Positions 1 to 64,000 of a stretch of 64,000 nt of DNA are shown piece by piece; positions within the stretch are counted from its first letter, which is position 1; each line of letters opens with the position of its first letter. The position numbers and the translations under genes were made by a program. This stretch comes from Bradyrhizobium sp. dw_411 (GTDB taxonomy: Bacteria > Pseudomonadota > Alphaproteobacteria > Rhizobiales > Xanthobacteraceae). The stretch covers positions 124,001-188,000 of the forward strand of contig NZ_JAAVUY010000012.1 of assembly GCF_018449695.1 (NCBI RefSeq), in the 5' to 3' direction. The notes under the pieces are model-generated. The model did not search any database, was not told the DNA's origin, and saw nothing but the letters and a program-made list of their open reading frames with translations.

Positions 1-1835
1 GCGGCCAGCGCGGTGCCGGTCAACATCGCCGCACCGATCAGGAGGGTTTGCTGCAGGATCAGCACGAACGCTGCCGGAACGACGTAGCTGGCATAGCCGC
101 CGACCGGATTGAAGATCGGTTGCAGCAGAACGTCGGCCGGGCTCGAACTCGCCAATTTCGCCTTGACGAGACTGCCATCGGAGCGGGCGCCTCGCGAAAC
201 CAGGTCGGACGTCAATGCGCCGATTGCGGTTGCGACTCCGCTTGCGGTCGATCTGAATATGAACAGGTAGGTGGCATCCGCATAGATCGGGATGTGAGCG
301 GTGAGGCCTTTGAGCACATCGCGCTCGGTGCCCGGGGGGATTTCGACGGCGGCAAAGGCCTCCCCGCGATTGATGGCCGTGCGCGCGTCGGCCAGCGTGC
401 GGGTGCGAACCACGACACTCAACGCGCCGCTCGCATCCAGGGTTTCGACGATCTGGCGGCTAAGGTCGCTTTGATCGTTGTCGACAACCGCAATAGGAAG
501 CTTGCGAAGGATCTGGTTCAGATAAGGCTGCGGATAATAAACGCCGTAAATCAGAGGGGCCAGGAACAAGAGGGTGAAAGCGCCCTTCATTCCCAACACG
601 CGCCGCCACTCCGCCTTGAAGGCGCCGCCGATGCCCCGGGGCACTTCGAGGACCTCCTGTTTTTCGGGAAGCGGCGCCGTCTCGAACCGGCCGTTGCGCT
701 TGAGGCTCGCCATGCGCAGCAACGCGAAGCTGGCATAGAGCACGGCCAGCCCAGCGAGTACCGTAAAGGAGAAGGCGGATTCCGAGACCGGCAATCCCCG
801 CGCCGCCTGACCCAGCAAGACGGACATGTACCAGCGCAGCGGCAGGATAGCGCTCCATCCTTGCGCAAACGCATTCATGCCGACGGTTGGAAAGCCAACG
901 CCGGCATAGCCGAATGCCGGAGAGACGAAGAGACCAGCCAGTCCGAGCCCGGTCGCCAGCTCACCGGTCAGGAGCTGCAGCAAGGCTCCCAGCGACAGAT
1001 GTGCAATAATCAGCAGCGAGGCTGCAGCCACCATCAGCGGTATGTCGCCCCGGAAGGGGATTTGCATCACGCCCTCCAGGAAGAGCGCTTCGGCCAACAT
1101 CAGCACGAAGAAGATGACGAATAGCGGCGCGAGCTTGCCGGCCAGCGCGATCACCGGATTGCCGCCGGCGCTTTCAAGCCACGCCCGCGCATCGCGACGG
1201 CGGAATTCGGATCCGACCGAATAGCCCGCGGCCAGGGTGATCACGACATGGATGATCATCGGCAGCAGCGCGCGCAGCAGGAATTGCGCATAGTTCTTTT
1301 GCGGATTGACCAGCGCGATGGTCTCCCCGGCCATCGTTCCGATGGAAGCCGCCGTGCGTGCGGCGCGCTTGGCGGGAGCGGCGGCGCTCGAAGCGACGGA
1401 AAGCACGTCGCTCAGGCCCGAAGATGCAATGCCGGCTGCCGTCAGAAACTGCTGGTTATAGAACCCGACGACCTGCGGACGGCGGTCGGCCTTGAGATCG
1501 CGCTCGAAATCCGGCGGGATAAAGATCGCCGAAATCGACTTGCCGGAGCGTATATCCTTCACGGCGGTCGAAAGCGTGCCGGCGCGGTCGACGATATGCA
1601 GGCTCGGAGACGCCGCGACGTATTCGATCAGCGCACGCGAGGCGTCCGATCGGTCCTCGTCGACTACGGTCACGCCGAGCCCCCGGATGACCGGATGGCT
1701 GAACACGGTCGTAAGAACCACGAACGCAAACAGCGGCACGCCGAAGATCAACAGCAGCGCCACGCGATCCTGAAACAGCCAGCGCCACTCGCGCTGCGCG
1801 ACCCGCAGAAAGCCTGGTTTTGCCGCCAGCCTCAT
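1..1835 (-). CDS. Fused ABC-2 type transporter permease (two permease modules), partial
   Basis: Inner-membrane permease of an ABC-2 type exporter. The reading frame is open from an ATG at 1835 to the window edge, so the C-terminus is missing. About 611 residues are visible and contain the same module twice: an N-terminal membrane helix near residue 22 followed by a periplasmic domain (V-V-D-E-D-R-S-D), several membrane helices, then after about residue 405 a second helix and domain (V-V-D-N-D-Q-S-D). This tandem layout is known from YhhJ/YhiP-like permeases. The ATG overlaps the stop of the adaptor gene by 4 bases, so the two are translationally coupled. No ATPase gene is visible; it may lie beyond the left edge. 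Substrate unknown. Confidence 0.88.
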   Translation of the reverse strand, partial: MRLAAKPGFLRVAQREWRWLFQDRVALLLIFGVPLFAFVVLTTVFSHPVIRGLGVTVVDEDRSDASRALIEYVAASPSLHIVDRAGTLSTAVKDIRSGKSISAIFIPPDFERDLKADRRPQVVGFYNQQFLTAAGIASSGLSDVLSVASSAAAPAKRAARTAASIGTMAGETIALVNPQKNYAQFLLRALLPMIIHVVITLAAGYSVGSEFRRRDARAWLESAGGNPVIALAGKLAPLFVIFFVLMLAEALFLEGVMQIPFRGDIPLMVAAASLLIIAHLSLGALLQLLTGELATGLGLAGLFVSPAFGYAGVGFPTVGMNAFAQGWSAILPLRWYMSVLLGQAARGLPVSESAFSFTVLAGLAVLYASFALLRMASLKRNGRFETAPLPEKQEVLEVPRGIGGAFKAEWRRVLGMKGAFTLLFLAPLIYGVYYPQPYLNQILRKLPIAVVDNDQSDLSRQIVETLDASGALSVVVRTRTLADARTAINRGEAFAAVEIPPGTERDVLKGLTAHIPIYADATYLFIFRSTASGVATAIGALTSDLVSRGARSDGSLVKAKLASSSPADVLLQPIFNPVGGYASYVVPAAFVLILQQTLLIGAAMLTGTALA

Positions 1836-2881
1836 TGCTTTAACCGCCAGTCGAGATAAGCGCTCATCCCGGGCCGCAGCTCCGGCACCGGCTGGACCGG
1901 ATAGGCGCGGATCGAAAACGTCCGCAAGTCGAAATCGCCCGAAGCGCGCGTGGCCCGCCAGCTCGCATATTCGCCCTTGGTCGCAATCAGCTTGACCTCG
2001 ACCGTGATGCGGCGGTCATCGAGCGCCGGAATACGGACATCAAATTTATCGCCGACCTTCAAGCCCTTCACCAGATCTTCGCGAAGATCGAAATGGATCC
2101 AGACATCGGCCAGATCGATCAGGGTAACGAGCGGCACGCCCGGCGAGACGTATTCGCCCGGCTCGACGTTGCGCTGGTAGACCTGCGAGGGGAGCGGCGC
2201 ATAGACCACGAGTTGGTCGATGATCGATTGAACGCTCTGGGCATCGGCATTGGCCTTTTCGACATTGGCGCTGGCGATCGCCCGCTCTTCCTTAGTGTAG
2301 CCATTGACCGCCTGCTGATAGGCTGATGTGGCCTGATCGACGGCGCGCTCGCTTTCGTGCAGCGCATCGGTGGCCTGGTCGAGCCGGGCTTGCGGCGCGT
2401 TGCCCTGGTCGGTCAAGGTGTGGACGCGGTCGAAGGTCTTTTGCGCCAGCACCAGGCTGGCCTGCGCGCGCTCCATTTCCGCCTTGCGGGCGGCGACGGT
2501 TTCCGCCCGTGTTCCGGCGAGCACATTGGCGAGCTGCGCCTGCGCAACGGCCATGGCCGCCTTCATCTGCTCGTATTTGGCAACAGTTTCGGGATTGTCG
2601 ATCCGCACGAGGACGGCGTTCGCCGCAACGTTCTGGCCGCGTTGCACGGGTATCTCCTTGACCCGTCCGTCGACGCGCGCGGCGATGTCGAGCCGTGTGG
2701 CATCGGCTTCGCCCTGCACCAGCAGCGGTTCAGGTCTCAGGAGATAGAAGGCGGACAGCGCGACGACAACAGCCGCAACGATACCGACGATAATGGAAGG
2801 CGTGCGTGTTGCGGCGTGTGGTTCCTTCGGTCCGGTATTCGGAGCCTCGGATGCCGTTTGAGTTTCTTCACCAGGAGTCAT
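1832..2881 (-). CDS. HlyD-family membrane fusion (periplasmic adaptor) protein
   Basis: A 349-residue adaptor linking an inner-membrane exporter to the outer membrane. It has a short cytoplasmic tail, one membrane helix near residues 29-48, a biotinyl-lipoyl-like half (V-D-G-R-V-K-E-I-P-V-Q-R-G-Q), a long alpha-helical hairpin rich in Ala and Gln (about residues 100-225), the second lipoyl half (Y-A-P-L-P-S-Q-V) and a beta-barrel region ending in P-E-L-R-P-G-M-S-A-Y-L-D-W. It is the first gene of a two-gene unit with the ABC-2 permease, overlapping it by 4 bases. The general role is firm from the family; the exported compound cannot be told from sequence. Confidence 0.9.
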   Translation of the reverse strand: MTPGEETQTASEAPNTGPKEPHAATRTPSIIVGIVAAVVVALSAFYLLRPEPLLVQGEADATRLDIAARVDGRVKEIPVQRGQNVAANAVLVRIDNPETVAKYEQMKAAMAVAQAQLANVLAGTRAETVAARKAEMERAQASLVLAQKTFDRVHTLTDQGNAPQARLDQATDALHESERAVDQATSAYQQAVNGYTKEERAIASANVEKANADAQSVQSIIDQLVVYAPLPSQVYQRNVEPGEYVSPGVPLVTLIDLADVWIHFDLREDLVKGLKVGDKFDVRIPALDDRRITVEVKLIATKGEYASWRATRASGDFDLRTFSIRAYPVQPVPELRPGMSAYLDWRLKQ

Positions 2882-3202
2882 GTTCTTGCCCGCCTCTACT
2901 CTCCTCGTGACTGGTATAGGTAACAGCTATGCTGTTGGTCGTCACGTCGCGTCAAATCTCGATTGGCTGTTCTGGTCGAGTGAACTACCCGAGCAGGATG
3001 ACAAACGATTGGCGGGGGCGCACGTCGCCATCCATCTTGCCGCAGGGACATCACCGACGGTCCTGCGCTGGGCAGCGCGGCTTCAAACATCCCGCCTATC
3101 GATTGCCTGAGCTTGGACATTCGATACTCTGTTTGGTGAAAGCTGCTGCTTTCGTACCATGGCCCATGAACTGACAAGCGCGCCCCGGTAATTTTGCCAG
3201 GA
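2882..3202. other. Intergenic region upstream of the HlyD/ABC-2 unit
   Basis: No convincing gene. This stretch must hold the promoter of the exporter unit and the end of the AraC gene. The only clear structure is the palindrome at 2922-2936, listed separately. Confidence 0.5.
2922..2936. promoter_or_regulatory. Palindrome upstream of the exporter unit
   Basis: A perfect 6-3-6 inverted repeat, AACAGC-TAT-GCTGTT, centred about 48 bases before the HlyD start codon. Size and place suit a repressor operator for the exporter unit. No regulator can be assigned; the neighbouring AraC protein would usually prefer direct-repeat sites. Confidence 0.35.
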
Positions 3203-4345
3203 TCACAGTGATTTGACATGTTCACCCCTGATTTCGCTGGGCGATTTGTCGGTCCAGCGGCGAAAGGCGCGGCGGAAATTTGCAGCGTCGCTGAATCCGA
3301 GCGCCAGCGCAATGTCTTCGTTTGCGAGTCTGGTGGTGCGCAGATATTTCAGCGCGATTTGCATGCGCAGTTCATCCAGCAGGCCGCGGAAGGAAATGCC
3401 TTGCTCCTGCAATTGGCGCCGCAGCGAGCGATCGCTGATCTCAAGAAGCTTCGCCAGGGCGGTCAGCGTGGGAGGGTTGGCGATGTCCCGGATCAGGTGG
3501 GCGCGAATCTCTCCGGCTACGCCAACGCGCGAGTTCAGGTCGTCGAGCAACGCGTCGCAGAGCGCCACGACCGCGGGGTATGTCGTCCGGTTGCCGAGAT
3601 TTGCAGCCTGGTCCAGCCATTCCGACTTGAAAATCATCTGGTTGGTGCCGGCTGAAAAGTCCAGGCGACATCCGATCCGGTCCGCGGGCAGGCCGAAGTC
3701 ATGGGCTTGCGGATAGGTCAGGCTGATCTGGTCCGGCGCGAAGGTGGGCCCCATGACATCGCGCATCAGGGATATATGAATGCCGATCTGCATCTCGGTC
3801 ACAAACCTATAGAGCTGCGGATCGGTGGCTGCGCGCGCATGGGGCTCGATGACCCAGCTCGCGAATCCGTCCTTCTCGGTGAATTCGATGGTGGCCAATG
3901 GTGCGGCAAGCGCGTGATACATTTTGGCAAAGGCTACCGTCTTGCGAAAGTCGGGGCAGCAGAGAATCGCGAACCCGTACATGCCGTAGGCGGAGATGTG
4001 GATCGATGTACCGATGCGATATGGCAAATGCGGGTCGCGCGAGAGCCGAATGGCGTTTTCGCAAGCCGTCATCAAATCCCCGAGCGAAATCCGTGACCTC
4101 GGAGAGTGCATATCGTCCGCGCTCAGGCTGACGTTCTTCAGGATTTCGTCAGGCGGACAACCCTGCTCGACGAGATTCTCGAACAGCGCGGCAAGTTTGG
4201 TCGGTTCGTGCACGCGCTCGTTCGGTCCAACGACAGGCTTTTCCTTCGGATTGTTCGAGATGAAGTTTGAGGCGGAAGACCTGCCGGGCGGTTTGGAGTC
4301 GGGCAACTGAACCTGCTTTTGAATATCCGAGGGCCGAAGCTTCAC
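3203..4345 (-). CDS. AraC-family transcriptional regulator (Arabinose_bd-type N-terminus)
   Basis: A 380-residue regulator with an N-terminal effector domain of the kind found in OruR/ArgR-like AraC proteins (about residues 60-250; Y-R-I-G-T-S and H-D-F-G-L-P-A motifs) and a C-terminal double helix-turn-helix domain (about 275-375; [12 protein letters not shown] and [17 protein letters not shown]). The start used is GTG at 4345; no good ribosome binding site is visible, and the first 45 residues look unstructured, so the true start is uncertain. It lies upstream of and in the same direction as the exporter unit, so control of that unit is plausible but unproven. Confidence 0.85.
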
Positions 4346-5053
4346 GTGTCGTCAGGGCAGGATAGCAGCTTTTCGAATTGCACATAGGCTTGGCTGTTCA
4401 GCCTCCGGTCTTTCGCCGGATGCGAATGCAGCAGTTTTATTCAAGACCTCGGCGTTGAAGACGGGCAGCCTGTCCGGCTCGGACCTGCTCACATCCGTTT
4501 CGGACCCTCACCTGCTCGAGAACCGCATCGGACGTTTCGTGGCCGATGCCGAAGCGATCTATTCCTATGAGGGCACGCGCGCGATGAACACGCTGATCGT
4601 CGGCAAGTCGATTACAGGGCTGAGTGCTTTCGTATAATGCGCACGCTTCAGTGAGGGATGATGTGAGCGCGCCGAAAGCAGCCGCTTTATCAAAATCGCG
4701 ACTCGATCGTACAAGCGTCGCATGACGCCTGCGGCAAGATGGCCTCACCCGGATGCCCCTAGTGATCGAGCCATGCGCCTCTACACCGGAACGGCGCAGC
4801 ACGGCTTTCTGTCATCGGGCCAACGGGACGTCATGGCTTCCGAGCTTGTGCGTGTCATACTGCGGTAACAGGCGTTTCGGTTATTCGCTTTCCTATTCCG
4901 TCATGGATCTGAAAATCCTCGAGGACTACACGGTTTGTATTTCGAACGCGTCATGACAAGCTCGCCACGAAATCGCCTCGGCAACGGAGCGATATGCGCG
5001 TCCCACCTACGTCACTGCTGCCGCCGGTCAACGATCAAAAAGGAACTCTCGCC
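4346..5053. other. Gene-poor region between the AraC gene and poxB
   Basis: About 700 bases holding only the short acyl-CoA dehydrogenase remnant at 4512-4637. Short open frames elsewhere lack family resemblance and ribosome binding sites. The segment presumably contains the divergent promoters of the AraC and poxB genes. Confidence 0.5.
4512..4637 (+). pseudogene. C-terminal remnant of an acyl-CoA dehydrogenase
   Basis: The frame reads [17 protein letters not shown], then [11 protein letters not shown], then a TAA stop. This matches the end of glutaryl-CoA dehydrogenase-like acyl-CoA dehydrogenases, where Y-E-G-T precedes the final helix and the glutamate is the catalytic base. About 40 residues are recognisable. 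The same frame continues open upstream but loses all resemblance before about 4510, so the other roughly 350 residues of the family are absent. I read it as the leftover of a deleted gene, not a functional protein. Confidence 0.65.
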
Positions 5054-6775
5054 ATGAGCAGAACTGCAGCCGAATTTCTCGTCGAGGCTCTCGAAAAGAC
5101 CGGGGTGAAGCGCGTCTATGGCGTGGTGGGTGACTCGCTCAACGGGTTCACCGATGCGATGCGGCGACGGAAGTCGATCGAATGGATTCACATGCGCCAT
5201 GAGGAGGCCGGGGCATTTGCCGCCGGCGCCGAAGCTCATTTGACCGGAAACCTTGCCGTTTGTGCCGGAAGTTGCGGTCCCGGTAATCTGCACTTGATCA
5301 ACGGCCTGTTCGATTGCCAGCGAAGCGGTGTGCCGGTGCTGGCGATTGCGGCGCATATTCCGAGCACCGAGATCGGTATCGACTATTTCCAGGCGACGCA
5401 TCCGGAAAACCTGTTCAAGGACTGCAGCCATTACGTCGAGCTGGTCTCCAATCCCGCGTTGCTGCCGCAGATCCTCAAGCGCGCAATTCGAGTGGCGATC
5501 GCCAAACGCGGCGTTGCCGTCGTCGTGCTGCCCGGTGACGTCGCGCTGATGAAGATCGACACACCGGTGCCGAACTGGCTGGTTCCGACAGTGCCGGTGG
5601 TGCGTCCCGCTGGAAGCGAGATCGATCGTCTGGCGGAGTTCCTCAACGGTTCTTCGCGCGTGACGCTGCTCTGCGGCGCGGGATGTGCCGGTGCGCATGC
5701 CGAGGTGGTCGAACTGGCGCGAAAGCTGAAGGCGCCGATCGTCCACTCCTTCCGTGGCAAGGAACATCTGGAATACGACAATCCCTATGATGTCGGAATG
5801 ACCGGTCTGGTCGGCTTCGCGTCGGGTTACAACGCGATCAAGAGCTGTGACGCGCTGTTGATGCTGGGCACGGATTTCCCCTACCGCGCGTTCTATCCCG
5901 ACCATGCCAAGATCGCGCAGGTCGATATCCGCCCGGAAGCGCTCGGCAACCGCTGCGCGCTCGACATCGGATTGCTCGGATCCGTCAAGGACACGCTTGA
6001 CGCGCTGTTGCCTTCGATCAAGGAGCGGCACGCCTCTGATCATCTCGACACCGCGCTGGCCGATTACAAGGCCGCGCGCAAGAATCTCGATGCGTTGGCC
6101 GAAAGCGGGCCGAACAGCAGCATCATTCATCCGCAATATGTCACACGGCTCGTCAGCGAGATGGCGTCGGAAGACGCGGTCTTCACCTGCGATGTCGGCA
6201 CGCCGATCATATGGACCGCCCGCTATTTGAAGGTGAACGGCAAGCGCCGCATCATCGGTTCCTTCAATCACGGATCGATGGCGAACGCGATGTTGCAGGC
6301 GATCGGCGCGCAAACCGCCTATCCCGACCGGCAGGTGATCTCGCTATCGGGCGACGGCGGTTTCACCATGATGATGGGAGATTTTATCACGCTGACGCAG
6401 ATGGGATTGCCGGTGAAGGTCATCGTGCTCAACAACGGCACGCTCGGCTTTGTTGAAATGGAAATGAAGGCGACCGGCTTCCTCGACACCGGAACGGACC
6501 TGAAAAATCCCAATTTCGCCGCGATGGCGGAAGCGATGGGCGTCCGCGGCATCCGTGTCGAAAAACCGCAGGAATTAAAGGGCGCAATCGAGGCGACGCT
6601 GGCCCACAAGGGCCCGGTCCTGCTCGACGTCGTCAGCGCCAGACAAGAACTCGCGATGCCGCCGAAAACGACATTCGGCCAAGCCTATCATTTCGGGATG
6701 TTCATGATGGCTGCGGTTCTCGACGGCCGCGCAACCCAACTGATCGATCTCGCCAAGGTGAACCTGACGCGTTAG
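5054..6775 (+). CDS. poxB: Pyruvate oxidase / pyruvate dehydrogenase (quinone), thiamine diphosphate enzyme
   Basis: A 573-residue enzyme of the PoxB group, which decarboxylates pyruvate to acetate and passes electrons through FAD to the quinone pool at the membrane. The N-terminal domain has the catalytic glutamate at residue 50 in M-R-H-E-E-A-G-A-F-A-A-G-A-E. The C-terminal domain has the thiamine diphosphate motif S-G-D-G-G-F followed by L-N-N-G-T-L-G-F, and the G-F-V-E-M-E-M-K stretch typical of PoxB. Length fits the family (E. coli PoxB, 572). I use ATG 5054 because of AAAGGAA upstream; a frame-compatible start at 4994 would add 20 atypical residues. Substrate is inferred from similarity. 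Confidence 0.88.
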   Translation: MSRTAAEFLVEALEKTGVKRVYGVVGDSLNGFTDAMRRRKSIEWIHMRHEEAGAFAAGAEAHLTGNLAVCAGSCGPGNLHLINGLFDCQRSGVPVLAIAAHIPSTEIGIDYFQATHPENLFKDCSHYVELVSNPALLPQILKRAIRVAIAKRGVAVVVLPGDVALMKIDTPVPNWLVPTVPVVRPAGSEIDRLAEFLNGSSRVTLLCGAGCAGAHAEVVELARKLKAPIVHSFRGKEHLEYDNPYDVGMTGLVGFASGYNAIKSCDALLMLGTDFPYRAFYPDHAKIAQVDIRPEALGNRCALDIGLLGSVKDTLDALLPSIKERHASDHLDTALADYKAARKNLDALAESGPNSSIIHPQYVTRLVSEMASEDAVFTCDVGTPIIWTARYLKVNGKRRIIGSFNHGSMANAMLQAIGAQTAYPDRQVISLSGDGGFTMMMGDFITLTQMGLPVKVIVLNNGTLGFVEMEMKATGFLDTGTDLKNPNFAAMAEAMGVRGIRVEKPQELKGAIEATLAHKGPVLLDVVSARQELAMPPKTTFGQAYHFGMFMMAAVLDGRATQLIDLAKVNLTR

Positions 6776-6819
6776 AGCGGGATGAAGTTGGAGTCATCTG
6801 TAACGGCAACGAAGGTGCG

Positions 6820-6970
6820 CCCCTCTCCCGCGCTTTGCGGGGGAGGGTTGGGGTGGGGGCTGCCTCCGCAAGCGTGCTAGATGATTGACTTCCCCCACCC
6901 GCCGCGCTCTGGAGCGCAATTGCGCTCCGAGCGCGTCGACCTCCCCCGCAAGCGGGGGAGGTGAAAGAGC
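6820..6970. repeat. Dispersed palindromic repeat (copy 1)
   Basis: A GC-rich element between the convergent poxB and cytochrome c genes, ending in CTCCCCCGCAAGCGGGGGAG and containing the perfect palindrome GGAGCGCAATTGCGCTCC (6911-6928). The same modules recur in reverse orientation at 13109-13260. Confidence 0.85.
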
Positions 6971-6985
6971 CCGTTGACAGAGCGG

Positions 6986-7519
6986 TTACGGCGCTTTCGG
7001 AGCCGCGCCGTAATTCGTTTGCAGATAGGAGATGATCTGCCCGGCCTGGTTGGCATCGATCGGCGCGCCGATGGCGACCATGCGGTGCACGATGGCTTCC
7101 CACTGCCGGCCGGGACGTGCGACGGCGACCACGCGGTCGACGCCGTGGCAAGTCCCGCAGGCGCCGGTGACGAGGTCCGCGCCGGCGCCGTCAGGCAATT
7201 TCACCGGCGTGGGCGCCGGACCGGGAATCGGCACGCCGGGTCCAAAGTTGGTCGCGAGATATTTGACGACATCGTCGATTTCGTCCGGCTTTATCTGCGC
7301 GCCGCGCAACATCATGTTGTAGACCTGCCGGCGCCAGCCATCCTCGCCCATGCGCAATTGCGTGATCGGCCCCGCCCGGTGGCACTGCGTGCAAGCGACG
7401 GCGATGGTGTCGCGGCCCGCGCCAGCCGGGAATGGGTTGCTCTGTTGGGCCTGCGCCGTAACGCCCAGAAGCAGGATGCCTGTCAGTATGCCCGCGGCCC
7501 CGAGAATGAAGCTTCGCAT
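6986..7519 (-). CDS. Periplasmic diheme c-type cytochrome
   Basis: A 177-residue exported protein: signal peptide of about 24 residues ending A-Q-A-Q, then two tandem heme c domains with C-T-Q-C-H at 43-47 and C-G-T-C-H at 121-125. Each CXXCH is followed by a similar pattern (W-R-R-Q-V-Y-N-M-M-L-R-G-A and W-E-A-I-V-H-R-M-V-A-I-G-A), so each half carries a methionine that could be the second heme ligand. The gene starts two bases after the stop of the Tat-exported thiamine diphosphate enzyme and is surely co-transcribed with it. Likely role: electron acceptor for that enzyme in the periplasm, an inference from context. Confidence 0.88.
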   Translation of the reverse strand: MRSFILGAAGILTGILLLGVTAQAQQSNPFPAGAGRDTIAVACTQCHRAGPITQLRMGEDGWRRQVYNMMLRGAQIKPDEIDDVVKYLATNFGPGVPIPGPAPTPVKLPDGAGADLVTGACGTCHGVDRVVAVARPGRQWEAIVHRMVAIGAPIDANQAGQIISYLQTNYGAAPKAP

Positions 7520-7521
7520 GA

Positions 7522-9417
7522 TCAAGCCTTCCGCGTGCGCTTGGCGGCGATCGAATAGGGCGGATACCATTCCGAGGCGGCGCCGACACCGGCGCGGTCG
7601 ACGATGATATCGAGCAAATAGGGTCGGCCTTCGATGTTGGCGCGCTTGGCGCGGGCGAGGTGCTCCTGGATCTTCGAGGGATCGGTGACCGTCTCGCCCT
7701 CGACACCATAGGCCGCGGCGGATTTGGCAAAATCCACATCGGGACTGCCATTGTAGCAGGTCATGTCCTTGCCGGAATTGAACTGCTGCGGGCCGGTAAA
7801 ACTCCAGATCCGGTTGCGCTCGTTGTTGTAGCTGCGGTTGTTGACCACGAGGTTGGTGATCGGCGCCTTGTAGCGCGCTTGGCTCCACAGCGGCTGCGGG
7901 CCGCCGAACATCGCGCTGCCGTCTCCCATCGCGGAGACAACAGGGCGGTTGGGCCGGGCTAGCTGCGCGCCCATTGCGGCTGCCTGCGCCCAGCCAAGGA
8001 TATTGGCCGTCGTGGAGTAGAACGCCTTGTCGGTGCCGCCGAAATTCATCACGGAATCCATGATGCGGCCCGACTCGCAATCGGTGACGAAGATCGTCTC
8101 TTTGTCGAGGAAGTTTTCGAGTTCGATGCCCAGGCGTTCCATGGTGATGGACGAATTGTTGTCGACATTTTTCACGATATCGGCGCGCAACTTGGCGGTG
8201 CTCGCGGTGTAGGCGCGGGTGCGGGCGGAGCGCGCGTCGGCGATCTGCTTCAGGCGCTCGGCAGTGGCCATGCTTTTGACGGCCGCGATGATGTCGGCGA
8301 GGCCGAGCTTGATGTTGGCGACGATGGGCATGTCGATCGGCCACGAACGCGCCAGACCGGTCGGGTCGTTTCGCATGGAAATGGTAATGGCGTTCGGCAT
8401 GCGCTGTTCGCCGACCTGACTGCCAATATTGAAGTGAACGTCGACGGGGCTGGAGAAGTGCCCGCCGGGGACGAAATAGCCGACGAATTGTGGGTCGCGG
8501 GTCGGATAAGGTTTGGACCAGTTGCCGAGCGAGCCGCCGACGGTAGTCACCGGAATCCCCAGCAAATTGGCGAGTTCAACCACTTCGGCTTCCGCCTGGC
8601 ACAGCGTGACTTCGTCGCCGGCTGTGATCAGCGGATTGCGCGCCTCGATCAGTTGTTTGGCGATCGCCTCGACATCGTCGCGGTCGGGACGGAACTTCAT
8701 CGCCACGTTGAACAGGCGGCCATCGTAAACATCGGCGGTGACGGTTGCGCGCAACAGATCGTCGGGGATCGAGAGAAACACCGGGCCGGTCGGTGGCGTG
8801 TTGCCGAATTTGATGACGCGCCTTGTCACGTCGGCGATCCCGGCCGCGCTCTCGGCCACCCAGAACGATTTGGTGATCGGCGTGACCATCGGCTCCTGGT
8901 GGTCGTAGTCCTGCGGATAGTCGCGCCCGGTGGTTTCGGTGCTGAACGCCGCGACGGTGAGCAGCACGGGGATATGGTCTTTCCAGCTATTGACCAGTTG
9001 CGTCATGCCGCTGGGAAGGCCGACATTGGCGATCTGGGCCACGCCGATCTTGCCGGAGACGCGGGCATAACCGTCGGCCATCGCGACAACGGCGCCTTCC
9101 TGGACGCCCTTGATGAGTTGGATCTCGGGCATGTCGACCAGCGCATCGTAGATCGGCGCGTCGCCGGTCGATGGATTGAAGAAGATGAATTCCGTGCCGG
9201 CGGCCTTGAGCTGTTCGATATAGAGCTTGCCGCCAGTGCCGGTCACCTGGCGGATGCCCCCGCCGCCGGTGGCTGATTGAGCCATCGCGGGGCTTGGTGA
9301 TAACGACTCGACGATTGTTTTGGCCGCGGCAGCGGTCAGCCCGGCGGCGCCGAGGCCGCGCATCAGACCGCGCCGTGAAATGCCATTGTTAAGGTATTGC
9401 CGAACGAGCTCCTTCAT
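7522..9417 (-). CDS. Tat-exported thiamine diphosphate-dependent enzyme (acetolactate synthase / benzoylformate decarboxylase superfamily)
   Basis: A 631-residue enzyme with the three-domain fold of thiamine diphosphate decarboxylases and oxidases. The activating glutamate is at residue 107 (G-V-Q-E-G-A-V-V-A-M-A-D-G-Y-A) and the cofactor motif reads M-G-D-G-S-A-M-F-G-G, followed by V-V-N-N-R-S-Y-N-N-E. Ahead of the catalytic part are about 46 extra residues forming a twin-arginine signal: S-R-R-G-L-M at 14-19, an Ala/Leu/Gly-rich stretch and a likely cleavage after A-M-A. Start ATG 9417 has GGGAG nearby. With the diheme cytochrome c gene directly behind it, this looks like a periplasmic 2-oxo acid decarboxylase or oxidase; the substrate is unknown. 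Confidence 0.85.
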   Translation of the reverse strand: MKELVRQYLNNGISRRGLMRGLGAAGLTAAAAKTIVESLSPSPAMAQSATGGGGIRQVTGTGGKLYIEQLKAAGTEFIFFNPSTGDAPIYDALVDMPEIQLIKGVQEGAVVAMADGYARVSGKIGVAQIANVGLPSGMTQLVNSWKDHIPVLLTVAAFSTETTGRDYPQDYDHQEPMVTPITKSFWVAESAAGIADVTRRVIKFGNTPPTGPVFLSIPDDLLRATVTADVYDGRLFNVAMKFRPDRDDVEAIAKQLIEARNPLITAGDEVTLCQAEAEVVELANLLGIPVTTVGGSLGNWSKPYPTRDPQFVGYFVPGGHFSSPVDVHFNIGSQVGEQRMPNAITISMRNDPTGLARSWPIDMPIVANIKLGLADIIAAVKSMATAERLKQIADARSARTRAYTASTAKLRADIVKNVDNNSSITMERLGIELENFLDKETIFVTDCESGRIMDSVMNFGGTDKAFYSTTANILGWAQAAAMGAQLARPNRPVVSAMGDGSAMFGGPQPLWSQARYKAPITNLVVNNRSYNNERNRIWSFTGPQQFNSGKDMTCYNGSPDVDFAKSAAAYGVEGETVTDPSKIQEHLARAKRANIEGRPYLLDIIVDRAGVGAASEWYPPYSIAAKRTRKA

Positions 9418-9807
9418 CGTCGTTCTCCCGCAGGTCCGATCTGGTGTCGGCTTTTTTGACGTGACGCTGGCGCGTGCTTTTAGCTGTGCTCGTCAGGTTA
9501 GCGCAGCGTGATTGAATATCAAGCGCTTCGTGCGGGCTGCCTAAGGTCTTCGCCCGCTCCAATCTTTAAGGACCTGGCGCGAGGGACGGCTCCTTTTTGA
9601 TGGTCTCATTTTATCTCGACGCCGCGCTCAATCTTGGTCTCCATCCGCGAGAATTTTATATCGTAACCCTAAAATCGCTTTGATTTGATGGCAACTGAAG
9701 GTTGGCTTTTCTCTTACGACTGAAAGCCGGGTTGATCGCCGGGCCCTGCCGAGCGGGTACAAAAGCTCAGGGGTGCTTTGTCCGGGGTTTCAAAAGGGAG
9801 CGCTGTC
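9418..9807. other. Intergenic region between divergent genes
   Basis: About 390 bases, markedly less GC-rich than its surroundings, separating the divergent Tat-exported enzyme and HAF-repeat genes. It should hold both promoters. No gene or clear operator was found. A Shine-Dalgarno sequence, AAAGGGAG, sits just before the start at 9808. Confidence 0.5.
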
Positions 9808-12327
9808 ATGCCTGCTTATTCGTACACCAACATCGGCTATCCCTTCGGCCTCGACACCAATGCACAAGCCATCAACGATACCGGCCAGATCGCCGGATAC
9901 TATTACGACGGCAGCGGCAGCGTGCACGGGTTCCTCTACAGCGGCGGCACTTACACCGCCATCGATGATCCCCTCGGCGTCGGCTCAACCACAGCAGTAG
10001 GCATCAATGCCTTTGGCCAGATCATAGGAGCATACAGCAACAGCAGCGGTGTCGAGCTTGGGTTCCTCTACAATGGCGGTACTTACACCACAATCGATGA
10101 TCCAGTTGCTGCCAACGGCACTTCTCCAACGAGAATCAACGACACCGGCCAGATCATCGGGGAGTACTACGACAGCAGTTACGTCGCGCACGGGTTCCTC
10201 TACAGCGGAGGTACTTACACCACCATCGACGATCCATTCGCCACCACCGGCACTTTTCTTTCGAGCATCAACACCTCGGGCCAGATCGCGGGATACTATT
10301 TCGATGCCGCGGGTAATTCACACGGCTTCCTCTACAGCCACGGCAGTTTCACCGCTATCGACGATCCGTTCGCCACTACGACTTTTCCAACGGGCATCAA
10401 CGCCTCAGGTCAGATCACAGGGGAATACCGGGTCGGGAGTGTAGCCCACAGCTTCCTCTATAGCGGCGGCACTTACACCACCATCGACGATCCCCTGGGC
10501 GTCGCAACCTATGCACAAGCCATCAACAACAACGGCCAGATCGCCGGGTGGTACGCCGACAGCAGCGGCGTCGCGCACGGCTTCCTCTACAGCGGAGGCA
10601 CTTACACCACTATCGACGATCCGCTCGCCACTCCGGGTGGCGGCACTTATACATTTACTATCAACGACTCTGGCCAGCTCGAAGGATTTTACCAGGACGG
10701 CAGCGGCATAAGCCACGCCTTTTTCGCTACTCCGATCCCAAATCCCGTAATTATCGATGTGACGAATCCCGACGGCGGAACGACCGTCAATGGGGCAACC
10801 GGGGGCACGGTCCTTGTCGGTGGCAACGGCACGATGGGAGCCGACGATCTCATCATAATCTCGAACGGCGTCGTGAACATGGCAAACGACGCCCATGCGG
10901 ATGTCCTGGGAGGCAACAACTCGATCACCGTCGGACAGGGTGACGAGATTGGCATCGAGGGCGGCAGCAACGATACGATCACGATCGCGAGCGGCAGTTA
11001 TCTCTGGCTCAACGACGGAAGCGGCCACGTCGTGAATGGCGCGACCGGCGATACTTTCACCATCGGCGGTAACGGCCAGTCGGAAAACGCTGACGTCATC
11101 AATGCGTCGAACAGTTCGTTCCTCATCGAGGCAAATACGAATGTCACCATACATGGCAGCAACAATACGGGAAGCGGTGCGGCGAATGACACGATCGATG
11201 TGACAGGCGGAGCTGACAATGATCTGCAGATCACCGGCAGCGGCACCGATGTCAGCCTCAATGACAATGGCGGCGATATTATTGTGGCAGTCGCTGGCAC
11301 GACAATTGCCGTTGCCGGAAACGGCATGTCCGGTGCCGATGATGTTCTGGTGATGTCTGGCGGCGCCGTTACCGTAGCAAATAACGCCCATGCGGACATC
11401 ATAGGTGGAAGCGACGTCCTTGCCGTCGGACAACATGACACGATTGGCGTTCAGGGCGGCAATAACAATGCCATCACCATGGGGAGCGGCAGCGAACTCT
11501 GGCTCAACAGCGGCAATGGCGACACGGTTGCCGCATCCGGATCGGTTATCCTCATTGCCGCTGGCGTCACCAACACCAGTATCTCGGGTACCGGCGATAC
11601 AATTAAGGCCGCTAACGGAGATATCTTCAATCTGACAGGCTCGAACGACTCCATCAGCGGGTCGTCCGATATCATCTATCTGAACGCCGGCACGACAAAT
11701 GTCGCGATCACGGGCGACAACGACACGATCCATATCCGCAGTGGCGACACCTATACGCTCAACGGATCAAACGACACGGTGGTGACGGATACAGTCACCA
11801 GCGTGACCAATGGCAGCACCGTTTTAAACTTCAATGCAACGACCAGCATCCTCGACCTTACCAGCCTTGCGTATAACTCCAGCGTCACGGCAACACCGAA
11901 CCTGAACTCCGGACACACCGCCGGCACGCTCGTGATCGCCGATCACGGTGTAACGGTGGATACCATCAACCTGACCAACATCACGAGTATTGGCAGTTTC
12001 ACGGTCAGAAGCGACGGGTCCGGCGGCACACTGCTGGTTGACCCTCTCGACGGAACGCCACAACCCGGTGCTTCAGCACCGCTGGTGTCAGTGTCTCACG
12101 GCGGCGATCGATTTGTGTTCACCGAGTTGGCGACCCCACATTCAAGCCCGCAGCATGTCGTACCGGATCAGGACGCTCACCCTACAGCCTTCGCCCAGGC
12201 GGCCGGGCTTGCGGGCATTGGTCAGTTCTTCCCTGAGGTACATGCTGCGGGCCCCGCAGCCCTCGCGGAGCCGCACATCCCGAACATGCATTCGCTTCAT
12301 GGACCCGATGGATTCCATCTGGTGTAA
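9808..12327 (+). CDS. HAF-repeat protein with C-terminal beta-strand repeats, probably secreted
   Basis: An 839-residue protein in two halves. Residues about 10-315 hold seven repeats of 42-46 residues built on H-G-F-L-Y-S-G-G-T-Y-T-T-I-D-D-P and I-N-x-x-G-Q-I-x-G-x-Y, the HAF repeat of probable extracellular proteins. The rest is rich in Gly, Asn, Asp, Ser and Thr with short beta-strand repeats (G-N-G-x-x-G-A-D-D, N-D-T-I), including two related blocks of roughly 190 residues. No N-terminal signal is seen; such proteins in rhizobia are often exported by type I secretion from an uncleaved C-terminal signal, which is inference here. Composition is more Asn/Thr-rich than its neighbours. Function unknown; adhesion or matrix is possible. 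Confidence 0.8.
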   Translation: MPAYSYTNIGYPFGLDTNAQAINDTGQIAGYYYDGSGSVHGFLYSGGTYTAIDDPLGVGSTTAVGINAFGQIIGAYSNSSGVELGFLYNGGTYTTIDDPVAANGTSPTRINDTGQIIGEYYDSSYVAHGFLYSGGTYTTIDDPFATTGTFLSSINTSGQIAGYYFDAAGNSHGFLYSHGSFTAIDDPFATTTFPTGINASGQITGEYRVGSVAHSFLYSGGTYTTIDDPLGVATYAQAINNNGQIAGWYADSSGVAHGFLYSGGTYTTIDDPLATPGGGTYTFTINDSGQLEGFYQDGSGISHAFFATPIPNPVIIDVTNPDGGTTVNGATGGTVLVGGNGTMGADDLIIISNGVVNMANDAHADVLGGNNSITVGQGDEIGIEGGSNDTITIASGSYLWLNDGSGHVVNGATGDTFTIGGNGQSENADVINASNSSFLIEANTNVTIHGSNNTGSGAANDTIDVTGGADNDLQITGSGTDVSLNDNGGDIIVAVAGTTIAVAGNGMSGADDVLVMSGGAVTVANNAHADIIGGSDVLAVGQHDTIGVQGGNNNAITMGSGSELWLNSGNGDTVAASGSVILIAAGVTNTSISGTGDTIKAANGDIFNLTGSNDSISGSSDIIYLNAGTTNVAITGDNDTIHIRSGDTYTLNGSNDTVVTDTVTSVTNGSTVLNFNATTSILDLTSLAYNSSVTATPNLNSGHTAGTLVIADHGVTVDTINLTNITSIGSFTVRSDGSGGTLLVDPLDGTPQPGASAPLVSVSHGGDRFVFTELATPHSSPQHVVPDQDAHPTAFAQAAGLAGIGQFFPEVHAAGPAALAEPHIPNMHSLHGPDGFHLV
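9928..10732 (+). repeat. Tandem repeat encoding HAF units
   Basis: Seven direct repeats of 126-138 bases inside the HAF protein gene. The most conserved part encodes G-F-L-Y-S-G-G-T-Y-T-T-I-D-D-P. High DNA similarity between units suggests recent duplication or homogenisation, and copy number could vary between strains. Confidence 0.85.
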
Positions 12328-12583
12328 GCGGACGCCATAACAAACAGGATGGGTAGCCATTACGCCATCCTAGCGGTCCTGAAGTCCTGCCATGCCCGTT
12401 AGTTTTCCGGTGCCAAAAAACGTCCAGCAAAAGATTCTGGCGCGTGCTAACTAATTGTTTTACAGACGTCCCCGGCTTATTGCGGAGCTCTTCACCCGCT
12501 CCAAAATCCAGAGCACCGAACTCTCGCCCCGACAGGGGAAAACGCGAAGGCGGATTGAAAGTACAAAACCTTTTCAATGGTTT

Positions 12584-12657
12584 GCGGGCGTAGTTCAATG
12601 GTAGAACGGCAGCTTCCCAAGCTGCATACGAGGGTTCGATTCCCTTCGCCCGCTCCA
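12584..12657 (+). tRNA. tRNA-Gly (anticodon CCC)
   Basis: Cloverleaf visible by eye: acceptor strands GCGGGCG and CGCCCGC, D-arm with GTTCAATGGTAGAAC, anticodon stem GCAGC/GCTGC around the loop TTCCCAA (anticodon CCC), T-arm AGGGT-TCGATTC-CCT, and an encoded CCA end. Confidence 0.95.
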
Positions 12658-12699
12658 ATCCTCTCCGAATTTCACACAGACCGAAGCCTATCTTTCGCC

Positions 12700-13046
12700 A
12701 CCGAACCCGCGTAGGGTTTTCGGGTCGAAAGACGATGGCGCTGAAACTCAGAGCGGACTGCGGGCAGACCCGGGGGCAGTACCCGGCGCCTCCACCTGAG
12801 CAGCCCCGAGCTTAAAGGTCTCATTGCGGTGAGATCGATTTTGCCGGAAGGCAAAATCCCGGGGGCTGCTGAGGCGGGGGCGAACCAGGATCGATGGTCG
12901 CGAAGAAGGTCTGAATTGTTCCCGGCATGATACCGCCGTTATCGGGTCAAAAACCTAAATGCAAACGATAACGTTGCATTGAACGAAGTGCGCCTCGCGG
13001 CGTAACCTGTTCGGGGTCCGGAGCACCTGGCAACAGAAGCTTCATT
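12700..13046 (+). ncRNA. ssrA: Two-piece (circularly permuted) tmRNA
   Basis: The permuted order of alphaproteobacterial tmRNA is visible. First comes the acceptor piece with a T-arm-like CCGGG-GGCAGTA-CCCGG and a 3' strand CGCCTCC plus ACC ending at 12796. Then an intervening loop that is cut out. Then the coding piece from 12876, whose GGGGGCG pairs with CGCCTCC and gives the G3-U70 wobble that marks alanine charging. The tag frame at 12961-13005 reads ANDNVALNEVRLAA and a TAA stop, with the usual A-N-D-N beginning and A-A end. The molecule rescues stalled ribosomes. The 5' edge is approximate; the 3' edge is set by the terminator. Confidence 0.9.
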
Positions 13047-13082
13047 GCCGCGTCAACCCTCGGGTTGGCGCGGCTTTGTTTT
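13047..13082 (+). terminator. Rho-independent terminator of ssrA
   Basis: Hairpin GCCGCG..AACCC / GGGTT..CGCGGC with a short TC loop, followed by TTTGTTTT. It lies directly after the tmRNA coding piece. Confidence 0.8.
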
Positions 13083-13108
13083 GCGGGGATCTACTCGATC
13101 TAGAAGCG

Positions 13109-13260
13109 GGCTTTTTCACCTCTCCCGCTTGCGGGGGAGGTCGACGTGCTCGGAGCGCAATTGCGCTCCAGAGCGCGGCGGGTGGGGGAAGTCTATCGAC
13201 GAGCACGCCTGCTGAAGCTCCCCCACCCCGGCCCTCCCCCGCACGCGGGAGAGGGGGCGC
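13109..13260. repeat. Dispersed palindromic repeat (copy 2, inverted)
   Basis: Reverse-orientation relative of the element at 6820-6970: CTCCCGCTTGCGGGGGAG, the palindrome GGAGCGCAATTGCGCTCC (13156-13173 approximately), GCGGGTGGGGGAAG and a closing CCTCCCCCGCACGCGGGAG. Confidence 0.85.
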
Positions 13261-13276
13261 ATCTGTTTTCGCCGCG

Positions 13277-13627
13277 TTACTTCGCCGCGATGACCATGAT
13301 CTCGACAGTGTTTTTCGGCGAGGCCAACTTGGCTTCGACGGTGGCGCGGGCCGGGGTATTTCCGGCGGATACCCAGGGTTCCCACACCGCATTCATCTCG
13401 GCGAAGGTGCCGATGTCGGAGAGGTAAATCGTGGTCGACAGCAGCTTCGACTTGTCGCTGCCGGCTTTCGCCAGGTGGCCGTCGATGATGCTAAGAATTT
13501 CCTGAGTCTGCTTGGTGACGCTTTCACCGGCGGTCTTGCTGGCGACGACGCCGGCGAGATAGACGGTGTCGCCGTGGACCACGGCCTGGCTCATGCGCGG
13601 GCCGGTTTCGAAACGCTGTATAGTCAT
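13277..13627 (-). CDS. RidA/YjgF/Rid family protein
   Basis: A 116-residue protein of the Rid family, small trimeric enzymes that hydrolyse reactive enamines and imines. Family pattern is clear: V-V-H-G-D-T-V-Y-L-A-G-V-V near the start, Q-T-Q-E-I-L-S-I-I-D-G-H-L in the middle helix and P-A-R-A-T-V-E-A-K-L-A near the end. The arginine of R-A-T-V-E is where RidA binds its substrate carboxylate, but the C-V-E signature of archetypal RidA is T-V-E here, so it may belong to another Rid subgroup. ATG 13627 has GGGAGAA upstream. It ends just after repeat copy 2. Confidence 0.88.
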   Translation of the reverse strand: MTIQRFETGPRMSQAVVHGDTVYLAGVVASKTAGESVTKQTQEILSIIDGHLAKAGSDKSKLLSTTIYLSDIGTFAEMNAVWEPWVSAGNTPARATVEAKLASPKNTVEIMVIAAK

Positions 13628-13723
13628 GTTGTTCTCCCGATTGGTTTCGCCGCCTGCTTAGCGCGCGGACGCGTATTGCGCCACAGGGTTTTCATACCAT
13701 CGCAGCCATGCGGACGTATGGGT

Positions 13724-15379
13724 TTAGCTCGCCTTCGCCGCCGCGCGCCCGGCGTTGCGGCCGGAGAACAGACAGCCGCCGAGAAATGTCCCCTCCAGCG
13801 AGCGATAGCCGTGCACGCCGCCGCCGCCGAAACCGGCGGCTTCACCGGCCGCATAAAGCCCCGGGATGATCTGGCCGTCCTGGCCGAACACGTGGGAGTC
13901 GAGATCGGTCTCGAAACCGCCCAGCGTCTTGCGCGTGAGGATATTGAGTTTGACCGCGATCAGCGGGCCGTGGGCGGGATCGAGAATCCGGTGCGGCTTT
14001 GCGGTGCGGATCAGCCGGTCGCCGATATAGCGCCGCGCATTGTGGATGTTCATCACCTGCGTATCCTTGACGTAGGGATTTTCGATCTCGCGGTCGCGCG
14101 CCTCGATCTGCGCCTTGACGTATTCGGTCTTCAGCATGCCATCGCCGGCCAGCGCGTTCATCGCGCTGACGAGGTCCGCAATATTGTCGCGCACGATGAA
14201 ATCGGCGCCGTGTTGCTTGAAGGCTTCGACCGGGGCCGGGGCGCCCTTGTTGGTCGCGCGCCGCGCCGTCATCATCCAGCTCTTGCCGGTGAGATCGGGG
14301 TTCTGCTCCGAGCCCGAGAGCGCGAATTCCTTCTTGATGATGCTTTGCGTGAGCACGAACCAGGAATAATCGTAGCCGGTCGACTGGATATATTGCAGTT
14401 GCCCGAGTGTGTCGGAGCCGGGAAACAGCGGCGAGGGCAGCCGCTTGCCTGACGCGTCGAACCACATCGACGACGGCCCGGGCAGGATGCGAATGCCGTG
14501 GCGCGGCCAGATCGGCGACCAGTTCCTTATGCCCTCGACATAATGCCACATCCGGTCGCGGTTGATCAGCCGCGCGCCGGCGGCCTCTGTAATGCCGATC
14601 ATGCGGCCGTCGACATGTTCGGGCACGCCGGAGATCATATGCGCGGGTGCATCGCCCAGACGCTTGGGCCAGTTCTGCCGGACCAGATCGTGATTGCCGC
14701 CGATGCCGCCGGAGGCGACGATTACGGCCTGGGCGCGCAGCGCGAAATCGCCGACAACCTTGCGCGAACTGCTCTGGCCGCGCGCGACAGTATCAGGCTC
14801 GAGGATCGAGCCGCTGACGCCATCAACAGTACCGTTGGTGATGCTGAGCGCATCGACGCGGTGGCGGAATTTGAAACTCAGCATGCCCGCGGTTTGCGCT
14901 TCGCGCGCGCGCCGCTCGAACGGTTCGACAATGCCGGGGCCGGTGCCCCAGGTGACATGAAACCGTGGCACGGAATTTCCGTGGCCCATCGCATCATAAC
15001 CGCCGCGCTCGGCCCAGCCGATCACTGGAAAAATCCGGTGGCCCATCGCCCGCAGCCATCCGCGTTTCTCGCCTGCCGCAAACGCCACATAGGCTTGCGC
15101 CCAGCGTCTTGGCCATGCATCTTCGTCGCGGTCGAAGCTGGCCGATCCGTTCCAGTCCTGCATCGCGAGATCGTAACTGTCGCGGATGCCGAGCCTCCTC
15201 TGTTCGGGGGAGTCCACCAGAAACAATCCGCCGAACGACCAGAAGGCCTGGCCGCCAAGGTTTTGTTCGCCTTCCTGATCGACCACGATGACGCGCTTGC
15301 CGGCGTCGGCGATTTCCGTCGCGGCAACCAGCCCCGCAAGGCCGCCGCCGACGACAATGACGTCAGCTTCATCAGCCAT
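13724..15379 (-). CDS. FAD-binding dehydrogenase (fumarate reductase / KstD-like flavoprotein)
   Basis: A 551-residue flavoprotein. The N-terminal dinucleotide fold is V-I-V-V-G-G-G-L-A-G-L-V-A-A (residues 7-20) with V-V-D-Q-E at the end of the second strand. The FAD_binding_2 pattern continues with L-G-G-Q-A-F-W-S-F-G-G-L, a second FAD contact I-V-A-S-G-G-I-G-G-N and a C-terminal G-L-Y-A-A-G-E-A-A-G-F-G-G-G-G. The overall form matches the group annotated as putative FAD-binding dehydrogenases related to 3-ketosteroid dehydrogenase. I start at ATG 15379 because GGGAGA lies just upstream; 22 further residues are open. Substrate unknown. It runs toward the RidA gene with about 100 bases between them. 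Confidence 0.85.
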   Translation of the reverse strand: MADEADVIVVGGGLAGLVAATEIADAGKRVIVVDQEGEQNLGGQAFWSFGGLFLVDSPEQRRLGIRDSYDLAMQDWNGSASFDRDEDAWPRRWAQAYVAFAAGEKRGWLRAMGHRIFPVIGWAERGGYDAMGHGNSVPRFHVTWGTGPGIVEPFERRAREAQTAGMLSFKFRHRVDALSITNGTVDGVSGSILEPDTVARGQSSSRKVVGDFALRAQAVIVASGGIGGNHDLVRQNWPKRLGDAPAHMISGVPEHVDGRMIGITEAAGARLINRDRMWHYVEGIRNWSPIWPRHGIRILPGPSSMWFDASGKRLPSPLFPGSDTLGQLQYIQSTGYDYSWFVLTQSIIKKEFALSGSEQNPDLTGKSWMMTARRATNKGAPAPVEAFKQHGADFIVRDNIADLVSAMNALAGDGMLKTEYVKAQIEARDREIENPYVKDTQVMNIHNARRYIGDRLIRTAKPHRILDPAHGPLIAVKLNILTRKTLGGFETDLDSHVFGQDGQIIPGLYAAGEAAGFGGGGVHGYRSLEGTFLGGCLFSGRNAGRAAAKAS

Positions 15380-15693
15380 TACGTCTCCCTTGGCCTGCCC
15401 CTTGGTCTTTCCCCGGATTCTTACGGATGATTGAAGCGGCGACATCCGAAGCGGTCAACGGTAAACCATCTCTTAAATGGCGCGTTGCGGCCGCCGCGCC
15501 CGGAATGTTCCAGTTTGGGACCACCCGCGGCTCAAGTGAAGCCGGCCGGCAACACTTGATTTGAATCTGATTTGAGGCACCTTTGGCATCTGGACAAAAT
15601 GGCGGTCTCGCAACACGCTGGTGACACTCTCAAGACGACAGGATTCGCTAGAAGATCAGATTCGGGTTCGACAGGTTCAAACTGGGGCTGAAT
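15380..15693. other. Intergenic region between divergent genes
   Basis: About 314 bases between the FAD dehydrogenase and the ClpP-like exported protein. No gene, repeat or convincing operator recognised; promoters of both genes should be here. Confidence 0.5.
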
Positions 15694-16152
15694 ATGAAGT
15701 TCATGACGGGTTTGCTGACGGCCGTTCTCCTCCTGGCAGGCGTGGCGGCGAGCCATGCGACGGTTCGCATCGGCGAAGACCGTGGCGGCCGTATCGGCAC
15801 CTACGTGGACAAGTATCAGGACATGCGCAGCTCCGGCGAGACCGTCATCATCGATGGCCTGTGCGCTTCGGCCTGCACCATCGTTCTCGGCGCGATCCCG
15901 CACGACAAGATCTGCGTGACGGCGCATGCCAGCCTCGGGTTCCACGCGGCCTGGGACTTCGGCGATGACGGCCGTGCCATCACCAATCCCGAAGCCACCC
16001 AGATGCTGTATTCGATGTATCCCTCGCAGGTGAAACGCTGGATCGTCTCGCGTGGCGGTCTGACGCCGCACATGATTTTCCTGCGCGGCAAGGAACTGGC
16101 CAGCATGTACCGCCCCTGTTACATGGACGCCCGAGCGCAATCCCCCCGCTGA
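15694..16152 (+). CDS. Small exported ClpP/crotonase-fold-like protein
   Basis: A 152-residue protein with a signal peptide (M-K-F-M-T-G-L-L-T-A-V-L-L-L-A-G, cleavage near A-S-H-A). The mature part has V-I-I-D-G-L-C-A-S-A-C-T-I-V-L-G followed by A-S-L-G-F-H-A-A. The same C-A-S-A-C then x-G-x-H pattern occurs in the larger membrane-anchored protein at 40200-41024, which in turn resembles periplasmic ClpP-like proteins (COG3904). The serine would be the nucleophile in that fold. Two further cysteines could form a disulfide. Function not established; family placement is moderate. Confidence 0.7.
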   Translation: MKFMTGLLTAVLLLAGVAASHATVRIGEDRGGRIGTYVDKYQDMRSSGETVIIDGLCASACTIVLGAIPHDKICVTAHASLGFHAAWDFGDDGRAITNPEATQMLYSMYPSQVKRWIVSRGGLTPHMIFLRGKELASMYRPCYMDARAQSPR

Positions 16153-16310
16153 ATCCTGCAATTCACATCAGCATGACGTGATCGCCATAGCGGTCCGGGA
16201 GTGGCCGGGATGCTTGCCCGGCCCTGCGACTGGCTCTATCTGAATGAGGTAATCCGGTGAGCGGCGGCTTTTGGCCGTCTCCCCGTTTCAGTTGATTCAG
16301 CCGGTCGCCA

Positions 16311-16505
16311 ATGGCTTTGCCGATTTCCACGCCGCACGAACTGCCCGGGATGCGCAAGCCCGCGAGCCGGGTCGCGTCTGCGATCGCGATCGGCGCCGCC
16401 GGCCTCGGCGCGGTGCTTCTGATCGGCGCCTGCGCGCTCTGGTTTCACTATGGCACGGCGGTGTTCTTCGAGATGATCGCCTCCGGCATCTCCGCCTGCT
16501 TCTGA
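16311..16505 (+). CDS. Small single-span membrane protein upstream of SCO
   Basis: A 64-residue frame with a basic N-terminus (P-G-M-R-K-P-A-S-R) and one long hydrophobic stretch of about 30 residues. It ends 24 bases before the SCO gene on the same strand, so it may be co-transcribed. No ribosome binding site is evident. The clear membrane-protein composition argues that it is real; function unknown. Confidence 0.55.
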   Translation: MALPISTPHELPGMRKPASRVASAIAIGAAGLGAVLLIGACALWFHYGTAVFFEMIASGISACF

Positions 16506-16529
16506 TCGGTACCTTAAGGAAATATCACG

Positions 16530-17120
16530 ATGGATCGGACCACCCGCCCGCTTGTCATTGTCGCCGCCTTTGCCGGAAGCTTGGTGGTCGGGCTGGTGCT
16601 GATGCTGTGGGCGCTCGGCGGATTGCGCAATGTCGCCGCCCCGTCCGCGATCGGCGGACCATTCCAACTGACCGACCAGGCGGGCCAGACCGTCACCGAA
16701 AAGAGCATGCAGGGCCATCCGACATTGGTGTTCTTCGGTTTCACCCATTGCCCGGATGTCTGCCCGACCACCTTGTTTGAGATTTCCGAGGTGCTGAAGG
16801 CGATGGGCAAGGATGCCGACCGCGTCAACGCCTATTACATCTCGGTCGACCCCGAGCGCGACACGACGGCTGCGATGAAGGAATATCTGTCGAGCTTCGA
16901 TCCGCGCCTCAAGGGCCTGACCGGTTCCCCCGAACAGATCGCCAAGGTGATTTCCAGCTACCGGGTCTATGCCAAAAAGGTGCCGTTGAAGGATGGCGAC
17001 TACACCATGGATCACACCGCGCTGACCTATCTGATGGACCGTGACGGCAAATTCGTCTCGCCGTTCAGCCTCAACCGGAAGCCCGAGGAAGCCGCGGCCG
17101 ACCTGAAAAAGTACCTCTGA
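16530..17120 (+). CDS. SCO1/SenC family copper chaperone
   Basis: A 196-residue membrane-anchored thioredoxin-fold protein that delivers copper to the CuA site of cytochrome c oxidase. An N-terminal helix (about residues 9-30) anchors it facing the periplasm. The copper ligands are visible: C74 and C78 in H-C-P-D-V-C-P-T-T and H162 in M-D-H-T-A. I-S-V-D-P-E-R-D is the usual family strand. AAGGAA precedes the ATG. The aa3 oxidase operon it probably serves lies about 41 kb away in this window. Confidence 0.93.
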   Translation: MDRTTRPLVIVAAFAGSLVVGLVLMLWALGGLRNVAAPSAIGGPFQLTDQAGQTVTEKSMQGHPTLVFFGFTHCPDVCPTTLFEISEVLKAMGKDADRVNAYYISVDPERDTTAAMKEYLSSFDPRLKGLTGSPEQIAKVISSYRVYAKKVPLKDGDYTMDHTALTYLMDRDGKFVSPFSLNRKPEEAAADLKKYL

Positions 17121-17185
17121 CGCTTAGTCTGATCTTGGGGGCCGCCGCCACCAGAACTGCGACGTTCCGGCGGATTCTATATTTT

Positions 17186-17240
17186 ATTTTGACGCGTTTT
17201 CTTCACGCGAACCGGTATCCACTTCGCTCGAAAACGCTCT
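17186..17240. repeat. Dispersed repeat of the GCGTTTTC / GAAAACGC type (copy 1)
   Basis: TTTTGACGCGTTTTCTTCAC, CGCGAACCGGTATCCACTTC and GCTCGAAAACGCTCT follow one another. A near-identical copy at 28078-28129 forms the end of the ligase gene, and a diverged copy sits at 63776-63870. Confidence 0.85.
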
Positions 17241-17303
17241 AAACGGCATTCCTTTGCCGGCCGGATGGTCTATAAGGCCGTCTCCTTCGGAACCGTGTCG
17301 GCG

Positions 17304-18221
17304 ATGCAACCCCTGATAATCGCAAGCCAATTTGGAAAAGCCCGCGTAAACGCCTGCGCTGTGCTGGTGCTGGCCGCCTTGTCGCTGCTGGCCTTGGGCT
17401 TAAGCGCGGACGGCGCCCGCGCGCAAACGGTTGCAAAACCCGCCACCGAAGCCGCACCCCAAGCCGTCCCGGGCTTCTGGGACCCGAGGCGGCGGCCCGA
17501 CCGGCCGGACCTGTCGCGCCTGACCGTGATCCGGTTCCTGACCGAGACGGATTACCCGCCGTTCAACTTCACCGGTCCCGACGGCAACCCGGCCGGCTTC
17601 AATGTCGATCTGGCGCGGCTGATCTGCGACGAGATCAAAGTGACGTGCACGATCCAGATGCGCCGGTTCGAAACGCTGATCGACGCGATCACCAGCAACC
17701 GCGGCGACGCCATCATCGCCTCGCTCGCGGTGACGCCGGAAATGCGCGCCAAGGTCGATTTCAGCGATCCTTATTATCGCGCGCCCGCGCGCTTCGTGTC
17801 GCGGCGCGATGCCGTCATGCGCGAGGTCCGCCCGGAATATCTCGAAGGCAAGAAGATCGGCGCCATCGCCGGCACCTCGCACGAGGCCTATCTCAAGGCG
17901 ATGTTCACCGACGCTGAACTACACGCCTATCCCACCGACGACGCGCTGCGCCAGGCGTTGCGGCGCGGCGAGGTCGACTTCATTTTCGGCGACGCGATCT
18001 CGCTGGCGTTCTGGATCAACGGCACGGATTCCCAGGAATGCTGCGCCTTCTCCGGCGGTCCGTTTGTCGAGAGCCGCTATTTCGGCGAGGGCATCGGCAT
18101 CGCGGTCCGCAAGGGCAATGATTTGCTGCGACAGTCGCTGAACTGGGCGCTGTTCCGGCTCTGGGAAAAAGGCCGCTACACCGATCTGTGGCTGCGTTAT
18201 TTCTCGGTGAGCCCGTTTTAG
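17304..18221 (+). CDS. Extracellular solute-binding protein, family 3 (amino acid ABC type)
   Basis: A 305-residue periplasmic binding protein with a signal peptide ending near A-R-A-Q-T and the two-lobed SBP_bac_3 fold: T-D-Y-P-P-F-N-F, G-F-N-V-D-L-A-R-L-I-C, R-F-E-T-L-I-D-A-I, V-D-F-S-D-P-Y-Y and the K-K-I-G-A-I-A-G-T-S motif that opens the second lobe. W-A-L-F-R-L-W-E-K-G-R-Y closes it. No permease or ATPase gene is adjacent, so it is an orphan that may serve a transporter elsewhere or a sensing role. The start at 17304 is preferred to ATG 17265, which lacks a ribosome binding site. Confidence 0.85.
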   Translation: MQPLIIASQFGKARVNACAVLVLAALSLLALGLSADGARAQTVAKPATEAAPQAVPGFWDPRRRPDRPDLSRLTVIRFLTETDYPPFNFTGPDGNPAGFNVDLARLICDEIKVTCTIQMRRFETLIDAITSNRGDAIIASLAVTPEMRAKVDFSDPYYRAPARFVSRRDAVMREVRPEYLEGKKIGAIAGTSHEAYLKAMFTDAELHAYPTDDALRQALRRGEVDFIFGDAISLAFWINGTDSQECCAFSGGPFVESRYFGEGIGIAVRKGNDLLRQSLNWALFRLWEKGRYTDLWLRYFSVSPF

Positions 18222-18235
18222 GAGTTTCAACCTCC

Positions 18236-18276
18236 GTCATTCCGGGTCTGGTGCTAACGCACCATCCCGGAATGAC
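18236..18276. repeat. Inverted repeat, GTCATTCCGGG family
   Basis: GTCATTCCGGG and its reverse complement CCCGGAATGAC enclose the near-palindrome TGGTGCTAACGCACCA. A longer relative is at 51316-51396. Confidence 0.8.
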
Positions 18277-18295
18277 AGCGAGAACGTTATCTCCC

Positions 18296-18376
18296 GTCAT
18301 GGCGAGGAGCGAAGCGACGAAGCAATCCACACTTGCTTTGTTGCCCTATGGATTGCTTCGCTTCGCTTGCAATGAC
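18296..18376. repeat. Inverted repeat, GCGAGGAGCGAAGCGACGAA family
   Basis: Begins GTCATGGCGAGGAGCGAAGC, continues GACGAAGCAATCCA and closes with TGGATTGCTTCGCTTCGC and CAATGAC. The same structure recurs at 36251-36333. Confidence 0.85.
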
Positions 18377-18427
18377 GGTTATATTACAAAGAGACTAGGC
18401 CTTCTGGCCCCGGAGAAAGTTTCCTAG

Positions 18428-20056
18428 ATGTCCACCACAGATCCTTCCGCTTTGCGCGCGCTCGCCGAACAATCCAACGCCTGGCCGTTCGAGCAGGCGA
18501 AAGCGATCGTGGCGCGGCTGAAGAAAAAGCCAAAGGACGAGGTGCTGTTCGAGACCGGCTACGGTCCCTCCGGCCTGCCGCATATCGGCACTTTCGGCGA
18601 GGTCGCGCGAACCACCATGGTGCGCCATGCGTTTCGTGTGCTGACCGAAGACAAGATCAAGACCCGCCTGATCGCGTTCTCCGACGACATGGACGGGTTG
18701 CGCAAGGTGCCGGACAATGTGCCGAACAAGGAGATGCTCTCGGAGCACCTCGGCAAGCCGCTGACCAAGGTGCCTGATCCCTTCGGCACCCATTCCAGTT
18801 TCGGCGCGCATAACAATGCCCGGCTGCGCGCGTTTCTTGACACCTTCGGGTTCGATTACGAGTTCGCGAGTTCGACCGATTACTACACCTCGGGAAAATT
18901 CGACGCGACCTTGCTGCTGGTGCTGGAACGCATCGACAAGGTGATGGCGATCATGCTGCCCTCACTTCGGGAAGAGCGCGCGGCGAGCTATTCGCCGTTC
19001 CTGCCGATCTGTCCGCGCACCGGCGTGGTGCTGCAGGTGCCGATCACGGCCCATGACGTGAAGGCCGGGACCATTACCTATGACGATCCGGACACTAAAG
19101 AGCCCGTCACGCTTCCGGTCACCGGCGGCCATTGCAAGCTGCAATGGAAGCCGGATTGGGCGATGCGCTGGGTCGCGCTCGGCATCGATTATGAAATGGC
19201 CGGCAAGGACCTGATCGACTCGGTCAAGCTGTCGGGCAAGATCTGTTCGGCGCTCGGCGGCCTGCCGCCCGAAGGCTTCAACTACGAACTGTTTCTGGAC
19301 GACAAGGGCCAGAAGATTTCCAAGTCAAAGGGCAACGGGCTCACCATCGACGAATGGCTGCGCTATGCGTCGCCGGAATCGCTGTCGCTGTTCATGTACC
19401 GCGAGCCCAAGGCCGCCAAGCGGCTGCACTTCGACGTGATCCCGCGCAATGTCGACGACTACCAGCAGTTCATCGACGGCTTCACGCGGCAGGACCCGAA
19501 GCAACAACTCGCCAATCCGGTCTGGCACATCCATGCCGGCCATCCGCCCGCCGCCGATATGCCGGTCACGTTTCAGCTCTTGCTGACGCTGGTGTCGTCG
19601 TCGAACGCCGAAAATGCCGCGACGCTGTGGGGCTTCATCGGGCGCTATCGATCTGGCGTCACGCCGCTGACCCATCCCAAGCTCGATGCGATGGTCGGCT
19701 ATGCGATCAATTACTATCGCGACTTCGTGGCGCCGACCAAGCAGTTCCGCGAGCCGACCGACACCGAGCGCGCCGCGTTGCAGGATCTGCGCGACGCGCT
19801 GTCGCAGCTTTCGCCGGAATCTTCGGCCGAGGATATCCAGAACGTCGTCTACGAAATCGGCCGCCGCGAGCCGTTCCTCGATGCCGTCAAGAAGGGCAAG
19901 GACGGCCGGCCGGGCGTCTCGCTCGACTGGTTCAACATGCTCTATCAGGTGCTGCTCGGCCAGGAAAAAGGCCCGCGCTTCGGGTCGTTCGTCGCGGTGT
20001 ATGGTTTGGCGAATGCAGTCGCAATGATCGACGGGGCGCTGGCAAGGAGCGCGTAG
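18428..20056 (+). CDS. lysK: Lysine--tRNA ligase, class I
   Basis: A 542-residue class I lysyl-tRNA synthetase, the form used by many alphaproteobacteria in place of class II LysS. The nucleotide-binding signature is visible as [13 protein letters not shown] (HIGH-type) and K-I-S-K-S-K-G-N-G (KMSKS-type) at about residue 298, with an all-helical C-terminal anticodon-binding part. Length fits. ATG 18428 follows GGAGAAAG at a suitable distance. It attaches lysine to tRNA-Lys in the cytosol. It stands alone between repeat clusters. Confidence 0.95.
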
Positions 20057-20080
20057 CATTCTTCCTTCCTCCCCTTCTTC

Positions 20081-20210
20081 CCTTCTCCCCCTGTGGGAGA
20101 AGGTGGCGCGAAGCGCCGGATGAGGGGTTTGCATCAGCGGATACAAACCCCTCACCCGTCCGCGCTGCTTCGCATCGCGGCCACCCTCTCCCACAAGGGG
20201 AGAGGGGAAG
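20081..20210. repeat. Dispersed palindromic repeat, CTTCTCCCC...GGGGAGAGG type
   Basis: A roughly 130-base element after lysK: CTTCTCCCCCTGTGGGAGAA, an internal palindrome of GATGAGGGGTTTGCATC and ACAAACCCCTCACCC, and a closing CTCTCCCACAAGGGGAGAGG. The last module also occurs inside the ligase gene at 29524-29560. Confidence 0.85.
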
Positions 20211-20326
20211 AAGTATCACGCGCGGATGACCAATGCGCATGACGCGCGGGCACTGACGATGACTGCCGCTTCAAATTAAGCTACAATCGTTCCAAAGCGA
20301 TAACAGCTTCGCTAGGGAGAGCGCTC

Positions 20327-21124
20327 ATGCAGTTCAGAGTTTCGCCGAAGACACTGGAAGAAAGCAGCGTCGGGGCAAGCAGCGCCGAGGAATGGCAGGC
20401 GCGGGTCGATCTGGCGGCGGCGCATCGCCTTGCCGTCATGCACGAGTTCAACGAAGGCATCTTCAATCATCTGACCTTCGTGGTGCCCGGCCGCAGCGAC
20501 CGCTACTACCAGATCCCGTTCGGGATGCACTGGTCCGAAGTCACCGCGTCGTCCTTCATGGAAGTCGGCATCGACGACGGCGAGGTCAAGCGCGGCGAGG
20601 GCGAGGTCGAGCGCTCCTGCTTTTGCATCCATGCGCCGATCCACAAGGCGCTGCCGCAGGCCAAGGCGGTGTTTCACACCCACATGCCCTATGCCAGCGC
20701 GCTGACGCGGCTGGAAGATCCACGCATCAAGGAAATCGGCCAGACCGAAGTCGGGATGTCGGGCAAGATCGCCTATGACGATGAATATACCGGCCCGGCG
20801 CTCGATCCCGCCGAAGGCGCGCGCCTCGCCAGGGTGATCGGCGACAAGACCATCCTGTTCATGGCCAATCACGGCATCTCGACCGTCGGCGAAAGCATCG
20901 CCGATGCCTACGACCGGCTCTATTACATCGAGCGCGCCGCGCAAGTGCAGATCTACGCGATGTGGACCGGGCAACCGCTCAAGAAATTGCCCGAACCCGT
21001 GGTCGAAAAGACCAAGCGCGATATCAGCGGCGCCTATCTCTACAAAGGCCCGACCCCGGCCGAGCGCCACTTCGCGGCGTTGAAGCGCATCCTGGATCGC
21101 AAGGAGCCGGATTACGCGACGTAG
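20327..21124 (+). CDS. Class II aldolase/adducin family protein
   Basis: A 265-residue protein with the class II aldolase fold. The metal-binding pair H-T-H is in V-F-H-T-H-M-P-Y-A and a further histidine in A-N-H-G-I-S. G-I-F-N-H-L-T matches the phosphate-binding loop region, normally G-N-x-S in sugar aldolases but changed here, so it probably does not act on fuculose phosphate. Close relatives are usually annotated only as class II aldolase and adducin N-terminal domain protein. GGGAGAG precedes ATG 20327. Substrate unknown. Confidence 0.85.
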   Translation: MQFRVSPKTLEESSVGASSAEEWQARVDLAAAHRLAVMHEFNEGIFNHLTFVVPGRSDRYYQIPFGMHWSEVTASSFMEVGIDDGEVKRGEGEVERSCFCIHAPIHKALPQAKAVFHTHMPYASALTRLEDPRIKEIGQTEVGMSGKIAYDDEYTGPALDPAEGARLARVIGDKTILFMANHGISTVGESIADAYDRLYYIERAAQVQIYAMWTGQPLKKLPEPVVEKTKRDISGAYLYKGPTPAERHFAALKRILDRKEPDYAT

Positions 21125-21184
21125 GGAACGTTCGCCGGGGACGACTCGTGGAGGGGTTATCGCGCTGCAACTGCTTTGCTCACC

Positions 21185-22606
21185 ATGACCACGCCCCCAC
21201 ATGGGCTCCGCGATGCTGATGCCGTCAGATCGGCGCAGCACGTCGATGACGTGGCGCATCCCTCGCTCGTCATCGCGACAACCATCCTGGCGTCGAGCCT
21301 GGCATTCATCGACGGGTCTGTCGTGAACGTCGGGCTTCCTGCGATCGGGGCCGGCTTCGGTGTCGGTGCCGACCATCTTCAATGGGTTGTGAACGCATAC
21401 CTGTTGCCGCTCAGTGCGCTGCTGCTGCTCGGGGGAGCTGCCGGCGACCGCTATGGCCAGCGGCGGCTACTCATTGTGGGCACCGGTTTGTTCGCGCTGG
21501 CTTCGCTCGGTTGCGCATTGGTGCCGACGATCGGGTGGCTGCTGGCCGCACGTTTTCTCCAGGGCGCGAGCGCGGCGATGCTGATGCCAAACAGCCTGGC
21601 CATTCTCGGACAGACCTTCTCCGGCGAGGCAAAAGGGCGAGCCGTCGGGATTTGGGCCGCGACGGGCGCCGCCGCGGGGGCCTTCGGCCCGGTACTTGGC
21701 GGCTGGCTCATCGATATTGGAAGCTGGCGCCTCATTTTTCTCATTAATATTCCAATCGCGATGACCGCCATCGCGCTAGCCCGGGTGTATGTCCCGGCGG
21801 ACCAACGCCGCGACCAGAATTTCCTGGACTGGATAGGCGCTACGCTCGCGACGGCAGGTCTGGGAATTGCAACATGGGCGCTCACCGAAAGCTCGTCGCG
21901 CGGCTGGTCAACCGTCGCGCTCGTCGCCTTCGCCGCCGGCTGCGTGCTTCTGTTGCTGTTCGTGCTGGCCGAGAAACGGTTCGGCGACAAGGCGATGATG
22001 CCGCTCGCACTGTTTGGATCATCAAGCTTCGTCGGCCTCACATTGTTCACCGTGCTGTTGTACGGTGCCCTCGGGGGCATGGTCGTCCTGGTGCCTTACG
22101 TGCTCATTGTGGCTCTTGGCTATTCCGCCACGCAGGCTGGGGCCGCGCTGCTGCCGCTTCCTCTTGTCGTCGCCGTCGCGTCGCCGGTCGTTGGACACTT
22201 TGCCGCGAGGATCGGGCTTCGGCGGCTGCTGACGATCGGACCGGGCGTTGTCGCGATTGGCTTCCTTCTCGCATTGCGCATCGGCTCCGGCAACAGCTTC
22301 TGGGTGGACGTGCTGCCTGCGATGGTGGTCATGGCGCTTGGGCTGGCGATCGCGGTCGCTCCGCTCACGACCGCCGTTCTGGTGTCCGTTGATTCTCGGC
22401 ACACGGGATCGGCGTCCGGGTTCAACAGTGCGGCAGCCCGGACGGGTGGCCTCGTCGCTACGGCGCTGCTTGGCTCCGTACTGGCGGTTTCGGGAGCCGC
22501 TTTGGTTGCGGCTTTCGATTTTGCAATGGTCATCGGCGCGGCCGTCTGTGTTGCGGCTTCGGCGAGCGCGCGCCTGATCGAATCACAGCCGTCGTCCCGG
22601 CCTTGA
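21185..22606 (+). CDS. MFS exporter, DHA2 (EmrB/QacA) type
   Basis: A 473-residue drug:proton antiporter-like protein with about 14 membrane helices. Family marks include the D-x-x-x-V-N-V-A-L-P-like F-I-D-G-S-V-V-N-V-G-L-P in helix 1, the loop motif G-D-R-Y-G-Q-R-R between helices 2 and 3, the R-F-L-Q-G motif in helix 4 and the G-P-x-L-G-G-W motif of helix 5. No adaptor gene is adjacent, so it may work alone. The last residues, S-S-R-P, and the stop codon lie inside the dispersed repeat at 22591-22708, so the native C-terminus seems to have been replaced. Confidence 0.88.
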   Translation: MTTPPHGLRDADAVRSAQHVDDVAHPSLVIATTILASSLAFIDGSVVNVGLPAIGAGFGVGADHLQWVVNAYLLPLSALLLLGGAAGDRYGQRRLLIVGTGLFALASLGCALVPTIGWLLAARFLQGASAAMLMPNSLAILGQTFSGEAKGRAVGIWAATGAAAGAFGPVLGGWLIDIGSWRLIFLINIPIAMTAIALARVYVPADQRRDQNFLDWIGATLATAGLGIATWALTESSSRGWSTVALVAFAAGCVLLLLFVLAEKRFGDKAMMPLALFGSSSFVGLTLFTVLLYGALGGMVVLVPYVLIVALGYSATQAGAALLPLPLVVAVASPVVGHFAARIGLRRLLTIGPGVVAIGFLLALRIGSGNSFWVDVLPAMVVMALGLAIAVAPLTTAVLVSVDSRHTGSASGFNSAAARTGGLVATALLGSVLAVSGAALVAAFDFAMVIGAAVCVAASASARLIESQPSSRP

Positions 22607-22708
22607 GCCGGGACCCATACCGCGTGATCTATCGATTGGGCATTGCTGCTAATATCTCCCGCGCAATCAACGCCGGTGGCTATGGTCCCGGCTCAAGGCC
22701 GGGACGAC
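22591..22708. repeat. Inverted repeat, GTCGTCCCGGCC family
   Basis: GTCGTCCCGGCCTTGAGCCG at the left and its reverse complement CGGCTCAAGGCCGGGACGAC at the right, about 75 bases apart. The left arm supplies the stop codon of the MFS gene. Confidence 0.85.
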
Positions 22709-22720
22709 CCGTGGAGAGGT

Positions 22721-23221
22721 TCACGCTCTCGCCACTTCCGCGAACCGGTGCCACACCTCCGGCCGCCAGGCGCCGTTCGCCGCGCCTGATGTCGATGGCA
22801 ATATCCAGATTCGTGTATCGCCAATTCGCTCGACCTGCTCGCCATACCCTCTTGCGCCGCCGAGAAACTTCTGTCCTCCGGTCTTGCTGGTAAACGCCAG
22901 AAACTTCGGCCGGAATGCCAGCATCGAGGCCCGCAAACGCGTCCGCGACATCTCCGCGAGTTTAGACAGCGGGATCTGATGATCCATGCCAAAATGCGTT
23001 TTCACGAAATCGGTGAGACCGATCCGGTAATTGAGAAGATCGCGGTACTGATCCGGCCGCAATAATTCCGGGGTCAGCCGGGTCTCGTGAAGAATCTTCC
23101 AGAACTTGTTCTGCGGATGCGCGTAATACGCGCCGGCTTTGGCGGATACCGTACCCACGGCGGTGCCGCAAAACACGATCTGAAGGGCTTCGCTCAAGAC
23201 GTCGTCTAGAACATCCAGCAT
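22721..23221 (-). CDS. Mismatch-specific uracil/thymine DNA glycosylase (Mug/TDG type)
   Basis: A 166-residue uracil-DNA glycosylase superfamily member. I-V-F-C-G-T-A-V-G and Y-Y-A-H-P-Q-N-K-F-W-K-I-L match the active-site loop and following helix of Mug (there G-I-N-P-G and F-A-H-P-x-N-R-F-W). The general catalytic asparagine of Mug is replaced in T-A-V-G, so catalysis may differ. W-I-L-P-S-T-S-G-A-A corresponds to the second active-site loop. It begins three bases after the stop of the S24-like regulator, so both are probably one transcript. Expected role: removal of U or T from G mismatches. Confidence 0.8.
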   Translation of the reverse strand: MLDVLDDVLSEALQIVFCGTAVGTVSAKAGAYYAHPQNKFWKILHETRLTPELLRPDQYRDLLNYRIGLTDFVKTHFGMDHQIPLSKLAEMSRTRLRASMLAFRPKFLAFTSKTGGQKFLGGARGYGEQVERIGDTRIWILPSTSGAANGAWRPEVWHRFAEVARA

Positions 23222-23224
23222 TTC

Positions 23225-23878
23225 CTACTGCGTCGCCCACACGATGCGCGCGATCCATTCGACGTCGGCCGCCGCCAGCGTGCGATCGGCTTCAGCCGGA
23301 TTCAGCGATTGCAGTTCCAGCGCCTTCGCGGTCCGGCGTTTCAACTCCCGGACCATCACCTCGCCATCTCTGGTTTTGACCACCACGCGATCGCCGCGCC
23401 GGATCGGGGTTGCGGGCGACACCAGGATCACGTCGCCGTCGCGGTAGGCCGGTCGCATCTCGTCGCCGGAAATCTCCAGTGCGTAGGCATGCTCGTCATC
23501 GACCGAAGGCAGCGCCATCGCCTCCCAGCCCTTGCCGGCGGGAAAGCCGCCATCGTCGAACGCGCCGTTCGCTTTCGCCTGCGCCAAACCGAGCAACGGC
23601 ACGGTCTGCGCGGTCCGTGCGTTATCGCCGATCAACTGCACGAACCCGTCGATCGAGCTGTTGGTTGCGGCGAGCGCTTTGGCGACCGATTCGGTCGATG
23701 GCCACCGCTCGCGGCCGTCGGCGGTGACGCGCTTGGATTTGTTGAAGGTGGTGGGGTCGAGACCGGATTTTTTCGCCAGTCCCGAAGCCGACATCCCGGC
23801 GCGATCGGCCAGCCGATCCAGCGCGGTCCATATCTGGTCGTGGGTCAGTATTTTCGGTGATTTTGGATGTCTGGCCAT
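23225..23878 (-). CDS. S24/LexA-like HTH regulator lacking the catalytic serine
   Basis: A 217-residue protein with an N-terminal helix-turn-helix (about residues 15-75; S-A-S-G-L-A-K-K-S-G-L-D) and a C-terminal S24 domain like LexA or phage C1 repressors. In the family, the serine of G-D-S-M attacks the cleavage site with a lysine helping. Here the motif reads I-S-G-D-E-M-R-P, so residue 140 is glutamate; the lysine (K168 in R-V-V-V-K) is kept. The cleavage-type reaction should therefore not work. It leads a two-gene unit with the Mug-like glycosylase, which suggests a link to DNA damage, but this is inference. Confidence 0.83.
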   Translation of the reverse strand: MARHPKSPKILTHDQIWTALDRLADRAGMSASGLAKKSGLDPTTFNKSKRVTADGRERWPSTESVAKALAATNSSIDGFVQLIGDNARTAQTVPLLGLAQAKANGAFDDGGFPAGKGWEAMALPSVDDEHAYALEISGDEMRPAYRDGDVILVSPATPIRRGDRVVVKTRDGEVMVRELKRRTAKALELQSLNPAEADRTLAAADVEWIARIVWATQ

Positions 23879-24097
23879 CCGGCGGTTGGGCTCGAAACCT
23901 AGGAATTATTCCCTGACTAAACCGATTTTCACAGCCCGGTGCAAGACCTTGCAAGGGCCGCAAGGCAACCCTTGAAGTGTGCCGATGCCGCCGATACGGT
24001 CGATCCGCATGATCTGCCGAGCCCAAATAGAAGACCAAACAGTTCCGGGGAAAACCCAGGCCATCCGGACCACAAGCAGGACTCCGGACGCGTGCCC

Positions 24098-24436
24098 ATG
24101 ATCTATAAAATCTGTCCCGCTTCGGCCTGGCGCGAGGCCGAACGGCAGGGCGTGTTCCGCGGCAGCCCGGTCGATCTCAGCGACGGCTATATTCATTTTT
24201 CGACTGCGTCGCAGGTGGCGGAGACCGCCAAAAAACACTTTTTCGGCCAGACCGGACTGTTTTTAATTGCGGTGAATGCCGATGCGCTGGGCGCGTCCCT
24301 GCGCTGGGAGCGGTCGCGCAACGACGAATTGTTCCCCCATCTCTATGGCGATCTCGATATCGGCATGGTCACCGCGGTGCTCAGCATGCATGCGCGCTCC
24401 GACGGCTATCATGACATTCCGGAGCTGACGCCGTGA
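24098..24436 (+). CDS. DUF952 family protein
   Basis: A 112-residue protein of the DUF952 family, structurally related to ADP-ribosyltransferase-like folds but of unknown function. It begins I-Y-K-I-C-P-A-S-A-W and has the family motifs D-G-Y-I-H-F-S-T-A-S-Q and W-E-R-S-R-N-D-E-L-F-P-H-L-Y-G. The stop overlaps the GTG of pyrD by 4 bases, so the two genes are translationally coupled. This DUF952-pyrD pairing fits what I recall from related genomes. Confidence 0.88.
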   Translation: MIYKICPASAWREAERQGVFRGSPVDLSDGYIHFSTASQVAETAKKHFFGQTGLFLIAVNADALGASLRWERSRNDELFPHLYGDLDIGMVTAVLSMHARSDGYHDIPELTP

Positions 24437-25530
24437 TTCGCGCTTTCGATGCTTTCTCATTGCCGCTGCTGCGCTGGTTCGATCCAGAGGACGCGCATCG
24501 CCTCGCACTCCAGGGGTTGAAACTGCTGCCGCCGGTGCGGCCGCGGACTGACGATCACAAATTGACGGTGCGGGCTTTTGGCCTGAATTTTCCCAATCCG
24601 ATCGGGATGGCCGCCGGCTTCGACAAGAACGCGGAAGTATCCGACGCGTTGCTGAAGCTAGGGTTCGGCTTTGTCGAAATAGGGACGGTGACGCCGCGGC
24701 CGCAATCCGGCAATCCGCGGCCGCGGATTTTCCGGCTGGAGCGCGACGAGGCCGTGATCAATCGCCTCGGCTTCAACAATGACGGCTCCGAAGCCGTGCT
24801 GCGGCGACTGGCCGGGCGCGCGCATCTCGGTGGCATCGTCGGCGTCAATGTCGGCGCCAACAAGGATTCCGCCGATCGTACCGCGGACTATGTGAGACTG
24901 ATCGAGACCTTTGCGCCGGTCGCGAGCTATTTCACCGTCAACGTGTCGTCGCCGAATACGCCGGGCCTGCGTAATCTGCAGCAGGCGGAGGCGCTCGACG
25001 ATCTCCTGGCGCGGGTGATCGATGCGCGCGAGCGCGTGCGCCAGAACGCGGGTGACTCGCCGGTGCTGCTGAAGATCGCGCCGGATCTGAGCCTGGCCGA
25101 ACTCGACGATGTCGTGCACATCGCGCGCTCGCGCCGCGTCGATGGCATGATCGTGACCAATACGACGTTGTCGCGGCCTTCGACCTTGCGCGAACAAGTC
25201 CGGGCCAAAGAGTCCGGCGGCCTGTCGGGACGGCCGGTATTTCGATTGTCGACGCGCATGGTGGCGGAAACTTACGTGCGTGCCGAGGGCGCGTTTCCCC
25301 TGATCGGCGTTGGTGGCATCGACAGCGGCGGCGCCGCGTTGACCAAGATTCGCGCCGGCGCCAGCCTGATCCAGCTTTATTCCGCGCTGATCTACAAGGG
25401 CCTTGGCCTGGTCGACGATATCAAGAACGATCTGTCCTCGACGCTGTTGCGCACCGGACGCGACTCGTTGTCCGAAATCGTCGGCGCCGATGCCGCGACG
25501 ATCACCGCCGAGGATTGGCCGGTGAGCTAA
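24433..25530 (+). CDS. pyrD: Dihydroorotate dehydrogenase (quinone), class 2
   Basis: A 365-residue enzyme that oxidises dihydroorotate to orotate in pyrimidine synthesis and gives the electrons to quinone at the inner membrane. The N-terminal membrane-contact helices (L-P-L-L-R-W-F-D-P-E-D-A-H-R-L-A) mark class 2. FMN and substrate residues appear in G-M-A-A-G-F-D-K-N-A-E, F-N-N-D-G, V-N-V-S-S-P-N-T-P-G with the class 2 catalytic serine, and N-T-T-L. The GTG start overlaps DUF952. Its stop overlaps the stop of the convergent MBL gene by 4 bases. Confidence 0.95.
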   Translation: MIRAFDAFSLPLLRWFDPEDAHRLALQGLKLLPPVRPRTDDHKLTVRAFGLNFPNPIGMAAGFDKNAEVSDALLKLGFGFVEIGTVTPRPQSGNPRPRIFRLERDEAVINRLGFNNDGSEAVLRRLAGRAHLGGIVGVNVGANKDSADRTADYVRLIETFAPVASYFTVNVSSPNTPGLRNLQQAEALDDLLARVIDARERVRQNAGDSPVLLKIAPDLSLAELDDVVHIARSRRVDGMIVTNTTLSRPSTLREQVRAKESGGLSGRPVFRLSTRMVAETYVRAEGAFPLIGVGGIDSGGAALTKIRAGASLIQLYSALIYKGLGLVDDIKNDLSSTLLRTGRDSLSEIVGADAATITAEDWPVS

Positions 25531-26261
25531 ATCTCAACCACCATGCCGTCGCTCGCCGTTGTGTGGGCGAGCGTATCCAGCCGTCCCAGCATGTCGTCGC
25601 TCATATGGGTCAGCACCAGCCGTTTCGGCTTGATCTCGTCAAGATGCGCCTCGAGCGTCTTCAGGCTGAGATGATTTTTCACCACTTTGTCGAAGGTGTA
25701 GGCTTCGGCGATGAACAGATCGGCATCGCGCCCGGCAGGGACAAGCGCTTCGGTCCATTCGGTATCGGCACTATAGGCGATGACGCGGTCCTCGGCTTCG
25801 ATCCGGTAGGCCAGGAACGGGCCGCCGGACTCGCCATGCACCACCGGGAACGGCGTGACATCAACCGCGCCGAACGTGTATTTTTGCTCAGGGGTGAGCG
25901 CGACAATTTTCAGATCGAAGCGCGGTCTGGTTTTGGACGAATGCTCGAACAGCGCTTCCATCACCTGCCCCAGCCGCATCTCGATTCCTTGCGGCCCGGC
26001 GATTGTCAGCGGCCGGGTCCGGCGGCCGAATTGCGCATCGAGCATCAGAAACGGCAGGCCGCCGAAATGGTCGCCGTGGAAATGCGTGATCAGAATGAGG
26101 TCGATATCCTCGCACGCGATGCCCCGCCGTTTCAGCGCGGGCAGCGACGAGGCGCCGCAATCGATCAGGAAATTGACGTGCGCGCCGGTGACATGAAAGC
26201 AGGTGTGGGATCTTCCGCCGGACCCGAACGCATCGCCGCAGCCGATAAAACGCAATTGCAT
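25527..26261 (-). CDS. MBL-fold metallohydrolase (RNase Z / phosphodiesterase-like)
   Basis: A 244-residue metallo-beta-lactamase fold protein. It starts M-Q-L-R-F-I-G-C-G-D-A-F-G-S-G-G-R, as RNase Z-type enzymes do, and has the zinc motif T-H-F-H-G-D-H-F-G-G followed later by F-P-V-V-H, Y-S-A-D-T and L-T-H-M-S. The long exosite arm of tRNA-processing RNase Z is absent, so a phosphodiesterase or other hydrolase role is more likely. ATG 26261 is preferred since the family begins there. It follows the MATE gene after 34 bases. Confidence 0.85.
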   Translation of the reverse strand: MQLRFIGCGDAFGSGGRSHTCFHVTGAHVNFLIDCGASSLPALKRRGIACEDIDLILITHFHGDHFGGLPFLMLDAQFGRRTRPLTIAGPQGIEMRLGQVMEALFEHSSKTRPRFDLKIVALTPEQKYTFGAVDVTPFPVVHGESGGPFLAYRIEAEDRVIAYSADTEWTEALVPAGRDADLFIAEAYTFDKVVKNHLSLKTLEAHLDEIKPKRLVLTHMSDDMLGRLDTLAHTTASDGMVVEI

Positions 26262-26295
26262 CGGTTGGATTCTCCTGGAACCAATCCCGCGGCGG

Positions 26296-27615
26296 CTACT
26301 CCTGGAACGAAGCGCGCAGCAGCGCCGGATAGCGCCGCGCCTGCAATCCGCCGCGCGCGGCATAGAATACCAGCATGGCGCCCCACAGCCCGGCATTGCC
26401 GAACGATTTCAGCGAAAACCACGCCGCAAAGAAAATCAACAGCGACAGCACCATCAGATTGCGCATGTCGCGCGCCCAGGTCGCGCCGACGAAGATCCCG
26501 TCATAGGCAAAGGCGAACACCGCGAGGATCGGCGATAGCGCGACGAACCACAGCATGTCGCGGGCCGCTTGCCGGACGTCCGTGCTCGTCGTCATCGCGT
26601 CGATCAGCGACGGGCCGGTCAGCACGAATACGGCGATGACAACAAGCGCAAAGCCGGATCCCCATAGCATCACCAGCCGGACCGCGCCGGAGAACGCGGA
26701 GCGGTCGCGCGCGCCATAGGCGCGACCGCAGAGTTGTTCGGCGGCGTTGGCGAGGCCGTCGAGGAAGAAGGCGCTGATCATCAGGAAATTGTTCAACACC
26801 GCGTTGGCGGCGAGGATCACGTCGCCGGCACGCGCGCCTTGCGCCGTGAAAAACAAAAATGCCGCGATCAGAGCCGCGGTGCGGATCATGATGTCGCGGT
26901 TGACGGTCACCATCCGCATCAGCTTGGTGCGGTCGAACAAAGTCGCGCGGGAAATGCCGGGCTTTCCGCGCAGCAGGCGCCATGCGATCAAAACGCCGAG
27001 CGCCAGCCCGGCCGCTTCCGCGATGACAGCGGCCATCGCCGCCCCCGCGATGCCGGCATGGGCGACCAGCACCAGTACGACTGTCGCCGCGACATTGATG
27101 AGGTTGATCGCGATCTGCACCGCGAGCGCCAGCCGGGCGCGCGCTTGTCCGATCAGCCAGCCGAGCACGACATAATTGGCGAACGCCAGCGGCGCCGACC
27201 AGATGCGAATGCTGAAGTAGATCCTGGCGGTACGGGTGACGCCTTCGCTGCCGCCCATGGCGCCCATCAATAGAGCACTGAGCGGTATCTGCAGCGCGAT
27301 CAGCACTGCGCCGGTTAGCCCGGCCACCACCAAACCCCGCAGCAGCAACGCGCTGATTTCCTGGGTTTCGCCGGCGCCCAGCGCCTGCGCGGTAAAGGCG
27401 ATCGTGCCCATGCGCAGGAAAGCGAACAGCCAGAACAAGCAATCGAAGATCACCGACGAGACCGCCACGCCGCCGAGCTGCGTCGGATCGCCGAGCCGCC
27501 CGATCGCGATGGTCGCGACGATGCCGATCAGCGGCGTCGTCAGGTTCGCGACCATCGCCGGTCCGGCGATGGCGAAAACCTGCGCGGTCGTCACTTTGGG
27601 TGTGGGGGCTAACAA
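26296..27615 (-). CDS. MATE family efflux transporter (DinF-like)
   Basis: A 439-residue protein with twelve predicted membrane helices in the two-bundle MATE arrangement. P-A-M-V-A-N-L-T-T-P-L-I-G-I-V near the N-terminus, the G-x-x-x-F-T-A-Q-A-L-G-A-G loop and F-F-L-D-G-L-A-N-A-A-E-Q-L-C-G are typical of the DinF branch. It should export organic cations or drugs against Na+ or H+. The start is TTG 27615; GTG 27594 is an alternative. Confidence 0.9.
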   Translation of the reverse strand: MLAPTPKVTTAQVFAIAGPAMVANLTTPLIGIVATIAIGRLGDPTQLGGVAVSSVIFDCLFWLFAFLRMGTIAFTAQALGAGETQEISALLLRGLVVAGLTGAVLIALQIPLSALLMGAMGGSEGVTRTARIYFSIRIWSAPLAFANYVVLGWLIGQARARLALAVQIAINLINVAATVVLVLVAHAGIAGAAMAAVIAEAAGLALGVLIAWRLLRGKPGISRATLFDRTKLMRMVTVNRDIMIRTAALIAAFLFFTAQGARAGDVILAANAVLNNFLMISAFFLDGLANAAEQLCGRAYGARDRSAFSGAVRLVMLWGSGFALVVIAVFVLTGPSLIDAMTTSTDVRQAARDMLWFVALSPILAVFAFAYDGIFVGATWARDMRNLMVLSLLIFFAAWFSLKSFGNAGLWGAMLVFYAARGGLQARRYPALLRASFQE

Positions 27616-27672
27616 GCTTGGCCTGATTTTATGGCCCGATGTTCCGGCCTGGTTTCCTTGCCTGCGCGGGAT

Positions 27673-27975
27673 TTATCGCCCGCGCGGCGCGCCGAACATT
27701 CGCGACAACAGCCATACCGGAATCACGATCACGGCGCCAAGCAGGAAGTAGCGCCACAATCCGTTGACGGCATCGAAGCCGAGATCCCAGATGCGCTGGA
27801 ACAACAGCCGGATGCTGTTGACGATATTCCAGGGATCGAAGCCGATCGCCGCCAGCACCACGCCGACCAGTATAGACAGCAGGATCAGCCGGAACGCCAC
27901 CGCCAGCGGCGAGCCGCCGAGAAAACGGGAGAGGCCGTCATGGCTTGCCGGCAATTCCCTGGTGTCGTTTGGCAT
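27673..27975 (-). CDS. DUF6460-type small membrane protein
   Basis: A 100-residue protein with two membrane helices (A-F-R-L-I-L-L-S-I-L-V-G-V-V-L and Y-F-L-L-G-A-V-I-V-I-P-V-W-L) separated by the polar segment F-D-P-W-N-I-V-N-S-I-R. This arrangement matches the DUF6460 family, widespread in rhizobia and of unknown function. GGGAGA precedes ATG 27975. It lies just upstream of the MATE gene on the same strand. Confidence 0.8.
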   Translation of the reverse strand: MPNDTRELPASHDGLSRFLGGSPLAVAFRLILLSILVGVVLAAIGFDPWNIVNSIRLLFQRIWDLGFDAVNGLWRYFLLGAVIVIPVWLLSRMFGAPRGR

Positions 27976-28074
27976 CGTGGTCTCCCGCGCGGATTCGCTA
28001 TCTATTCTAATACAGAGCAGGGGACATGGGGAACCCGCTCGTGGGCGTCAATGGCCGGCAATGGCAGGACTTCT

Positions 28075-30036
28075 TTATTTTGACGCGTTTTCTTCACGCG
28101 AGCCGGTAGCCACCTCGCTTGAAAACGCTACGTCTTTCAACATCCGCTCCAGCGTTTCCAGCCGGTCGGCCTCGCGCGGCGGCTTGTCCCAGCGCAGCCG
28201 GTTGATGCGTGGAAACCGCATCGCGACGCCGGATTTATGCCGGGGCGAGCGTTGCAGGCCCTCGAAGGCAACTTCCAGCACCAGCCCCTGATCCGGTTCA
28301 TGAACGACATGCCGCACCGGGCCGAATTTCTCGGTGGTGTTGCGGCGCACGAAGCGGTCGATCTGCAGCAATTCCTCGTCGGTGAAGCCGAAATAGGCCT
28401 TGCCGACCGGCACCAATTGCTCGCCGTCGTCGCCCGAGGTCCAAACCCCGAACGTATAGTCCGAATAATAGGACGAGCGCTTGCCGTGGCCGCGCTGCGC
28501 ATACATCAGCACCGCGTCGATCAGATGCGGATCGTGCTTCCATTTCCACCATTGGCCCTTGGGCCGCCCCGGCAGATACGGCGCGTCGCGACGCTTGAGC
28601 ATCACGCCTTCGACTGCCTCCGCGTCTTCGCCCGCGCCGGTACTTGCAGGATCTTTCCGCGCGGCGGCCAATTCATCCCAACTTCCGAAAGGAATGGTTG
28701 GTGACAGATCGATCCTGGAATCATTCAGCTTGCCGATGAATGCCTTGAGCCGCGTGCGCCGCTCGACAAAAGGCAGCACGCGCAAATCCTCATCGCCTTC
28801 GCTGAGCAGATCATAGGAGCGCAGGTGAATCGGATATTCCTTGATCAGCTTGGGCGAGACGATTTTGCGGTTGAGGCGTTGCTGCAGCACATTAAAGCTC
28901 TGCACCCGGTCGTCGCGCAGCACCAGCAACTCACCGTCGAGCGAAGCGGGTAGGTGCAATGACGGCAGCAGATCCGGAAAGCTCTTGGTGATGTCCTCGC
29001 CGCTGCGCGAATAGAGCCGCGCCACGACGTTGCCGTGCTCGTCGCGCCCGCTGACGGCCTGAACGCGGATGCCGTCCCATTTCCATTCCGCAATGAAAGC
29101 CGAAGCATCGAGATGGGCGAAGTCGTCATCCTCGATCGCATGCGCCAGCATCACAGGCCGGAACGGTGCCGGATCGAGATTGACGGGTTTTTCGGCTCGG
29201 TCTTCCAGCCATGCGAACAGATCAAGATAGGGCGCGGTCAGTCCCGGCCACATCAATTCAATATCGTGCGGGTCCTTGTCGCCAAGCTCGGCCGCGGCAG
29301 TCTTGGCCAGCCGCGCCGAAACCCCGATCCGCATCGCGCCGGTGACGAGTTTTAGAAGTGCCCAGCGGCCGGTCTCGTCGAGTTCGTCGAGCCAGCGCGT
29401 GAGTTGCTTGGGAAGTTCGGTCTTGCCGAGCGTGCGGAGTGTGGTGACGACTTCCGTGAGGGTAGGAGGTGGGGGATTGTTGTGAAGGTGATGTGCGACA
29501 CCATCAACACTGCGCCCGCTGTACCCCTCTCCCTGGCCCTCTCCCACAAGGGGAGAGGGGACCGAGAGAGTCGCGGGCGTGGCTTTGTTGGATTTTTTGC
29601 GAGTTTGTTGCGCAGCGTGTTTCTCCCCTCCCTCCACGCGCAACGCGCGTGGCGGGGAGGGGTCGGGGGTGGGGGGTGTATCAGCGGAAAACGCTGCTTC
29701 CGAAGATGCCGCGCTACCCCCCACCCCCGACCCCTCTCCGCCGCTGCGCGGGGGGAGGGGGGAAGATTTCGGCCACATCAGCGCGACCGTTTCCGAGAGA
29801 TCGCCGACATAATCATACGACAGCGCGAACAGCACTGGATCGGTGCGTTCAGCGATCAGGTCCCGAATCAGTCCCGCCTTGGCGTGCTTGAACGATAGAG
29901 CCCCGGTCAGAGCCGCGAGCGCGTAGCCGCGATCGGGGTCTTCGATCTCGCGAAAATAGCGCGTGATCAGCCGCAGCTTGTTGTTGCGGCCGGGCTCGTA
30001 GGCGAGGCGGTCGAGCAGTTCGGCAAATCGGTTCAT
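28075..30036 (-). CDS. ATP-dependent DNA ligase of the ligase-associated repair module, with repeat-derived insertions
   Basis: A 653-residue ATP-dependent ligase. Order: N-terminal helical DNA-binding domain (residues 1-90 and about 190-280), adenylation domain with catalytic lysine K319 in E-W-K-W-D-G-I-R, then the OB-fold domain ending R-F-P-R-I-N-R-L-R-W-D-K. Residues about 91-140 and 159-171 break the N-terminal domain with low-complexity Pro/Gly/Ser sequence encoded by palindromic repeats, and the last 18 residues are encoded by another repeat. The frame stays open, so the protein may still work with an 80-residue loop. ATG 30036 overlaps the exonuclease stop by 4 bases. Role: sealing nicks in a repair set with its neighbours. 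Confidence 0.9.
   Translation of the reverse strand: MNRFAELLDRLAYEPGRNNKLRLITRYFREIEDPDRGYALAALTGALSFKHAKAGLIRDLIAERTDPVLFALSYDYVGDLSETVALMWPKSSPLPPRSGGEGSGVGGSAASSEAAFSADTPPTPDPSPPRALRVEGGEKHAAQQTRKKSNKATPATLSVPSPLVGEGQGEGYSGRSVDGVAHHLHNNPPPPTLTEVVTTLRTLGKTELPKQLTRWLDELDETGRWALLKLVTGAMRIGVSARLAKTAAAELGDKDPHDIELMWPGLTAPYLDLFAWLEDRAEKPVNLDPAPFRPVMLAHAIEDDDFAHLDASAFIAEWKWDGIRVQAVSGRDEHGNVVARLYSRSGEDITKSFPDLLPSLHLPASLDGELLVLRDDRVQSFNVLQQRLNRKIVSPKLIKEYPIHLRSYDLLSEGDEDLRVLPFVERRTRLKAFIGKLNDSRIDLSPTIPFGSWDELAAARKDPASTGAGEDAEAVEGVMLKRRDAPYLPGRPKGQWWKWKHDPHLIDAVLMYAQRGHGKRSSYYSDYTFGVWTSGDDGEQLVPVGKAYFGFTDEELLQIDRFVRRNTTEKFGPVRHVVHEPDQGLVLEVAFEGLQRSPRHKSGVAMRFPRINRLRWDKPPREADRLETLERMLKDVAFSSEVATGSREENASK
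28078..28129. repeat. Dispersed repeat of the GCGTTTTC / GAAAACGC type (copy 2), inside the ligase gene
   Basis: Differs from the copy at 17186-17240 at only a few bases over about 50. On the minus strand it encodes the last ligase residues, V-A-F-S-S-E-V-A-T-G-S-R-E-E-N-A-S-K, and the stop codon. Confidence 0.85.
29524..29560. repeat. Short palindromic repeat inside the ligase gene
   Basis: CCCCTCTCCCTGG then CCCTCTCCCACAAGGGGAGAG. Its end matches the right part of the intergenic element at 20081-20210. It encodes P-S-P-L-V-G-E-G-Q-G-E-G in the ligase. Confidence 0.8.
29622..29765. repeat. Long palindromic repeat inside the ligase gene
   Basis: Two hairpin arms, TCTCCCCTCCCTCC...GGGGTCGGGGGTGGGG and CCCCACCCCCGACCCC...GGGGGGAGGGG, around a variable centre. 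The same structure lies in the helicase gene at 32351-32501. Minus-strand translation gives SPLPPRSGGEGSGVGG and T-P-P-T-P-D-P-S-P-P-R-A. Confidence 0.9.
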
Positions 30037-31070
30037 GCCTCGGCGTCCTCGCTCACGGGCGCGTCGCCTTCGTCCTCGTCGCCATAGCCCACGAGATCGA
30101 GCGGCCGCGCCATGAGGCCGCGTGTCTGGCACCAATGCACCAGTGCGTCTTCCTGACCGTGCGTGACCCAGATTTCACCGGCGCCGGTCGCGTCAATCGT
30201 CGCGGTCAGGCCGTCCCAATCGGCGTGATCGGAAATCACCAGCGGCAATTCGACGCCACGCTGGCGTGCGCGGGCGCGCACCCGCATCCAGCCCGACGCA
30301 AACGCGGTGACCGGATCGGGAAATCGCCGCGTCCAGATGTCTGATGTGGCCGAAGGCGGCGCCAGCGTGATGGTGCCGGCGAGATCGGCCTTCTTCACGC
30401 CCTTGACCGCGCGCAATTCGCCGAGCTCCACGCCGCGGCTCTGGTAATAGCTTGTGATCTTTTCCATCGCGCCATGCAGATAAATCGGCGCGTCGTAACC
30501 GGCGGCGCGAATCAGCGCAATCACGCGCTGCGTCTTGCCGAGCGAGTAAGCCCCGACCAGATGCGCGCGCTCCGGAAACAGCGCGACGGATTCCAGTAGC
30601 TTCCTGATCTGGTCTTCCGCGGGGCCATGGCGAAACACCGGCAGGCCGAACGTGGCCTCGGTGATGAAGACATCGCACGGCACCACCTCGAACGGCGCGC
30701 AGGTCGGATCGGCTGCGTCCTTGTAGTCGCCGGACGCGACGATGCAGGTGTCCTTGCAGGACACGGCAATCTGCGCCGAGCCCAGCACGTGCCCCGCCGG
30801 ATGAAATTTGACGGTGACGTCGCCGAGTTTGATCTGCTCGCCATAGGCGATCGCTTGCGTGCTGCGGGCAAAATTGTCGCCGTAGCGCAACCGCATCATG
30901 TCGAGCGTTTCTTGCGTGGCCAGCACCGCGCCGTGGCCGGGCCGGGCATGGTCGGAATGGCCGTGGGTGATCACGGCCCGCTCGACCGGCCGCACCGGAT
31001 CGATATGAAAGCCGCCGGGCTTGCAGCACAATCCGGCGGGGACCGGCATCAGGATGTCTTGCGGGCGCAT
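30033..31070 (-). CDS. Ligase-associated DNA exonuclease (MBL/CPSF-like)
   Basis: A 345-residue metallo-beta-lactamase nuclease related to mRNA 3'-end processing factors and SNM1/Artemis. The zinc motif is T-H-G-H-S-D-H-A-R-P-G-H, followed by F-H-P-A-G-H-V-L-G-S-A and I-V-A-S-G-D-Y-K, and the beta-CASP part has A-Y-S-L-G-K-T-Q-R and S-D-H-A-D-W. This is the exonuclease member of the four-gene ligase-associated set. I start at M-R-P-Q-D-I-L (31070), where relatives begin; ATG 31100 is possible. It overlaps the ligase by 4 bases. Confidence 0.9.
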   Translation of the reverse strand: MRPQDILMPVPAGLCCKPGGFHIDPVRPVERAVITHGHSDHARPGHGAVLATQETLDMMRLRYGDNFARSTQAIAYGEQIKLGDVTVKFHPAGHVLGSAQIAVSCKDTCIVASGDYKDAADPTCAPFEVVPCDVFITEATFGLPVFRHGPAEDQIRKLLESVALFPERAHLVGAYSLGKTQRVIALIRAAGYDAPIYLHGAMEKITSYYQSRGVELGELRAVKGVKKADLAGTITLAPPSATSDIWTRRFPDPVTAFASGWMRVRARARQRGVELPLVISDHADWDGLTATIDATGAGEIWVTHGQEDALVHWCQTRGLMARPLDLVGYGDEDEGDAPVSEDAEA

Positions 31071-31135
31071 GTCGGTTATATAGTCCGGCAAACGCCTCAT
31101 TCGAGTCTGTTGCGAACCCGGAATCCACCTCAAAC

Positions 31136-32062
31136 ATGCCCGTGCGATTGTTTCTCTCTTCCGGCGACCTGATGGCGGACCGCCGGTTCGATTTCGCCCG
31201 GGATCTGCAGCTCAAGGGCGACCTTGTCGCCGCCGCCGATCTCCTGTTGCAGGCGACGGAACTGGCGCCCGGCTTTGCCTCGGCCTGGTTCACTTTGGGC
31301 GAAATTCGCGAAAGGCTCGGCGAGCGCGAGGCGGCCATTGATGCCTTTCGCAAGGCGCAGGTGTCGGACGCCGAAGACCGCCACGGCGCGACTTTACGGC
31401 TGATGCTGCTTGGGGCCGCACCATTGTCTGACATGCCGGCGGCCTATGTCCAGGCGCTGTTCGATCAATATGCGCCGCGATTCGAGGCGTCTTTGGTGGG
31501 CGATCTCGGCTATCGCGGTCCGGCGCTGTTGTTCAAGGCGGTGCTGGCGGTTCGCGCCGCGATCCGCAAGCCGGCCTTCTTCAAGCGTGCCATCGATCTC
31601 GGCTGCGGTACCGGTCTGGCGGCGACCGCGTTCGCCAATGAGGTCGATCACTTCACCGGGATCGATCTGTCGCCGCGCATGATCGAGAAGGCGCGCGCGA
31701 CGGGCTTCTACGCGGAACTTGAAGTCGCCGACATGGTGCAGGGTCTCGCCGGCAAGCCCGACGGCAGCGCCGATCTCATTCTGGCCGCGGATGCGATGGT
31801 CTATGTGTCGGATCTCGCGCCGGTGCTGCGCGAGGCGAAGCGTGTCTTGGTAACCGGCGGCCTGCTGGCGTTCACGGCCGAAACCCATGGCGGCGACGGC
31901 GTGATCTTGGGCGAGGGGTTACGCTACGCGCATGGCGCGCTCTATGTGCGGGCCTCGATCGATGCCGCCGGCCTGAAGCTGACGCATTTCGACGCCCTGT
32001 CGGCCCGCAATGAGGATTATGCGCCGGTGCCCGGCCTGGTCGTGGTGGCGGAAAAGTTCTGA
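31136..32062 (+). CDS. Class I SAM-dependent methyltransferase with N-terminal TPR segment
   Basis: A 308-residue protein. The first third has TPR-like helices (A-W-F-T-L-G-E-I-R-E-R-L-G-E-R-E-A-A-I-D-A-F-R-K-A), the rest is a methyltransferase: motif I A-I-D-L-G-C-G-T-G-L-A, then F-T-G-I-D-L-S-P-R-M-I-E-K-A, and A-D-A-M-V-Y-V-S-D-L. This TPR plus methyltransferase layout is common in rhizobia and unassigned. It is divergent from the exonuclease gene and sits between the two halves of the ligase-associated module. Starts at 31136 and 31172 are both possible. Confidence 0.87.
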   Translation: MPVRLFLSSGDLMADRRFDFARDLQLKGDLVAAADLLLQATELAPGFASAWFTLGEIRERLGEREAAIDAFRKAQVSDAEDRHGATLRLMLLGAAPLSDMPAAYVQALFDQYAPRFEASLVGDLGYRGPALLFKAVLAVRAAIRKPAFFKRAIDLGCGTGLAATAFANEVDHFTGIDLSPRMIEKARATGFYAELEVADMVQGLAGKPDGSADLILAADAMVYVSDLAPVLREAKRVLVTGGLLAFTAETHGGDGVILGEGLRYAHGALYVRASIDAAGLKLTHFDALSARNEDYAPVPGLVVVAEKF

Positions 32063-32122
32063 TGGGAACATCCCGGTTTTAAATGCTCGACCCGCGCGGC
32101 CGGACGGGCTTAACCTGTTGCC

Positions 32123-34810
32123 GTGAGCAGTGCCGACCCCAAAAATCCCGCGCCTTCCTTGTTGCCCGAAATCTTTCTGCGCTGGTTCGAAAGCCGCGGA
32201 TGGTCGCCGCGCGAGCATCAACTGGCGCTGCTCGAGAAAACCCGCCACGACCGCTCCGCGTTGCTGATCGCGCCGACGGGTGCGGGCAAAACGCTGGCGG
32301 GTTTTCTGCCGACGCTGGTGGAGTTGAGCGGGGTTGCGCGCGCTCCTTCTTCTCCCCTCCCTCCGCGAAGCGGCGGGGAGGGGTCGGGGGTGGGGGGGCT
32401 CTCGGCTCGCTCTGTTGCTAATGTTGATACCGAATCCGCCGAAACACCCCCCACCCCCGACCCCTCCCCGCCACGCGCTTCGCGCGCGGGGGGAGGGGAG
32501 AAGATTGTCCAGCGCAGCCGGGGCCTGCACACGCTCTACATCTCGCCATTGAAAGCGCTCGCAGTCGATATCGCGCGCAATCTGGAGACGCCGATCGCGC
32601 AGATGAATCTGCCGATCAAGGTCGAGACCCGCACCGGCGACACACCCGTATCGCGGCGGCAGCGGCAGCGGCGCTATCCGCCGGATATTCTGCTCACCAC
32701 GCCCGAACAATTGGCATTGCTGTTGTCGTCCGACGACGCGCCGTTTCTGTTCGGCTCGCTCAAGCGCATCGTGCTTGACGAGTTGCATGCGCTGGTGACC
32801 TCCAAGCGCGGTGATCTCTTGGCGCTCGGCCTGGCGCGGCTGTGGCGGCTGGCGCCGCAAGTCAGGGCGATCGGGCTGTCGGCGACGGTGGCCGAGCCGG
32901 AATCGCTGGCGCGGTTTCTGGTGCCGCAGCGCGACGGCAATGTTGAAGCGGCCGATATCGTGATTGCCGGCGGCGCCGCGCCGCCGGTGGTCGAAATGCT
33001 GGATACGCGCGAAAGGCTGCCATGGGCCGGTCACAGCGCGCGCCATGCGCTTGGCGAAATCTATGAGCTGATCAAGCGCAACAAGACCACGCTGGTGTTC
33101 GTCAACACCCGCAGCCAGGCCGAGATGCTGTTTCAGGATCTGTGGCGCATGAACGATGACGGGCTTGCGATCGCGCTGCATCACGGTTCGCTCGATGTCG
33201 CGCAGCGCCGCAAGGTCGAGGACGCGATGGCGGCGGGAAAATTGCGCGGCGTGGTTTGCACCTCGTCGCTCGATCTCGGCGTCGACTGGGGCGATGTCGA
33301 TCTTGTGATCAATGTCGGCGCGCCCAAGGGCGCCTCTAGGCTGATGCAGCGGATCGGCCGCGCCAATCACCGCATCGATGAAGCCTCGCGCGCGGTGCTG
33401 GTGCCGGCCAATCGCTTCGAGGTGCTGGAATGCGCGGTGGCGATCGACGCGGTCAACGAAAACGCGCAGGATACCCCGCCGCTGCGCATCGGTGCGCTCG
33501 ATGTGCTGGCGCAGCATGTGCTCGGATGCGCCTGCGGCGAACCGTTTCTGTCCGATGAGCTCTATCGCGAAGTCCTGACATCGGCGCCCTATTCGGGCTT
33601 GACCCGCACCGATTTCGACGATGTGGTCGATTTCGTCGCCACCGGCGGCTATGCGCTGAAAACCTATGAGCGCTTCGCGCGCATCAAGCAGGACAAGACC
33701 GGCCGCTGGCGCGTGACCAATCCGCGGGTACGGCAAAGCTATCGTCTCAATGTCGGCACCATCGTCGAGGAATCGATGCTGAAAGTGCGGCTGGTGCGCT
33801 CGCGCGGCGGCGGGTCGGGCTCGACCGGCGCGCTGGGCCGCGGTGGCCGGATGCTCGGCGAGATCGAGGAATATTTTATCGAAGGCCTTGTCGTCGGCGA
33901 CACCTTTGTGTTCGGCGGCGAGGTGGTGCGCTACGAGGCGCTGGCCGAAGATCAGGTCTATGTGTCCCGCGCCAACGACGCTGACGCCAAAGTGCCGTCC
34001 TATATGGGCGGCAAGTTTCCGCTTTCGACCTATCTCGCCGAACGCGTGCGCAAGCTGCTCGCCGACAAGCGCGCCTGGAGCGTGCTGCCGGATCAGGTAC
34101 GCGAATGGTTGTCGCTACAGGCGCATCTGTCGCGCGTGCCCGGCGTGCGCGAAATGGTGGTCGAAACCTTTCCGCGCGCCAACAAGCATTATCTCGTCTG
34201 CTATCCCTTTGAGGGCCGGCTGGCGCACCAGACGCTCGGCATGCTGCTGACGCGCAGGCTCGAGCGCGCCCGCGCCCGGCCTTTGGGTTTCGTCGCCAAT
34301 GAATATGCGCTGGCGATCTGGGGGCTCGGCGATATCTCCGCGATGATCCGTCAGGGCAGGCTCGATCTCAACGCGCTGTTCGACGCGGACATGCTGGGCG
34401 ACGATCTCGAAGCGTGGCTGGCAGAATCCGCGCTGATGAAACGCACTTTTCGTACCTGCGCGATCATCTCGGGCCTGATCGCGCAGCGCTTCAGCGGCGA
34501 GGAAAAAAGCCGCCGCCAGGTCTTGTTTTCGACCGATCTGGTCTACGACGTGCTGCGCAAGCACCAGCCGGATCACGTTTTGCTGCGCGCCGCGCGGGCC
34601 GATGCCGCGACCGGGTTGCTCGATTTGCGCCGGCTTGGTGATATGCTCTCGCGGATCAAGGGGCGAATCACCTTTCGGGAACTCGACCGGGTTTCGCCGC
34701 TCGCGGTGCCGGTGATGCTGGAAATCGGCCGCGAAGCGGTCTATGGCGAAGCCTCCGACGAATTGCTGGCGGAAGCGGCGGAAGAACTGGTTAAAGAGGC
34801 GACTGGATAA
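32123..34810 (+). CDS. Ligase-associated DEXH-box helicase (Lhr-type), with repeat-derived insertion
   Basis: An 895-residue superfamily 2 helicase. Walker A is A-P-T-G-A-G-K-T (50-57), motif II D-E-L-H (219-222), motif III G-L-S-A-T-V, motif VI Q-R-I-G-R-A-N-H-R-I-D, then the winged-helix and Lhr-core domains. Between Walker A and motif Ia (S-P-L-K-A-L-A-V-D) lie about 54 extra residues (74-127) encoded by a palindromic repeat. Normal relatives run nearly directly from P-T-L-V-E-L to R-G-L-H-T-L-Y-I-S-P-L-K. The GTG at 32123 is used. Role: DNA unwinding in the ligase-associated repair set; PdeM follows after three bases. Confidence 0.92.
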   Translation: MSSADPKNPAPSLLPEIFLRWFESRGWSPREHQLALLEKTRHDRSALLIAPTGAGKTLAGFLPTLVELSGVARAPSSPLPPRSGGEGSGVGGLSARSVANVDTESAETPPTPDPSPPRASRAGGGEKIVQRSRGLHTLYISPLKALAVDIARNLETPIAQMNLPIKVETRTGDTPVSRRQRQRRYPPDILLTTPEQLALLLSSDDAPFLFGSLKRIVLDELHALVTSKRGDLLALGLARLWRLAPQVRAIGLSATVAEPESLARFLVPQRDGNVEAADIVIAGGAAPPVVEMLDTRERLPWAGHSARHALGEIYELIKRNKTTLVFVNTRSQAEMLFQDLWRMNDDGLAIALHHGSLDVAQRRKVEDAMAAGKLRGVVCTSSLDLGVDWGDVDLVINVGAPKGASRLMQRIGRANHRIDEASRAVLVPANRFEVLECAVAIDAVNENAQDTPPLRIGALDVLAQHVLGCACGEPFLSDELYREVLTSAPYSGLTRTDFDDVVDFVATGGYALKTYERFARIKQDKTGRWRVTNPRVRQSYRLNVGTIVEESMLKVRLVRSRGGGSGSTGALGRGGRMLGEIEEYFIEGLVVGDTFVFGGEVVRYEALAEDQVYVSRANDADAKVPSYMGGKFPLSTYLAERVRKLLADKRAWSVLPDQVREWLSLQAHLSRVPGVREMVVETFPRANKHYLVCYPFEGRLAHQTLGMLLTRRLERARARPLGFVANEYALAIWGLGDISAMIRQGRLDLNALFDADMLGDDLEAWLAESALMKRTFRTCAIISGLIAQRFSGEEKSRRQVLFSTDLVYDVLRKHQPDHVLLRAARADAATGLLDLRRLGDMLSRIKGRITFRELDRVSPLAVPVMLEIGREAVYGEASDELLAEAAEELVKEATG
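32351..32501. repeat. Long palindromic repeat inside the helicase gene
   Basis: Same two-arm structure as 29622-29765, in the same translated phase: the helicase peptide SPLPPRSGGEGSGVGG is identical to that in the ligase, and both contain T-P-P-T-P-D-P-S-P-P-R-A. Confidence 0.9.
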
Positions 34811-34813
34811 ATC

Positions 34814-35527
34814 GTGACGGCCCGCGCGCAATCCCTGCATAAAGAGAAATCAACCGCTCGCATCGCGACGCTCGATGTCGTCGATGTGACGCTGGTCGCC
34901 GACCTCTCCGGTGCGCTGTTCTGGGAAGACGAACGCCTGCTGGTCGTCTCCGACCTGCATCTGGAAAAGGGCTCCAGTTTTGCGACCCGCGGCGTGCTGT
35001 TGCCGCCTTACGATACGGTCGCCACGCTGAGCCGGCTCGCGGCCGTGATCGCGCGGCACGATCCGCGCACCGTGATCGCGCTGGGCGACAGTTTCCATGA
35101 TCGCACGGCCCATGACCGGCTGTCGGCGCCGGACCGCGACGCGATCGCGGCCATACAAGTTCGGCGCGACTGGATCTGGATATCCGGCAATCACGATCCG
35201 GCATTGCCGTCCGATCTCGGCGGCGTCGTCGCCAGCGAAGTTGCGATCGGCGGAATCGCGTTCCGCCATGAGCCGACCGGTGCAGCAGGCGAGATCGCCG
35301 GACATCTGCATCCCAAGGCACGGGTGAGCACGCGCGGCCGCTCGATGGAGCGGCGCTGTTTTGCCTGCGACGGCGAGCGCGCCGTGATGCCGGCCTTCGG
35401 CGCCTACACCGGCGGCCTCAGCATTCGCGACGCGGCGTTTGCGAAGATTTTCAAGACGCCGGGTTTTGTGGCGCATGTGCTGGGTGATGCGAAGTTGCAC
35501 ATGATTGCTGCGACGCGCTGCTACTGA
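34814..35527 (+). CDS. pdeM: Ligase-associated DNA damage response endonuclease PdeM
   Basis: A 237-residue calcineurin-like metallophosphoesterase, the fourth member of the ligase-associated set. Metal-binding motifs are all present: V-S-D-L-H-L-E-K-G, A-L-G-D-S-F-H-D, S-G-N-H-D-P and A-G-H-L-H-P-K-A. The GTG start lies three bases after the helicase stop, so the two are coupled. Length and motif order fit the family. Confidence 0.92.
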   Translation: MTARAQSLHKEKSTARIATLDVVDVTLVADLSGALFWEDERLLVVSDLHLEKGSSFATRGVLLPPYDTVATLSRLAAVIARHDPRTVIALGDSFHDRTAHDRLSAPDRDAIAAIQVRRDWIWISGNHDPALPSDLGGVVASEVAIGGIAFRHEPTGAAGEIAGHLHPKARVSTRGRSMERRCFACDGERAVMPAFGAYTGGLSIRDAAFAKIFKTPGFVAHVLGDAKLHMIAATRCY

Positions 35528-35579
35528 GCTTTCTTAAACCTCGCCCTTGTTCTTCACCTCTCCCCTTTTGGCTTTCGTC

Positions 35580-36112
35580 TACCCGACGGGCAAATCAGTG
35601 CGCATGGCGCCGGGTGGTCTGTCCAGTCCTTCTCATAAAATATTCCGATTTTCAGAAATCGCGAATCAATCTATATCCAACGCCATCCCGTTCCCACAAG
35701 AGGGGCGTTTCGCGGTCGTCACGGACGTTGGGTGCGGGATGCAGTGGACGCGGCAGCGTTGGCGCACGAAAGTGTGCAGACGAACGATGCTGACGCGGAC
35801 GGTGAAGTCGTGTGGTCCTGACACCCCGACGCTGGTGTCAAGTTGGCGGAGTTATCCGCTGATGACGGTGGCAAGAGAGCCCGGTCACCGGGGAGAGCGC
35901 GAAATAGACCGTTAAAACCATTGCGCGGGGAAAGCCGGATGTTTCCGGTGAACTCGTGGTGACTAACGCGCGTGCTACCACCACACTACACGCGCGGCTG
36001 CGGGTGCATCGGACATCCGGCTTTCCCTGCGCCCTCTGTTTGGAGGGAGCGAGAATTTCCACCAAAACTTCGGGCGCATCGCGCCGCGGGAACGCGGATG
36101 TGTGTCCCCACT
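35580..36112. repeat. Long non-coding dispersed repeat region
   Basis: About 530 bases without a credible gene. One structure is plain: CGGGGAAAGCCGGATGT (35926-35942) and its reverse complement-like ACATCCGGCTTTCCCTG (36012-36028) facing each other. Translations of this stretch (C-G-P-D-T-P-T-L-V-S-S and R-L-R-V-H-R) resemble spurious frames that recur across Bradyrhizobiaceae genomes, so I call it a dispersed repeat. That last point rests on memory. Confidence 0.55.
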
Positions 36113-36234
36113 GTCGTCCCTGCGAACGCAGGGGGACCCATAACCACAGGACGTTGTGTTGTGCAGAAGCCGTCGAACAGCGTCCTCCAACGACAGGCCG
36201 CGGCGTGTGGGTCCCTTGCGTGCGCAGGGACGAC
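36113..36234. repeat. Inverted repeat, GTCGTCCCTGCG family
   Basis: GTCGTCCCTGCGAACGCAGG and GGGACCCATA at the left; TGTGGGTCCC and TGCGTGCGCAGGGACGAC at the right, in opposite orientation. Confidence 0.8.
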
Positions 36235-36250
36235 GTTGAAAGAGGTATCC

Positions 36251-36333
36251 GTCATTGCGAGGAGCGAAGCGACGAAGCAATCCACTCTTTCTTTACCCGG
36301 CGAGATGGATTGCTTCGCTGCGCTCGCAATGAC
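36251..36333. repeat. Inverted repeat, GCGAGGAGCGAAGCGACGAA family (second copy)
   Basis: Same arms as 18296-18376: GCGAGGAGCGAAGCGACGAA at the left, TGGATTGCTTCGCTGCGC and GCAATGAC at the right. It ends 12 bases before the LysR stop codon and may act as its transcript end. Confidence 0.85.
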
Positions 36334-36345
36334 GAAGATCCAACC

Positions 36346-37209
36346 CTACGCCGCCTTGGCCTGCACAGTGTTGCAGAATTCCGCGAGACGATCGGCAAGC
36401 CGCAGCGTTGCGGCGCTGGCGTCGGGGGAGGCCACCAGCGCGACTTCGGTGCGGTCGATTGGCTTGAAGCCGTCCTTGGCAGTCAGCACGCGATGATCGG
36501 ACTGAATCGCCATTTCAGAGAGGATGCTCAGGCCCATGCCGGCGGCGACCGCGGCCTGGATGCCGGAGAGGTTGGAACTGGTATAGGCCATGTACCAGGT
36601 CCGCCCGGCGCTTTCGAGCGCGTGAATCGCGCCGGCCCGATACAGACAGCCGGTGGGAAAACCGATCAACGGCACCGTGCCGGTAGTGGCATGGCGCGGA
36701 TGGCTTTTGCTGGTGACCCAATGTACGCGTTCCGGCCACACCGCGATGCCGCCCTTTTCGCCGGCGTTGCGCTTGAACAGCGCCAGATCGAGATCGCCGC
36801 ATTCGAGGTCACGCTTGAGATAGGCGCTTTGGTCGGCGCGGACATCGAGCCGCAAGGTCGGATGCGAGCGCGAGAACGCCGCCAGCAATTTCGCCAGCCG
36901 GTAGGCCGCAAAATCTTCGGGAACGCCGAGCCTGACCGCGCCCTCGGTGCCGGGCCGCGCCATCACGTCGCGGGCTTCCTCCGCGAGCGACAGCAGCCGC
37001 CGCGCATAGGGCAACAACTGCTCGCCGGCTTCGGTCGGCGTCACGTCCTTGCCGGTTCGATTAAGCAACGGCTGGCCGACATCGTCTTCCAGCCGCTTGA
37101 TCTGCTGGCTGACGGTGGACTGGGTGCGGTGGACCCGTTCACTGGCGCGGGTGAAGCCGCCGGAATCGACTACCGAGACGAAACTGCGCAGCAGTTCGAG
37201 ATCGAGCAT
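36346..37209 (-). CDS. LysR-family transcriptional regulator
   Basis: A 287-residue regulator. Winged helix-turn-helix at residues 3-62 (L-L-R-S-F-V-S-V-V-D-S-G-G-F-T-R-A-S-E-R and T-Q-S-T-V-S-Q-Q-I-K-R-L-E), then a two-lobed effector domain beginning V-R-L-G-V-P-E-D-F-A. GAGGT precedes ATG 37209. It is divergent from the EamA transporter gene, with about 110 bases between, the classic LysR arrangement, so that transporter is the likely target. Effector unknown. Confidence 0.9.
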   Translation of the reverse strand: MLDLELLRSFVSVVDSGGFTRASERVHRTQSTVSQQIKRLEDDVGQPLLNRTGKDVTPTEAGEQLLPYARRLLSLAEEARDVMARPGTEGAVRLGVPEDFAAYRLAKLLAAFSRSHPTLRLDVRADQSAYLKRDLECGDLDLALFKRNAGEKGGIAVWPERVHWVTSKSHPRHATTGTVPLIGFPTGCLYRAGAIHALESAGRTWYMAYTSSNLSGIQAAVAAGMGLSILSEMAIQSDHRVLTAKDGFKPIDRTEVALVASPDASAATLRLADRLAEFCNTVQAKAA

Positions 37210-37322
37210 GGGAGTACCTCGGGGACCCGGAACTATTCATTTATCCACTGATGCCAAGTTTATCATTTAATTTCCAAATATCAAGGCGCGGGCCTATATC
37301 GGAGCCGCAAGGAGAAATTGCC

Positions 37323-38258
37323 ATGTCGTCCGCACCCTCCATCGCGGTTCCCCGCGCCGGTTTTAATCCGCTGCCGCTTTATATCGGCCTGTTCTGCCTG
37401 CTCTGGAGTTTTGCCTTTGTCGCAGGAAAGATCGGCGTCACCGATTGCCCGCCGCTGATTCTGCTCGCGGCGCGGTTTTCGCTGGCCGGCGTCCTGATCC
37501 TCGGCATCTCGGCATTTCGCCGCGAGGGCTGGTCGTTGTCGTGGCGCGACACGCTCGTGTTCGCGATTATCGGCATCGCCAACAACGCGCTCTATCTCGG
37601 CCTCGGCTATACCGGATTGCAGACCGTCTCCGCCGGCCTTGGCGCGCTGATTGTCAGCGCCAATCCGGTCTTCACGGCCGTTTTCGCCGCGCTGTTTCTC
37701 GGCGAGCCACTCACCTGGCGCAAAGTGGCGGGGCTGCTGCTCGGCATCATCGGCGTCGGCTTCATTGTCTGGCACCGCATGTCGGTCGGTACCGACAGCC
37801 TGCACGGCATTCTGTTCACGCTGGCATCACTGGCGTCGATCGTGGCCGGCACCATCCTGTTCAAGGTGCTGGCGCCAAAGGGCAGCCTGTGGATCGGCAA
37901 TGGCGTGCAGAATCTCGTCGCGGGACTCGTGCTGATCCCGTTCGCGTTCACGCTGGCCGATGTCGGCGCGATCGTGCCGAGCATGCGGCTGCTCGGAGCC
38001 TTCGCATTCCTGACGCTGGGCGGATCGATCCTGGCTTATCTGTTGTGGTTTCATCTCTTGAAAGTGTGCGGCGCGACCGCGGCCAGCGCCTATCACTTCC
38101 TGATGCCGCCGCTCGGCATGCTGTTCGCATGGATGGTGCTGGGCGAGCATGTCGAGAGCCGGGATCTGATGGGAATCATTCCGGTCGCGCTCGGCATCTA
38201 TCTGGTGACGCGCCCGGCCGCGGCGACCGAGACACCGCGTGTACAGACCGCAGGCTGA
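37323..38258 (+). CDS. EamA/RhaT family (DMT) transporter
   Basis: A 311-residue membrane protein with ten predicted helices in two EamA repeats: L-P-L-Y-I-G-L-F-C-L-L-W-S-F-A-F-V to F-L-G-E-P-L-T-W-R-K-V-A-G-L and S-L-A-S-I-V-A-G-T-I-L-F-K to M-V-L-G-E-H-V-E. The G-E-P/G-E-H turns near the end of each half are typical. AAGGAG precedes ATG 37323. Likely a metabolite exporter controlled by the divergent LysR regulator. Confidence 0.9.
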   Translation: MSSAPSIAVPRAGFNPLPLYIGLFCLLWSFAFVAGKIGVTDCPPLILLAARFSLAGVLILGISAFRREGWSLSWRDTLVFAIIGIANNALYLGLGYTGLQTVSAGLGALIVSANPVFTAVFAALFLGEPLTWRKVAGLLLGIIGVGFIVWHRMSVGTDSLHGILFTLASLASIVAGTILFKVLAPKGSLWIGNGVQNLVAGLVLIPFAFTLADVGAIVPSMRLLGAFAFLTLGGSILAYLLWFHLLKVCGATAASAYHFLMPPLGMLFAWMVLGEHVESRDLMGIIPVALGIYLVTRPAAATETPRVQTAG

Positions 38259-38268
38259 GGAGGCGACT

Positions 38269-39060
38269 TCAATCCTTTCGAAACACAATCGACGCCATCC
38301 AGCCGGTCATCAGCGCCATGAAGGCGGTGACGAGGCCATAGACCAGGCCGTTCTGGCGCGCGGAGGTCGCGACGAACTGTTCGAAGCCGACCTTGACGAT
38401 GTCGAATGCAGTTTCCGTCCGTGTCACCAATTGGCCATCGGAAAACAGCTTGATCTCGACGTCGTATGTGCCGATCGGCACCTCGGCCGGGAGCGGAATG
38501 CCGGTGCGAAACAACGTCGGCGTCAGGAACGTCACCGCCGAGGTTTCCTCGCGATAAAGACCATGTTCGGAGCGCAGCCGCACGAAGGCGCTTCGGAACG
38601 GATCGTTCGGCACTACGTCGGCATAGTCAGGTCCGACGCGCTGCATCAGCAGCACATTGTTGAGTCCGAGCTGTTGGCGCCGCTCGACCTCGGGCGAGGC
38701 GATCGCGTCGAACGGACGATTGGAGAACAGCGCGAGATAGCTCGGCACTTTGAGGAATTCGCGGTAGTCGGTGTTGATCCAGATGCCGAATTTGCGCTCC
38801 TTGCGCCGCGTCACCATGTCGGCGCGGGGGCCGCTGACGGTCACGACGAGATCGTAAGCGGTGCGGGTCGAAGGCGTATTGGCGTCCTTTTCGACCGAGC
38901 CGAACAGCACGAGCTCTTCGCCGGAATAATTCGGCGTCACCGTTACGCGATGGTTGGAGACCGACACGATCAGCCGTTCCGCGCGTGTAGGTGTGGCGGC
39001 GGAGAGAACGCCGAGCGCCAGCATCATGCCGATCATCGTGCGGAAGCGGATTTCGCTCAT
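38269..39060 (-). CDS. TIGR02186-family membrane-anchored protein
   Basis: A 263-residue protein with a signal peptide (M-M-L-A-L-G-V-L-S-A-A-T-P-T-R-A), an extracytoplasmic beta-rich domain (S-N-H-R-V-T-V-T-P-N-Y-S-G-E-E-L-V-L-F-G; V-L-L-M-Q-R-V-G-P-D-Y-A) and one C-terminal helix (Y-G-L-V-T-A-F-M-A-L-M-T-G-W-M-A-S-I). This matches the conserved TIGR02186 family, which sits next to TauE-like permeases. Its ATG overlaps the permease stop by 4 bases. Function unknown; a partner of the permease is a fair inference. Confidence 0.82.
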   Translation of the reverse strand: MSEIRFRTMIGMMLALGVLSAATPTRAERLIVSVSNHRVTVTPNYSGEELVLFGSVEKDANTPSTRTAYDLVVTVSGPRADMVTRRKERKFGIWINTDYREFLKVPSYLALFSNRPFDAIASPEVERRQQLGLNNVLLMQRVGPDYADVVPNDPFRSAFVRLRSEHGLYREETSAVTFLTPTLFRTGIPLPAEVPIGTYDVEIKLFSDGQLVTRTETAFDIVKVGFEQFVATSARQNGLVYGLVTAFMALMTGWMASIVFRKD

Positions 39061-39983
39061 CCCGCACCTCCGGCTTCCCGGATGGTGAAGAGATCGTCGG
39101 GACGGATCACCAGTTCGACCGCAAAGCGGATGCCGACCGCGAGAATCAGGAGTCCGAGCAGCAGCCGCAGATGTTCGCCGCGAATCTTCTGGCCGGCGCG
39201 TGCGCCGAACTGCGCGCCGGTCACGCCACCGATCATCAGGATCAGCGCCAGCACGGCGTCGACCAGATGATTGGTGACAGCATGCAGCAAAGTGGCGAAC
39301 ACCATGGTGACCAGCGTCAGCACCATCGAGGTGCCGATCACGGTCGAGGTCGGCACCCGCAGCAGATAGATCATGATCGGGATCAGGATGAAGCCGCCGC
39401 CGATCCCCATCACGGCGCCGATGAAGCCGATAATCAGACCGACTGCGACCACGGGAATGACCGACAAATAGATCTTGGAGCGCTTGAAGCGCACCTTCAG
39501 CGGCAGCCCGTGGATCCAGCCATGGCTGCCCGAGCGGCGCAAGGGAATCGCGACACCGCGCCGCACCCGCAGGATCGCGCGCAAGCCCTCCCAGAACATC
39601 AATCCGCCCACGGTCGTGAGCAGCACGACGTAAGACAGCGCAATCATCAGGTCGAGCTGGCCGAGCGAGCGCAGCAGCGTGAAGGTCCACACGCCCAGCG
39701 CGGTGCCGATGACGCCGCCGCTCAACAGCACCAAAGCGAGCGCGGGATCGATGGCGCGGCGGCGCCAATAGGATATCGCGCCGGAAAACGACGAGGCTGC
39801 GATGTGGCTGGCGACCGAGGCGACCGCGACCGCGGGCGCGATGCCGATGAAGATCAACAGCGGCGTCATCAGGAAGCCGCCGCCGATACCGAACATGCCG
39901 GATACGAAACCAACCGCCGCGCCCATCGCCAGGATGAGGAAAACATTGACCGGGATATCGGCGATCGGAAGATAAAGCTGCAC
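39057..39983 (-). CDS. TauE/SafE family sulfite or anion exporter-like permease
   Basis: A 308-residue membrane protein with two homologous halves, each carrying the TauE signature: G-M-F-G-I-G-G-G-F-L-M-T-P-L-L near residue 35 and G-A-V-M-G-I-G-G-G-F-I-L-I-P-I near residue 190. Family members move sulfite, sulfoacetate or other organosulfur anions. GTG 39983 is used. It forms a two-gene operon with the TIGR02186-family protein, overlapping by 4 bases. Confidence 0.9.
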   Translation of the reverse strand: MQLYLPIADIPVNVFLILAMGAAVGFVSGMFGIGGGFLMTPLLIFIGIAPAVAVASVASHIAASSFSGAISYWRRRAIDPALALVLLSGGVIGTALGVWTFTLLRSLGQLDLMIALSYVVLLTTVGGLMFWEGLRAILRVRRGVAIPLRRSGSHGWIHGLPLKVRFKRSKIYLSVIPVVAVGLIIGFIGAVMGIGGGFILIPIMIYLLRVPTSTVIGTSMVLTLVTMVFATLLHAVTNHLVDAVLALILMIGGVTGAQFGARAGQKIRGEHLRLLLGLLILAVGIRFAVELVIRPDDLFTIREAGGAG

Positions 39984-40199
39984 GCGCGTCGCTTCGGAGT
40001 TAGCCCTGAGGCTGGCCGAAACCGCTCATGGCGTGGTTTCCTGGAATGCGGATCAAATGCCGGGCCCCTGCATAGCCGAAATCGTTCATCGGAGGGACTA
40101 AAGAATCCATGGGAGGCCGGTTTTTTGCCGCTGGCGGCCACACAATTTCCGATGTGGTGAATGATTCAGATTAACGGCCGCAAGGAGCTTCAAACAGGC

Positions 40200-41024
40200 T
40201 CAATGTTTGGCGACGGAATCGGTCACGATGTTGGTGATGAGGTTCATTGTCGCAGCCTCCCTGGCGCCGAGCCAGCGGACATCACGGGTGGCCGACATCG
40301 CTTCCACGACGGAGGAGGCAACACCCATCCTGGTCATATAGCTCAGTACGATCCCTGCGGTGCGCTGGGTTTCGGCGACGGGATCGCTGCCGGGCGAGGT
40401 CGTCACAAAGCGGTGGACGCCCAGCGCCGAGCCCTCGATGCCATAGCGGGTCGTGCCGCCGGCAAAAACAAGGACGCAGGCACTGGCGCAGTAAGACGGC
40501 TTGATATGGCCGGGGGCATCGGCGATGCCGACAGCCGTGACCAGCCCGCGCGATCGAATGGTCTCGCCCATGATGATCGCCTGATTCACATCGCCGCCCG
40601 GCGAGGACAGCAGGACGACATCGCCGGCCACCAGATGGGCTTCGTCCAGCCGGTCGCGGAACCAGCTCGCGGCGGCGGGGCCGATCTTGCCGGTGATGGC
40701 CAGTCCGGGCCGGGCGCGGCCGGAATCGTCGAGATCGGCTTTGGCGATCGGCGAGGCGGTCAGGCTTGGCGAGACATACTGGTCCTTCCAGTAGGCCCAG
40801 GCCTCCGGCCGCGACAGGTCCCGGTAGGCGCGGATGCCAAGGCCCGCGACCAAAAGAATAAAGATCAGCGTCGATCCGAGTCGCCGCGTACTGCCGGTGG
40901 GCAGGCGGCAGCTCGCCGGAGGCTGCTTGACCGGCTCAGCCTGCGCGCGCGGGGCCGCGACCGCGGGTCCGGTCGGCGAGGTTCGGAAGCGGCTTGCTTC
41001 GTCCCGGCCATCATCGACAGACAC
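40200..41024 (-). CDS. Membrane-anchored ClpP-like protein (COG3904 type)
   Basis: A 274-residue protein with a Pro-rich cytoplasmic N-terminus, one membrane helix (residues about 50-66, L-G-S-T-L-I-F-I-L-L-V-A-G-L-G-I) and an external domain of the ClpP/crotonase fold. Key stretches: L-L-S-S-P-G-G-D-V-N-Q-A, S-Y-C-A-S-A-C-V-L-V-F-A-G-G with the presumed nucleophile serine, and G-V-H-R-F with a candidate histidine. GGAGGGA precedes GTG 41024. Proteolytic activity is a family-based guess. It shares the C-A-S-A-C motif with the protein at 15694-16152. Confidence 0.78.
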   Translation of the reverse strand: MSVDDGRDEASRFRTSPTGPAVAAPRAQAEPVKQPPASCRLPTGSTRRLGSTLIFILLVAGLGIRAYRDLSRPEAWAYWKDQYVSPSLTASPIAKADLDDSGRARPGLAITGKIGPAAASWFRDRLDEAHLVAGDVVLLSSPGGDVNQAIIMGETIRSRGLVTAVGIADAPGHIKPSYCASACVLVFAGGTTRYGIEGSALGVHRFVTTSPGSDPVAETQRTAGIVLSYMTRMGVASSVVEAMSATRDVRWLGAREAATMNLITNIVTDSVAKH

Positions 41025-41114
41025 GGTGATCCCTCCGGCAATAACAACCGAGTCTATCTATACCTGCTTCGTTGTCGGGAATATGCCGCAACGCCCGAAG
41101 GCGGTGCTGTGGCG

Positions 41115-44100
41115 TCAATGCGCAGCGGCGGTGCGCTTAGGCGCGGCCGGCTTGGCGGCGGGTTTTGCGGCTCCGTTCTGCGCCTGTGCGGGCGCAGAGT
41201 CCCACCCGCCAGCGGGGGTCGCTACATTGATGGCGTCGTCAGGCTGGGGTTCCGGCGTGAAGGTCTGGATCGCCAGCTTGGCCGCCGCCAGCGACTGGGC
41301 ATCGAGCCGCTTGGCGATATCGTCGCGCTTGCGCCCGGAATCCGCATCGCCCTGCGCTGCGGCCAGACTGAACCATTTGAAGGATTCGGCGAGGTTCTGT
41401 TCGACGCCGATGCCGCGGGCATAGAGGATGCCGAGATTAAACTGGCTGTCCGCGACGCCGCGATCGGCGGCCTTGCGGAACCACTGTGCCGCGTTCTTGT
41501 AGTTGGCGCCCTTGCCGTCGCCATCAGCGTCGAGCACGGCCAGATTATGCATCGCCTTGGCGTTGCCGCGCTCGGCGGCCTGCATGTAATAGCGCCGTGC
41601 GGTGTCGATGTCCTTCTTCACGCTCAGGCCCTTTTCGTAGAGGGTTCCGAGCCGGAAGACCGCCGGCACCACGCCGGCCTGCGCCGCGCGGTCATACCAT
41701 TTCGCGGCTTCATCGTAATTCGCGGTCACGCCTTTGCCTTCGGCGTAACGCACGCCGATCTCATATGCCGCTGTCGGGTCGCCCTTGAGGGCCGCCGTGC
41801 GCAGGACCGGTCCACCGATCGCGTCGGGCAGCCGTTCGGCGGCGGGAATTGCGACCAGGGTGAGCTTGCTGTTGCTTGGCGCGATTGGCCTGGACGGAAG
41901 CGTGCCGGTGACGTCGCTATTGGTTTGCGGGATCGCGACCGAGGCAATGCCGTCGGGAGCATCGGGCGCGGCGTTGTTGTTCAGAGACTGCCGTCCGATC
42001 GGAGTCGGCGAGGTCATCGAAGGCATCGCGGGCGCGGGCTTGGGTGCGTCGCCGACAGGCGGTTGAACCGCGGGCGGCGGCTCGCTCGCACTTTCCGTTG
42101 CGGGCTGCAGTGCGCTGCTGCTGTCGAGCAGATTCATCGCCATCTTGAAGGTGCCGAGCACGATCACCACCACGCTCGCGCCCACCAGCAGCGAGCGAAT
42201 CTTGGAGGTGATGGTCGAGGCTTCCTTGGCCTGGCCGTTGGCGGGTTGCTTGGCCGAACCGCGGCCGCCCTTGGCGTCGGGCTGTGCGGCGGCGGCGGCC
42301 TGAGCCGCGCGGCGCGCGGCGGCAATGAAACTCGAGGTGCTGACCGGCGCGCTCGGGCTTGCCGGAATTCCGCTGATGGCGCTTTCGGAAGCGGCGATGC
42401 GTTCGGTCGGCGAAGCCACGCGTGCGCTCGGCCGGGTGCCCGGCTCAAGCGGATGGTCGGGCGGCAGATCGGGCTCGATCGCGACGCGCGGCTGCGTCGG
42501 CACCAGAATTTCGCTGATGGCTTTCGGCGCTGCTGCAGCGGCGGCAATTTGCGGCGCCGGCGCCGATGCGGCATGAAATTCCCGCGGCGCCGCGGCGAAC
42601 TGTTCCGGTGCGGCGACGGGATTCGGCAATTCAGGTTTGGGTTGCGGCGCCATCGCGACGCGAGTTGCGGCAGCCGGCTGCGGCGGCGCGTAGGCAGGCG
42701 CGAGCGGGGGTTCCGGCTGCGGCGCGACCGGCTGGCTGCGTACCGCGCGCAGATCGCCTTCGATCATGGCGAGACGATCGACCACATGGCCGAGCGTATT
42801 GTGAACGGCTTCGAGCGAATCCTGGGTATGGCGGCCGGCTTCCGACTGGCTGAAACGAATGTCGGACAATTCGCGCTTGACGAGATCGACGATGCCGCTG
42901 TCGGCAGGCGCAGCAGCGCCGCCTCGGCTGTTTTCGCTCAGCGCCGCAAAGCTCGCATGCTGGGTTTCGAGATGACGCAGAATATCCTGCAGGCCGTCCT
43001 CGACCCGTCCGAGATTGCCGCCACGGTTCTCGCTGGAGGCCTCGAGGCGTTCCAGCAAATAGGAGACGCGCTGTTCGAGATGCGCGAAAGCCGAAGCGTT
43101 GTCGTTGCCGACCGGCAGCCGGTCGATGCGATCGGACAATGTGCGCAGCGCGCTTTCGAGCTGTTCGGTATTGTGGGCCGGCGCCGCGCGCTGTTCGCGG
43201 CTTTCCAGCGACGAGGTCAGCGCGGCAATACGCTGCTCGAGGACCGCGAAGGTATCGCTTTGGCCGTCCGAACGGGTCATCAGATCGACCTTGGACGACA
43301 GCATCCGCACGTCTTCGCTGAGCCGCGCCAGCGCGTCGTTGGACGCGACGTTGGAAACGATGGAGCGCAGCGCGGTGATGGCGCCTTCGAGCTGATGGAT
43401 CGTGGAAGGATCGTCGCTGGCGCGCAGGATCATGTCGAGCTTGGCGCCGAGATTGCGGATCGCCTCGTCATAACCCGCCAATTGTTCGGCGGGAGTGAGC
43501 GAGCGCAACGCCTGGCGAATTTCGCTTAACGCGCGTTCGATGCCGGCCAAGGCCTGGCCATCGGTGCCGCTCTGGCGGGTGTCGTCGATACGGCGCGACA
43601 GCGAGCGGATTTCATTCTCGATCGATTCGATCGCCCGGCGCGGCATCGCTTCGGTGATGACGTTGCGAATTTCGGCGAGCTCGCTCCGGAACGCCTTGAC
43701 CGATTGCTCGATATGGTCGGGACGCTGCAGCGCCTCGATCTGGCTGGTGATCTTGACCAGATGGCGTTCCAGCGACGAGAAATCCGGCCCCGCCGGCATG
43801 GAGGGCGTGATCGGCATCGCGGGCGCCGCCGGCATCGATGGCGCGGTCGGCGGCGCATAGCGCGGCGGCACCGGACGCGGCGGCGGGCCATCGAGTTCGT
43901 GCTGGCGCGCCGAGATTTCAGCAATCGCGCTGTCGAACGAGGCCGGGCTAAGCGGCGGTGACGGGCGATAGGCTTGTGCGGTGTAGACTTGGGCGGCCGC
44001 GCGCTCGACCATCTCGGCCTGGCGCTGCCTGTCGTCATGTTGAGGTTGCCGCGCCGGTGCGGCGCTCGAGATCTGCGACAGCCGCGCATCCAGCCGCGAA

Positions 44101-44498
44101 ATCGCGTCGTTGAGCTGGCGGGCCACGCCGGGATCATGACGCGCCGCATCGCTGCGTGGTGCATCGTTGCGCAGCATGTCGCCGCGGGGAGCGTCAACGG
44201 GAGGCAGCGGACGCGAAATCCGTTCGATCTGGCGGGTGATCGAATCCAGCCGTTGATGAATGTCGGCGACGTCCTGGGTTTCCTGGGCCGGCATGGCAGG
44301 GCGTTGATCCGGCAAGCGATCGGCCGAACGATCCGCCGCGTGATCAGGCCTGGCGCGGAAGTTGGGCGGGGCGGGATCGCCGATGGTGGAATTGAGCCAG
44401 TCGCTCAGCGACATGCCGGCACGGCGAGCGGCAGCCTCGGCGCGCTCCCGCACGGATGGATCGATGCCTTCAACACTCCACGATACGCGCGAATTCAT
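41115..44498 (-). CDS. PodJ-like polarity protein with coiled coil and Sel1 repeats
   Basis: A 1127-residue protein. It begins with a short basic motif shared with rhizobial PodJ-like proteins (V-R-E-R-A-E-A-A-A-R-R-A-G-M-S-L), then long coiled-coil and Pro/Ala-rich cytoplasmic regions, one membrane helix (S-L-L-V-G-A-S-V-V-V-I-V-L-G-T-F) and a periplasmic part with about four Sel1 repeats (A-A-Y-E-I-G-V-R-Y-A-E-G-K-G-V; A-M-H-N-L-A-V-L; S-Q-F-N-L-G-I-L-Y-A-R-G-I-G-V). Caulobacter PodJ has the same order but also a C-terminal peptidoglycan-binding domain, not seen here. ATG 44498 is chosen over an upstream TTG at 44573. Likely role: polar organisation of the cell. Confidence 0.8.
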   Translation of the reverse strand: MNSRVSWSVEGIDPSVRERAEAAARRAGMSLSDWLNSTIGDPAPPNFRARPDHAADRSADRLPDQRPAMPAQETQDVADIHQRLDSITRQIERISRPLPPVDAPRGDMLRNDAPRSDAARHDPGVARQLNDAISRLDARLSQISSAAPARQPQHDDRQRQAEMVERAAAQVYTAQAYRPSPPLSPASFDSAIAEISARQHELDGPPPRPVPPRYAPPTAPSMPAAPAMPITPSMPAGPDFSSLERHLVKITSQIEALQRPDHIEQSVKAFRSELAEIRNVITEAMPRRAIESIENEIRSLSRRIDDTRQSGTDGQALAGIERALSEIRQALRSLTPAEQLAGYDEAIRNLGAKLDMILRASDDPSTIHQLEGAITALRSIVSNVASNDALARLSEDVRMLSSKVDLMTRSDGQSDTFAVLEQRIAALTSSLESREQRAAPAHNTEQLESALRTLSDRIDRLPVGNDNASAFAHLEQRVSYLLERLEASSENRGGNLGRVEDGLQDILRHLETQHASFAALSENSRGGAAAPADSGIVDLVKRELSDIRFSQSEAGRHTQDSLEAVHNTLGHVVDRLAMIEGDLRAVRSQPVAPQPEPPLAPAYAPPQPAAATRVAMAPQPKPELPNPVAAPEQFAAAPREFHAASAPAPQIAAAAAAPKAISEILVPTQPRVAIEPDLPPDHPLEPGTRPSARVASPTERIAASESAISGIPASPSAPVSTSSFIAAARRAAQAAAAAQPDAKGGRGSAKQPANGQAKEASTITSKIRSLLVGASVVVIVLGTFKMAMNLLDSSSALQPATESASEPPPAVQPPVGDAPKPAPAMPSMTSPTPIGRQSLNNNAAPDAPDGIASVAIPQTNSDVTGTLPSRPIAPSNSKLTLVAIPAAERLPDAIGGPVLRTAALKGDPTAAYEIGVRYAEGKGVTANYDEAAKWYDRAAQAGVVPAVFRLGTLYEKGLSVKKDIDTARRYYMQAAERGNAKAMHNLAVLDADGDGKGANYKNAAQWFRKAADRGVADSQFNLGILYARGIGVEQNLAESFKWFSLAAAQGDADSGRKRDDIAKRLDAQSLAAAKLAIQTFTPEPQPDDAINVATPAGGWDSAPAQAQNGAAKPAAKPAAPKRTAAAH

Positions 44499-44684
44499 GC
44501 TGTCGTCCGGTTCCGAATCCGGCGCGCCACCCCGCGCCTTCAGCCTCCCCGCGCGTCCCTGAATGAGAGACAATCGAATTCCGCGCAGGTCGTCTGCCTC
44601 TGACTTCGACTTTTTCGTGTTACGGTAAATAACCGGTTAAGGAATCGGTCAGCGGGCTTCGAAAATTAACCGGCCGGCGTGAAA

Positions 44685-45239
44685 TCAGCGGGATTCGGCG
44701 GCGTCGCTGCTGGCGGGAAGGGCATTGAGCGCTTCCTCGCACCATTCCACCACGGCGCGTTCGTGCCGGACACCCAGGCGAAGCGCCAGCAACTTGCCGG
44801 TATCGGCCAGCGAGGCGGTGCCGTCAGGGAAGCGTTTGCCGAGAATATGTTCGTAGCGGGAACAGCGGTCGCGGTGGTGTTCCAGCCGCGCCATCAGGTC
44901 GGCGCGCAAGGGATCCATGTCGACGCTGTCGAGCGCGTAAAGCCGCACCAAAAGATCGTCCTTGATCGAAGGCGTAACGCTGGGCTTCGCACCCCAGTGC
45001 CTGAATGCAGCCCGGCCCTCAGTGGTGAGCGTGTAGACCAGTTTGTTTGGCTTGCCGGTCTGGACCACCTCGCAGCCTTCAATGTGGCCGCGGTCGCGCA
45101 GCCTGGTCAGCTCGCGATAGATCTGTTGATGGTTTGCCTTCCAGTAGAAGCCGATCGACGAATCGAACGTCTTGGCGAGCTCGTAGCCCGTCATGGGACG
45201 CTCCGTCAGGCAGGCGAGAATGGCTTCACCGAGCGCCAA
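44685..45239 (-). CDS. PadR-family transcriptional regulator
   Basis: A 184-residue regulator. The winged helix is A-I-L-A-C-L-T-E-R-P-M-T-G-Y-E-L-A-K-T-F with N-H-Q-Q-I-Y-R-E-L-T-R-L, followed by the wing (Y-T-L-T-T-E-G-R-A-A-F) and a helical C-terminal dimerisation part of the Vir_act_alpha_C type. The start is TTG 45239 with AGGAG upstream; no ATG fits. It is divergent from the SnoaL-like gene across a 105-base region with inverted repeats, so it probably represses both. Confidence 0.87.
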   Translation of the reverse strand: MALGEAILACLTERPMTGYELAKTFDSSIGFYWKANHQQIYRELTRLRDRGHIEGCEVVQTGKPNKLVYTLTTEGRAAFRHWGAKPSVTPSIKDDLLVRLYALDSVDMDPLRADLMARLEHHRDRCSRYEHILGKRFPDGTASLADTGKLLALRLGVRHERAVVEWCEEALNALPASSDAAESR

Positions 45240-45261
45240 GCACCAAAACTCCTCAGTAGCC

Positions 45262-45308
45262 TTGACTATATGCTCAGATTTGCATATGCGTCAATAAGCA
45301 TATGTTTT
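45262..45308. promoter_or_regulatory. Divergent promoter region with candidate PadR operator
   Basis: ATATGC-N8-GCATAT at 45268-45287, then two CATATG hexamers ten bases apart (45283 and 45299). A TTGACT hexamer at 45263 could be a -35 box for the rightward gene, so a bound repressor would cover the promoter. Confidence 0.5.
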
Positions 45309-45344
45309 GAGCCCCGCTGCGCTTTCACGCACAGGAGACGGCCG

Positions 45345-45737
45345 ATGAGCATGACCGCCCTCGACAAGTGGTACGGCTACATAAAGTCCCATGACCGCGC
45401 CGCGCTCTGGGACCTGCTTCATCCCGATGCGATCTTCGAAAGCCCGGTCGTGCATACGCCGCAGCGCGGGCGCGAGATCACCTTCAAATATCTGTCGGGC
45501 GCGGAAAAGGTGCTGGGTGGTCCCGGCTTCGTCTATATCGGTGAATGGCGCAGCGATGACGGCGCGGTACTCGAGTTCGAAAGAGAAATCGACGGGATCA
45601 AGATCAACGGCGTCGATATCATCCGCTTCAGCGACGATGGCCGGATCGTGCACTTCAAGGTGATGGTGCGGCCGCTCAAGGCGATAAACCTGTTGCACCG
45701 GCTGATGGGCGAACAACTCGCCGCCGCTGTAAAATAA
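45345..45737 (+). CDS. SnoaL/NTF2-like protein
   Basis: A 130-residue protein of the NTF2-like cone fold. Features: L-D-K-W-Y-G-Y-I-K-S-H-D at the start, L-L-H-P-D-A-I-F-E-S-P-V-V, R-E-I-T-F-K-Y-L and the final sheet with I-N-G-V-D-I-I-R-F. AGGAG precedes ATG 45345. Such proteins may be small isomerases, hydrolases or binding proteins; substrate unknown. It is divergent from the PadR gene and leads into the acyl-CoA dehydrogenase gene about 100 bases on. Confidence 0.82.
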   Translation: MSMTALDKWYGYIKSHDRAALWDLLHPDAIFESPVVHTPQRGREITFKYLSGAEKVLGGPGFVYIGEWRSDDGAVLEFEREIDGIKINGVDIIRFSDDGRIVHFKVMVRPLKAINLLHRLMGEQLAAAVK

Positions 45738-45843
45738 AGCCATGCTAAGGTCCACTCCGGAAACGCCAGCGATTCCTGCACTAAGAAACGCGCATAAAAA
45801 AGCATCCGCTAATTCAAGCCTGTCCGCCTGTCGGGAGAACGCC

Positions 45844-47634
45844 ATGCCGATCTACAAAGCCCCCCTGGAAGACGTCAATTTCCTGCTCAACGACGTGTTT
45901 CAGATCGACCGCTACGATAATCTTCCCGGTCTCAGCGACGCCTCCGCCGATGTGCGGGAAGCGATCCTGGGCGAGGCGGCAAAACTCAGCGAGGAAGTAC
46001 TGCAGCCGCTCAATCGGGTGGGCGATATCGAGGGCTGCGTCCGACACGACGACAACAGCGTGACGACCCCGAAAGGCTTCAAGGAAGCGTTCAAGCAGGT
46101 GGCCGAGGGCGGCTGGCTCGGGCTGTCGGCGCCGACGGAATATGGCGGGCAGGGGCTGCCGATTACGCTCAGCCAGGTTGTCACGGAGTTCCAGAGCGCG
46201 GCCAACATGGCGTTTTCAATGTATGGCGGCTTGACCATGGGCGCGACCGCGGCGTTGATCGTGCACGGCAAGCCGGAGCAAAAGGCGATCTTCGTACCGA
46301 AGATGGTGGCGGGGCAATGGACCGGCACCATGAACCTCACCGAGCCGCAATGCGGCACCGATCTCGGCCTGTTGCGCACCAAGGCCGCCAAGCAGGCCGA
46401 CGGCAGCTACAAGATCACCGGCACCAAGATTTTCATCTCCGCCGGCGAGCATGACCTTGCCGAAAACATTATTCACCTTGTGCTGGCGCGGATCGAAGGC
46501 GCGCCGGCCGGCATCAAGGGCGTGTCGCTGTTTGTGGTGCCGAAGATTCTCGTCAACGCCGATGGATCGCTGGGCGCGCGCAACGGCGTGTCCTGCGGTT
46601 CGATCGAGCACAAGATGGGCATTCACGGCAATTCCACCTGCGTAATGAATTACGACGGCGCCATCGGCTGGCTGATCGGCGAGGAAAACAGGGGTATGCA
46701 GGGCATGTTCGTGATGATGAACGAGGCGCGGCTTGGCGTCGCCGTTCAAGGACTGGCGCAATCCGAAGTCGCCTACCAGAACGCCGTGGCCTATGCCCGC
46801 GATCGTCTGCAGGGCCGCGCGCTCTCCGGACCGCAGGCGCCGGACAAGCCGGCCGATCCGATCATCGTACATCCCGATGTGCGCCGTACGCTGCTGACCA
46901 TTCGCGCCTTCAACGAAGCCGCGCGTGCGATGGTGGTGTGGACGTCGCTCAAAAGCGACGTCGCCCATCGCTCCAACGATCCGAAAGATCGTCAGGCGGC
47001 GGACGATCACATGGGATTGATGACGCCGGTGATGAAAGGCGTGCTGACTGATGTGGGATTTTCCAACGCCGTGCTGGCGCAGCAGATGTATGGTGGCCAC
47101 GGTTATATCGCCGAGAACGGCATGGAGCAGTTCGTGCGCGATGCGCGCATTGCGATGATCTATGAGGGAGCCAACGGTATTCAGGCGCTCGATCTGGTCG
47201 GGCGCAAATTGCCGCGCGATGGTGGCCGGGCGGTGATGGCGTTCTTTGGCGAGGTTGCGGCCTATGCCAAGGACCTTGGCGCAGACGAGGCGATGAAGCC
47301 TTTTGTGACGCCATTGAGCACCGCGCTTGGCCATCTGCAGCAGGCTACCACCTGGCTGATGCAGAATGCGTTTGCGAAACCGGACAATGCCGGTGCGGCG
47401 GCGACCGACTACATGCAATTGTTCGGCCTTGTGACCTTTGCCTATATGTGGGCGAAGATGGCCAAAGTCGCGCAGGACAAGATTGCTGCCGGAGGTGCTA
47501 CGCCCTATTTGTCGACCAAGCTGGTGACCGGCCGCTTCTTCATGGAACGGATGTTGCCGGAAACGGCGCTTCATCTAGCGCGTATCCAGACCGGAAGCGC
47601 GACCACTATGGAATTGGCGGCGGAAGCTTTCTGA
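45844..47634 (+). CDS. Acyl-CoA dehydrogenase, long C-terminally extended (DmdC/FadE-like) form
   Basis: A 596-residue flavoenzyme. Acyl-CoA dehydrogenase N, middle and C domains occupy about residues 40-460: N-L-T-E-P-Q-C-G-T-D-L-G-L and I-S-A-G-E-H-D (FAD contacts), E-H-K-M-G-I-H-G-N-S, and the catalytic glutamate in M-I-Y-E-G-A-N-G-I-Q. A C-terminal all-helical domain of about 130 residues marks the 600-residue subgroup that includes 3-methylmercaptopropionyl-CoA dehydrogenase DmdC. ATG 45844 fits the family start. With the thiolase and FadJ genes downstream it gives a near-complete beta-oxidation set; chain-length range unknown. Confidence 0.92.
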   Translation: MPIYKAPLEDVNFLLNDVFQIDRYDNLPGLSDASADVREAILGEAAKLSEEVLQPLNRVGDIEGCVRHDDNSVTTPKGFKEAFKQVAEGGWLGLSAPTEYGGQGLPITLSQVVTEFQSAANMAFSMYGGLTMGATAALIVHGKPEQKAIFVPKMVAGQWTGTMNLTEPQCGTDLGLLRTKAAKQADGSYKITGTKIFISAGEHDLAENIIHLVLARIEGAPAGIKGVSLFVVPKILVNADGSLGARNGVSCGSIEHKMGIHGNSTCVMNYDGAIGWLIGEENRGMQGMFVMMNEARLGVAVQGLAQSEVAYQNAVAYARDRLQGRALSGPQAPDKPADPIIVHPDVRRTLLTIRAFNEAARAMVVWTSLKSDVAHRSNDPKDRQAADDHMGLMTPVMKGVLTDVGFSNAVLAQQMYGGHGYIAENGMEQFVRDARIAMIYEGANGIQALDLVGRKLPRDGGRAVMAFFGEVAAYAKDLGADEAMKPFVTPLSTALGHLQQATTWLMQNAFAKPDNAGAAATDYMQLFGLVTFAYMWAKMAKVAQDKIAAGGATPYLSTKLVTGRFFMERMLPETALHLARIQTGSATTMELAAEAF

Positions 47635-47723
47635 TCCAAGATCTCGCTGACCCAAGTTCTTGCTGACCGAAGACCTTCTAACCATCCGTCTATATATTGT
47701 GATCCTCATACCAGGAGGGCGTC

Positions 47724-48932
47724 ATGCCTGAGGCATATATCTACGATCACGTTCGCACGCCGCGCGGCCGCGGCAAGGCCGATGGTGCGTTGCATGAAGT
47801 GACGGCGCTGGCGCTAGCGACAGCGCCGCTGCGGGCGCTGAAGGAACGCAACAATCTGGCGGAGGGCGTGATCGACGACGTCGTGCTCGGCGTGGTCGAT
47901 CCGGTCGGCGAGGCCGGCTCTGATATTGCACGCTTCGCGGCGATCAAGGCCGGTCTGGGTGAATCCGTTCCCGGCGTCCAGATCAGCCGCTTCTGCGCGT
48001 CGGGCCTCGATGCGGTGAATTTCGCTGCGGCCCAGATCATGAGCGGTCAGAATCAACTCACGATCGGCGGCGGCGCCGAATCGATGAGCCGGGTCGGCAT
48101 CGGCGCCTCCGGCGGCGCGTGGCCGATGGATCCCTCTATCGCAGTCCCGGCCTATTTCATGCCGCAGGGCGTGTCGGCCGATCTGATTGCGACCAAATAC
48201 GGTTTTTCCCGCGATGACGTTGACGCCTATGCCGTGCAGAGCCAGCAGCGCGCCGCCAAGGCCTGGGATGAGGGCCGCTTCAACAATTCCGTAGTGCCTG
48301 TGAAGGACGTCAACGGGCTGACGATTCTGGCCAAGGACGAGCACATGCGGCCGACCACGACGATGCAGTCGCTCGGGCAGTTGCAGCCGTCATTCGTCAC
48401 CATGGGTCAAATGGGCGGCTTCGATGCGGTCGCGATCCAGTCGCATCCGGAAATCGAACGCATCAACTATGTGCATCACGCCGGCAATTCCTCAGGGATC
48501 GTCGACGGCGCGGGTGCGGTTCTGCTCGGCAGCAAGGAAGCCGGTGAAAAACATGGCCTGAAGCCGCGTGCCAAAATCCGCGCCTTCACCAATATCGGCT
48601 CGGAGCCGGCGATGATGCTGACCGGTCCGGTCGACGTGACCCGGAAACTGTTCGAACGCTCGGGCATGAAGAAATCGGACATCGATTTGTTCGAGTTGAA
48701 CGAAGCCTTCGCCTCGGTGGTGCTGCGCTATATCCAGGCGTTCGACATCGACAACGCCAAGATCAACGTCAATGGCGGCGCGATCGCGCTCGGCCATCCA
48801 CTCGGCGCGACCGGCGCGATGATTCTCGGCACTGTGCTCGACGAGCTCGAGCGCACCAACAAATCGACCGCGCTGGTCACGCTGTGCATCGGCGGGGGCA
48901 TGGGCACCGCGACGATCATCGAACGGGTGTGA
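47724..48932 (+). CDS. Acetyl-CoA C-acyltransferase (thiolase)
   Basis: A 402-residue thiolase, cleaving 3-ketoacyl-CoA to acetyl-CoA and a shortened acyl-CoA. The acylated cysteine is in [13 protein letters not shown]; the base cysteine in [11 protein letters not shown]; the histidines in N-E-A-F-A-S and [10 protein letters not shown] perfect AGGAGG lies before ATG 47724. Gene order acyl-CoA dehydrogenase, thiolase, FadJ suggests one fatty acid degradation operon. Confidence 0.94.
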
Positions 48933-48944
48933 CGACGTATAGCC

Positions 48945-49027
48945 GTAGGGTGGGTTAGCCGAAGGCGTAACCCACCGATATCGGCGTTAGTGGGAATGGT
49001 GGGTTACGCTTCGCTAACCCACCCTAC
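48945..49027. repeat. Inverted repeat, GTAGGGTGGGTTAGC family
   Basis: GTAGGGTGGGTTAGCCGAAG and GCGTAACCCACC face GGTGGGTTACGC and TTCGCTAACCCACCCTAC. The long stem lies in the thiolase-fadJ intergenic gap and would form a strong hairpin in the transcript. A shorter cousin is at 54884-54910. Confidence 0.85.
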
Positions 49028-49087
49028 GATCCGCGATCAGAGACAACCGCCGCGCCGATGGGCTGCCGGCATCGAGGGAGCGACAAC

Positions 49088-51307
49088 ATGGCCTTCAAGA
49101 ATTTCAAGGTTGAGACCGACGCCGATGGCATTGCGCTGGTGACGTGGGACATTCCCGGCCGTTCGATGAACGTGCTCGACGAAACCACGATTACCGAACT
49201 TGAGGAGATCGTGAAGCAGACTTCGGCCGATGCCGCCGTCAAGGGCGTCGTTGTTACCTCCGGCAAGGAAGCGTTCTCCGCCGGAGCTGACCTGTCGATG
49301 CTGGAGGGCATGAACCACCGCTACATGGATCTGCTCAAGGCAAAGGGCGAAGTCGCCGCCAACCAGATGCTGTTCGACGAGAGCCGCAAATCCTCGCTGG
49401 TGTTTCGTGCCATCGAAACATCGGGCAAGCCGTGGGTGGCCGCGATCAACGGGCTCGCGCTCGGCGGCGCGTTCGAATTAACGCTGTCGTGCCACTACCG
49501 CGTCGCCGCGGCCAACCCGAAAACCCGGCTTGGGCTGCCTGAAGTGAAGGTCGGGCTGTTCCCCGGCGCCGGCGGCACCCAGCGCGTGCCGCGCATCGTG
49601 CCGCCGCAGGACGCGATGCAATTGCTGCTCAAGGGCGAGGCGATTAATCTCGACAAGGCCAAGGCGCTGAAGCTGGTCGATGCGGTCGTGCCCGCGGCCG
49701 ATCTGATCCACTCAGCCAAGGGCTGGATCAAGGGCGGCGGCAAGGCCGTCGCGCCCTGGGATGACAAGGCATTCAAGCTGCCGGGCGGCCCGGTCTACTC
49801 AAAAGCTGGCATGATGATGTTCCCCGCCGGCAACGCGATCTTCCGGCGCGAAACCTATGATAATTATCCGGCGGCGCGCGCGATCATGCAGTGCGTCTAT
49901 GAAGGTTTGCAGTTGCCGATCGATGCGGCGCTGCGGGTTGAATCGCGCTATTTCGCCCAGATCCTGCGCAGCAAGGAAGCCGCGGCGATGATCCGCAGCC
50001 TGTTCCTGTCGATGCAGGAATTGAACAAGGGAGCGCGGCGTCCGCCCAATGTACCGGCCACCAAAGTGAAGAAACTCGCCATCATCGGCGCCGGCTTCAT
50101 GGGCGCCAGCGTCGGCTATGTCTCGGCGCGCGCCGGCATCGACGTGGTGCTGATCGACCGCGATCAGGAAAGCGCCGACAAGGGCAAGGGCCACGCCAAG
50201 TCCGTGATCGACGATCTGATCGCCAAGGGCCGCGCCAAGGAAAGCGATCGTGACGCGATCCTGTCGCGCATCAGCGCCACTGCGGATTACAGCGTGCTCA
50301 GGGATTGCGATCTCGTGATCGAAGCCGTGTTCGAGGATCGCAAAGTCAAGGCCGAAACCTATGCCAAGGCGCAGCCGCTGCTGAAGCCCGACGCGATCTT
50401 CGCCTCCAACACCTCGACATTGCCGATCAATTCGCTGGCAGAGGAGTTCAAGGACCAGGGCAAGTTCATCGGCATTCACTTCTTCTCGCCGGTCGAGAAG
50501 ATGATGCTGGTGGAAATCATCGTCGGCAAGAACACCGGCGATGTCGCGCTCGCGACCGCGCTGGATTATGTGCGCGTGATCGGCAAGACGCCGATCGTGG
50601 TCAATGACAGCAGAGGCTTCTTCGCCAACCGCTGCGTGCTGCGTTTCACCGCCGAAGGCCTGGAAATGCTGATGGAAGGCGTGCCGCCGGCGATGATCGA
50701 GAACACCGCGAAGATGGCGGGCATGCCGGTCGGGCCGTTGTCGCTGTCCGACGAAGTGGCGCTCGATCTCGTGCTCAAGATCATGAAGGCCACCGAGGCC
50801 GATCTCGGCGCCAATGCGATCGATCAGGCCCAGAAGAAATTGCTGGTCGAGATGGTCGAGAAACAAGGCCGCTTCGGCCGCAAGAACGCCAAGGGATTTT
50901 ACGACTATCCCGAGAAGGGCAAGGGCTCGAAGAGCCTGTGGTCGGCCTTGGGCGGCCTGCAGCCGAAGCATCTCGATCCGGATACGCTCGATGTCGAGGA
51001 GATGAAGCAGCGCTTTCTCGTCGTGCAGGCGGTGGAAGCCGCGCGCACCGTGGAAGATCACGTCATCACCGACATGCGCGAGGCCGATGTCGGCTCGATC
51101 CTGGGCTTTGGCTTCGCACCGTTCACCGGCGGCACGCTGTCCTATATCGATTTCATGGGCACGAAGAACTTCGTCGCGCTGTGCCACAAACTCGAAGCCA
51201 AATACGGCTCGCGCTTTACCCCGCCGAAGCTGCTGATCGAGATGGCGGAAAAAGGCGAGACCTTTTACGGCCGCTTCCCGCCGAAGAAGAAAGCCGAGGC
51301 GGCGTAG
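49088..51307 (+). CDS. fadJ: Bifunctional enoyl-CoA hydratase / 3-hydroxyacyl-CoA dehydrogenase
   Basis: A 739-residue fusion enzyme for the middle two steps of beta-oxidation. The N-terminal crotonase domain has I-N-G-L-A-L-G-G-A-F-E-L and the catalytic P-G-A-G-G-T-Q-R-V-P-R. The NAD domain begins I-I-G-A-G-F-M-G-A-S-V-G-Y at about residue 337, with S-N-T-S-T-L-P-I and G-I-H-F-F-S-P-V-E-K-M. Two C-terminal dehydrogenase domains follow. GAGGGAG precedes ATG 49088, so I do not use the frame-compatible ATG at 49058. Confidence 0.94.
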   Translation: MAFKNFKVETDADGIALVTWDIPGRSMNVLDETTITELEEIVKQTSADAAVKGVVVTSGKEAFSAGADLSMLEGMNHRYMDLLKAKGEVAANQMLFDESRKSSLVFRAIETSGKPWVAAINGLALGGAFELTLSCHYRVAAANPKTRLGLPEVKVGLFPGAGGTQRVPRIVPPQDAMQLLLKGEAINLDKAKALKLVDAVVPAADLIHSAKGWIKGGGKAVAPWDDKAFKLPGGPVYSKAGMMMFPAGNAIFRRETYDNYPAARAIMQCVYEGLQLPIDAALRVESRYFAQILRSKEAAAMIRSLFLSMQELNKGARRPPNVPATKVKKLAIIGAGFMGASVGYVSARAGIDVVLIDRDQESADKGKGHAKSVIDDLIAKGRAKESDRDAILSRISATADYSVLRDCDLVIEAVFEDRKVKAETYAKAQPLLKPDAIFASNTSTLPINSLAEEFKDQGKFIGIHFFSPVEKMMLVEIIVGKNTGDVALATALDYVRVIGKTPIVVNDSRGFFANRCVLRFTAEGLEMLMEGVPPAMIENTAKMAGMPVGPLSLSDEVALDLVLKIMKATEADLGANAIDQAQKKLLVEMVEKQGRFGRKNAKGFYDYPEKGKGSKSLWSALGGLQPKHLDPDTLDVEEMKQRFLVVQAVEAARTVEDHVITDMREADVGSILGFGFAPFTGGTLSYIDFMGTKNFVALCHKLEAKYGSRFTPPKLLIEMAEKGETFYGRFPPKKKAEAA

Positions 51308-51315
51308 CGTCGTTC

Positions 51316-51396
51316 GTCATTCCGGGATGGTGCGTTAGCACCAGACCCGGAATCTCGAGATTCCGGGTTCGATGCTTCGCATCGCCCGGAATGACA
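51316..51396. repeat. Inverted repeat, GTCATTCCGGG family (second copy)
   Basis: GTCATTCCGGGATGGTGCG and TTAGCACCAGACCCGGAA, then GATTCCGGGTTCGATGC and GCATCGCCCGGAATGAC. It is an extended relative of 18236-18276. Confidence 0.8.
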
Positions 51397-51403
51397 GCCA
51401 AAC

Positions 51404-51434
51404 AAAAAAGGCCGGATCATCGATCCGGCCTTTT
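51404..51434. terminator. Bidirectional terminator between fadJ and gstA
   Basis: AAAAAA, then the perfect stem GGCCGGATC-ATC-GATCCGGCC, then TTTT. It works for both convergent genes. Confidence 0.9.
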
Positions 51435-51456
51435 GACTGATAAGTGCGCAAATACC

Positions 51457-52071
51457 TTACGCCGCCTTCATCAGGCCTTCCTTGGTCAGGGCTTCCTGCA
51501 CCTTCGGGCGCGCGGCGACGCGGGCCTTGTAGGCGACGAGGGTCGGCAGCCCCGAGAGATCGAACTTCATCCGGTCGGCCCAGCACAGCATCGTGAACAG
51601 ATAGGCGTCGGCGACGGTGAATTGCTTGCCCATCAGGTAATCCCGGCCGGCCAGCGCGCCGTCGATATACTTGAACTTGCCCATCACCCGGTCCTTGAAG
51701 AACGCTTTGGTTTCGTCGGGGAGTACCGGGCTGAACATCGGGCCGAAATTCTTGTGCAACTCGGCGGTGATGTAGTTAAGCCACTCCAGCAATTTATAGC
51801 GCTCGGCGCTGTCGCGGGCGGGCGCGAGGTTCTTGGCCGCGACGCTGTCGGCGATCATCTGCACGATAACGGGACCTTCGGTCACCAACTCGCCGCTGTC
51901 GAGCGCCAGCGCGGGCACCTGGCCCTTCGGATTTACTTTCAGAAAATCGTCACCATTTTCGAGCTTCTTGGCGCGAAGATCGACCTTCACGAGATCGTAG
52001 GGCAGGCCGGCTTCCAGGAGCGCGATGTGGGGCGAGAGCGAGCAGGCGCCGGGTGAATAATACAATTTCAT
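51457..52071 (-). CDS. gstA: Glutathione S-transferase, beta class (GstA-like)
   Basis: A 204-residue enzyme very like E. coli GstA. The N-terminal thioredoxin fold starts M-K-L-Y-Y-S-P-G-A-C-S-L-S-P-H-I with the beta-class catalytic cysteine C10, followed by V-N-P-K-G-Q-V-P-A-L and the glutathione-binding E-G-P-V-I. The helical domain has L-E-W-L-N-Y-I-T-A-E-L-H-K and F-T-V-A-D-A-Y-L-F. GGGAGGG precedes ATG 52071. It conjugates glutathione to electrophiles. It is divergent from the marR gene across twin palindromes, so it is probably repressed by that protein. Confidence 0.93.
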   Translation of the reverse strand: MKLYYSPGACSLSPHIALLEAGLPYDLVKVDLRAKKLENGDDFLKVNPKGQVPALALDSGELVTEGPVIVQMIADSVAAKNLAPARDSAERYKLLEWLNYITAELHKNFGPMFSPVLPDETKAFFKDRVMGKFKYIDGALAGRDYLMGKQFTVADAYLFTMLCWADRMKFDLSGLPTLVAYKARVAARPKVQEALTKEGLMKAA

Positions 52072-52120
52072 TGGAATTTCCCTCCCTGGGATTGCTGGTG
52101 TCGGGCGGCCGCGTAACTAA

Positions 52121-52160
52121 ATGCATATGCATGTAATAGTCAACATTGATGCAGCTGCAT
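52121..52160. promoter_or_regulatory. Twin palindromic operators between gstA and marR
   Basis: Two perfect 12-base palindromes, ATGCATATGCAT (52121-52132) and ATGCAGCTGCAT (52149-52160), centres 28 bases apart, in the 115-base region between the divergent gstA and marR genes. Size, symmetry and place fit MarR dimer sites. Confidence 0.7.
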
Positions 52161-52186
52161 TAAGTGCGCTACATTATACGCACATT

Positions 52187-52687
52187 ATGGACCGGGCCAT
52201 GAAACGCAAACCATCGACCGAGGCGACCGCCGCCTGGATTCGCCTGATGCGAATCCAGAGCCGGGTGCTCGATGCGGTCGAACAGGATCTGAAGAAAGCG
52301 GGATTTCCGCCGCTGGCCTGGTATGACGCTTTGCTCGAATTGTCGCGCGCGCCGTCGGGCGAGCTGCGTCCGGTGGAACTCGAGCGGCAGATGCTGATCC
52401 CGCAATACTCGACCTCGCGGCTGATCGACCGGCTGGTGGACGAAGGCCTGGCGGCGCGCCGCGAATGCAAGATCGACAAGCGCGGCCAGTTCGTCGAGAT
52501 CACCGAGACCGGACGCGAGCTGCAGAAGAAGATGTGGAATGCCTATTCCGCTGCGATCGAAAAACATGTCGGCTCGAAATTGTCCGACGCCGATGCTGTG
52601 AAGCTGTGTGGACTACTCGACCGGCTCGGCTGCTCGTGCGAAGAGGCGCAGCTGCCTGCCGTGAGAGACAGCGCGTCCGCCCGATGA
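52187..52687 (+). CDS. MarR-family transcriptional regulator
   Basis: A 166-residue regulator with the MarR winged helix: W-Y-D-A-L-L-E-L-S, L-E-R-Q-M-L-I-P-Q-Y-S-T-S-R-L-I-D-R-L as recognition region, and the wing K-I-D-K-R-G-Q-F-V-E-I-T-E-T-G-R. ATG 52187 or 52199 may be the start; residues before 52187 would read through the operator. Cysteines in L-G-C-S-C-E-E near the C-terminus could sense oxidants or electrophiles, fitting control of a glutathione transferase, but that is inference. Confidence 0.88.
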   Translation: MDRAMKRKPSTEATAAWIRLMRIQSRVLDAVEQDLKKAGFPPLAWYDALLELSRAPSGELRPVELERQMLIPQYSTSRLIDRLVDEGLAARRECKIDKRGQFVEITETGRELQKKMWNAYSAAIEKHVGSKLSDADAVKLCGLLDRLGCSCEEAQLPAVRDSASAR

Positions 52688-52783
52688 TAGTGATTTTACC
52701 CCCTGGGTTTGCGGACGACGTTGTCCGTAACCTTCCCCGACACCGTGCGCGTTCGGTCGAAACGCCCCACATCCGGAATTTGT

Positions 52784-54154
52784 ATGGCGCGTGACCAGAT
52801 CGATATGACACCGCTGCAGTCGCGTGACGAGTTGGTCGCGTGGCTGGCGGCGGGCGTGAAGCCTAAATCCGAATTCCGGATCGGCACCGAGCACGAAAAG
52901 ACGCCGTTTACGCTGCAGGGCCATCGCCCCGTCGCCTATGAAGGTGCGCGCGGCATCGGCGCGCTGCTGGAAGGCATGCAGCTTTTGCTCGGCTGGGAGC
53001 CGATCACCGAGCACGGCAATATCATCGGCCTCTATGACGTCACCGGCGGCGGTGCGATTTCGCTGGAGCCTGGCGGGCAATTCGAACTGTCGGGTGCGCC
53101 GGTCGAGACCGTGCACCAAACCCAGTCCGAGCTGATGGCGCATCTGGCGCAGGTGCGCGAGGTCGCAGCCCCTCTCGGCATCGGCTTTCTCGGATTGGGC
53201 ATGACGCCGTCGTTCTCGCGGGCGCAGGTTCCGATGATGCCCAAGGGCCGCTACAAGATCATGACCGGCTATATGCCGAAGGTTGGCCGATACGGCCTCG
53301 ACATGATGTACCGGACCTGCACGGTGCAGACCAATCTCGACTTTTCCTCCGAAGCCGACATGGTCAAGAAGCTCCGGGTGTCGGTGGCATTACAGCCGAT
53401 CGCGACCGCATTGTTCGCCAATTCGCCGTTCACCGAGGGCAAGCCCAACGGCTTCCTGTCGTTCCGCTCCGAGATCTGGCGCGATACCGACAACGCGCGC
53501 TCGGGGATGATTCCGTGGGCGTTCGAGGACGGCATGGGGTTCGAGCGCTGGGTCGATTATGCGCTGGACGTGCCGATGTATTTCGTCAAGCGCGGTGACG
53601 ATTATATCGACGTGTCGGGATCGTCGTTCCGCGATTTCTTCGCAGGCAAGAATCCGGCATTTCCCGGCGAGCGTCCGACGCTGTCGGACTGGGCCAATCA
53701 TCTGTCGACGATTTTCCCCGAAGTGCGCTTGAAGCGTTATCTGGAAATGCGCGGCGCCGACGGTGTGCCGTGGGGACGGCTGCCGGCGCTGCCGGCGTTC
53801 TGGGTCGGATTGCTCTATGACGACACCAGCCTCGACGCCGCCTGGGATATCGTCAAGCACTGGAAAGCGCACGAGCGCCAGGCGCTGCGCGATGACGTGC
53901 CGCGGCTCGGCTTCAAGGCCCGAATCAAGGATCGCTATTTGTTCGAAATCGCCAAGGAATGCCTGGCGCTGTCGCATGCCGGGCTGCGGCGGCGCGGTCA
54001 CGTCGATCTCCTCGGTCATGACGAAACGCGCCATCTCGAGCCGCTGGACCGCATCATCGAAGCCGGTCATACCCCGGCCGAGGAGATGCTGGAGAAATTC
54101 CACGGCGCCTGGCGGGGCTCGGTCGAGCCGGCCTATGACGAATACGCGTTCTAG
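52784..54154 (+). CDS. gshA: Glutamate--cysteine ligase, plant/alphaproteobacterial type
   Basis: A 456-residue enzyme for the first step of glutathione synthesis (glutamate plus cysteine plus ATP). It belongs to the plant-like class: F-R-I-G-T-E-H-E-K-T-P-F, G-G-A-I-S-L-E-P-G-G-Q-F-E-L-S-G-A-P, F-L-G-L-G-M-T-P and the tail M-R-G-A-D-G-V-P-W-G-R-L-P-A-L-P. ATG 52784 is used, agreeing with the family start. It lies next to the gstA/marR pair, so a small glutathione-related neighbourhood is formed. Confidence 0.95.
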   Translation: MARDQIDMTPLQSRDELVAWLAAGVKPKSEFRIGTEHEKTPFTLQGHRPVAYEGARGIGALLEGMQLLLGWEPITEHGNIIGLYDVTGGGAISLEPGGQFELSGAPVETVHQTQSELMAHLAQVREVAAPLGIGFLGLGMTPSFSRAQVPMMPKGRYKIMTGYMPKVGRYGLDMMYRTCTVQTNLDFSSEADMVKKLRVSVALQPIATALFANSPFTEGKPNGFLSFRSEIWRDTDNARSGMIPWAFEDGMGFERWVDYALDVPMYFVKRGDDYIDVSGSSFRDFFAGKNPAFPGERPTLSDWANHLSTIFPEVRLKRYLEMRGADGVPWGRLPALPAFWVGLLYDDTSLDAAWDIVKHWKAHERQALRDDVPRLGFKARIKDRYLFEIAKECLALSHAGLRRRGHVDLLGHDETRHLEPLDRIIEAGHTPAEEMLEKFHGAWRGSVEPAYDEYAF

Positions 54155-54311
54155 CGCCTGACCGGTCGCATTTGTTGCAAATGCCCGGATCTCAACGGGA
54201 AAACCCGTCCATCGACGGGTTTTGGGGCCGTTCATCCGCCGTACAGGTTCATGGCGATCAAATGGCGGGCCGCGAAACGCGGCTAGTCTAATCAGTTGAA
54301 AGCGATCGCGA

Positions 54312-54866
54312 ATGTGGGGAGGCCGCCTGCTCAGGGCGTGTTTGATGGTGCTTGCCATGTCGGCGGCCGTCATGGCCACGCGACCTGCACAAGCCCAGAC
54401 CAATTTCGATCGTCCAGGCGGCGATTATCAGAGTTCGCTGGTGCCCTCAGGCGATCCGGCCGATTGCGCGCTGGTGTGCGAACGGGACCGGCGCTGCCGG
54501 GCCTGGAGCTTCAACTATCCAAGTGACACGGCCGGCAGCGCGGTCTGTTGGCTCAAGAACAGCGTGCCGGCCCGCATCGAGGATATCTGCTGCGTCTCGG
54601 GCGTGCGCGGCGCCGGCGTGGTCGAGCCGCGCAACGGCGCGGTCGAGACTTCGATCGACCGGTTCGGCGGCGACTATCGCAGTTTCGACCTCAAGGGCGG
54701 CGAGGGCGACGATGCCTGCAAGGCGGCCTGCGCCGGCGACAATAAATGCCGGGCCTGGACCTATGCGCGGCGGGGCTATGTCGGAAAAGAACCGCACTGC
54801 TTTTTGAAAAAGGACATCAAGCCGCCGCGCCGCAAGGCGGGGTTTATTTCGGGCGTGGTGAGGTAA
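54312..54866 (+). CDS. Exported protein with two PAN/Apple domains
   Basis: A 184-residue protein with a signal peptide ending A-Q-A-Q and two PAN domains, each opening D-R-x-G-G-D-Y and carrying the cysteine pattern of the fold: A-D-C-A-L-V-C-E-R-D-R-R-C-R-A-W-S-F with C-W-L-K, and D-A-C-K-A-A-C-A-G-D-N-K-C-R-A-W-T-Y with C-F-L-K-K. Such domains bind protein or carbohydrate; in bacteria the function is mostly unknown. Confidence 0.87.
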   Translation: MWGGRLLRACLMVLAMSAAVMATRPAQAQTNFDRPGGDYQSSLVPSGDPADCALVCERDRRCRAWSFNYPSDTAGSAVCWLKNSVPARIEDICCVSGVRGAGVVEPRNGAVETSIDRFGGDYRSFDLKGGEGDDACKAACAGDNKCRAWTYARRGYVGKEPHCFLKKDIKPPRRKAGFISGVVR

Positions 54867-54883
54867 CTCGCGTCGCCGTGAAT

Positions 54884-54910
54884 GGTGGGCACGCTTGCGC
54901 TTTGCCCACC
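54884..54910. repeat. Short inverted repeat GGTGGGC/GCCCACC
   Basis: GGTGGGCACGCTTGCG with CTTTGCCCACC, between the convergent PAN protein and lepB genes. It may end both transcripts. Confidence 0.65.
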
Positions 54911-54931
54911 CTACGGTCTGCGATTTCGCGT

Positions 54932-55723
54932 TCAATGCACCGCGGTGAAGAATCGCGCCATCCGGAAACCGGACAGCCAGGTCCACACCGGCTGGCTGCG
55001 GATGCCGAGATCCCACGATCCGACGACGGCATCGGCGCGGCCGACCAGATTGTCCATTGGCAGCAACCCGACGCCGCCTTCGCGGACCGGGACGCGGCTG
55101 TCGGCGGAATTGTCGCGATTGTCGCCCATCACGAACAGGCGGCCTGACGGCACCGTCACTTCAGGCGTGTTGTCGAGCCGGCCATTGTCGCGCAGCTTGA
55201 AGATCGCGTGCGTCACGCCGTTCGGCAAAGTCTCGATGTAGCGATAGGCCGGCTCTGCCCCGCCGCTGTCGTCCTCGGCTTCGCCGATGCCATCGGGCTT
55301 GAGCGAGGCGGCGCGATCATTGATGAAGAGCTGGCCCTGTCGCATCTGGATGCGGTCGCCGGGGAGACCCACCACGCGCTTGACCCAGGCTTGCGAGCGA
55401 TCGCCCGGCCAGCGGAACACCACGACGTCGCCGCGCTGCGGCGTTCCGCTGAACACGCGCCGCGTTTCGGGCAGGTTGATCTGGATCGGCAGCGAAGAGG
55501 TGCCGTAGCCATAAGGAAATTTCGAGGCCAGCAGCGCGTCGCCGATCAAGAGCGTCGGCTCCATCGAGCCTGACGGCACATAGAATGGCTCGGCGATCGC
55601 GCCCTTGGCGAGGAAAACGATCGCCAGCGCTGCAGTGAACTGCAGGATCTGGACGCCCCAACTGCTCGCCTTCGACGCTATGGAAGACTTTTGAGAACCC
55701 TGAGATTCTTGCTCGACGCTCAC
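54932..55723 (-). CDS. lepB: Signal peptidase I
   Basis: A 263-residue membrane protease that removes signal peptides on the periplasmic side. One N-terminal helix (V-Q-I-L-Q-F-T-A-A-L-A-I-V-F-L-A) is followed by the catalytic box: nucleophile S53 in P-S-G-S-M-E-P-T-L, general base K115 in V-K-R-V-V-G-L-P-G-D, and box E G-D-N-R-D-N-S-A-D-S-R. The GTG start shares one base with the tldD stop, so translation is coupled. It is probably not the only copy in such a genome. Confidence 0.93.
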   Translation of the reverse strand: MSVEQESQGSQKSSIASKASSWGVQILQFTAALAIVFLAKGAIAEPFYVPSGSMEPTLLIGDALLASKFPYGYGTSSLPIQINLPETRRVFSGTPQRGDVVVFRWPGDRSQAWVKRVVGLPGDRIQMRQGQLFINDRAASLKPDGIGEAEDDSGGAEPAYRYIETLPNGVTHAIFKLRDNGRLDNTPEVTVPSGRLFVMGDNRDNSADSRVPVREGGVGLLPMDNLVGRADAVVGSWDLGIRSQPVWTWLSGFRMARFFTAVH

Positions 55724-57147
55724 TAGCCTGTTCCTCCGACCGTAATACGTTCCATCCGCAGCGTCGGCTGGCCGACGCCGACCGGCACGCCCTGGCCGTT
55801 CTTGCCACAGGTGCCGATCCCGGTATCGAGCGCAAGATCGTTGCCAATCATGGTGATTCGATGCAGGTCGGTCGGCCCGTTGCCGATCAGCATCGCGCCC
55901 TTCAGCGGCGCGCCGAGTTTGCCGTTCTCGATCTTGTAGGCCTCGGTGCACTGGAACACGTATTTGCCCGAGGTGATGTCGACCTGTCCGCCGCCGAAAT
56001 TCGCGGCGTAGATGCCGTTCTTGACCGAGGCCAGGATTTCCGCCGGGTCGCGCTGGCCTGCCAGCATATAGGTGTTGGTCATGCGCGGCATCGGCACATG
56101 GGCATAGCCCTGGCGGCGGCCATTGCCGGTCGGCTTCATGTTCATCAGCCGGGCGTTCTGGCGGTCCTGCATGTAACCGACCAGAATGCCGTCCTCGATC
56201 AGCACGGTGCGGTTGGTGGGTGTGCCCTCATCGTCGATCGACAGCGAGCCGCGCCGCGACGCCATGGTGCCGTCATCCACCACCGTGACGCCCTTGGCCG
56301 CGACCTGCTGGCCCATCAGGCCGGCGAATGCCGAGGTTTGCTTGCGGTTGAAATCGCCCTCAAGGCCGTGACCGACAGCCTCGTGCAGCATCACGCCGGG
56401 CCAGCCGGCGCCCAGCACCACATCCATTTCGCCCGCCGGGGCGGGAACCGATTCCAGATTGACCAGCGCCTCGCGGATCGCGCCGTCGGCGGCCTCGCGC
56501 CACGCTTTGGTCTCGATGAAGCGGGCATAGCCCTCGCGGCCGCCATAACCCTTGCTGCCGCTCTCCTGACGGTCGCCTTGTCCCGCGACCACGGAAATAT
56601 TGACGCGCACCAGCGGGCGGATATCGCGGTAGCTCTCGCCATCCGGCCGCATGATTTCCACCACCTGCCAGGTCGCACCCAGGCTGACCGTCACCTGCCG
56701 CACGCGCGGGTCCTTGTCGCGCACATAGGCGTCGATCTCGGCCAGCAGCTTGACCTTGGATTCGAAGCCGGGCGCATCGAGCGGGTTGTCATCGCCATAG
56801 AGCCGCACATTGGTATGGGCCGGCGCGGCCGCAAAGGTCCCGCTATAGCCGCCGCGCACCGCATGCACGGCGTCCGCGGCGCGAATCAGCGCCGGCAGCG
56901 AGACGTCGGAGGAATGCGCATAACCGACCGCGTCGTCCTTGACCGCGCGCAGGCCGAAACCCTGCGAGGTGTCGTAAGTGGCCTGCTTGAGCCGGCCATT
57001 GTCGAACATCAGCGCTTCGGTCTGGCTGTATTCCAGAAACAATTCGCCATCATCGGCCCCCTCCAGCCCGCGCGCGATTTCGTTGCGGACGGAATCGCGG
57101 TCGAGGTTGGCGCGCTCAAGGAGAGAGGTTGTGGCGGGATTGGTCAT
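55723..57147 (-). CDS. tldD: Metalloprotease TldD
   Basis: A 474-residue subunit of the TldD/TldE (PmbA) protease. The zinc site is visible in M-L-H-E-A-V-G-H-G-L-E-G-D-F-N-R-K, the HEXXH-like H-E-A-x-G-H of the U62 family. Other family marks: T-S-A-F-A-G-L-M-G-Q-Q-V and T-S-G-K-Y-V-F-Q-C-T-E-A-Y. The partner TldE gene is not in the window. The complex matures peptide antibiotics such as microcin B17 and degrades unfolded peptides in other bacteria. Confidence 0.95.
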   Translation of the reverse strand: MTNPATTSLLERANLDRDSVRNEIARGLEGADDGELFLEYSQTEALMFDNGRLKQATYDTSQGFGLRAVKDDAVGYAHSSDVSLPALIRAADAVHAVRGGYSGTFAAAPAHTNVRLYGDDNPLDAPGFESKVKLLAEIDAYVRDKDPRVRQVTVSLGATWQVVEIMRPDGESYRDIRPLVRVNISVVAGQGDRQESGSKGYGGREGYARFIETKAWREAADGAIREALVNLESVPAPAGEMDVVLGAGWPGVMLHEAVGHGLEGDFNRKQTSAFAGLMGQQVAAKGVTVVDDGTMASRRGSLSIDDEGTPTNRTVLIEDGILVGYMQDRQNARLMNMKPTGNGRRQGYAHVPMPRMTNTYMLAGQRDPAEILASVKNGIYAANFGGGQVDITSGKYVFQCTEAYKIENGKLGAPLKGAMLIGNGPTDLHRITMIGNDLALDTGIGTCGKNGQGVPVGVGQPTLRMERITVGGTG

Positions 57148-57306
57148 GAAGGCTCCGATCGAAGACAGATGCTCCTCGCGTCCCCGCCCGGTGCGCCGAT
57201 CGCGCCCCGGATGTGGAGACCGATAATTGAAGAGCTTTGAAGATAGTCACGCTTGCCGGAAAAGGGGAGGGCCTGCCTCGGGTTCATCGCCGCAAAGCGG
57301 GCCCTG

Positions 57307-57882
57307 TCACGGCAACTTGTCATACCCATCGGCGAGCCCGTTCAAACTCAGCGGGAACCCGATGCCCTCTTCGGGGGTCTCGAAAATGATAAAAGTCGCG
57401 GTTTTGGCGGTGCGGAACTGGCCCAGCAGCTTGTCGTCCATCACAACCTCGGCCACGCAGCCGTTGGGCAGGCATCGGACAAAGCCGGCGCGGCCGACAT
57501 CGACATTGTCGAGTTTGAGGCCGAGCCCCGAGGGCAGCAGCACGCCCAGGGGCGCCACCACCCGCATCAGCTTGCTCTTCTGGTCCGCGGTTTTCAGCAC
57601 GATGACGGTAAGACCGGCATTGGAGCGGTCCTCGGCTACCACGCTCTGAATCAGGGCGCACTGCTCGCCTTGTGCGCCCGGCGGGGTGTCGCAGCGGATT
57701 TGCCAGTCGCCATGAACCGACTTCACCGCGCCTTGGGCGCTGGCGGCGGCGTTCAGGCCAAGCAGGAACATGAGGGCGAGGCTTGCCCTGGTAAGGAGGC
57801 TTGCCCCGGTAAGAAGGCTTGGAGCGATAAATGCCTTGCCGCGGCTGGCGGCGCTTCTTGCCGGGTGTTTCGAAGGCCCCAT
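57307..57882 (-). CDS. Invasion-associated locus B (IalB) family protein
   Basis: A 191-residue exported protein. The signal peptide is unusually long, its membrane part (A-L-M-F-L-L-G-L-N-A-A-A-S-A-Q) preceded by two L-L-T-x-A-S units encoded by an 18-base tandem repeat (57778-57813). The mature domain is IalB-type: G-D-W-Q-I-R-C-D-T-P-P-G, C-A-L-I-Q-S-V, P-L-G-V-L-L-P-S-G-L and R-C-L-P-N-G-C. The two cysteine pairs are expected for the family. Role unknown outside Bartonella. ATG 57882 is chosen; the frame is open 24 residues further. Confidence 0.85.
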   Translation of the reverse strand: MGPSKHPARSAASRGKAFIAPSLLTGASLLTRASLALMFLLGLNAAASAQGAVKSVHGDWQIRCDTPPGAQGEQCALIQSVVAEDRSNAGLTVIVLKTADQKSKLMRVVAPLGVLLPSGLGLKLDNVDVGRAGFVRCLPNGCVAEVVMDDKLLGQFRTAKTATFIIFETPEEGIGFPLSLNGLADGYDKLP

Positions 57883-58100
57883 CAGGGTCGATCCCTCTAA
57901 TATGTCCAATATGTCCTGGGCAATCTCAGTCCGAGACATTGGACTGATAGGCAATGACGGCGTCTTGAAGGCGATTTCGCGCCGGCAGGGACGCGGCGCA
58001 AGTCGCGAATCAGCTTCCTGTGGAGCACTGCGTCTGTGCCTACATCGGGCAATCTGGCTGTCAAGCCGCGTCGGGCTGCAAAACCGGCAGTTTTGCCTGT

Positions 58101-58120
58101 TGTCACGGGAAAATGTGACA
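58101..58120. promoter_or_regulatory. Inverted repeat TGTCAC-N8-GTGACA
   Basis: A perfect 6-8-6 inverted repeat about 240 bases before coxB and about 220 before the IalB-like gene. It could bind a dimeric regulator of either gene. No family assigned. Confidence 0.4.
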
Positions 58121-58234
58121 TCCGCATAATAGGCGCAGATGCAATGCTGTGTACCCTACTACTGCATTGCGAGAGCCGTCGAATTATGGTTTGAGAGGCT
58201 GGATTTCGACGCGTTCTAACGATCTGGCCCAGGG

Positions 58235-58265
58235 TACTTCCGAAGTACGTTGTACTTCCAAAGTA
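58235..58265. promoter_or_regulatory. Tandem palindromes upstream of coxB
   Basis: TACTTCCGAAGTA (58235-58247) and TACTTCCAAAGTA (58253-58265), spaced 18 bases start to start, about 95 bases before the coxB ATG. The first is perfect, the second has one broken pair. A pair of equal sites in this place suggests cooperative control of the oxidase operon. Confidence 0.55.
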
Positions 58266-58357
58266 TGTCCAAGGCCGTTTGTCAGGAGGCGGATCGTGCA
58301 GCATTTGTCGCCATCCGGCGGAATGCTTTGGGGTTCTATCAAGGGAGCGCGAGCGGC

Positions 58358-59200
58358 ATGAAGATGTCGATGGGCCAAACGGGCCGGCGATTGCTGGGAT
58401 TAGCGGTGGCCGGCGTTGCGCTGGTCACCTGCGGAGCGGCATTCGCCGAATTGGGGCAGCCGGCGCCATGGGAATACAAGCTGCAGGAAGCGGCCACACC
58501 GGTGATGGAAAACATCACCTGGTTCCATAATTTCCTGCTCGTCCTGATCACCCTCATCACGCTGTTCGTGCTGGTGCTGCTGGTCCTCGTCGTTGTGAAA
58601 TTCAACGCCAAGGCCAACCCGGTCCCCTCCAAGACTACCCACAACACCCTGATTGAAGTCGCCTGGACGCTGATCCCGGTGCTGATCCTGGTGGCGCTGG
58701 TGGTGCCGTCGTTCCGGCTGCTGTTTCTCGAGCTGGACGTTCCCAAGGCCGATCTCACCGTCAAGGTGACCGGCAAGCAGTGGTACTGGAGCTACGCTTA
58801 CCCGGATAACGGCAAGTTCGAATTTGATTCGCTGCTGGCCCAGGACAAGCAGCCCCGCCTGCTCGGCGTCGATAACGAGATGGTGGTGCCGGTCAACAAG
58901 ATCGTCCGGATCCAGACCACCGGCGCGGACGTCATCCACTCCTTCGCGGTACCGTCCTTCGGCATCAAGATCGACTCGGTGCCGGGCCGCCTGAATGAAA
59001 CCTGGTTCAAGGCCACCAAGATCGGCATGTTCTACGGCCAGTGTTCGGAATTGTGCGGCAAGGATCACGCCTTCATGCCGATCGTGGTGCGGGTGGTGAG
59101 CGACCAGGACTTCGTGGCCTGGGTCGAGACGGCGAAGAAGAAATTTGCGACCAACCCGGCGAACTCGTTCGCTTCGGCTGGCGCGGCGGCAGCGCAGTAA
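58358..59200 (+). CDS. coxB: Cytochrome c oxidase subunit II
   Basis: A 280-residue subunit of the aa3-type oxidase, carrying the CuA centre that takes electrons from cytochrome c. Signal peptide to about A-A-F-A, two membrane helices (F-L-L-V-L-I-T-L-I-T-L-F-V-L-V-L and W-T-L-I-P-V-L-I-L-V), then the periplasmic cupredoxin domain with K-Q-W-Y-W-S-Y, D-V-I-H-S-F and the CuA ligands in G-Q-C-S-E-L-C-G-K-D-H-A-F-M. AAGGGAG before ATG 58358 sets the start. First gene of the cox operon. Confidence 0.96.
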   Translation: MKMSMGQTGRRLLGLAVAGVALVTCGAAFAELGQPAPWEYKLQEAATPVMENITWFHNFLLVLITLITLFVLVLLVLVVVKFNAKANPVPSKTTHNTLIEVAWTLIPVLILVALVVPSFRLLFLELDVPKADLTVKVTGKQWYWSYAYPDNGKFEFDSLLAQDKQPRLLGVDNEMVVPVNKIVRIQTTGADVIHSFAVPSFGIKIDSVPGRLNETWFKATKIGMFYGQCSELCGKDHAFMPIVVRVVSDQDFVAWVETAKKKFATNPANSFASAGAAAAQ

Positions 59201-60931
<1,731 letters not shown>

Positions 60932-60944
60932 GATAAATGAGACC

Positions 60945-60973
60945 CATGCCCCGATCGATCTGATCGGGGCATG
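60945..60973 (+). terminator. Strong hairpin between coxA and ctaB
   Basis: A perfect 12-base stem, CATGCCCCGATC / GATCGGGGCATG, with a GATCT loop. The U-run after it is weak (ATTTAAA), so it may be an attenuator or an RNA stability element that lowers expression of the assembly genes relative to coxBA. Confidence 0.6.
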
Positions 60974-60993
60974 ATTTAAAGGAAGAGACCATC

Positions 60994-61932
60994 TTGTCGG
61001 TTGTCGATCACAACGCCATCGGACTGTCGCCCCGGATTTCGGAGGCCGAGGTTGCCGATTACATCGCGCTATTGAAGCCGCGCGTGATGTCGCTGGTGAT
61101 TTTCACCGCGCTGGTCGGGCTCGTGATCGCGCCGGGTCATGTTCATCCGGTACTGGCGTTCACGTCGATCTTGTGCATCGCGGTCGGCGCCGGCGCGTCC
61201 GGCGCGCTGAACATGTGGTACGAGAGCGATATCGACGCCCTGATGTCGCGCACCGCCAACCGTCCGATCCCGCGCGGCCGCATCACCCGTCCGGAAGCGC
61301 TGGCGTTCGGAACCACGCTGGCGTTTTTCTCGGTGATGACGCTGGGCATTCTGGTCAACTGGGTGGCCGGCGGGCTGCTCGCGTTCACGATCTTTTTCTA
61401 TGTTGGGATCTACACGATCGGGCTGAAGCGCTGGACCGCACAGAACATCGTGATCGGCGGCGCTGCCGGCGCGTTGCCGCCGGTAGTAGCCTGGGCGGCG
61501 GCGACCGGATCGCTGTCGATGGAGCCGGTGCTGCTGTTCCTGATCATCTTCTTCTGGACCCCGCCGCATTTCTGGGCGCTGGCGCTGTTTCGCAGCGACG
61601 ACTATGCGCGAGCCGGGGTGCCGATGCTGCCGGTCGTCGCCGGTCCCGATGCGACGCGGCTGCAGATCCTGCTGTACACGATCGTACTGGTCGCGGTCGC
61701 CTTTGTGCCCTGGCCGCTTGGTTATTTCGACGCGGGTTACGGCGTGATGTCGCTGGTTCTCGGCGCCGGCATGCTGGCGCTCGCGATCAATGTCTACCGC
61801 CGCCGCGAGGGCAGCGAAGCGCTGCGCGCGACGCGCCGGCTGTTCGCGTTCTCGATTGTTTATTTGTTTATGCTGTTCGCGACTTTGCTGGTCGAGGTCG
61901 TCGTTCACGCCATCGCACCGTCACTCTGGTAG
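60994..61932 (+). CDS. ctaB: Protoheme IX farnesyltransferase (heme O synthase)
   Basis: A 312-residue UbiA-type prenyltransferase that makes heme O, the precursor of heme A for subunit I. The prenyl diphosphate motif is [15 protein letters not shown], followed by N-R-P-I-P-R-G; a second conserved loop is T-P-P-H-F-W-A-L-A. Eight to nine membrane helices. The start is TTG 60994 with AAGGAAGAG upstream. Also called cyoE or coxE. Confidence 0.95.
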
Positions 61933-61950
61933 GGGGCGCATGGCGAAAGA

Positions 61951-62118
61951 ATGGATGACAAGCAACAGCCGCCAGATGGAATCGTCCTCACCGAGGCGCA
62001 ACAAAAAAGCCGCCGTCAGCGCTCGATCGCGATCGCGCTGGCGCTTGGCGTTCTTGTCATACTTTTTTTCGCCGTCACCATGGTCAAGGGGCCGGCCGTC
62101 CTAGTGCGGCCCATGTAA
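61951..62118 (+). CDS. coxF: CoxF-like small membrane protein of the oxidase operon
   Basis: A 55-residue protein between ctaB and ctaG: a polar N-terminus ([17 protein letters not shown]), a basic patch (K-S-R-R-Q-R-S) and one membrane helix ([17 protein letters not shown]). Position and shape match the small coxF products of rhizobial cox operons. A longer frame from ATG 61940 in another phase reads arginine/serine-rich sequence without resemblance and is rejected. Confidence 0.8.
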
Positions 62119-62128
62119 CCGGGACGAT

Positions 62129-62764
62129 GTGAACGACATGGACAACAAGCCGACGATGCCGCAACCGACTGCAAAAAGACGAGGTCTGGGCCGCGATGCC
62201 ACGGTCGCCGCGCTGTGCGGTTTCGTGGTGGTGCTGATGGTCGGCGCGTCCTATGCGGCGGTGCCGTTTTATAACTGGTTCTGCCGCACGACCGGCTTCA
62301 ACGGCACCACGCAGGTCGCGACATCGGCGCCGTCGGGTGCGCCGCTGGCGCGCAAGATTGCTGTGCGTTTCGATTCCAACGTCGCGGGCGGGCTGCCCTG
62401 GAAGTTCGAGCCCGAGCAGACCGAGATCGAGGTCAAGATCGGCGAAGTCGTCACTGTGTTTTACACCGTGACCAATCAATCGGCGCGGACCACGAGCGGG
62501 CAGGCGGCCTATAATGTGGCGCCGCTGACGGTCGGCGCGTATTTCCAGAAGATCAACTGCTTCTGTTTCACCGAGCAGACCATGGCGCCCGGTGAAAAGC
62601 GCGAAATGCCTGTCGTGTTCTATGTCGATCCGGCGATCATCAAAGACAGCGACAATGACGGGCTGAATACCATCACCCTTTCCTATACGTTCTATCCCGT
62701 GCGCGAGCCGGCCCCCAAGCCGCTGGCAGCAAGCGAACTGGACAAGGCTAAGGGAAACCTCTGA
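62129..62764 (+). CDS. ctaG: Cytochrome c oxidase assembly protein CtaG/Cox11
   Basis: A 211-residue copper chaperone for the CuB site of subunit I. One N-terminal helix anchors it ([17 protein letters not shown]), followed by [17 protein letters not shown] and an immunoglobulin-like periplasmic domain with the copper motif [12 protein letters not shown] 62129 or ATG 62138 may be the start. Placed between coxF and coxC as usual in rhizobia. Confidence 0.95.
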
Positions 62765-62860
62765 GACGCCTCTAAGACCTGGGATGACCGCGATCCCGGG
62801 ATTTGATTTTGAGACCCATACGTGCCGAATACGAGCGGCATCGTTAACGGAGAGACCGCA

Positions 62861-63718
62861 ATGGCTACGGCGCAAGTCAAGCACCACGACTATCACCTCG
62901 TCGATCCGAGCCCGTGGCCGGTCGTCGGCTCCATCTCGGCCTTTATTATGGCCCTGGGCGCGATCACCTGGATGCACCACATGACCGCGGCGGCGCCGAT
63001 CATTTTCGGCATCGGCACCATCGGCGTGCTCTACACCATGGCGAGCTGGTGGACGGATGTGATCCGCGAGGCACAGTTCAAGGGTGACCACACCCGCGTG
63101 GTGCAGATCAGCCACCGCTACGGCATGATCCTGTTCATCGCCTCCGAAGTGATGTTCTTCGTCGCCTGGTTCTGGGCTTTCTTCAACTCCGCGCTGTTCC
63201 CCGGCGATCCCGTTCACATGACCCGCGACGCGCTGTTCGGCGGCGTGTGGCCGCCCAAGGGCATCGAGACCTTCGATCCCTGGCATCTGCCGCTGTTGAA
63301 TACCCTGTTGCTGCTGACCTCGGGCACCACGGTGACCTGGGCGCATCACGCGCTGCTGGAAGGCGATCGCAAGGGTTTGAAATACGGCCTGATCCTGACG
63401 GTCCTGCTTGGCGCGACCTTCACCTGCGTGCAGGCTTTCGAATACAGCCATGCCGCGTTCAGCTTCGCCGGCAACATCTACGGCGCGACCTTCTTCATGG
63501 CGACTGGTTTCCACGGTTTCCACGTGCTGGTCGGCACCATCTTCCTGATCGTGTGTTTGGCGCGTGTCTATGCCGGGCACTTCACGCCGACCCAGCATCT
63601 CGGCTTCGAATTCGCCGCCTGGTACTGGCATTTCGTCGACGTGGTGTGGCTGTTCCTGTTCATCTGCATCTATGTCTGGGGACATGGCGCGGAAACCATG
63701 GCGCACGGCGCGCACTGA
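62861..63718 (+). CDS. coxC: Cytochrome c oxidase subunit III
   Basis: A 285-residue subunit with seven membrane helices. [12 protein letters not shown] at the start, [17 protein letters not shown] with the conserved glutamate, and the C-terminal [14 protein letters not shown] are family marks. GGAGAG precedes ATG 62861. It stabilises the catalytic core and supports proton uptake. Confidence 0.96.
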
Positions 63719-63742
63719 TCTTCCAACTTACGTGCTAGAAGA

Positions 63743-63770
63743 GGGCGGCCGCAGGGCCGCCCTTTTCGTT
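63743..63770 (+). terminator. Rho-independent terminator after coxC
   Basis: Stem GGGCGGCC / GGCCGCCC with a GCAG loop, followed by TTTTCGTTT. It separates coxBA-ctaB-coxF-ctaG-coxC from the DUF983 gene, though read-through is possible. Confidence 0.85.
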
Positions 63771-63775
63771 TCGCC

Positions 63776-63870
63776 AGAGCGTTTTCGAGCGAAGCGGACA
63801 CCGGTTCGCATAGCAATCAAGTTTACGCGGATTGTGTAGACTTATCTGCGGTAGAAACGCGTGAAGAAAA
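63776..63870. repeat. Dispersed repeat of the GCGTTTTC / GAAAACGC type (copy 3, diverged)
   Basis: Starts AGAGCGTTTTCGAGCGAAG, then GGACACCGGTTCGCAT, and after about 50 unrelated bases ends AAACGCGTGAAGAAAA. It is a longer form of the copies at 17186-17240 and 28078-28129. Confidence 0.75.
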
Positions 63871-63933
63871 AAGACCGGAGCCCGGTTCTGATTCAATCAG
63901 AACCGATAAGGCTCTGGGCACGAAAGACCAGCC

Positions 63934-64000
63934 ATGTCAGATCTGAATTTACCCACGGTGATAGAGAGCGCGATCCGCGGCATTGCCTGCAAATGTCCGC
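63934..64000 (+). CDS. DUF983 family protein, N-terminal fragment
   Basis: Only 22 residues are in the window, ending A-I-R-G-I-A-C-K-C-P. DUF983 proteins begin with R-G-x-x-x-x-C-P-x-C-G and follow coxC in rhizobial cox operons, before SURF1. The call rests on this short motif and on position; the gene runs off the right edge. Confidence 0.65.
   Translation, partial: MSDLNLPTVIESAIRGIACKCP

Follow-up and report, generated by a model that had tools for sequence, protein, structure and literature searches.

A twin-arginine ThDP-dependent enzyme paired with an exported c-type cytochrome suggests a periplasmic, cytochrome-linked ThDP oxidoreductase in Bradyrhizobium

In the window, by which we mean the whole 64,000-nucleotide stretch of Bradyrhizobium sp. 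dw_411 DNA that was analysed, a gene for a thiamine diphosphate (ThDP)-dependent enzyme with a predicted Tat signal adjoins a gene for a di-haem c-type cytochrome with a predicted Sec signal (Table 1), and in dozens of bacteria from soil and water a ThDP gene of the exported type likewise has a gene for an exported haem protein as its neighbour. We consider it probable, on balance, that the two products constitute a ThDP oxidoreductase of the periplasm, linked to cytochrome c, whose substrate would be a 2-oxo acid or an aldehyde and which would pass the electrons of the ThDP-enamine to haem. As judged from sequence, export of the ThDP enzyme and its pairing with the cytochrome are well supported; the ThDP site is conserved, as are the twin-arginine (RR) signal and the pairing with an exported cytochrome, and the combination recurs in a second ThDP lineage.

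Table 1 Features of the ThDP-cytochrome gene pair in the window and of the second-lineage pair in the same genome
Feature	Position	Strand	Basis or remark
ThDP-dependent enzyme with Tat signal, 631 aa	7522..9417	-	ORF, Pfam, NCBIfam, structure model
Predicted Tat signal peptide, residues 1-46, cleavage after A44-M45-A46	9280..9417	-	Sequence and RR conservation
Twin arginine, R15-R16 codons	9370..9375	-	Sequence, alignment
E107, ThDP-activating glutamate (presumed role)	9097..9099	-	Invariant in family alignments
G498-D499-G500-S501, start of ThDP/Mg motif	7915..7926	-	G498-G500 invariant
N526-N527, end of ThDP/Mg motif	7837..7842	-	Invariant
Di-haem c-type cytochrome, 177 aa, SorB-like / QHNDH-alpha-like	6986..7519	-	2 nt past the ThDP stop codon
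Predicted Sec signal peptide of the cytochrome (MRSFILGAAGILTGILLLGVTAQA)	7448..7519	-	Sequence, by eye
Haem site 1, CTQCH (C43-H47)	7379..7393	-	Invariant M69 (7313-7315), likely sixth ligand
Haem site 2, CGTCH (C121-H125)	7145..7159	-	Invariant M147 (7079-7081), likely sixth ligand
Second Tat ThDP gene, contig C22 (locus L111, outside the window)	437-2392	-	RR signal
Exported cytochrome c directly after the second-lineage ThDP gene	L111 67-426	-	CxxCH and signal

The reading frame of the ThDP enzyme is favoured at its site by length and codon periodicity and opens with an ATG. Its product exceeded the Pfam cut-offs for TPP_enzyme_N (80 bits), TPP_enzyme_M (42.9 bits) and TPP_enzyme_C (94.5 bits). 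A preliminary description of this DNA had proposed an acetolactate synthase-type catalytic core with E107 and a GDGS...NN motif; these residues are present at the places it gave, and the three domain matches agree with it. E107, which we take from general knowledge of the superfamily to be the ThDP-activating residue, was unchanged in 70 of 70 rows of a family alignment (69 of the 80 loci described below plus the window protein), as were G498-G500 and N526-N527, and the ThDP site appears to be intact throughout the window family. The domains, the glutamate and the GDG...NN region together place the protein in the ThDP superfamily of decarboxylase, acetolactate synthase and POX type, and the term acetolactate synthase-type is right at this level, acetolactate synthases coming close behind BbmA and benzoylformate decarboxylase (BFDC) among the solved structures. 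A catalytically dead ThDP-fold protein that serves the cytochrome as scaffold, sensor or storage partner has general precedent only, non-catalytic uses of enzyme folds being known in general; with E107, GDG and NN invariant in every aligned row, we regard it as very improbable.

The N-terminus of the ThDP protein (MKELVRQYLNNGISRRGLMRGL...PSPAMAQ) divides around its motif as MKELVRQYLNNGI-SRRGLM-RGLGAAGLTAAAAKTIVESLSPSPAMA-Q, and both the SRRxL twin arginine and the AMA cleavage site named in the preliminary description are present in it. Because the patterns used for the locus scan were drawn from residues ~74-95, outside the signal, the twin arginine was not selected for by the scan; nevertheless, S/N/P-RR was found in all 77 readable N-termini of the 80 homologous loci, which rules out an origin by chance or from a mis-called start. 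Homologues that begin near residue 50 without the RR, which the same description had named as grounds for rejecting its proposal, do not occur among these 77. Within residues 1-58 of the 70-row alignment, M1, R15, R16 and G26 were the sole invariant positions. Two loci (L035, L066) have a visible RR in a frame that is broken or lacks a start, and the ThDP protein of L038 has lost its N-terminus at a contig end, so that its RR row is false. The residue at RR+2 was always F (58) or L (20) in the 78 real cases, which include the window protein; [AV]xA followed 15-45 residues after the RR in 79/79 rows (the false L038 row included), compared with ~35/79 expected by chance. The features of a Tat substrate, namely S-R-R-x-F/L, a mild h-region and AxA, are thus all found in the sequence, and tatC gave one match in the genome.

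Tat export of the ThDP enzyme is therefore a strongly supported prediction, and the case for it rests on the conservation of the signal. The preliminary description had joined export to 2-oxo acid decarboxylation in the periplasm; the first half of that proposal stands with the RR in 77/77, whereas plain decarboxylation is an incomplete account which overlooked the exported cytochrome. One may postulate instead that the N-terminus is no working export signal and that the enzyme is cytosolic, given that the h-region shows no more than mild hydrophobicity (mean of 1.35 for the best 13-mer, compared with a family median of 1.32) and that K33 lies within or just after it. This scenario is hard to reconcile with the conserved RR, the F/L at RR+2 and the AxA that follows, with the presence of tatC, or with a partner that carries a Sec-type signal and haem c sites; moreover, RR and cytochrome occur together again in a second lineage and are both missing from 20 of its paralogues (see below). 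We give the cytosolic scenario hardly any credence.

The partner has the marks of a c-type cytochrome at the level of sequence, with CxxCH sites and axial methionines. Both haem sites, M69 and M147 were invariant in 23 aligned di-haem cytochromes, counting three CxxxCH cases, and the presence of one invariant methionine in each half makes His/Met ligation likely. In the cytochromes of L029, L032 and L033, CxxxCH replaces CxxCH at the second haem site. The QHNDH-alpha haem domain PF09098 matched the window cytochrome with 36.5 bits against a cut-off of 25.2 (23 for its truncated version), and the full-length models for SorB (NF052246, 66.2 against 93 bits) and QHNDH alpha (TIGR03908, 45 against 274.35 bits) both remained below cut-off. 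Likeness to SorB and QHNDH was weak (E 0.0035 and 9.5e-5). The AF2 model of the cytochrome had a pLDDT of 85.9 and a modest pTM of 0.66; its top structural match was SorB of 2BLF (Z 9.7, rmsd 4.4 over 77 residues), which for a helical protein is a low score; with Foldseek, this model returned no match below E 0.001. Searching the organism's own genome with SorB gave two matches only, the two halves of the window cytochrome, each below cut-off.

SorB and QHNDH alpha are both parts of enzymes in which electrons go from the catalytic cofactor to haem. The sulfite dehydrogenase SorAB (2BLF; NF052246) likewise consists of an exported catalytic subunit and a small haem-c subunit, and PMC4760952 describes it as a permanent haem-Mo heterodimer. 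The window pair differs from it in that the catalytic partner is a ThDP enzyme and not a Mo enzyme and in that the cytochrome is di-haem in the window's clade; no SorA Mo subunit was found beside the cytochrome, whose neighbours are the ThDP enzyme and a convergent PoxB gene. With the QHNDH alpha subunit (1JMX, 1JJU) the cytochrome has the tandem di-haem arrangement in common, its TIGR03908 score notwithstanding.

The scan of named genome contigs yielded 80 loci, the best 80 of 96 that passed; the titles of 79 denote metagenome-assembled genomes and that of one (L055) a single-cell genome, mostly from Proteobacteria and Acidobacteria. A same-strand CxxCH gene adjoined the ThDP gene in 70/80 loci. 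Of 261 distant genes with 300 aa or more from the loci and the window region, only 2 had a same-strand CxxCH neighbour within 350 nt, and chance background is thereby ruled out as the source of the adjacency. The arrangement also survived an exchange of gene order: in the window's clade (L016-L036) the cytochrome lies downstream and is di-haem, whereas in clade B (most of L038-L095) it lies upstream and mostly has one haem site (two in L048, L058 and L078). The gaps are operon-like, with medians of 25 nt for upstream cytochromes (50 genes) and 2 nt for downstream ones (42, one of them spurious). CxxCH frames flanked the ThDP gene on both sides in 22 loci, the downstream one of L082 being spurious, and L046 and L064 are additional cases with frames cut by contig ends. 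Pfam assigned no family to two clade-B upstream cytochromes; the downstream cytochrome of L040, the sole downstream one of clade B that was scanned, is an ordinary Cytochrome_CBB3-type protein.

Ten loci had no adjoining cytochrome. In four of them (L022, L038, L049, L081) a contig end lies too near the ThDP gene, and in L066 a cytochrome is located 2.2 kb away. The five Acidobacteria loci L036, L037, L062, L069 and L075 showed none near the ThDP gene, with visible downstream sequence of 816 nt in L036 and 530 nt in L037, which suggests that the partner may be encoded elsewhere or be dispensable. No ThDP-cytochrome fusion was present among the ThDP proteins of the 80 loci and the window, nor among 51 proteins included in a phylogenetic tree.

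The remark of the preliminary description that enzymes of this superfamily are almost always cytosolic fits the organism's own genome. PF02776 had 17 matches there, and of the 12 other full-length ThDP genes examined (L096-L107) a single one carries an RR signal; this gene represents a second lineage, whose enzyme shares ~24% identity with the window family. No match was obtained for L108 and L109 in the ThDP search of this genome, and for L110 a short weak one in a frame with two RR patterns, which we did not regard as a ThDP gene. A search with the second lineage gave matches in 51 of 198 genomes; of the 110 in total, 38 had high and 72 lower identity, and 30 were made into loci. In the high-identity loci (45.6-54%, plus the organism's own gene) an RR signal was found in 27/27, and in 27/27 a CxxCH gene that includes a signal-like stretch lies downstream; in L139 and L140 the cytochrome is present and the N-terminus of the ThDP protein is missing. 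One lower-identity paralogue, L141, has neither feature.

Controls were 20 of the 72 lower-identity paralogues (31-39%), among which L145 is the same gene as L141. Neither the RR (0/20) nor a downstream CxxCH frame with a preceding hydrophobic stretch (0/20) was found in them; since these paralogues were hand-picked and their matches start late in the query, the missing signal was partly foreseeable, but the missing downstream cytochrome was not. The contrast of 27/27 with 0/20 amounts to paired presence and paired absence inside one family. In the tree, the window family formed one clade (100/99), the second lineage and its paralogues formed another (100/100), and the signal-bearing part of the second lineage was itself one clade (100/98); the two families joined weakly (91/61). 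Since signal and cytochrome accompany each other in two ThDP lineages that are separate, their pairing may have had more than one origin; two origins, or one followed by loss, would both fit. Two of the 20 paralogues, the RR-less L143 and L144, have a CxxCH gene ~300 nt upstream of the ThDP-like gene that we take to be SoxA-like, and these ThDP-like genes possibly lie within a thiosulfate-oxidation cluster.

The AF2 model of the ThDP protein (pLDDT 88.9, pTM 0.86) was closest to the 'HKA synthase' BbmA (Z 46, 28% identity) and to BFDC (Z 44, ~26%) among solved structures, with acetolactate synthases at up to Z 44.3 and the pyruvate:quinone oxidoreductase (PQO) of C. glutamicum at Z 42.9. BFDC (1BFD; NF005485) and BbmA (8X3X) share with the window enzyme the three-domain ThDP fold (Z 43-46, 24-28% identity), the ThDP glutamate and the GDG...NN region; the window enzyme differs in having a signal and a short linker in front, the matches beginning at residue 57-60, and in having a cytochrome partner. 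NCBIfam cut-offs were reached by none of the best 25 of the 54 models that matched the window protein, and by none among the best models for three other family members or the second lineage. In particular, NF005485 (benzoylformate decarboxylase) scored 191.5 bits against a cut-off of 493. Opposite BFDC His70, which we take to be a catalytic residue, the family profile has an alanine (column set by the H70A entry 4qel) and the window protein a gap or Ile. On both counts, the score and the lack of a His70 counterpart, the protein departs from benzoylformate decarboxylase.

A periplasmic, non-oxidative decarboxylase or lyase would release an aldehyde, and the cytochrome would then serve a separate aldehyde dehydrogenase, for example a Mo enzyme pair. 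The nearest solved relatives (HKA synthase, BFDC and benzaldehyde lyase) are indeed all non-oxidative, and candidate Mo enzymes exist: a molybdenum/2Fe-2S oxidoreductase pair whose large subunit has an RR signal directly follows the ThDP gene in L066, a 2Fe-2S small subunit directly follows it in L057 before the contig ends, and Mo/2Fe-2S genes lie within ~6 kb in L072, L076, L080 and L085. Where visible, the Mo large subunits of clade-B loci have an RR near the N-terminus; Pfam was applied to both subunits of L066 and the large subunit of L080. Mo-enzyme genes near some loci fit an aldehyde product. However, the cytochrome adjoins the ThDP gene in 70/80 loci and Mo genes occur in few, only cytochromes and frames overlapping them keep a constant place among the listed clusters, and BFDC His70 lacks a counterpart. 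The non-oxidative nature of the nearest relatives and the few loci that offer an aldehyde-oxidising Mo candidate speak for this alternative; we nonetheless hold it to be unlikely.

Beyond these genes, the clusters listed for the loci contained no constant neighbour other than the cytochromes and frames overlapping them. Genes resembling transporter receptors and ring oxygenases recur, by eye, in some loci among the matches listed, and L055 has a confirmed gene for a type II haloacid dehalogenase. The attempt to assign a substrate from gene neighbourhood was given up, as no cluster apart from the cytochromes keeps a constant place.

A second alternative is that the exported ThDP enzyme holds FAD, as do PoxB and pyruvate:quinone oxidoreductase, and that FADH2 reduces the cytochrome. 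PQO and acetolactate synthases, both of which bind FAD, are among the structural matches (Z 42.9 and up to 44.3), the window gene has two PoxB-like genes in its surroundings, at most ~11 kb away, and the Tat route suits a tightly bound cytosolic cofactor. Still, the closest matches are BbmA and BFDC, which to our knowledge are not FAD enzymes, and the match to TPP_enzyme_M is weak (42.9 bits); we therefore view a flavin relay as improbable, more so than a non-oxidative enzyme. PoxB and C. glutamicum PQO (9EV6) belong to the same superfamily and are the model for respiration-coupled oxidation of a ThDP-enamine. PoxB, however, works on the cytosolic side, depends on FAD and reduces quinone, whereas the window enzyme bears an export signal and is paired with a cytochrome c, and the PoxB model NF006591 was absent from the best 25 of 54 models for the window protein.

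The genome has a true PoxB gene separate from the exported ThDP gene, at window positions 4994-6775(+) (PRK09124/NF006591, 960.7 against a cut-off of 792). A second PoxB-like gene (L009, 8728-10521(+)) scored 655.4, below cut-off, and both of these genes for quinone-linked pyruvate dehydrogenases are at most ~11 kb away from the exported ThDP gene. That three ThDP genes lie so near one another may be due to chance or to a common pathway. A gene for an 849-aa HAF-repeat protein (TIGR02913; 9778-12327(+) of the window) diverges from the ThDP operon.

The exported ThDP gene was found in 6 of 149 genomes of the taxonomic family, own genome included, with the same six recovered by profile search; the 11 listed genomes of the same genus gave no match. 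Samples of the phylum and the order at E 1e-60 returned the organism's own genome only (1/398 and 1/347, with three candidates scored per genome and hence possible missed matches), and a plasmid collection gave no match at E 1e-40. The closest relatives (69-72%) among the best 80 of 96 loci are Acetobacteraceae/Rhodospirillales metagenome-assembled genomes, compared with 55% for the best match within the organism's own taxonomic family. Since relatives from distant groups are closer than those from the family, and the gene is absent from those 11 listed genomes of the genus, it was perhaps gained horizontally.

We return to the cytochrome-linked oxidoreductase. An exported cytochrome that lies 2 nt downstream and is conserved suggests an oxidation whose electrons enter respiration, not a plain decarboxylase. 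In the scheme that we infer, which extends to actual export, complex formation, direct haem reduction, an acid product and the class of substrate, the ThDP enzyme would fold and take up ThDP and Mg in the cytosol and would then be exported folded by Tat; the cytochrome would be exported unfolded by Sec and receive its haem in the periplasm. The enzyme would attack an aldehyde, an acyloin or a 2-oxo acid, the last of these losing CO2, and so form the enamine (Breslow) intermediate. The SorB-like cytochrome would dock and take up two electrons one after the other, and the acyl-ThDP left behind would be hydrolysed by water to a carboxylic acid; as no coenzyme A is expected in the periplasm, an acyl-CoA product is unlikely. 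Electrons would proceed to a terminal oxidase, either directly or, where a second cytochrome is encoded as in many clade-B loci, by way of it.

The ThDP oxidases known so far employ FAD or Fe-S clusters. The chemistry of the proposed step has a precedent in vitro: PMC12352684 describes oxidation of the ThDP enamine by single-electron steps in benzaldehyde lyase with C2Cl6, with acids formed through an acyl azolium, and PMC8159350 states in general terms that single-electron oxidation of ThDP enamines is known. Taken together with SorB and QHNDH relatives that receive electrons in enzyme complexes, one-electron oxidation of the enamine favours reading the pair as a cytochrome c oxidoreductase.

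We know of no periplasmic or cytochrome-c-linked ThDP enzyme; the ThDP oxidoreductases known to us act on the cytosolic side and deliver electrons to FAD/quinone, O2, ferredoxin or lipoamide. The best-ranked open-access literature matches contained no description of a periplasmic or cytochrome-linked ThDP enzyme, which is weak evidence of absence. The parts are of known kinds, and we could not assign their combination to a known system. Whether the pair represents a new class of respiratory enzyme, in which haem c and not flavin, Fe-S or lipoamide takes the ThDP-enamine electrons directly in the periplasm, is in our estimation evenly balanced. The pairing suggests an undescribed route by which electrons from carbon compounds pass straight into respiration outside the inner membrane. 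If this is true, 2-oxo acids or aldehydes would be oxidised without import into the bacteria, ThDP would need to be exported inside a folded protein, and periplasmic respiration would extend to thiamine chemistry; the pair would also be a model from nature for the kind of single-electron ThDP chemistry now being engineered (PMC12352684).
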